Source: a virus
IMG/VR virus record: IMGVR_UViG_3300042556_001584
Location: 1 to 24,469 of that record
Reading direction: 5' to 3' (one strand)
DNA: 24,469 nt
The translations under genes were made by a program, and so were the position numbers. The stretch's first letter is position 1; each line of letters starts with the position of its first letter. Positions 1 to 24,469 of the stretch are shown here, one piece after another. Below the pieces are notes generated by a model. The model had not been told where the DNA came from and did no database searches. It was given only the letters and a program-made list of their open reading frames with translations.

Positions 1-120
1 CCATCTCGCTTGGGCAGTGCCCGGGCCGAGCGTGATGGTGGGGGGCAGTGGATGGCCAAGGCCATCGGGAGCGCAGATCCAATCCGTGGCGCGGCGCAGC
101 GCCCATCGTGTGGTGGTCAT
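1..120 (-). CDS. Partial unknown protein, runs off the left edge
   Basis: An ATG at 120 on the minus strand opens a frame with no stop to the window edge (40 codons, starting MTTTRWALRRATDW). It lies just downstream of, and in the same direction as, the leftward operon, and its codons mostly end in G or C like those of its neighbours. There is no clear purine-rich ribosome binding site upstream. I do not recognise the product. The 72-base gap to the next gene is wide for this operon, so this could be a chance open frame. Confidence 0.35.
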   Translation of the reverse strand, partial: MTTTRWALRRATDWICAPDGLGHPLPPTITLGPGTAQARW

Positions 121-192
121 TTGGGGGAGTTGAGGGAGGCTGCGTGGTGGCGCAGCTTGTGATCAAGACCGCAAGCGGCAGGAGGGAAGCGA

Positions 193-402
193 TCAGGCGC
201 ATGGCTCAGCAGCCTCCGCCTCTTTGATCAGGGTGCTGGCCAGCTGGTCAATGGTCAGCTCTGGGTCGTAGTGGGCCATCAGGAGCACCTCAGCCGCCAG
301 GTGCTCAAACACCGCAGCCATGGAGCAGAGGTGCTCATTGGAGCCGCTCTCCTGATACGCCAGGGCGCAACGGCCTAGGAGGGTGTTGTTGGGGTTGGAC
401 AT
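193..402 (-). CDS. Small unknown protein, 69 aa
   Basis: A short acidic protein whose ATG overlaps the stop of the SSB gene by one base (TGATG), so it is probably translationally coupled to SSB. The middle (around residues 25-60) looks helical, with alternating hydrophobic positions and the stretch HLAAEVLLMAHYDPELTID, and the C-terminus is rich in Glu and Ala. No membrane segment, signal peptide or metal-binding motif is visible. I do not recognise the family. Its place as the last complete gene of a replication operon suggests an accessory role, but nothing in the sequence shows one. Confidence 0.65.
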   Translation of the reverse strand: MSNPNNTLLGRCALAYQESGSNEHLCSMAAVFEHLAAEVLLMAHYDPELTIDQLASTLIKEAEAAEPCA

Positions 403-806
403 CAGAAGGGAACGTCCTCATCATCCGGCTGCTGCGCTGGAGCGGCGGGCCCATCCTTGCGGGTCAACAGTTCGAAATCTTGAACCGTGACGATCAGCTC
501 TGTCTTCTCCTCGCCGGTCTGCTTGCTGGTGTAGCGGTTGCTCTTCACCCTGCCGCGCACCTCCACCAGGTCGCCCTTGCGGATGGTGTCGGCAAACTGT
601 TGAGCTTCGTCGTTCCAGATCTCAAGGGTGAACCAATCGGGTGGGATCTCCCGATCACCTTTGCGGCTGCCGGGCCTGTTGATGGCCATGCTTGCCTTCG
701 TGACGCTGCTGCCACCGTCCAGATACTTGATCTCTGGATCGCCGCCAATGCGCCCCACGAAGGTGTGCTGGCTGGCGCGGATGATGCTGGTGATGAGATC
801 GTTCAT
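402..806 (-). CDS. ssb: Single-stranded DNA-binding protein
   Basis: A 134-residue SSB that coats single-stranded DNA during phage replication and recombination. It shows the OB-fold pattern of bacterial SSBs: an N-terminal strand with FVGRIGGDPEIKY, a central WFTLEIWNDEAQQFADTI, then KGDLVEVRGRVKSNRY, a short linker, and the acidic tip DDEDVPF, which in SSBs recruits partner proteins. The frame is open far upstream, but the ATG at 806 is chosen because the SSB fold starts just after it and because it overlaps the stop of the upstream gene by four bases (ATGA). The tail between fold and tip is shorter than in E. coli SSB (178 residues). It lies three genes downstream of a RadD-like helicase, a family known to bind the SSB tip. 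Confidence 0.93.
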   Translation of the reverse strand: MNDLITSIIRASQHTFVGRIGGDPEIKYLDGGSSVTKASMAINRPGSRKGDREIPPDWFTLEIWNDEAQQFADTIRKGDLVEVRGRVKSNRYTSKQTGEEKTELIVTVQDFELLTRKDGPAAPAQQPDDEDVPF

Positions 807-1018
807 GGCACCCAGAAAGTCACGGTGGCCCGATAGCGCTGCGGCGGGTCGCCGTGCTTGCATTCGGGCAGATAAGGCCAGTCGATCTCGTCCAGTGTGA
901 TGCCCTCGATGTTGGACAGGGTGGCAATCACGGTGAGCATCGTGTTGGTCTGTTGTTCGCGGAGCTCTGCGATTTGATCCGCTGGTGAGTCTGGGGTGTC
1001 GTCTAGGTCTTGGGTCAT
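803..1018 (-). CDS. Small unknown protein, 71 aa
   Basis: An acidic 71-residue protein whose stop overlaps the SSB start by four bases (ATGA), so it is almost certainly translated. The first 25 residues are rich in Asp, Glu and Gln and probably helical (ADQIAELREQQTNTML). The second half carries a compact segment ending in YRATVTFWVP. It contains one Cys and no metal-binding pattern. I do not recognise it. The gap to the upstream VRR-NUC gene is 32 bases. Confidence 0.65.
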   Translation of the reverse strand: MTQDLDDTPDSPADQIAELREQQTNTMLTVIATLSNIEGITLDEIDWPYLPECKHGDPPQRYRATVTFWVP

Positions 1019-1050
1019 GGGGTTGGGTGATAGTGGTCTGCTGCGGGAGC

Positions 1051-1380
1051 TCAGGGGGGTGGGGCCCGCAGCAGGGCATCGGCTTCTTCCACGCTGTGCA
1101 CCAGGCCGGCGATGCCGCCCATCTGTCGCACCGTGGCCAGCCAGTTGAGTTGCTCCGTGGTGGCCCTCCCACCGGGGCGCTTCACCTCGAGGGCCACGAA
1201 GCGGCCCAGTCCAGAGGGCAACTGCTGGAGGCCAATCAGATCGGCGGATCCAGGGCAGAGGCCATAGCGGACCAGGCGGCCGTTTTCATCACGCAGGGCG
1301 CCCACGTTGTTGCGCCACAAGCGGACAGGGCCTCTGCTGCAGGCGATGCGGATGTGTTGCTGGATTTGCTGTTCGGTCAT
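1051..1380 (-). CDS. VRR-NUC domain nuclease
   Basis: A 109-residue stand-alone VRR-NUC protein, a PD-(D/E)XK-fold endonuclease family common in phages, often beside helicases. The family pattern is clear: an N-terminal helix (TEQQIQQHIRIACS), then GSADLIG with the catalytic Asp (about residue 47), then ALEVKRPGG with the Glu and Lys of the E-x-K motif (about residues 68-70), then TEQLNWLATVRQMGGIAGLVHSVEEA, matching the usual Q-x-x-W...GG...S end. Its ATG overlaps the stop of the RadD-like helicase by four bases (ATGA). The pairing suggests joint DNA processing, for example cleavage of branched DNA; the substrate cannot be read from the sequence. Confidence 0.88.
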   Translation of the reverse strand: MTEQQIQQHIRIACSRGPVRLWRNNVGALRDENGRLVRYGLCPGSADLIGLQQLPSGLGRFVALEVKRPGGRATTEQLNWLATVRQMGGIAGLVHSVEEADALLRAPPP

Positions 1381-2744
1381 CTCCCCCCCCTGGCCGTCAT
1401 GACGTGCCGGGCCCAGCCGTGGGGATTCTTCATGCCTCGGCGGCGGCCCACTTCCACCAGATCCTCAAAGGACCGGGCAGAACCCTGCTCTTTCTTGCGC
1501 TCCCGCCGTTGCATCAGCACTTCCTGCAGTTGGCCCTCGACAGTTTGGATGGTTGCGGTCCTGACTACGAACAGGTGTCCGCACTCTTCACAAACTGCCA
1601 CACCCCCAGCCATTGCCGCGTAGCACACCGGGCACTCGCGCACCGGCACCGCTGGCCCACCCTCCCGCGCACGCTTGCGCACACCGTCCAGCGTCCACTC
1701 CCGCTCCTCCAGGTGGTGCCCCAGCCTGGCCACGTTGCCCACATGGTCGAGCACCACCGCGGCGGCCTTGCCCTCCGATGGCCTCAGGCAGCGGCCGATC
1801 ATCTGCAAGTGCAAGCCCTCAGACTGGGTGGGCCTCAGCATCACGCAGCCCCCGACGCTCGGCACATCCACGCCCTCGCCGATCAGCTCACAGCTCGTCA
1901 ACACCTGCAGCGCACCGGTGCCCAAATCCCGGAGCAGCTCCCCACGGTTCGGCGTCGTGCCATCAATGCTCGCTGCCCTCACGCCCGCAGCCTTGAACGC
2001 CTCAGCAGTGGCCTCCGCATGCCGGATGCTGCAGCAGAACGCCACCGCCGTTCCGCCCTTCAGGTGCTGCTGATAATGGCCCACGGCAGAGCCCATCACG
2101 CTCGTGACCATCAGCCGCTCGCCGGCCTCTCCCTGGTCGAAATCACCCATCCGCTTGCGCAATCCCTTTGGGTCGAACCCAATCGGTGGCGCAAACACCC
2201 GCGCCCGGGCCAAATAGCCCAGCTCCGTCAACTCCGCAGCACTTGGGCCCAGCACCATCTCCTGAAACACTTCACCCAGGCCCCTCCCATCACCCCTGAT
2301 CGGGGTGGCCGTCACACCCAGCAGCCGGGCTGGGCTGAAGTGCTCCAGCACCCTCGCCCAGGTGCCGGCAACCGCATGGTGGGCCTCATCCACGATCACC
2401 AGCCGGAACGCATTAGGCGGGAAATCATCCAGCCTCCTGACCAGCGTTTGCACGCTTGCCACCTGCACCAGCTGGCGGATGTCCATTGGCCGGTTCGCCT
2501 GGATCAATCCATGCTCGACACCCAACCGGCTCAGGCTTGCGCTGGCCTGCTGCAGCAGCTCTTGCCTGTGCACCAGGATCAGCACCCTGCCGCCACGGGC
2601 CTCCACTCGGCGGGTGATCTCGGAAAAGATGTAACTCTTGCCGCCACCTGTGGCGAGCACATAGACCACCTTCGACACGCGGCGGAACGTCTGGCTTAGG
2701 CGCTCGATGTCTCGGCCCTGGTAGAGGCGGGTGGTGAAGGTCAC
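1377..2744 (-). CDS. RadD-like DEAD/DEAH-box (SF2) helicase
   Basis: A 455-residue superfamily 2 helicase. Visible motifs, numbered from the GTG start: ATGGGKSY (Walker A, 31-38), DEAH (119-122), TATP (145-148), a C-terminal RecA domain with TSCELIGEGVDVP (283-295) and the arginine motif QMIGRCLRP (314-322). A zinc-ribbon-like pair CPVC...CEEC follows (371-388), then a basic C-terminal tail. The layout resembles E. coli RadD, which repairs DNA and binds SSB. The frame is open further upstream to an ATG, but the GTG at 2744 is preferred because it overlaps the previous stop by four bases (GTGA) and starts exactly at the conserved N-terminal segment TRLYQGRD. It is also possible that this is a phage helicase of the same superfamily with a different job, such as branch migration. 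Confidence 0.85.
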   Translation of the reverse strand: MTFTTRLYQGRDIERLSQTFRRVSKVVYVLATGGGKSYIFSEITRRVEARGGRVLILVHRQELLQQASASLSRLGVEHGLIQANRPMDIRQLVQVASVQTLVRRLDDFPPNAFRLVIVDEAHHAVAGTWARVLEHFSPARLLGVTATPIRGDGRGLGEVFQEMVLGPSAAELTELGYLARARVFAPPIGFDPKGLRKRMGDFDQGEAGERLMVTSVMGSAVGHYQQHLKGGTAVAFCCSIRHAEATAEAFKAAGVRAASIDGTTPNRGELLRDLGTGALQVLTSCELIGEGVDVPSVGGCVMLRPTQSEGLHLQMIGRCLRPSEGKAAAVVLDHVGNVARLGHHLEEREWTLDGVRKRAREGGPAVPVRECPVCYAAMAGGVAVCEECGHLFVVRTATIQTVEGQLQEVLMQRRERKKEQGSARSFEDLVEVGRRRGMKNPHGWARHVMTARGGR

Positions 2745-3028
2745 TCCCGGGCCCTCATGGCGGCGTGGGCGTAGCCGGCCACGTCTTCCCAATGCTCGGG
2801 ATCGTGTGGGTCAGAACCGCTCAGGATACGGGCGATCTTGTGGGCGATCATGTCGAGGGCCTCCTGTTCGCCAGGCGTCAGCAGGTACCAGTTGGTGCCG
2901 TGATGAATGGGGATCTTCAGGCTTTGGGACAGCGAACCCACGGCTTCCATTCCGCCGTGCTGCTCGTCTCGGTTCGGGATGTTGGGGGTCATGGTTGGGG
3001 TGGGGGTATCAACAGGCGGTGGTTTCAT
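2741..3028 (-). CDS. DUF6378-like phage protein
   Basis: A 95-residue protein. The first 30 residues are Pro/Thr-rich and probably disordered. The rest carries a helix with MIAHKIARILSGSD and the ending DPEHWEDVAGYAHAA. The pattern of a basic helix followed by an Asp/His loop, Trp and D-x-AGYA is what I associate with DUF6378, a small phage family of unknown function often found near replication genes. The ATG overlaps the stop of the SF1 helicase (ATGA), and the stop overlaps the GTG start of the RadD-like gene (GTGA), so it is embedded in the operon. Internal Met codons at residues 13 and 27 could also start it. The family assignment is from memory of the motif. Confidence 0.7.
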   Translation of the reverse strand: MKPPPVDTPTPTMTPNIPNRDEQHGGMEAVGSLSQSLKIPIHHGTNWYLLTPGEQEALDMIAHKIARILSGSDPHDPEHWEDVAGYAHAAMRARE

Positions 3029-4593
3029 CGATCTGCCACCACGTGCAGGCTTTCGGCGGCCCTGGTGATGCCGACGTAGGCCAGTTGGTTCTGCTGGGCG
3101 GTAGGCGCAGATCCCCAGCCGTCGATGCTCCAGTGCAGGAAAACATGCCGAAACGTGCTGCCTTGAGACTTGTGAACCGTCAGTGCGCTAGCGGGCTGCA
3201 GCTTCCCGACGCAATCCTTCCGCAAAAAATATAGATTCCACCAACCTTTCCGCTCCTCGCCGCTGGTGGCCTTTGCCTGGTCAGCAATTTTCTTCAGCGA
3301 TTCCTTCCAACGCTCTTCCTGCTCCATGGCGATGACGCGAAATGTCTTTGACTTGTAAAAATCACCCGAGACCGTCAGCTCCCAGGTGTCCCATGGCTCA
3401 TCGGTCGGCAAGTCGCCGGCATCAGTAAATTGGTGCGGGACGCGTTTGGCCTCTTCGATCAGCACATCAACCGTGCTGTTCAGAAGCGGACCCGTTGCTA
3501 GCGGGTCTGGGATGGCGTCAACTGTCACGCAGGTCATGCCTTCCACGAACTGGGGCGCATTCAAGCCGTAGCGGCGCTGGTGGATCCGCAGGTTCATCTC
3601 ATCCACCGCCTTATTGGTAAAGGCCAACGCCCGGCAGAAGTCGGGATCACTCATCGCATCCCGTGATGCCGCCATCTCCAGCAGGGCAGCACCCCACTGC
3701 TCGCGGCTGCGATATCCCACAACGCGGGAACCTCCGCCTTGGGCAGTTGCGAACCGGGCCCTGCCTACCGGCATCTGCCTGGTAGCGGTAGCCAAGTTCA
3801 GAATCGCGCCATCGTGCCGAAGCACCTCGGTCAACCGGTAAAGCGAACTGCCCTCAGTGAATGCCCTGCAGGCCTGATCCTCGCCCACAGGCAGCAGCTG
3901 GCGGTCGTCGCCGACAAACACCACGGGGCGGCCCTGAAGTTCGCGCAGTAGCAGGTCGTAAAGATCACTGTTGAGCATTGATGTCTCATCAACGATTACA
4001 ACATCAATGCGCCGAATCTCATTCATCACCTTTTCGTACTTGTCCCATTCACTCTCCTTGTTAAGCATGTTCTTTCCGCCTGGATCCGGCCTGAACATCT
4101 CCTTGCCAGTTTCACGATCGCGGACCTGCTTCAGGCCCAGCAGACGGGCCACAGTGACAGCCTCGAATCCGTGGGCGCCGCAGTTGTCTAAGGCGCGTTC
4201 AACCTGTGAGCGGGCCTTGTGTGTTGGAGTGGCCACGACCACTCTTTTGCCAAGATCAGCCAGCCGCGAGACCAGCGCTGCAGTGGTAACGGTCTTTCCC
4301 GTGCCTGCGTACCCGCAAAGCACAGGAGTCGCGCCAGGCTTTTTTATGTCTTCGAGGATCCCTTCAATCGCAGACAGCTGGTCGGTTGTGAGCTGAATAC
4401 CAGCGGGCTTGGCGGCTGTTGACGGATCAATATGCTCAGCTTCTAGGCATTGAGCTGTAAGAAGGTTGTAAAGGGCAGCGTCGTCGAAAACTTCTTCTAG
4501 CCAGTTCCTTAGCGCAAGGATCTGGGCTGCTATCGCATTGCGTGCTGTTAGTCCATCGCATGCTTTTTCCATTACCTGCCAAAGAGGTTCCAT
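3025..4593 (-). CDS. SF1 helicase, RecD2/Dda-like
   Basis: A 522-residue superfamily 1B helicase expected to unwind DNA 5' to 3' during phage replication or recombination. Visible motifs: QLTTDQLSAIEGI (Q-motif-like, 67-79), GYAGTGKT (Walker A, 94-101), VVIVDETSML (Walker B, 198-207), FVGDDRQLLPVG (motif III, 226-237), ALTVHKSQGSTF (motif V, 470-481) and YVGITRA (motif VI, 506-512). The first 65 residues do not match the helicase core and are of unknown function. The size is near that of phage T4 Dda (439 residues) and much shorter than RecD2. It is the first gene of the leftward operon, and the region in front of it holds the divergent control sites. Met 8 is a possible alternative start. 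Confidence 0.88.
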   Translation of the reverse strand: MEPLWQVMEKACDGLTARNAIAAQILALRNWLEEVFDDAALYNLLTAQCLEAEHIDPSTAAKPAGIQLTTDQLSAIEGILEDIKKPGATPVLCGYAGTGKTVTTAALVSRLADLGKRVVVATPTHKARSQVERALDNCGAHGFEAVTVARLLGLKQVRDRETGKEMFRPDPGGKNMLNKESEWDKYEKVMNEIRRIDVVIVDETSMLNSDLYDLLLRELQGRPVVFVGDDRQLLPVGEDQACRAFTEGSSLYRLTEVLRHDGAILNLATATRQMPVGRARFATAQGGGSRVVGYRSREQWGAALLEMAASRDAMSDPDFCRALAFTNKAVDEMNLRIHQRRYGLNAPQFVEGMTCVTVDAIPDPLATGPLLNSTVDVLIEEAKRVPHQFTDAGDLPTDEPWDTWELTVSGDFYKSKTFRVIAMEQEERWKESLKKIADQAKATSGEERKGWWNLYFLRKDCVGKLQPASALTVHKSQGSTFRHVFLHWSIDGWGSAPTAQQNQLAYVGITRAAESLHVVADR

Positions 4594-4627
4594 TCCGGCT
4601 TCAGGGCTGCGTGTGCGACGAATGCCC

Positions 4628-4655
4628 CGCTATCATAGCGTTTGTGGTCTAGACC
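4628..4655. promoter_or_regulatory. Divergent control region with two adjacent palindromes
   Basis: Between the divergent SF1 helicase and ribbon-helix-helix genes lie two perfect palindromes: CGCTATCATAGCG (4628-4640, six-base arms around a central C) and GGTCTAGACC (4646-4655). The first contains TATCAT on the + strand and TATGAT on the - strand (4637-4632), both close to a sigma-70 -10 box and pointing in opposite directions. The leftward one lies 39 bases ahead of the helicase ATG. No good -35 box is visible for either. This is a plausible pair of overlapping promoters with an operator; the regulator is unknown, and the neighbouring ribbon-helix-helix protein is a natural candidate. Confidence 0.5.
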
Positions 4656-4698
4656 GCATACAGTGCCAACACCCACCACCTCAGGCCCAAGGCGTCAC

Positions 4699-4824
4699 GT
4701 GTCTATCAGGCTTCCTCCCGACCTGCTGAGGTTTGTTGATCTGCAGGCTGCTTCGGCCTTTCAGACCCGCAGCCAGTACCTCACAGCCCTTGTCGCAAAG
4801 GCCTATCAGCAGGCCCAGCGCTGA
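4699..4824 (+). CDS. Small ribbon-helix-helix protein
   Basis: A short protein with the ribbon-helix-helix pattern: a basic strand RHVSIRLPPDL, then two helices (RFVDLQAASAF, QTRSQYLTALVAKAYQQ). Ribbon-helix-helix proteins bind DNA as dimers and often repress their own promoter or act as antitoxins. No ATG start exists. Possible starts are TTG at 4642, GTG at 4663 and GTG at 4699; I list the last because AAGG lies a few bases before it, but it begins inside the first basic segment (RR lies just upstream), so a start at 4642 or 4663 (60 or 53 residues) is nearly as likely. Its stop is two bases before the primase-helicase ATG, so the two are co-transcribed. Confidence 0.65.
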   Translation: MSIRLPPDLLRFVDLQAASAFQTRSQYLTALVAKAYQQAQR

Positions 4825-4826
4825 AA

Positions 4827-7394
4827 ATGAGCCAACCTCTCATGAGAGCAGCGGAAGGCCGCTGGCCCGATATTCTCGCGTCCCTTGCTGGCCTCTCTTC
4901 CGATCAGCTCACCGATCGTCATCAGCCCTGCCCCGCCTGTGGTGGCACCGACCGCTTCCGCTGGGACGATGACTCAGGAGATGGCTCATGGTTCTGCAAT
5001 CAATGCGGCGGCAAAAACGCCCAAGGGGGTGGCGGCAATGGCATGGACCTCCTCATGCGCGTCCGCGGCTGGTCCTTCACCGATGCCTGCCGGGAGCTTG
5101 AACGCCACCTCGGCCTTCCCTCCACCGGCAAACCCCGCAAGCCCCATCGCATCCCCCAGCGGCCCCCGGCCGATGCTCCCGCACCGCCCCTCAACCGTGG
5201 CGCCGTCGCCCAGTGGTGTTACCGCGACGCATCAGGTGCGCAGCTCTTCTGGATCCAACGCATCAGCCTTCGCAATGGCGGCAAGGCCTTCCTTCATCGC
5301 GTCTGGCTCGATGGTGGCTGGCATCGCCCATCCCGGGAAGACCCCTTTACCTGCGACTGGCCCGCACCCAGGCCACTCCTGAACCTCGATCAGATCACCG
5401 CACGGCCCACCGATCCGATCCTTATCACCGAAGGCGAAAAGGCCTCTGATGCCGCCCAGCGCTTCTTCCCTGCTGCCGTGGCCTCCACCTGGCCCAATGG
5501 CGCCAAAGCCCTGGACAAGATCGATCTTAAGCCCCTCTCCGGCCGAACCTGCATTCTCTGGCCCGACAACGATCCCGAAGGCAACGCCGCCATGGATCGC
5601 CTTGGCCAGAAGCTCCTCACCCTTGGCTGCAAAGTTCAGCTCGTCAGCAATCCCCCCGACGCTCCAGAAAAGTGGGACCTGGCTGATGCCAAATGGACAC
5701 CATCTGAAGCTCAGGATTACATCCGCACCCATCGCACACCCTTCACCGCACCCACACCCGAACCGCCACAGCCACCCCCAACACCCGACGCCAGCCCCTT
5801 TCACTGCCTTGGCTTTGATGGTGATGCCTTCTTCTATCAACCCGCTGCCACAGGGCAGGTCATCCGTATCTCTGCCTCAGGCCACAGTGGCATCAACCTG
5901 TGCCGCCTTGCACCCCTCACCCACTGGGAGGCCCTCTACCCGGGCCGCAACGGCATCAACTGGACCGCTGCCGCATCAGACCTCTTCGCCCAACAAGCGG
6001 ACATAGGTGTTTACGATCCGGACCGCATCCGGGGTCGTGGCGCCTGGTGGGACGAGGGCCGCGCCATCCTTCACCTCGGTGATCACCTCCTGGTGGATGG
6101 TCTGCACCATGACCTCACCTCTCGCCTCCATGCCTCCCGCTACCTCTATCAGCGGCTCGCCGCCATTGATGCCCCACCTGCAGCACCACTCAGCGATCCC
6201 GAGGCCTTCGAGATCCTTGAGCTAGCCAATCGCTTCTACTGGGATGTGCCCGCATCAGGCCTCCTCCTCGCAGGCTGGGTCACCCTTGCGCCGATCTGTG
6301 GCGCCCTCGACTGGCGACCCCATGCCTGGCTCACCGCTGCCGCAGGCTCCGGCAAGTCTGAGCTGCTCGACAAGTACGTGGGGCCCCTCCTCGGCTCCAT
6401 CTCCCTCTGGCCCCTTGGCTCCTCCACTGAGGCCTTCCTAAGGCAGCAGCTCCGCTGTGATGCCCTCCCAGTGGTGTTCGACGAGGCCGAATCCAACGAA
6501 CAGAACGACAAGGCACGCATCCAGGCCGTGCTCGCCCTCGCGCGCGTCGCCTCCTCCTCAGGCCGTGGTGTGGTCGGTCGTGGCTCTGCTGATGGCCAGG
6601 CCCAGCGCTTCACCATTCGCTCCATGTTCCTCCTCTCCTCCATCTCCACCGCCCTAAAGCAAGGCGCAGACCGCACCCGCTTCGCTCAGCTCTCCCTCCG
6701 CAATCCATCCGAGCTGCCAGCAGAGCAGCGCTCTCAGCATTGGGCCAACCTCAAGGCCGATCTCGAGCGCACCATCTCCAACACCACAGGCCAACGCCTG
6801 CAGGCCCGCACCATCAGCCTCATCCCGGTGATCCGGCAATCCACCAGGGTGTTTCGTGAAGCCGCAGGGGCCTACTTCCAAAACCAACGCCTGGGGGATC
6901 AATACGGCACGCTCCTGGCCGGTGCCTATGCCCTTCAATCCAGCCAGGTGCCAACCCTTCAGCAAGCCACCGACCTTATCAGCCAACAGAACTGGGAGCC
7001 TTATCAACAGGCCACCGAGCTCACCGACGAGCAGGCCTGCCTCCAAACGCTCCTTCAGCATCAGCTCCGCATTGAATCCCGCGATGGTGCCCTCACCCGC
7101 ACCGTGGCCGAGCTGGTGGCCATCGCAGCCCATCACAGCCACTCCATGCAGATCGATACGACCAGCGCCGAGGAGCTCCTTGGCCGCCATGGCTTCCGCG
7201 TTGCCGATGACCACCTCCTGATCTCAAACACCGCCACCGCCATCGGCAAGATCCTTTCCGTTACGCCCTGGGCCTCCTGCTGGCCTTTCACGCTTGTGCG
7301 AGTCACAGGCGCAACACGGCCCGGCGTGGCCCGCTTCAAAGGCATCGGCTCCTCCCGTTGCGTTGGAATTCCCCTTCAGGCCGTTACGCTGTAA
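4827..7394 (+). CDS. Primase-helicase, phage P4 alpha-like
   Basis: An 855-residue replication protein combining primase and helicase parts. In order: a zinc ribbon (CPAC at 35-38, CNQC at 57-60) with the following GNGMDLLMRVRGWSF segment typical of P4-type primases; a TOPRIM domain (ITEGEKASDAA around 200-210, LWPDNDPEGNAAMDRLG around 244-260); a spacer; an ATPase with AAAGSGKSELL (Walker A, around 503-513) and LPVVFDEAES (Walker B, around 547-556); and a C-terminal part of about 200 residues without a recognised motif, where P4 alpha carries its origin-binding domain. It probably opens the origin, unwinds and primes. Its stop codon lies inside the first repeats of the candidate origin. The coding strand is strikingly C-rich, unlike the terminase genes. 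Met 6 is another possible start. Confidence 0.85.
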   Translation: MSQPLMRAAEGRWPDILASLAGLSSDQLTDRHQPCPACGGTDRFRWDDDSGDGSWFCNQCGGKNAQGGGGNGMDLLMRVRGWSFTDACRELERHLGLPSTGKPRKPHRIPQRPPADAPAPPLNRGAVAQWCYRDASGAQLFWIQRISLRNGGKAFLHRVWLDGGWHRPSREDPFTCDWPAPRPLLNLDQITARPTDPILITEGEKASDAAQRFFPAAVASTWPNGAKALDKIDLKPLSGRTCILWPDNDPEGNAAMDRLGQKLLTLGCKVQLVSNPPDAPEKWDLADAKWTPSEAQDYIRTHRTPFTAPTPEPPQPPPTPDASPFHCLGFDGDAFFYQPAATGQVIRISASGHSGINLCRLAPLTHWEALYPGRNGINWTAAASDLFAQQADIGVYDPDRIRGRGAWWDEGRAILHLGDHLLVDGLHHDLTSRLHASRYLYQRLAAIDAPPAAPLSDPEAFEILELANRFYWDVPASGLLLAGWVTLAPICGALDWRPHAWLTAAAGSGKSELLDKYVGPLLGSISLWPLGSSTEAFLRQQLRCDALPVVFDEAESNEQNDKARIQAVLALARVASSSGRGVVGRGSADGQAQRFTIRSMFLLSSISTALKQGADRTRFAQLSLRNPSELPAEQRSQHWANLKADLERTISNTTGQRLQARTISLIPVIRQSTRVFREAAGAYFQNQRLGDQYGTLLAGAYALQSSQVPTLQQATDLISQQNWEPYQQATELTDEQACLQTLLQHQLRIESRDGALTRTVAELVAIAAHHSHSMQIDTTSAEELLGRHGFRVADDHLLISNTATAIGKILSVTPWASCWPFTLVRVTGATRPGVARFKGIGSSRCVGIPLQAVTL

Positions 7395-7482
7395 CGCTTG
7401 AGAGAGGGGGCGTAACGCCCAAAACCCTTGCAACGACTAGGTTGTAACGGTGTAACGCCTTTTTTCAAAAACATAGACCCCC

Positions 7483-7515
7483 TACGTGCGCGCACGCGCA
7501 TGTACGCGCACACGT
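7483..7515. other. 33-bp alternating pyrimidine-purine tract (Z-DNA-prone)
   Basis: Every base from 7483 to 7515 alternates pyrimidine and purine without a break, mostly as CG and CA/TG steps, the pattern that most easily flips to left-handed Z-DNA under negative supercoiling. A second, shorter alternating run follows at 7520-7533 after one iteron. The tract sits between iteron groups of the candidate origin, so it may absorb or report supercoiling there. Confidence 0.7.
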
Positions 7516-7537
7516 CGTTACGCGCATGCACATCCCC

Positions 7538-7562
7538 TTATATATATATCTTTTTCTATTTA
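7538..7562. other. AT-rich tract, candidate DNA unwinding element
   Basis: A run of TATATATATAT followed by T-rich sequence, about 25 bases nearly free of G and C in an otherwise GC-rich genome. It lies between two iteron groups (nearest at 7517 and 7566). In iteron origins such tracts are where the helix first opens. It could alternatively form part of a promoter for the downstream phosphoesterase gene, although no -35 box is apparent. Confidence 0.5.
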
Positions 7563-7681
7563 GACGTAACAACGTAACAAGGCAGTCACCGCAATGGTTT
7601 TGGGCGTTACGCTGCCGTTACGCACCGTTACGCCGCGTAACGCTCCCTACGTTGAGGCTGTCTTGCGCTTCCTCAACCCTG

Positions 7682-8545
7682 GTGGCTGCTCCATCCCTGG
7701 ACCTGATCAGGCGCAGCCCAGAGCTCCTGGAGATCCGCATCCCCTACACGACCGAGCGAACCCACGAGTTCCTCCTGGCCTCAGACATCCACTTGGACAA
7801 TCCACATTGCGACCGGGAGCTCTTCCGCAAGCATCTCAAGCAGGTTCAAGGCCGAGGGGGGCACGCCCTCCTTTTCGGGGACGTCATGTGCCTCATGCAG
7901 GGCCGCCGCGACCGCAGGGGCAGCAAGTCCAGCATCAGGCCTGAGCATCTCGGCTCCAACTACTTCGACCTGGTGTTCTCAGAGACGGCCGAGTGGCTGG
8001 CGCCGTTCTCGAGCACCATCCTGATGATGTCCGACGGCAACCACGAAACGGCCGTCATCAACAATCAGGAGATCGATCCGCTTGGCAACGTGGTGCGCCT
8101 CATGAGAGACCGCTACAAGAGCCCTGTGGAGCACATGCGCTACCAAGGGTGGATCTGGTTCACCTTCCACCAGACTGGCGCTTCCAGGAGCTCACGCACG
8201 CGGCGCTGCGCGTTGTTCTTTCACCATGGCGCCTGGGGTGGTGTTGTCTCGAAGGGCGTCCTAGGAGGACTTCGTTACACGAGCGTGGCGGAGGCGGACG
8301 TGTACATCAACGGCCACAACCACGAGCGGACGATCGTGAGCCATCCCTGCTACCGAGTGAACGCCTCCGGCAAGCAGCGCATTGCCCAGCGCTGGCACGT
8401 TCAGACGGGCACCTACAAGGAAGAATTTGAGGAGGGCTCCGGCTGGGCTGTTGAACGGATCGTCATGCCAAAATCCTTGGGTGGTGTCTGGCTGAAACTC
8501 AAGCCCTCCGACCAGGGCGTAGAAATCTCACTGGAGCCTTGCTGA
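7682..8545 (+). CDS. Calcineurin-like metallophosphoesterase
   Basis: A phosphoesterase of the two-metal calcineurin-like superfamily, which cleaves phosphomonoesters or phosphodiesters. All five signature blocks are present, numbered from GTG 7682: SDIHLD (34-39, D-x-H), FGDVM (65-69), SDGNHET (117-123), FHHGAW (around 180-185) and NGHNHER (around 209-215). The substrate cannot be told; relatives include DNA-repair nucleases and nucleotide phosphatases. The frame is open back to ATG 7526, giving 339 residues, but that extension reads through the repeat cluster and encodes an Arg/Cys-rich stretch unlike the family, so I prefer a start near 7682 (GTG) or 7652 (TTG). Neither has a clear ribosome binding site. 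The gene ends four bases before the next ATG. Confidence 0.82.
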   Translation: MAAPSLDLIRRSPELLEIRIPYTTERTHEFLLASDIHLDNPHCDRELFRKHLKQVQGRGGHALLFGDVMCLMQGRRDRRGSKSSIRPEHLGSNYFDLVFSETAEWLAPFSSTILMMSDGNHETAVINNQEIDPLGNVVRLMRDRYKSPVEHMRYQGWIWFTFHQTGASRSSRTRRCALFFHHGAWGGVVSKGVLGGLRYTSVAEADVYINGHNHERTIVSHPCYRVNASGKQRIAQRWHVQTGTYKEEFEEGSGWAVERIVMPKSLGGVWLKLKPSDQGVEISLEPC

Positions 8546-8549
8546 AACC

Positions 8550-9152
8550 ATGGACCTCTTCATCGATACAAAGGACCTGGACCGGCTTCATTTTTTTGTT
8601 GTCGGCATAGGGAAGCAACTTCCTTACGCCCAGTCCCGTGCATTGAACTCCCTGGCCTACGAAACACGCGACCAGACACGTTCGGGCATGCGCAGCAACT
8701 TCACAATCCGCAGGCCCTGGGTCGTAAACCAACTGCAGGTCCGGAAGAAAGCAAGCAAGTCGGACCTTGAGGCCGTTGTCGGCACGTCAGACAAAGGGAA
8801 GTTCCTGGCCAAGCATGAAGACGGCGGGACACGGCCAGCACTTGGCCGCTTCATTGCGATTCCAACGCGAGCGATTAGACGCACGAAGACTGATCAGATC
8901 AGAAAATCAGATCGACCCAGCAGCCTTGGTGATCGAGCCACCGTGATCAACTACAAAGGCGACCAGTACCTCGCGTTGAAGAAGGGCCGCTGGAATAGAA
9001 GCGGAGGCGGACGGCTTCTGTATTTGTTGAAGCCGAGGGTTGATATTGACGAGCGGCTGGAGCTTGAGAAAACAGGCCGACGTGTTGTTGCAACGCAGGC
9101 CACTCGAAAGTTATCCGAGGCGATTGAACAAGCGCTGAGGACTGCAAAGTAA
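8550..9152 (+). CDS. Minor tail protein Z-like
   Basis: A basic 200-residue protein. The pattern RALNSLAYETRDQTRSGMRSNFTIRRPWVVNQLQVRKKAS (around residues 30-70) resembles lambda gpZ-type minor tail proteins, which have an ALNR-like helix followed by basic strands and a linker, and lambda gpZ is similar in length (192 residues). Later parts include YLALKKGRWNRSG and a C-terminal helix TRKLSEAIEQAL, also as in that family. It lies four bases after the phosphoesterase, upstream of the terminase genes, rather than between FII and U as in lambda. An HK97 gp10-type head-tail protein is the main alternative. The assignment rests on pattern memory only. Confidence 0.55.
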   Translation: MDLFIDTKDLDRLHFFVVGIGKQLPYAQSRALNSLAYETRDQTRSGMRSNFTIRRPWVVNQLQVRKKASKSDLEAVVGTSDKGKFLAKHEDGGTRPALGRFIAIPTRAIRRTKTDQIRKSDRPSSLGDRATVINYKGDQYLALKKGRWNRSGGGRLLYLLKPRVDIDERLELEKTGRRVVATQATRKLSEAIEQALRTAK

Positions 9153-9400
9153 AAATCGAACCCTGCCCGGCTTTTTTGTGGGACCAGGGGTCGTCAATTC
9201 GCTGAGACCGACTGCGCTGCAAGGAATCTCGCGGGTCCCTCCTGAGGGGGGAGGCCTGCGGGTGACGCACAACCCCGGTTTTTTCGTAGCGGGAGGGTTT
9301 GGAACCTGCTTAACCGGGCAGGGCGGGTAGACGCAGTTCCCCCTACCCATGGGAAAGCCTTAAGTTGGTGGCTGGATCGTTAAGTTAAGCCCAGAACCCA
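9153..9400. other. Intergenic region with repeats; candidate cos/packaging site
   Basis: This 248-base gap lies directly before the terminase small-subunit gene, where lambda-type phages carry cos. It contains a 10-bp inverted repeat (9161-9170 CCCTGCCCGG and 9314-9323), an inner inverted pair GGGACC/GGTCCC (9180-9185, 9234-9239), a hairpin CCTGC/GCAGG (9305-9309, 9318-9322), and three TTAAG units (9360, 9380, 9385) just ahead of the terminase start. A frame runs from about 9154 to a stop at 9330 (GTG possible at 9178, 50 residues) and holds two PGFFV segments 36 codons apart; I do not trust it as a gene. No cut site can be identified from the sequence alone. Confidence 0.35.
9161..9323. repeat. 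10-bp inverted repeat bounding a 163-bp segment
   Basis: CCCTGCCCGG at 9161-9170 is exactly complementary to CCGGGCAGGG at 9314-9323. Inside it, an imperfect direct repeat built around CCCGG-(C/T)-TTTTTT occurs at 9166 and 9274, spaced 108 bases (a multiple of three). The segment could fold into a long structure, be the remains of a small mobile element, or be part of a packaging site. Confidence 0.6.
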
Positions 9401-9940
9401 GTGCTGGTCACGTTTGCGGCGTTTGCGAAGTTGAAGGGGGTGTCCGGGGCGGCGGTGACGCAGGCCTGCCGCGAGCGGATCAGGGAGGCGATTGTGGAGC
9501 GGAACGGCAAGCGGATGCTGGACCGTGACAAGGCGATGGATCTGTGGGATCGGAACACGATGCGCAACGGGTCACAGCGCTTGAGTGCTGCCGCTCGTGA
9601 TCGAGACCGCGAATCACTGCCCAGTGGTGAGCAGCTGCGAAGCCACATCATGGGATTGCCAGAGGATGCGATCCCTGGGCTGGATGTGAGCCGGGAGAGA
9701 AGGGAGCACTACAACGCAGAGATTGCCAGGCTGGATGCGTTGCGACAGCGCAAGGAGCTGGTGCTGGCGGAGGAGGTAAAGGGCGAGGCGGCGCGGTTGG
9801 CGCGGCAGGTGCGGGATTTGTTGCTGATCATTCCGAGCCGGAATGCGGCGCGGGTGGCGGCGATGGGTGATCCAGAGGAGGTGCGGTCGCTGCTGCAGGG
9901 TGAGATCGAGGGAGCGTTGCGGGGGTTGGCGGGTGGCTGA
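9401..9940 (+). CDS. Terminase small subunit, Nu1-like
   Basis: The DNA-recognition subunit of the packaging motor. The 179 residues are close to lambda Nu1 (181). The N-terminus has the winged-helix start of this family: TFAAFAKLKGVSGAAVTQACRER (around 4-26), then a wing-like stretch and DRDKAMDLWDRN. A Lys/Glu-rich helical middle (RREHYNAEIARLDALRQRKELV, 101-122) fits the dimerisation region, and the C-terminus, which contacts the large subunit, includes RNAARVAAMGDPEEVRSLL. It starts at GTG 9401; a stop in frame at 9386 excludes a longer form. There is no clear ribosome binding site. It overlaps the large-subunit start by eight bases. Confidence 0.85.
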   Translation: MLVTFAAFAKLKGVSGAAVTQACRERIREAIVERNGKRMLDRDKAMDLWDRNTMRNGSQRLSAAARDRDRESLPSGEQLRSHIMGLPEDAIPGLDVSRERREHYNAEIARLDALRQRKELVLAEEVKGEAARLARQVRDLLLIIPSRNAARVAAMGDPEEVRSLLQGEIEGALRGLAGG

Positions 9941-11867
9941 TGCGGCGCTGATCTACCGGCAGGCGTTCCTAGAGGCGATTCAGCCACCGCTGGATCTGAC
10001 GGTGAGCGAATGGGCGGACCAGGAGCGGATGCTGACGAGGCGGAGCAGCAGTGAGCCAGGGCTGTGGCGAACGGATCGGGTGCCTTTCCTGCAGGAGCCG
10101 ATGGATCTGCTGAGCCCGAGGGAAAAGAAGATCAGGCGGGTGATCTTGATTTTCGGCAGCCAGAGCGGGGCGAAGACGGAGTGTGGGCTGAACTGGCTTG
10201 GGCGAACGATTGCGATGGATCCAGCGCCGTTCCTGATCGTGTTTCCCACGGAGAGCTTCGCAAAGCGGCAGATCAGGCAGCGGCTGGCGCCGCTGTTCAC
10301 GGACACGCCAGCGGTGGCGGCGAAGCAGCTGAGCTCCAAGAGCAGGGATGCGGCCAATGCGATGTTCCTCAAGGAGTTCGAGGGGGACATGCTGCTGAGC
10401 ATCATTGGTGGCAACAGCGGCAGCGCGGCCCAGGGCATGCCGGCGCAAAACCTATGGGTGGATGAGGCCTCGAGCTTGCCGCTGGAGATTGATGACAAGG
10501 GCGACCCGATCGAGAACGCAGAAGCCCGGCAGACGAACTTTCCTGACAGGAAGACGCTGATCACCTCCACACCTGGCACCAGGGGCGCGTGCCGGATCAC
10601 GTGGGAGTTTGAGACGCGGAGCGATCAGCGAAGGTATGCGCTGCGGATGCCGTGCTGCGGGGCGCAGGAGGTGATCCGCTGGGAGCACATGGTGTGGGAT
10701 GCGGCGGATGGTGAGGTGTGGTGCCAGTGCCCGGCGTGCGGCGAGCGGGTGGCGCAGCACCACAAGAGCAGCATGCTGGCGGGTGGGGTGTGGCGTGCGA
10801 CGGCCAAGGGTGATGGGGAAACGGCGGGTTTCCACCTGCCTGGGTGGTATGCGCCGTATGGGTGGTTGAGCTGGGAGAAGATCCGAGATGAGTTTTTGCG
10901 GGCCAAGGGTGATCCGCTGCTGCTGAAGGGCTGGGTGAACAAGAGGGCGGCGGAGGCCTGGGAGGATGAGGCGCTGGCAAAGTTGAGCGGTGATGGGCTG
11001 CTGGCCCGGGCGGCGCTGGAGAGCCATGAGATGGGGAAGGTGCCGGCTGCGGCGCGGCTGGTGCTGATGGCGGTGGATGTGCAGGACACCTGGCTGGAGG
11101 TGAGCGTGTGGGCGTTTGGGGCTGGGGAGGAGGGGTGGCTGGTGTGGCATGAGCAGATCCATGGGGATCCAGCGCAGAATCCAGAGGGGAGGAGCGGTGG
11201 GGATGGGCCGTGGGAGCAGGTGGAGCTGATCCGCCAGACGGCGTGGCCGGTGGCCGGGATAGAGGGGGCTGTGGTGAAGGCGCGGCTGTGCGCGGTGGAC
11301 ACGGGGGGGCACTTCACCGGAGAGGCCTATGAGTTTTGCCGGCTGCGGGTGCGGGATGGGGTGGTGGCGATCAAGGGCAGCAGCACGCGGAGCGCACCAG
11401 CGCTGGGGAAGGGCAGCAAGATCGACTGCACGTTCAGGGGGCGGACGATCCGGGGCGGGCTGACGTTGTTCCTGGTGGGAGGGCACACGCTGAAGCGGAC
11501 GATCTACAGCAGGTTGAAGAGCGAGGCGACGAGCGGGCCCGGGGTGATCCACCTGGGGCGGGATGTGAGCGAGGAGTTTTGCCGGGGGCTGACGGCTGAG
11601 CGGTTGGTGCCGCGGTATGTGAAGGGGTTCCAGGTGCTGGATTGGGAGAAGCCGAGCGGGGCAAGGAATGAGCCGCTGGATTTGCTGGTGTATTGCCTGG
11701 CGATGCTGGAGCTGATGAAGAGGAGATACAGCCGGGCGACGATGTGGGAGCAGCTTGGGAAGGAGCTGGAGGAGGGGCGGGAGCAGATGGTGCTGGGTGG
11801 TGCGGGTGGTGGTGGTGTGGGTGTGGGGGAACCGAGACGGAGGAAGGGGAGCTGGTTACGGTCGTGA
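9933..11867 (+). CDS. Terminase large subunit, lambda GpA family
   Basis: The packaging ATPase and nuclease. With the GTG start at 9933 it has 644 residues, like lambda gpA (641). The ATPase shows FGSQSGAKTE as Walker A (74-83) and LWVDEAS as Walker B (174-180), followed by LITSTPGTRGACRI, the coupling segment of this family. Cys pairs (MPCCG and CPACG, around 240 and 266) form a zinc-ribbon-like insert. The nuclease half has AVDVQ and later CAVDTGGH, acidic residues expected to hold metal. The C-terminus ends Gly-rich. The frame is open to an upstream ATG at 9843, but that part is in another gene's reading region and Arg/Cys-rich; GTG 9933 follows a GGGGG ribosome site and overlaps the small subunit's stop. 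Confidence 0.93.
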   Translation: MADAALIYRQAFLEAIQPPLDLTVSEWADQERMLTRRSSSEPGLWRTDRVPFLQEPMDLLSPREKKIRRVILIFGSQSGAKTECGLNWLGRTIAMDPAPFLIVFPTESFAKRQIRQRLAPLFTDTPAVAAKQLSSKSRDAANAMFLKEFEGDMLLSIIGGNSGSAAQGMPAQNLWVDEASSLPLEIDDKGDPIENAEARQTNFPDRKTLITSTPGTRGACRITWEFETRSDQRRYALRMPCCGAQEVIRWEHMVWDAADGEVWCQCPACGERVAQHHKSSMLAGGVWRATAKGDGETAGFHLPGWYAPYGWLSWEKIRDEFLRAKGDPLLLKGWVNKRAAEAWEDEALAKLSGDGLLARAALESHEMGKVPAAARLVLMAVDVQDTWLEVSVWAFGAGEEGWLVWHEQIHGDPAQNPEGRSGGDGPWEQVELIRQTAWPVAGIEGAVVKARLCAVDTGGHFTGEAYEFCRLRVRDGVVAIKGSSTRSAPALGKGSKIDCTFRGRTIRGGLTLFLVGGHTLKRTIYSRLKSEATSGPGVIHLGRDVSEEFCRGLTAERLVPRYVKGFQVLDWEKPSGARNEPLDLLVYCLAMLELMKRRYSRATMWEQLGKELEEGREQMVLGGAGGGGVGVGEPRRRKGSWLRS

Positions 11868-11906
11868 GTAGGATCTAGGGGTGGCAACACGTGGAGAGTT
11901 TGGTGG

Positions 11907-11941
11907 GCCCGGGGTGGGTGAGATCCCCCGGGCTTTTTTTT
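11907..11941 (+). terminator. Rho-independent terminator
   Basis: GCCCGGGG (11907-11914) pairs with CCCCGGGC (11926-11933) as an eight-base GC stem around an eleven-base loop, followed at once by eight T residues (11934-11941). There is no A run on the other side, so it acts rightward. It stands between the terminase large subunit and the gpW-like gene, 25 bases before the latter's ATG. Confidence 0.85.
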
Positions 11942-11966
11942 GGGTTGGGCTCAATAGGTTGGGGGT

Positions 11967-12173
11967 ATGGCGTACACCAGTGAGCAGCTTGCGGCGTTGC
12001 GCTCAGCGATGGCTGAGGGGGTGCGCAGCGTGGCGTTTCCGGATGGGCGGCGGGTGGAGTTTCGAGATCTGGCGGAGATGATGCAGATGGAGCGGAAGAT
12101 GTCGGCTGAGGTGGAGGTGGGGGCGCAGACGCGGCCGGTTCAGAGGAAGTACTTCCAGTTTGTGAGGAGCTGA
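11967..12173 (+). CDS. Head-tail connector, gpW-like
   Basis: A 68-residue protein, the same length as lambda gpW (68), which joins the portal ring and the tail. The family pattern is MAYTSEQLAALRSAMAEG (helix 1), then AFPDGRRVEFRDLAEMM (hairpin and start of helix 2), then MERKMSAEVEVGAQTRPVQRKY, a basic tail. The start at ATG 11967 follows GGTTGGGGGT, a good ribosome site. It sits between terminase and portal, exactly as lambda W sits between A and B. Confidence 0.85.
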   Translation: MAYTSEQLAALRSAMAEGVRSVAFPDGRRVEFRDLAEMMQMERKMSAEVEVGAQTRPVQRKYFQFVRS

Positions 12174-12176
12174 GAG

Positions 12177-13721
12177 ATGGGCAAGGGTGGCAAGGGCGGG
12201 AAGGGGAAGGGCTACAAGGGCGGCAAGCGCTGGACGGAGCCGGCGGGCATGGGGACGGGCACGGGCACGGGCACGGGGGTAAGCGGGATCCAGGTGATCA
12301 GCACGCGGGACATCGAGCGGGCCTTTGATGGGGCGCGTCATTCGCGGCGCACGCAGGGCTGGTGGACGACGCTGGCGGGGCCCAATGCAGACCTGAAGAC
12401 CAGCCTGCAGTGGCTGATCGGGCGGCATCAGGACCTGGTGGACAACGAGCCGTACTGCCTGAAGGCGGTGCGGGAGATCGTGAAGGGTGCGGTGGGTGAT
12501 GGGGTGATGGGCACACCGGCGGGGCCTGGGGCGACGAAGCGGGTGCAGCGGATGTGGGAGGACTGGGCGGAGGGGACCCGGTGCGACTTCTACGGGCAGA
12601 CGAACTTCTACGGCCTGCAGATTCAGGCCTGGGAGACCATGGTCGTTCGGGGAAGTGTGCTGGTGCGGCAGCGGCTGCGGGAGGAGAACCTGCTGGAGGG
12701 GATGGCGCCGTTGCAGCTGCAGGTGCTGGAGCCGGACTGGCTGGACATGTCGAAGGATGATGGGGGAAAGATCCGGTTTGGCAAGCAGTACGACGACGAG
12801 GGCCGGCTGGAGGGGTACTGGATCCGGAGGGGTCACCCGGGCGAGACGGACTGGCGGCTGAGTGTGGGGAGCGACTTTGTGCCGGCGCGGGAGATGGTGC
12901 ACATGTATAGGATCCGGCGGCCGGGGCAGGCGATTGGGGTGCCGTGGGGCTTTGCGGCGCTGCTGACGATGCGGGACCTGGCGGATCGACGGGAAGCCAA
13001 GCTGATGAGCGACAAGCTGGCGGCCTGCTTCACGGCGTTTGTGGTGGATTCAGATCCGGAGGCAGTGGCGAGCGAGGATGCGGCGGGGCTGGTGGATTCG
13101 CTGGAGCCCGGGGCGGTGGAGATCCTGCCGCCTGGGAAGGACATCAGGTTCGCACAGCCGCCGGTGAGTGGGGACTATGTGAGCGTGGACAAGCACCACC
13201 TGCGGGCGGTGGCGGCGGCGTATGAGGTGCCCTATGAGCAGCTGAGCGGGGACCTTAGTGAGGTGAATTACTCGAGCATCCGGATGGGCCGGCTCGGGTT
13301 CCATGCGGCGGTGCAGGAGTGGCGCACGACGATCCTCGAGCCGCAGCTGCTGAACCGGGTGAGTGCATGGTTTGGGCAGAGCTTGCGGGAGACCACGGGC
13401 ATGCGGGTGCCGACCCGCTGGACCTGGACCCCTCCGCGGCTGGCAATGGTGGACCCATCCAAGGAGGTGCCGACGCTGGTGGCGGAGGTGCTGGCTGGGT
13501 TCCGCTCGCTGGAGGATGTGCATCGGAGCGTGTACGGCAGCTATACGGATGAGGTGCTGGCGCAGCTGAAGGCCAATCTGGAGGCGGCGCGGAGCCAGGG
13601 ACTGGCGTTGAGCACGGATGGCAGCCTGGCGATCCTGACGAAGGGTTCGGGCTATCAGGACACGACGCCGGGTGTGGCGGACACGCCGGTGGAGAAGTTC
13701 TTCGCGGAAGGGGAGCCGTAG
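12177..13721 (+). CDS. Portal protein, lambda gpB family
   Basis: A 514-residue portal (lambda gpB has 533), which forms the ring through which DNA enters and to which the tail attaches. The core motifs of the lambda-type portal family are visible: STRDIERAFDGARHSRRTQGW, DNEPYCLKAVREIVKGAVGDG, IQAWETMVVRGSVLVRQRLR, LQVLEPDWLD, a membrane-of-portal segment REMVHMYRIRRPGQAIGVPW, and VPYEQLSGDLSEVNYSSIRMGRL. The first 30 residues are a Gly/Lys-rich run and a GTG repeat (MGTGTGTGTG) not usual in the family; Met 25 could be a second start. GGAG ahead of ATG 12177 serves as the ribosome site. It starts three bases after the gpW-like gene. Confidence 0.92.
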   Translation: MGKGGKGGKGKGYKGGKRWTEPAGMGTGTGTGTGVSGIQVISTRDIERAFDGARHSRRTQGWWTTLAGPNADLKTSLQWLIGRHQDLVDNEPYCLKAVREIVKGAVGDGVMGTPAGPGATKRVQRMWEDWAEGTRCDFYGQTNFYGLQIQAWETMVVRGSVLVRQRLREENLLEGMAPLQLQVLEPDWLDMSKDDGGKIRFGKQYDDEGRLEGYWIRRGHPGETDWRLSVGSDFVPAREMVHMYRIRRPGQAIGVPWGFAALLTMRDLADRREAKLMSDKLAACFTAFVVDSDPEAVASEDAAGLVDSLEPGAVEILPPGKDIRFAQPPVSGDYVSVDKHHLRAVAAAYEVPYEQLSGDLSEVNYSSIRMGRLGFHAAVQEWRTTILEPQLLNRVSAWFGQSLRETTGMRVPTRWTWTPPRLAMVDPSKEVPTLVAEVLAGFRSLEDVHRSVYGSYTDEVLAQLKANLEAARSQGLALSTDGSLAILTKGSGYQDTTPGVADTPVEKFFAEGEP

Positions 13722-13730
13722 GGGCTCACT

Positions 13731-15704
13731 ATGTTGCCGGGCATGGAGACGACTTCCATGCCATTGAGCGACCATTCGACCATTGATCGCGCGGCATTCG
13801 TCCGGCCCGCCTCGGCCAACGAGGAGGATCGGACGATTGATCTGGTGATTGCCTCTGAGAATCCCGTGGGTGGGTATGTGCTCAGATGCGCTCCGGATGC
13901 GGTGCAGCTTGGCGAGGCTCCCGTGCCAGTGATGCTGGATCACACCAGCACCGTGGACCGGATGGCCGGCAGGCTGACCGGTTTGCGGTTCGATGGTGGG
14001 CAGCTCATTGGCAGGGCCCAGTTCAAGGATGCGCCTGGCGCGGAGATGGGCTGGCAGCTGGCACGCAGCGGCTGCGCCGTGAGCGTGCGGGCGCTGTTCA
14101 GCGCTCAGGATGTTGTCTCGCTGAATGCCGATGCGGACCTTGTTCGCAGTTGGCGCCTTGGCCATGCCGCATTGGTGCCGGAAGGTGCCGACTCGGTATG
14201 CCTGACCCGATCCTCTGATTCAACCCCGATGACACTCGACAATGCCGGGGTTGACCCGGTGCAGGCCGCTGCGCCTGAAGCGGTTGAGGCCGCTGCTCCT
14301 GCTCCTGCCGCTGAGGCGGTGGAGCGTGCTGCTGTTGCTGCTCCTGCCACGGATGTGCTGGAGCTGAAGCGCGAGCTGGAAATTCGCCGCGCCTGCGGTG
14401 AGGCCCGGCTGCCTGTGGAGACGGTGGATCGTCTGCTCAGCGAGACCAAAGGCGAGCGGGATTCCGTGCGATGGGTCATGGCCGTGGTGCGTGAGCAGCG
14501 CCTGGCCCAGGAGAAGACCAGCGTGGCCGGTCACCCCGCACAGATCCCTGTGCTTTCGGTGCAGCGTGATGCCGGTGACAAGACCCTGGTGGGCATCGAG
14601 CGGGCGGTTTCGTACCTGGCCAGCCGGACCAACCCTTCAAAGGCTGATGAGGCCCCTGCCGATGAAGCCCGAGAGTGGATCAACTGCTCCATGCAGGAGA
14701 TTGCTCGGGAGATGCTTCAGCTTCGCGGTGTGAACACCCGGGGCATGACGATCAACCAGCTTGTGGACCGCAGTTTCCACAGCACCTCGGATTTCAGCAA
14801 TCTGATGCTGAACGTGGCGCAGAAGACCCTGATCGACGGCTACGCCGAAGAGCCCAGGACCTGGCTGCCACTTGCTCAGCGCGAAGATCGCCCGGACTTC
14901 AAAGAAGCCACTGAAGTGGACTTCACCGGGCGGATGATCCCTGAGGAGCTGAAGGAAGGCGGCGAATACAAGGCCCGCACCCTCGTGGATGGGAAGCGTA
15001 CCTGGAGTATTTCCAGCTACGGACAGAAGGTAACTGTGTCCAGAAAACTCATCATCAACGATGACCTGGGCGCACTGACGCGCGTTCCGCTGATTCTCGG
15101 CGCAGGCTTTAACCTGCTGGAATCCAACATGGTGTGGGGGCTGCTGACTACCGGCAGCGTGACCAGCAACCAGACCTACGGCGGCGGCGGAACTGTTGGG
15201 ATTGATGGGCTGGCACTCTTTGCTCAGACCCACAAGAACACCGGCAGCGGCGCCATTGGTATTACAGGATTCGACGCTGCACGGCAGGCCATCCGCGACC
15301 AGAAGGATGCCGCAGGCAACCGACTGAGCCTGCAGCCTGCCTTCCTGATCGTTCCCCACCAGCTGGAAACCACCGGCATTCAGTTCCTGTTCCCGCAGGG
15401 CCCCGGCGGCAACTACGCACCCACCAACCTCACCGGCGCCAATGCCACCAACCCCTTTGCGGGATCGGTGCAGCTGATTGTGGAGCCTCGCCTGGGCGAT
15501 AACTCTGCAGCGCTCTGGTACATGGCCAGCCGTCCAACTCCTCTGGTTGGCCTTGTGAAGTACGGCTATCTCAGGGGCGAATCCGGCCCAACGATCACCA
15601 CGACCGAGAAGCGCGATCCCGACGGCCTTGAGCTGCTGGCCCGGTTCGACTTCGGCGTGACGCTGCCCCATTACGCGGGCTTCTACCGCTCCACTGGGGT
15701 CTGA
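13731..15704 (+). CDS. Prohead protease fused to major capsid protein
   Basis: A 657-residue fusion. The N-terminal part (about 1-175) is a prohead serine protease: VMLDHTSTVDRMAG holds the likely catalytic His (71) and GCAVSVRA the likely Ser (118). An Ala/Pro/Glu-rich linker (about 175-215) and a helical region (about 220-300), probably a scaffold-like delta domain, follow. From about residue 300 it is a major capsid protein with INQLVDRSFHSTSDFSNLML, WLPLAQREDRPDFKEATEVDF and a long C-terminal domain ending VTLPHYAGFYRSTGV. Fused protease-capsid genes are known in several phage groups; the protease presumably cuts itself away during maturation. ATG 13731 is chosen for its position after the portal stop; Met 5 and Met 10 are alternatives. 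Confidence 0.88.
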   Translation: MLPGMETTSMPLSDHSTIDRAAFVRPASANEEDRTIDLVIASENPVGGYVLRCAPDAVQLGEAPVPVMLDHTSTVDRMAGRLTGLRFDGGQLIGRAQFKDAPGAEMGWQLARSGCAVSVRALFSAQDVVSLNADADLVRSWRLGHAALVPEGADSVCLTRSSDSTPMTLDNAGVDPVQAAAPEAVEAAAPAPAAEAVERAAVAAPATDVLELKRELEIRRACGEARLPVETVDRLLSETKGERDSVRWVMAVVREQRLAQEKTSVAGHPAQIPVLSVQRDAGDKTLVGIERAVSYLASRTNPSKADEAPADEAREWINCSMQEIAREMLQLRGVNTRGMTINQLVDRSFHSTSDFSNLMLNVAQKTLIDGYAEEPRTWLPLAQREDRPDFKEATEVDFTGRMIPEELKEGGEYKARTLVDGKRTWSISSYGQKVTVSRKLIINDDLGALTRVPLILGAGFNLLESNMVWGLLTTGSVTSNQTYGGGGTVGIDGLALFAQTHKNTGSGAIGITGFDAARQAIRDQKDAAGNRLSLQPAFLIVPHQLETTGIQFLFPQGPGGNYAPTNLTGANATNPFAGSVQLIVEPRLGDNSAALWYMASRPTPLVGLVKYGYLRGESGPTITTTEKRDPDGLELLARFDFGVTLPHYAGFYRSTGV

Positions 15705-15740
15705 TCGGCCCCACCCCTTTTCCATCTCTGATCTGATCCA

Positions 15741-16073
15741 ATGAAAAACTTCATTCAAAAGGGTGAACACATCACCATCACCGCCGGAGCGGACATCACC
15801 TCCGGTCAGCTGGTGCAATTCGGCAACCTGCATGGTGTTGCTGTTGCCGCCATCGCCAACGGTGCCACCGGCACCATCAGCCTGGAGGGCATCTACACCC
15901 TGCCCAAGCTCGTGGCTGCTGCAGGTGATGCCTGCACAGCTGGCGGGCCGGTGTACTTCAGCGCCGGCAGTGTGTCTGGCACGGACAGCTCCGGCACCCG
16001 CAAGCTCGTGGGCCACTCCATGGCTGCTGCCAACCAGGCGGCGACCACGGTGGATGTGAGGCTCTGCAACTGA
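15741..16073 (+). CDS. Capsid decoration protein, DUF2190 family
   Basis: A 110-residue protein of the DUF2190 family, which includes phage capsid cement proteins that stabilise the shell. The pattern fits well: NFIQKGEHITITAGADITSGQLVQFGNLHGVAVAAIANGATGTISLEGIYTLPK, Gly- and Thr-rich beta strands, with GGPVYFSAGSV and TVDVRLCN at the end. It follows the capsid gene, occupying the position of lambda D/FI. No Shine-Dalgarno stands before ATG 15741; instead a C-rich leader with CCCCACCCC lies at 15709-15717. Its stop overlaps the next start (TGATG). Confidence 0.85.
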   Translation: MKNFIQKGEHITITAGADITSGQLVQFGNLHGVAVAAIANGATGTISLEGIYTLPKLVAAAGDACTAGGPVYFSAGSVSGTDSSGTRKLVGHSMAAANQAATTVDVRLCN

Positions 16074-16468
16074 TGGGCTGGGCCACGCTTTCAGCTACAG
16101 CCAACCGGCTGGCCCTGGATCACCTGGGGAGCGTGCCCGTTACGGCGGGCGCCTCCTCGGGGCGTGGCTTCCTCCTACAGAACAGCGAGCTGGTGCTCGA
16201 GGGCCAGCTGGTGCTGGTGGATTATGTGCTGCAGGTGCCAGCGGCGAGCTTTGGCTGGCTGGGCTATGGCGATCTGGTGGTGGTTGGCGGGCGTGAGTTC
16301 CGCACGATCCACCGGGGCTTGAGAACGGGTGACGGGAGCTGGGTGCAAGTGCCGCTGCAGCCTGCGGAGAGGAGTGCGCTGCCGGTGCCGCCGATGGCCG
16401 GTGAGCTGATCCTGGACGGCAACGCAGACGGCGACTACGACATTTTGGACGGCAACACCGATGGCTGA
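16073..16468 (+). CDS. Head-tail joining protein, lambda FII-like
   Basis: A 131-residue protein in the place of lambda FII (117 residues), which finishes the head so that a tail can attach. The central strands fit a small beta barrel: [60 protein letters not shown] YGDxVxVGGxxF turn like this is common in such proteins. The tail end holds a duplicated ILDGNxDG (residues about 113-131), separated by DYD, rich in Asp, possibly metal-binding. It is coupled to the decoration gene by TGATG and overlaps the fibre start by eight bases. The functional call depends on gene order as much as on sequence. Confidence 0.55.
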
Positions 16469-18326
16469 TGAGACTTTCCCGCTGAGGTACAAGCTAAAGC
16501 GGAAGACGACTGCGCAGTGGGCCAGCCAGAACCCGGTGCTGCTGGCCGGAGAGCCTGGGATCGAGGTGTTGAGCGATGGGTCGGAGAAGATCAAATATGG
16601 CGACGGGGTGAAGACCTGGAGCGCCCTGAGCTATGCGGCGGGGGGTGGTGGTGGCGGTACGGCCTGGCTGCAGGGTGCTGGAGTGCCAGCGAACAACCTG
16701 GGCAAGGCTGGGGACTTCTACCTGCGCACCAGCAATGGTGATGTCTATGGCCCCAAAACGGACGTGTGGGGGGCGGTGAGTGCCAACCTGGCCTCCACGG
16801 TGACCATCGGCACCGTAACGACCGTCGCTGCTGGCTCACCTGCGATGGTGAGCAACAGCGGCACGGCAATGGATCCGGTGCTGGATTTTGTGCTGCCTCA
16901 GGGTGCGGTTGGGGCGACTGGACCCACGGGGCCGGCAGGCGCGACCGGGGCGACCGGTGCAACGGGTAGCAGCGCCTATCAGGCCGCTGTGGCTGGTGGG
17001 TTCAGCGGCACTGAAGCTCAGTGGTTGGCGTCGCTGGTTGGGCCTCAGGGGCCGGCTGGCGCGGCAAGCACTGTTCCTGGCCCGCAGGGCCCGGCGGGGG
17101 CCACTGGCGCGGCAGGAGCTGCTGGAGCAGCGGCAACCATATCCGTTGGCACCGTCACCACTGGTGCGGCAGGAAGCAGCGCGACTGTCAGCAATGCAGG
17201 CACCAGCTCAGCGGCTGTCTTCGATTTCTCGATTCCAAGTGGAGCCACCGGCGCCACCGGCCCCCAAGGGCCTCAAGGCCCTGGCGCAACCCCCGGCGGC
17301 AACAGCGGCCAGGTTCAATTCAACAATGGCGGGGCCTTTGGCGGGCTAAGCACCCTCACCGCTGATGGCAGCGGCAATCTCACGCTTTCGGCACGGCTGA
17401 TCAATGCTTTCAACAGCCTGGCCAGCGCACCGGCCAAGCTTTTCAGTGGCACCTGGTTCACGGGTGGCACGTCAACCACCACAAAGCCCCACCTGCTCAT
17501 TGAGCCGGCGGGGACGACTTCGACGAGCTGGAGCACGGCGGGGACGGGGTTTGGGGTTAATGCTCCGAGTGGGTTTACGGGGAACCTGGCGGCATTCCTG
17601 ATGAACAATGTCCCCATCTTCCGTATTTTTAATTTCGGGGTTATCGTTGATGGATTCTCCCAAGCAAGTAGATATATAGATGGTGGCGCTTTTTTTGAGT
17701 TAAGCACCTCAAGTGGATTGCGCATCCGAGGCGATAGATCCTTTGGTATTGGTACAGATGCTTATGGTGCAAATGCAGACGTTTTATGGAGGCGCGACGG
17801 TGCCGGGATCTGGGCAACCTACAACGGTGTCAATCCTCAGACAGTCAGGATCTACAACACCTTCACCAGCGACACTAATCACGAAAGAGCAAAGGTTTCT
17901 TGGGAGCGCGGCACTTCTGATGCCGTTGTTACTGGTTCGATTAGTAGCAGCACTCTTACGGTCACGGCTGTCACCAGTGGCGCATTAGCAGTTGGCCAAA
18001 TTATCACAGGAACCAATGTTCTGGCAGGCACTCGTATCACGGCGCTTGGCACTGGCACCGGAGGAAACGGAACTTATACCGTCAGCCAGAATCAAACCGT
18101 AGCTTCCACCACGATCACAGGTGGTGCTCCTGCGTTCCGCATCGGCACCGAAAAAGGCTCCGGCGGCGGAACTGCCCGCGATATGGAGTTGCAGACCGAT
18201 GGCACCACAAGGATCACGGTGAAAGCCGATGGCGCGATTTTGTTTTCCAACATACCAACGACGAATCCAAACGTCGCGGGCCAGTTGTGGAACGACGGCG
18301 GAACCCTGAAAATCTCTGCCGGTTGA
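16461..18326 (+). CDS. Collagen-like tail fibre / receptor-binding protein
   Basis: A 621-residue fibre. Residues 1-60 are an attachment domain of the Mtd_N kind ([28 protein letters not shown]...[16 protein letters not shown]). Collagen-like Gly-X-Y triplets ([29 protein letters not shown]) follow in three blocks between about 147 and 276, separated by short strands. From about 285 ([13 protein letters not shown]) a beta-rich C-terminal part follows with a module [18 protein letters not shown]...[18 protein letters not shown] near 490-555, seen in many phage fibres. No chaperone or peptidase end is visible. Bases 17590-18150 are AT-richer than everything around. It lies between head-joining and tail genes, where lambda has Z. 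Confidence 0.82.
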
Positions 18327-18331
18327 CCGCC

Positions 18332-18715
18332 ATGAACTCCTTAACCATCACCATTTCTGACCTCCGCGCCATCGACGGCTGGGTCGAGGCCAGCAACAGG
18401 GCAGGCATGACGCCTGAGGCCATGGCCCTGGAGCTGCTGCAGCATCAAGGGTTGCGGTATGCGGATCTTTTCCGAATAGGAGTGCTCACCTCTGCTGCGT
18501 TCGTGCAGCGGTTCACAGCGGCAGAGAATGGGGCCATTCGAGCGGCGGCGGAGCAATCGCCCGAGGTAGCCAGCTTGCTGAAGGAGGTAGTGGATTCCCC
18601 CACGGTGGTGCTCACGGACCCGCGCATTCCTCCTGGGTTGGCAATGCTCACGGCTGCGGGGCTACTGGCCCAGGGCAGGGCGGCGGAGATCATGGCGTGG
18701 GAGCGGCCTGAGTGA
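18332..18715 (+). CDS. Unknown protein, 127 aa
   Basis: ATG 18332 (MNSLTITISDLRAIDGWVEA) stands six bases after the fibre stop; the frame is open a little further upstream inside the fibre gene, which I do not use. The protein is helical and mostly soluble: VQRFTAAENGAIRAAAEQSPEVASLLKEV, then VVLTDPRIPPGLAMLTAAGLLAQGRAAEIM. Such a fibre-partner protein might help assemble or attach the fibre, but I do not recognise it. The C-terminal stop overlaps the next gene's GTG start. Confidence 0.7.
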   Translation: MNSLTITISDLRAIDGWVEASNRAGMTPEAMALELLQHQGLRYADLFRIGVLTSAAFVQRFTAAENGAIRAAAEQSPEVASLLKEVVDSPTVVLTDPRIPPGLAMLTAAGLLAQGRAAEIMAWERPE

Positions 18716-19140
18716 CCACCTCGCGCCGCGAGCACATCCTTCAGGCCCTGCTGACCAGCCTCAACGGCCTGGCCACGGTGACGCCACGGATCTACAGGAG
18801 CCGGCAGGAGGCGTTCTCGAGGGGATCAGCGCCGGCGGTGGTTTTGGAGCCGGTGGGGAATGAGCCGGAGCCGAAGAGGGCTGGGGTGACGACGTTGCCG
18901 CATGGGTTGGAGGTGCGGGTGATTCTGTTGGTGGATGCGGTGATCCCGGATCAGGCGGCGGATCCGATCCTGGTGGACATCCATAACCGCTTCATGCTGG
19001 ATGTGAGCCTGGGGGGGCTGGCGCAGAACATTGAGCCGGGGCGGACGGTGTGGGGGATGGAGGCGGATGGGTTGGCGGTTGTGGAGAGTTACTACGTTGT
19101 CCGGTATCGCACCTTTATTAAGGACATCACCAGTGGCTGA
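18712..19140 (+). CDS. Tail terminator / minor tail protein U-like
   Basis: A 142-residue protein in the place of lambda U (131 residues), which caps the growing tail tube. It starts at GTG 18712, overlapping the previous stop (GTGA). The pattern fits tail-terminator folds: an N-terminal helix RREHILQALLTSLNGL, a strand with RIYRSRQEAFSRGSAPAVVLEPVGNEP, a strand HGLEVRVILLVDAV, a helix ADPILVDIHNRFML, and a final strand ESYYVVRYRTF. The call rests on this order of elements and on the gene position before the major tail protein. Confidence 0.65.
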   Translation: MTTSRREHILQALLTSLNGLATVTPRIYRSRQEAFSRGSAPAVVLEPVGNEPEPKRAGVTTLPHGLEVRVILLVDAVIPDQAADPILVDIHNRFMLDVSLGGLAQNIEPGRTVWGMEADGLAVVESYYVVRYRTFIKDITSG

Positions 19141-19300
19141 GCTGCCGCCTTTCCCTTCCACGGGGGGCACCTACAGACTGAACAAGAAGGGCGATGGGTG
19201 GGACTGCATCCATCCGACCACTGGAGCCGGCTGCGAAGCAGACCTCAAGCAGGTTGAACCTGCTGCACCCATTCCAACCCCTGAGCCCCCACAAGACTGA
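19133..19300 (+). CDS. Small unknown protein, 55 aa
   Basis: It starts at GTG 19133, eight bases inside the previous gene, and its stop overlaps the major tail protein's ATG (TGATG), so it is tightly coupled on both sides, which supports translation. Its product begins with a Pro-rich segment (ELPPFPSTGGTYRLNKKGDGW), has two Cys (CIHPTTGAGC) and ends with Pro-rich EPAAPIPTPEPPQD. No family is recognised. Conservation in relatives would be the best support; a few lambda-like phages carry small proteins here. Confidence 0.6.
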   Translation: MAELPPFPSTGGTYRLNKKGDGWDCIHPTTGAGCEADLKQVEPAAPIPTPEPPQD

Positions 19301-20229
19301 TGGCACTCACACGCAACAGGATGATTGCCTCGAAGATCGAGGCGACGGAGGGTGTGAACGTGACGCCCTCGACCACCACCGATGCGGCCACCGTGCTGGA
19401 GCTGGAGGTGGGCGTGGACACCGACGAGGTGGAGCGGGAGATCGCGGTGCCCTGGTTGGGTGCGCGGAAGGTGGTCTACAGCCGGCGGCAGGCCACCTTC
19501 AACTTCGATGTGGAGATCTCTGGCAGCGGCACGGCTGGCACCGCACCGGCCTGGGGGCGGTTCATTCAGGCTTGCGGGTTCTCTGAGACCATCGTCAACA
19601 GCACGGTGGTGTACTCGCCCATCAGCTCTGGCTTCCCCTCGCTGACGATGGTGGCCAACCAGGATGGGGTGCAGTATGTGGGCCTGGGCTGCCGGGGCAG
19701 CTTTGAGATCAACATGGAAGTGGGCGAGATCCCCACGTTCAGCTTCGAGTTCATGGGCGCCTACGTGAGCCCCACGGATGTGGTGCTGCCGACCCCCACC
19801 TATGCCAACCAGGCGGAGCCGTTGACCTTTGCCTCGGGCAACACCACCGACTTCCTGCTGGATGGTCACGCTTTCTGCATGAGCGAGTTCTCGCTGGACC
19901 TCTCCAACGAGATGAGCTACCGGGAGCTGGTGGGTTGCGCGAAGAGCAACAAGATCACCGAGCGGGCCATCGAGGGGGAGATCATGGTGGAGCGTCCTGA
20001 CACGCTGGCCATCAAGAATCTCTATCCCAAGATCGAGGCGCACACGCTCGTGGCTGCTGGCTTCACCCATGGCACCGTGGGGGGCAACAAGGTGGAGTTT
20101 TCCTTGCCCACCCTCCAGCTCACGTTCCCTGAGTCTGACGACGACGACGGGATCCTCATGCACAACTACAACTACCGCGCGGTGCCCGTGAGCCCCGGCA
20201 ATAACGAGCTCGTGATCACTGTGAAGTGA
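19300..20229 (+). CDS. Major tail (tube) protein
   Basis: A 309-residue tail tube subunit, in the position of lambda V (246 residues). The start reads MALTRNRMIASKIEATEGVNVTPS, the usual opening of Phage_tube_2 type tail proteins, followed by alternating beta segments: FNFDVEISGSGTAGTAPAWGRFIQACGF (typical of this family), a middle EINMEVGEIPTFSFEFMGAYVSPTDVVLP, and late segments CMSEFSLDLSNEMSYRELVG and AIEGEIMVERPDTLAIKN. Coupled start (TGATG). After the stop come 50 non-coding bases before the chaperone gene. Confidence 0.85.
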   Translation: MALTRNRMIASKIEATEGVNVTPSTTTDAATVLELEVGVDTDEVEREIAVPWLGARKVVYSRRQATFNFDVEISGSGTAGTAPAWGRFIQACGFSETIVNSTVVYSPISSGFPSLTMVANQDGVQYVGLGCRGSFEINMEVGEIPTFSFEFMGAYVSPTDVVLPTPTYANQAEPLTFASGNTTDFLLDGHAFCMSEFSLDLSNEMSYRELVGCAKSNKITERAIEGEIMVERPDTLAIKNLYPKIEAHTLVAAGFTHGTVGGNKVEFSLPTLQLTFPESDDDDGILMHNYNYRAVPVSPGNNELVITVK

Positions 20230-20279
20230 CGAGAACCGGTTAGACTCTAGACCACAACCACCCCACCCCATTCACCCCA

Positions 20280-20660
20280 ATGGCTTTCAACTTCGGCGTG
20301 TTGTCGCCCACCTACACCTGGCCGGTGGCGGTGTCGATCCCTGATGCTGGCAAGCGCCGCACCGAAACGTTCACCGCGACCTTCAACCGGCTGAGCAAGG
20401 ACGAGAACAAGCAGCTGGCTGAGCTGATGATGGCCTATCAACGGGCCATGGAAGCCAACGAGAGCGTGAGCGACCTGCCTGATGATCGCGAGATTGCGGA
20501 TCGCGTGCTGGCTGGTTGGAAGGGCATCCTTGACGGCGATGGGGAGGAGATGCCCTGCACCGAGGCCAACCGCGAGCAGCTGCTGAACGTGGCGGCCTTC
20601 GTGAGTGCGGTGGTGCGGGCCTATTTCGAGAGCATCGAGCCGGCGAAAGCAAAAAACTAA
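20280..20660 (+). CDS. Tail assembly chaperone, lambda gpG-like
   Basis: A 126-residue helper in the place of lambda G (140 residues), required for building the tail on the tape measure. It contains a beta start (NFGVLSPTYTWPVAVSIP), then helical parts FNRLSKDENKQLAELMMAYQRAMEAN and EIADRVLAGWKGIL, then QLLNVAAFVSAVVRAYFESIEPAKAKN. The end lies on a slippery run, so a fraction of ribosomes continues in the -1 frame to make a longer form. There is no Shine-Dalgarno; the leader before ATG 20280 is C-rich with CCCCACCCC at 20261-20269, as before the decoration gene. TAGACT at 20241 is a weak possible -10 box. Confidence 0.82.
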   Translation: MAFNFGVLSPTYTWPVAVSIPDAGKRRTETFTATFNRLSKDENKQLAELMMAYQRAMEANESVSDLPDDREIADRVLAGWKGILDGDGEEMPCTEANREQLLNVAAFVSAVVRAYFESIEPAKAKN

Positions 20661-20692
20661 CCGGCGCTGTTGATGCCATCTTCAAGCGCGGT
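20651..20692 (+). promoter_or_regulatory. Programmed -1 frameshift site
   Basis: The last codons of the chaperone are GCA AAA AAC TAA, so A AAA AAC (20651-20657) is a canonical X XXY YYZ slippery heptamer in the right frame, directly before the stop. A stem-loop follows: ACCGGCGCT (20660-20668) pairs with AGCGCGGT (20685-20692) over eight base pairs with one bulged G, and a 16-base loop. It starts only two bases after the slippery site, closer than the usual 5-9. The -1 frame is open from here to 21031. Confidence 0.88.
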
Positions 20693-21031
20693 GGTGGCAG
20701 CAGCAGCGACAGCCTGGCCAGTGACCTGGCAGCGTTCGGCATGGATCCCGATGCGCTGCCTTCGCACCTGCAGGAGCAGACCGCTGAGGAGTTCCAGGTG
20801 TGGCCCGAGCATGAGGATGTGGTGATGCTGTTTCTGCGGGCCAGTGGGCAATGGCGGGTGGCTGGCGAGAGCGTGCTGGGGCTGGATTACAACGTGCTCC
20901 CCTGGCTCACTACCTTGATGCGTATTGAGCCCACCCTGGAGCTCCTCGACGACTTACAGACGATGGAGAGCCGTGCAGTGGAGCTAATCAACAAGCCAAC
21001 CAAGAAGGCGAAGAAAGGGAGGCGCGGCTGA
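20657..21031 (+). CDS. Frameshift extension of the tail chaperone, gpT-like (DUF1799)
   Basis: The C-terminal half of the long chaperone form, reached by -1 frameshifting and reading 124 residues from LTGAVDAIFKRGG. The complete fusion (20280-21031) has 250 residues. The middle contains EEFQVWPEHEDVVMLFLRASGQWRVAG and GLDYNVLPWLTTLM, which match the DUF1799 pattern of gpT-like proteins in lambda-like phages, and it ends in a Lys/Arg-rich tail. An internal ATG at 20741 would give only 96 residues and has no good ribosome site. A good GGGAGG stands before the tape measure start, which overlaps this stop (TGATG). Confidence 0.85.
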   Translation, partial: LTGAVDAIFKRGGGSSSDSLASDLAAFGMDPDALPSHLQEQTAEEFQVWPEHEDVVMLFLRASGQWRVAGESVLGLDYNVLPWLTTLMRIEPTLELLDDLQTMESRAVELINKPTKKAKKGRRG

Positions 21032-24000
21032 TGGCCATCGCGGCTGAGGCGCTGCTGAGGCTGAAGACGGTCTTTGATGGCGGGGGGCTGGATGCCGCAC
21101 GGCGGGCCCTGGGCGGGTTGGAGCGGGAGGCCAAGGGGGTGAGGGGATCGTTGAAGGATGTGGTGAGCTCCGCCAGCTGGCAGGGAGCCGCGGCGGCAGC
21201 GACGGGCATCGGCGCAGGTCTGGTCTATTCGGCGAAGAAGGCCATCGAGCTCGAAACGCAGATGGTGCAGGTGCGGAAGGTGGTGGACTTCAGCGGGCCC
21301 AATGGGCTGAACAAGCTCACGCAGGATCTGGTGAAGCTATCCACGGAGATCCCTTACACCGCCAGGGAGCTGGGCGAGTTAGCGACAGCCGCAGGCCAGG
21401 CTGGCTACGCGGAGCAGGACATCCTGAAATTTGTAAAGGCCGCTGCGCAAATGGGCACGGCGTTCAACATGCCAGCCAAAGAGGCAGGCGAAGCCATGGT
21501 GGCGTTCCAGGCTGCCATGGGCCTGCCATTGGATGATGCGATCAAGCTGGGTGACGCCATCAACACCCTCAGCGACAACATGAAGGGCGTGGTGGAACCG
21601 CGTGCGCTGGTGGATGTGGTGAAGCGTGTGGGCGCCATCGGCGTTGCTTCTGGCCTTTCAGCAAAGGAAGTGGCAGCCCTTGGCGCTGCATTCCTGGCCC
21701 CTGGCACCAATGCGGAGGTGGCGGCCACGGGGATGAAAAACTTCCTCAAGGCGCTGACCATTGGTGATGCGGGTTCCAAGTCTTTCAAGGCTGCATTTGG
21801 GCAGATTGGACTCGATGCCAAGCAGGTGGCGAAAGACATGCAGACCAATGCGCTGCCCACCATCAAGAATGTGCTTACACGAATCGCTGCACTGCCCAAG
21901 GAACTGCAGGCAGGGGTGATCTCACAGATCTTCGGGGAAGAAAGCAAAGCGGCGATCATGCCCCTGCTGACCAACCTCAACCTGGTGGATGAAGCATTTG
22001 CTTTGGTGGCCAATGACGCCAAGTTTGCCGGCTCCATGCAGAAGGAATTCAACAACCAGCTCAACAGCACCGAAGCGCAGCTGAAGATCTTCAAGAACAA
22101 CCTGGACGCTGTGGCCATCAGCCTCGGCAATGCGCTGCTGCCGGGGATCAATGCCATTCTCGGAGCGCTGCGGCCGGTGATCAGCGCGATTGGGTTCCTC
22201 TCGCAGAAGATCCCTGGATTCTCTGCCCTGATCGTGGGCCTTGGCGTTGCCTTCGCGGGCCTGGTGATCTCCGCGCCGTTCATCACTTCAGTGATCACGC
22301 TGGCGGGTGCGCTCTCACGGCTGGGCATCCTGGCCACGATCGCTGGCTGGCTGGGAGCCGTTGGCCCTTGGCTGTCGCGACTGGCGCCCTGGCTGCTTCA
22401 GATCGGCTCCGTGGTGACGCGGATCGGGCCGCTGCTTTCGAGCATCGTGCCGATCCTGCTGGGGGTGGGCCGGGTGTTGCTCGGCATCTTTACGGGCCCT
22501 GTGGGGTGGGCCACGTTGCTGATCTCTGCAGGGATTGCGCTCTATGCCTTCCGGGATCGAATCATGCAGTTCTTCGCATGGCTGGCCCCCAGCTGGAACA
22601 CCTACGTGGTGGCGCCCCTCCGTGCGCTGTGGAGCATGTTCCTTACCTGGGTGGGCACCACCTTCGCAACTCTGGGCCCGCAGCTTGCGGCAGCGTTCAC
22701 AGGGCTGGCCACAGCCTTTCAGAGCTATGTGGTGATCCCGATCCAAACGATCTGGGGGATTTTCCTCGCCTGGGTGCGGACCTCGCTGGTGACAGCTGCG
22801 GTGAGCTGGTGGATGGGAGTGACGAGCGGCTTCAATCTCTACGTGGTGCAGCCGATCCAGTTTGCGTTCAATACGCTGATCACCTGGATTGGCCAGGCGA
22901 TCACGCAACTGCGCAGCTGGTTCGCGATGATCTGGACGGGCATCGCGCAGGCCTTCCAGGCTTATGTGATCATCCCGATCCAAACGGCCTGGGGCATCTT
23001 CTCCCAGTTTTTCTTGCAGACGGCGGCGAACCTCAGGAATGCCTTCACTCAGTTGTGGGCTGGAGTGTCTCAGGCATTCACCAGCTATGTGGTGCAGCCG
23101 GTGCAGCAGGGCTGGAGCGCACTGGCGCAGTTCGTGAGCCAGGGGGTGAACAACCTCCGGCAGGTGCTCGCTGGTGCGTGGAATGGCGTGGCTTCTGGGT
23201 TCAATGGCTACGTGGTGCAGCCCTTGCGGCAAGGCTGGGGATCGGTGCTGCAGTGGATGCAGGGAGCCGCCACGACTGCCGCACGTGGTGTGGCCACGGC
23301 GTTCTCGAGTGTGGCCAGGGCTGTTTCGTTCAACATGATCCAGCCGCTGCAGCAGGCGTTTCGGAACTTGGTGCAGTGGATTCAAAACATCATCAATGGG
23401 CTGCTGAACTATCTCAACGGAGTGATGGCACGTATTCGATCGGTGATGTCTGGAGGCGGTGGCGGAGGTGGTGGAACAACGAGCAGCGGCGGGCGGGTGA
23501 TGCCGCGGATGTACGCCCGCGGCGGCCACGTCAGCGGCCCCACGCTGGCCTGGGTGGGGGAGGGTGGTGATCCGGGCGGGGAGTACATCATCCCAGCCAA
23601 GAAGATGGCGGCGGCATCGATGGCCTACCTTTCGGGGGCTCGGGGGGCCTCGGTGATACCGGGCTTTGCCAAGGGCGGGCATGTGGGGCGTAAAGGCAAA
23701 GGCGATAAGAACACAGGCACTTACGGCAAAGATTTGTTCAGCTTTGATAATATTGTTGCCAAGAGATACGACCCAAGTGCTTTACCTCGTGGCTATGGAG
23801 TCTGGCAATTCGATCCCGATGGAAATCCTATTCCGCAAATACTGGTTTACGACAAAGACGCAAAAGGTGGGGGAGTACACCAATACATACCCGAATCAAA
23901 ATGGCCCTCTTTTAAAGCAGAGTTACAGGATAGCCTAGAGAGGCAAAAAAAAGAGAGAAAGATCGCAATCAAACGCTACAAAAATATGGGTTACTCGGAA

Positions 24001-24378
24001 AAGCTCGCCGAGCAATTTGCTCCAACACTTACGCCAACAATTCCAACAACAAGAGCATCCAACCAATCACCAAGCAGTGCAATTCCAACCCCACCAAGCA
24101 GGCCCTCGCAATCGCCCATGGGACGGGGCTCAAGTACCGCAAGCAAAACCTTGCAGACGCTCATGGATCGCGTCGGGCCGATCAATAGCCCAATCAAAAA
24201 TCAGCCATCTTCTGTTGCCGATGACAGGCCAATCAATATCACCACCGGCCCGGTGCTTGAGTTTGATGGCAAGCGCTACGTGACCTGGACGGACTTCGAG
24301 AAGGGCCTCCGTGATGTGAAGCGCCAGACCCTGGGCGAGATCCGCACCGCAGCCGGCCGGCGGGCGACAGGACGATGA
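21031..24378 (+). CDS. Tail tape measure protein
   Basis: A 1115-residue protein that sets tail length (lambda H has 853). Residues about 60-310 match the TP901/PhageMin_Tail core (ELGELATAAGQAGYAEQDI, LSDNMKGVVEPRALVDVVKRVGAIG, NAEVAATGMKNFLKAL, QIFGEESKAAIMPLL). Residues 370-500 are strongly hydrophobic with several possible membrane-spanning stretches. From about 515 to 775, seven copies of a Trp-rich unit built on YVVxPIQxxW stand at residues 525, 566, 604, 645, 686, 727 and 769, so the period is 41. A Gly run (around 810) and KGGHV segments follow, then an AT-rich stretch (about 886-1068), and a conserved-looking end INITTGPVLEFDGKRYVTWTDFEKGL. Start is supported by GGGAGG eight bases ahead. 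Confidence 0.92.
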   Translation: MAIAAEALLRLKTVFDGGGLDAARRALGGLEREAKGVRGSLKDVVSSASWQGAAAAATGIGAGLVYSAKKAIELETQMVQVRKVVDFSGPNGLNKLTQDLVKLSTEIPYTARELGELATAAGQAGYAEQDILKFVKAAAQMGTAFNMPAKEAGEAMVAFQAAMGLPLDDAIKLGDAINTLSDNMKGVVEPRALVDVVKRVGAIGVASGLSAKEVAALGAAFLAPGTNAEVAATGMKNFLKALTIGDAGSKSFKAAFGQIGLDAKQVAKDMQTNALPTIKNVLTRIAALPKELQAGVISQIFGEESKAAIMPLLTNLNLVDEAFALVANDAKFAGSMQKEFNNQLNSTEAQLKIFKNNLDAVAISLGNALLPGINAILGALRPVISAIGFLSQKIPGFSALIVGLGVAFAGLVISAPFITSVITLAGALSRLGILATIAGWLGAVGPWLSRLAPWLLQIGSVVTRIGPLLSSIVPILLGVGRVLLGIFTGPVGWATLLISAGIALYAFRDRIMQFFAWLAPSWNTYVVAPLRALWSMFLTWVGTTFATLGPQLAAAFTGLATAFQSYVVIPIQTIWGIFLAWVRTSLVTAAVSWWMGVTSGFNLYVVQPIQFAFNTLITWIGQAITQLRSWFAMIWTGIAQAFQAYVIIPIQTAWGIFSQFFLQTAANLRNAFTQLWAGVSQAFTSYVVQPVQQGWSALAQFVSQGVNNLRQVLAGAWNGVASGFNGYVVQPLRQGWGSVLQWMQGAATTAARGVATAFSSVARAVSFNMIQPLQQAFRNLVQWIQNIINGLLNYLNGVMARIRSVMSGGGGGGGGTTSSGGRVMPRMYARGGHVSGPTLAWVGEGGDPGGEYIIPAKKMAAASMAYLSGARGASVIPGFAKGGHVGRKGKGDKNTGTYGKDLFSFDNIVAKRYDPSALPRGYGVWQFDPDGNPIPQILVYDKDAKGGGVHQYIPESKWPSFKAELQDSLERQKKERKIAIKRYKNMGYSEKLAEQFAPTLTPTIPTTRASNQSPSSAIPTPPSRPSQSPMGRGSSTASKTLQTLMDRVGPINSPIKNQPSSVADDRPINITTGPVLEFDGKRYVTWTDFEKGLRDVKRQTLGEIRTAAGRRATGR

Positions 24379-24469
24379 GCACCGACACCAAGCGCTGCCT
24401 GACGCTGGTGATCTTCGACGAGGCGGCACTGGTGAAGGCTGCCTATCAGAGCTACTGGTTTGATCGGGT
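24375..24469 (+). CDS. Partial tail gene, runs off the right edge
   Basis: ATG 24375 overlaps the tape measure stop by four bases (ATGA) and opens a frame of 31 codons to the edge (MSTDTKRCLTLVIFDEAALV...). The coupled start strongly supports a real gene. In lambda the gene after H is M, a minor tail protein, but too little is visible to name this one. Confidence 0.75.
   Translation, partial: MSTDTKRCLTLVIFDEAALVKAAYQSYWFDR

Follow-up and report, generated by a model that had tools for sequence, protein, structure and literature searches.

The Rep protein of the SaPI elements reads, through its C-terminal domain, iterons that lie directly downstream of its own gene (PMC7581432), and the isolated C-terminal domain of Cch2 binds its putative origin, in which the iterons are 5 nt long (PMC7581432). 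The alpha protein of P4 unites primase, helicase and iteron binding, the last through its C-terminal part, in a single polypeptide; it is also discussed in PMC4234260. Here we describe a cluster of short iterons directly behind a phage primase-helicase gene, which is very likely where the phage starts to replicate and which the primase-helicase itself very likely recognises with its C-terminal domain, both binding and origin activity being inferred.

The window, by which we mean the whole stretch of DNA analysed, is a complete IMG/VR viral record of 24,469 b and likely represents only part of a phage genome. Its terminase has 62-64% identity with those of Synechococcus phages S-CBS1/S-CBS3 and its primase 58% identity with that of Synechococcus phage S-H1, and we therefore take it to be a picocyanobacterial phage. 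The features of the locus are as follows.

4642 to 4824, plus strand: ribbon-helix-helix-like protein of 60 aa, directly upstream of the primase, identified by sequence pattern (RHVSIRLPPDLL...)
4827 to 7394, plus strand: primase-helicase gene, 855 aa (Pfam PF08273, E 1.7e-13; phrog_35358 DNA primase, E 3e-133)
7023 to 7391, plus strand: C-terminal domain, codons 733-855, the proposed iteron reader (AlphaFold pLDDT 96.4; natural swaps)
7326 to 7334, plus strand: codons V834-A835-R836 of the motif G-x1-x2-x3-F, the proposed base readers (covariation; strand assignment)
7383 to 7416: iterons 1-3, outer left group, at 7383 (minus), 7391 (plus) and 7412 (plus), from the sequence count
7417 to 7443, plus strand: 27-bp element H1 (GCCCAAAACCCTTGCAACGACTAGGTT), between iterons 3 and 4, matching the reverse complement of H2
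7444 to 7456: iterons 4-5, inner left tandem pair (8-bp), at 7444 (plus) and 7452 (plus); the pair is conserved in relatives
7484 to 7514, no strand: alternating purine-pyrimidine tract at the dyad centre (about 7511), from the sequence and the inverted repeat
7517 to 7521, minus strand: iteron 6, from the sequence count
7537 to 7563, no strand: AT-rich tract immediately preceding the inner right pair on its 5' side, a candidate opening region, from the sequence
7566 to 7578, plus strand: iterons 7-8, inner right tandem pair (CGTAACAACGTAACA), 8-bp, at 7566 (plus) and 7574 (plus)
7579 to 7605, minus strand: 27-bp element H2, which repeats H1 in inverted orientation between iterons 8 and 9
7606 to 7641: iterons 9-12, outer right group, at 7606 (minus), 7617 (minus), 7627 (minus) and 7637 (plus), from the sequence count
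7677 to 8545, plus strand: next gene, conserved coding portion, metallophosphoesterase/exonuclease-like (phrog_7339 DNA repair exonuclease)

Twelve copies of GTAAC/GTTAC fall within 259 bp (7383 to 7641) directly behind the primase-helicase gene, in an array that spans from 12 nt before the primase stop to 250 nt after it. The window as a whole contains 25 copies, compared with a mean of 8.9 and a maximum of 16 in shuffled sequence, and the 13 copies outside the cluster are scattered over the remaining 24.2 kb. The best 265-nt stretch holds 12 copies, compared with a mean of 1.5 and a maximum of 3 in 1,000 windows simulated with a first-order Markov model, and GTAAC/GTTAC is the most clustered pentamer, with none other in the window equally clustered. 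GC follows the pentamer in nine of the twelve copies (GTAACGC or GTTACGC), and three 8-bp tandem pairs are present (7383/7391, 7444/7452 and 7566/7574), of which the inner right pair fixes the orientation of the motif. Aligned with its reverse complement, the segment from 7410 to 7612 matches at 66% (E 1e-8), and it constitutes an imperfect inverted repeat with its dyad near 7511. We note that a 13th copy of GTTACGC is located at 7260-7264 on the minus strand, within the primase gene and 120 nt ahead of the cluster.

An initial annotation, made from the letters of the window alone, had described twelve copies in about 260 bases, most of them extended with GC and disposed in direct, inverted and 8-base tandem arrangements, together with an alternating tract and an AT-rich tract, and all of these claims held. 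Its claim that the repeats cover the primase stop also held, the TAA at 7392-7394 being contained in iteron 2 (7391-7395), and neither of the two outcomes that it had named in advance as refutations, an equal density of the pentamer elsewhere and a cluster not conserved in relatives sharing the primase gene, was observed. The claim that the repeats enter the next gene held only in part, as it requires the use of upstream ATGs, and homology with a near-identical relative resumes at 7677. The inverted repeat and the H1/H2 pair were absent from that annotation.

Across genes on the same strand (4827-9940), third-position GC skew flips from -0.48 for the primase to +0.10 for its downstream neighbour and +0.53 for terS, with values of +0.46 to +0.53 across the terminase and portal genes, and the cumulative skew minimum lies at 8717 in the window and 0.4-5 kb downstream in most relatives. 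GC skew was considered as a sharp origin marker and rejected, as it turns near the cluster in the window, which is suggestive, but is not sharp in the relatives, where this evidence is weak. Neither an intrinsic terminator nor a known RNA was found in the cluster region. The metallophosphoesterase gene occurs beside either of two different initiator genes, or in the absence of both, and was rejected as the owner of the cluster, which is found behind the primase and is missing from metallophosphoesterase loci that have other neighbours.

The primase-helicase is composed of an N-terminal zinc ribbon (PF08273) and primase, an AAA+ helicase core, and a C-terminal putative DNA-binding domain, and its AlphaFold model has a mean pLDDT of 89.6. 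Foldseek searches with the full model recovered NrS-1 (5e-8), Cch (8e-8) and SaPI5 PriRep (about 2e-5), as well as D5 helicases, although these are matches at the level of fold only, with TM-scores of 0.2-0.4; NrS-1 and SCCmec Cch provide the closest helicase folds, and the SaPI5/D5 group ranks lower. When the C-terminal domain was compared with PDB folds there was no match at E<=0.001, Cch appearing only at E 3.9, and a profile search of solved chains by sequence gave no match to any of them. Near the C-terminus, the motif G-x1-x2-x3-F is represented in the window by G833-V834-A835-R836-F837, of which the Phe is conserved. In the AlphaFold models the terminal beta-hairpin includes strand 830-837, which contains residues 834 and 836; these two are expected to share a face of that strand because they are two positions apart.

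Relatives of the primase were taken from viral contigs and from bacterial genomes of Synechococcus, Cyanobium and Vulcanococcus (probable prophages), yielding 142 distinct loci that all include the C-terminus and extend at least 250 nt beyond the gene. Conservation of the cluster behind homologous primase genes was looked for and found, an iteron cluster with the same position and spacing being present in most of the 142 loci, and the AT-rich tract and partial dyad symmetry are conserved with it. A tandem pair with 7-9 nt spacing is recognisable in 50 clusters and in most of them starts 150-199 nt downstream of the primase stop. AT content in the 30 nt preceding the pair is 66%, compared with 42% regionally, with a higher value in 46 of the 50. 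Pairs resembling H1/H2 and sharing a TTGC..GCA core are visible by eye in many relatives, whatever the iteron class, and the pairwise match between the two elements is weak in a good number of them. No cluster was found behind the gene in proteobacterial phages encoding a 35-40% identical protein.

The letters of the iterons are uniform at nearly all sites inside one locus and differ by lineage, with classes GTAACA, GTTACA, GTCACA, GTGAGA, GTGAGG, GTAAGA, GTTAGG, GTTAGA, GGGACA and GGAACA, such that the general form is G-K-N-A-S-R. Four divergent prophage primases (L178, L179, L194 and L173), which have N-S/P-V-R-F or H-P-V-R-F at the corresponding position and GGAACG/GGGACG repeats, represent further classes. 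The only isolate found with a close primase relative (58%) is Synechococcus phage S-H1 (MK105819; L322), whose primase gene is annotated as hypothetical and carries GVIWF; GTTAGG and GTTCGG iterons are mixed behind it at 6568-6830, a DNA polymerase III beta subunit gene is nearby, and the origin is unannotated in the record. We also observed one hybrid origin, in L004 (IMGVR_UViG_3300016265_001324, around 7690-8000), where a Tyr-type protein accompanies GTGAGA iterons on the left and GTTACA iterons on the right. Starting immediately after the primase stop, the rightward DNA of L004 has 91% identity with that of L037, which is Arg-type. L004 could have recombined recently, could be only half-functional, or could be a joint made in assembly.

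A relationship between the protein and its iterons was first noticed by eye, in that the residue before the conserved Phe tracks the iteron motif. The rule for residue 836 was written on the first 80 loci, before further loci were collected, and base 5 was called from the DNA alone and only among motifs of GKNASR form; column statistics used 134 called loci in 60 clusters at 85% body identity, with seven loci lacking a base call and L004 excluded. Residue 836 predicts base 5 without error, with Arg accompanying C in 89 loci, and Trp, Tyr and His accompanying G in 17, 13 and 15 loci, respectively. Its normalised mutual information with base 5 is 1.000, compared with 0.579 for the runner-up column in the whole protein, and the rule was correct in 25/25 clusters containing no locus from which it was formed. 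For base 3 the top column is residue 834 (0.577 normalised information), where V occurs mostly with A, A mostly with T, and S in Tyr/Trp proteins with G; 834 accounts for base 3 only partly, with S and P being ambiguous. Lys at 834 accompanies G at base 2. Every Trp protein goes with G at base 6 and almost every Tyr/His protein with A, although the ranking of columns for bases 2 and 6 is confounded by the small number of lineages.

By parsimony, base 5 switches 12 times on the tree of the protein body, with an equal number of switches between R and other residues at 836, and 6 times on a tree of the C-terminal domain built without the five motif residues, again with as many R/other switches. 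From the 12 switches on the one tree and 6 on the other, it is likely that about half of the body-tree switches are cassette transfers and that about six occurred within the domain's own history.

Cassette swaps involving the C-terminal domain and the cluster are illustrated by pairs of related genomes. In L270 and L295 the primase bodies are 91% identical and the DNA to the right of the cluster about 90% identical, whereas identity falls to 38-78% within about 300 nt on either side of the primase stop. The iterons are GTAACA in one and GTAAGA/GTCAGA in the other. The ribbon-helix-helix-like proteins upstream in this pair are of two different types, as if they too had been exchanged. In L312 and L316 the bodies are 96% identical but the last 57 aligned residues only 63%, with GGAACA and GTAAC iterons, respectively; the two sequences part about 350 nt ahead of the stop, and differences extend into the right-hand DNA as well. 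The swaps begin ~300-350 nt before the primase stop, at about the start of the C-terminal domain. A more extensive replacement is seen in L083, which matches the window at 95% identity to the right of 7677 and at 86% to the left of 2743 (flanks 85-95% overall), but in which L083:2360-5000 takes the place of window 2744-7676 and contains another helicase gene with repeats of its own behind it, AGGTTGGAAA/TTTCCAACCT; homology returns about 35 nt beyond the last window iteron. We interpret L083 as an exchange of initiator-origin cassettes between unrelated initiators, the origin role being inferred. From these three comparisons we conclude that either the C-terminal domain plus cluster, or a whole initiator plus cluster, moves as a unit.

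The cluster, its conservation, the covariation, the swaps and the predicted fold are thus shown, and they permit a mechanism to be proposed in which ring loading, melting, binding, origin activity and atomic contacts are all inferred, there being no binding or replication data. The primase-helicase would bind the iterons through its C-terminal domain, with residues 834 and 836 reading bases 3 and 5 of G-K-N-A-S-R, and Arg836 most likely contacting the G opposite C5. Binding at the two head-to-head iteron groups would load helicase rings at the dyad. The AT-rich tract lying between the groups would open, after which the same protein would unwind the DNA and prime it. The C-terminal domain and origin would form one specificity cassette, and the iteron class would switch often because the two evolve and recombine as a unit. 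The suggestion in the initial annotation that the C-terminal part of the protein is a candidate reader is strongly backed by the covariation and the natural domain/cluster swaps, with binding remaining inferred, and its identification of a probable replication origin is supported, with activity likewise inferred. Weighing against the mechanism are the mixed iterons of L004, the distance of the skew minimum from the cluster, the missing cluster in the proteobacterial phages and the incomplete account that residue 834 gives of base 3.

Other readings of the cluster can be entertained. The iterons could be the operator of a DNA-binding regulator, such as an autoregulation or partition site for the upstream ribbon-helix-helix protein, which is itself likely to be a regulator, as inferred from its sequence pattern. 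Such proteins bind short repeats of this length, and a small ribbon-helix-helix-like gene lies upstream of many of these primases, with another downstream of the S-H1 cluster. However, L030 and L067 encode an identical ribbon-helix-helix protein yet have GTTAGG and GTGAGG iterons, respectively, whereas L029 and L036 encode different ones and share GTAAGA, and on the strength of these two pairs we reject the ribbon-helix-helix protein as the iteron reader. Many loci moreover lack such a protein by the pattern used, and no promoter-like (sigma-70) site was found in 7300-7750, such that an operator role is very unlikely. The proximity of the terminase genes, which start 1.8 kb right of the cluster in the window, raises instead the prospect of a packaging (cos/pac) site, or a landmark for the terminase or another right-hand product. 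We regard this as similarly improbable, because the cluster follows the primase in loci whose right-hand genes differ, and the iterons covary with the primase residue rather than with the right flank, which is about 90% identical in L270/L295.

A subtler objection accepts the cluster as an origin but attributes the covariation to physical linkage only, with some other protein reading the iterons. The gene end and origin do travel together, which ties all columns close to the stop to the motif. Nonetheless, neighbouring columns that are equally linked reach no more than 0.58, compared with 1.00 for residue 836; residue 834, on the same strand face, is the best column for base 3; and the mapping holds across at least 6 changes on the C-terminal-domain tree. 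There is thus very little to recommend linkage as the sole explanation, and we favor an origin read by the C-terminal domain of the primase-helicase.

On this preferred reading, an origin and its putative reader, with binding and origin activity inferred, are defined for a large group of picocyanobacterial phages and prophages with scant annotation, and the class of origin is predictable from protein sequence alone. The covariation of residues and iteron letters across about 60 groups would amount to a readable protein-DNA recognition code, if the inferred binding is correct, and at least six specificity switches, with one residue predicting one base, provide a natural data set with which co-change of initiator and origin without a non-functional intermediate becomes directly testable. 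A bolder interpretation is that the C-terminal domain is a type of DNA-binding domain absent from solved structures, with a compact, swappable code (834 to base 3, 836 to base 5), and that phages repeatedly re-code their origins by means of cassettes; we offer this tentatively, as the case for it falls a little short of the case against. Re-coding could possibly provide an escape from incompatibility or from origin-directed interference (compare PLE/Odn), the latter having been proposed as a driver of module exchange in PLE (PMC8263062).

Comparison with described systems places the locus near several of them without assigning it to any one. As with SaPI Rep and SCCmec Cch and Cch2, a helicase predicted to load itself is followed by short iterons directly downstream of its own gene, and the AAA+ initiator helicase fold is shared with the SaPI/SCC group, Cch (5dgk) and SaPI5 PriRep1 (7ola, 7pds) being among the Foldseek matches. 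In both, iteron specificity appears to be set by the C-terminal domain, although here this rests on covariation and cassette swaps only, with binding inferred. Unlike that group, the window system belongs to a phage rather than an island and has 12 iterons in a dyad of two groups, and its C-terminal domain has no significant fold or sequence match to those of Cch and SaPI Rep. We have not filed the primase-helicase as a SaPI/SCC member because the C-terminal domain lacks a fold match and the profile a solved chain. The fused primase and helicase and the N-terminal zinc ribbon (PF08273) are shared with P4 alpha, the parallel drawn in the initial annotation, but no homology of the C-terminal domains was seen, without direct comparison, and kinship as such is not shown, the closest folds being NrS-1 and Cch. 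For P4 crr, a second cis element apart from the origin, no counterpart was found: GTAAC forms only one dense cluster in the 24.5-kb window, which is probably a fragment.

The order of small repressor, primase-helicase and origin directly downstream is like that of pRN1 orf56/orf904 (PMC4234260). However, pRN1 has an archaeo-eukaryotic primase and a 100-nt stem-loop origin without iterons (PMC4234260), and the window departs from this iteron-free pRN1-type origin in that iterons are present, as judged from sequence rather than from computed secondary structure. Phage S-H1 (MK105819) resembles the window system in having a primase relative with iterons behind the gene, with a different iteron class. 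The RepA protein of V. cholerae PLE is an unrelated RepA_N initiator with three 30-bp iterons, and no residue-to-base rule is reported in the relevant passages (PMC8263062), but its DNA-binding domain and origin, like those described here, covary and swap as modules (PMC8263062). Geminivirus Rep is likewise an unrelated protein, acting in rolling-circle replication of plant ssDNA viruses, yet its iteron-related domain offers a methodological parallel, as residue-base pairs were inferred comparatively there also, for iterons of 5-6 nt (Arguello-Astorga and Ruiz-Medrano 2001, cited in PMC12548392).
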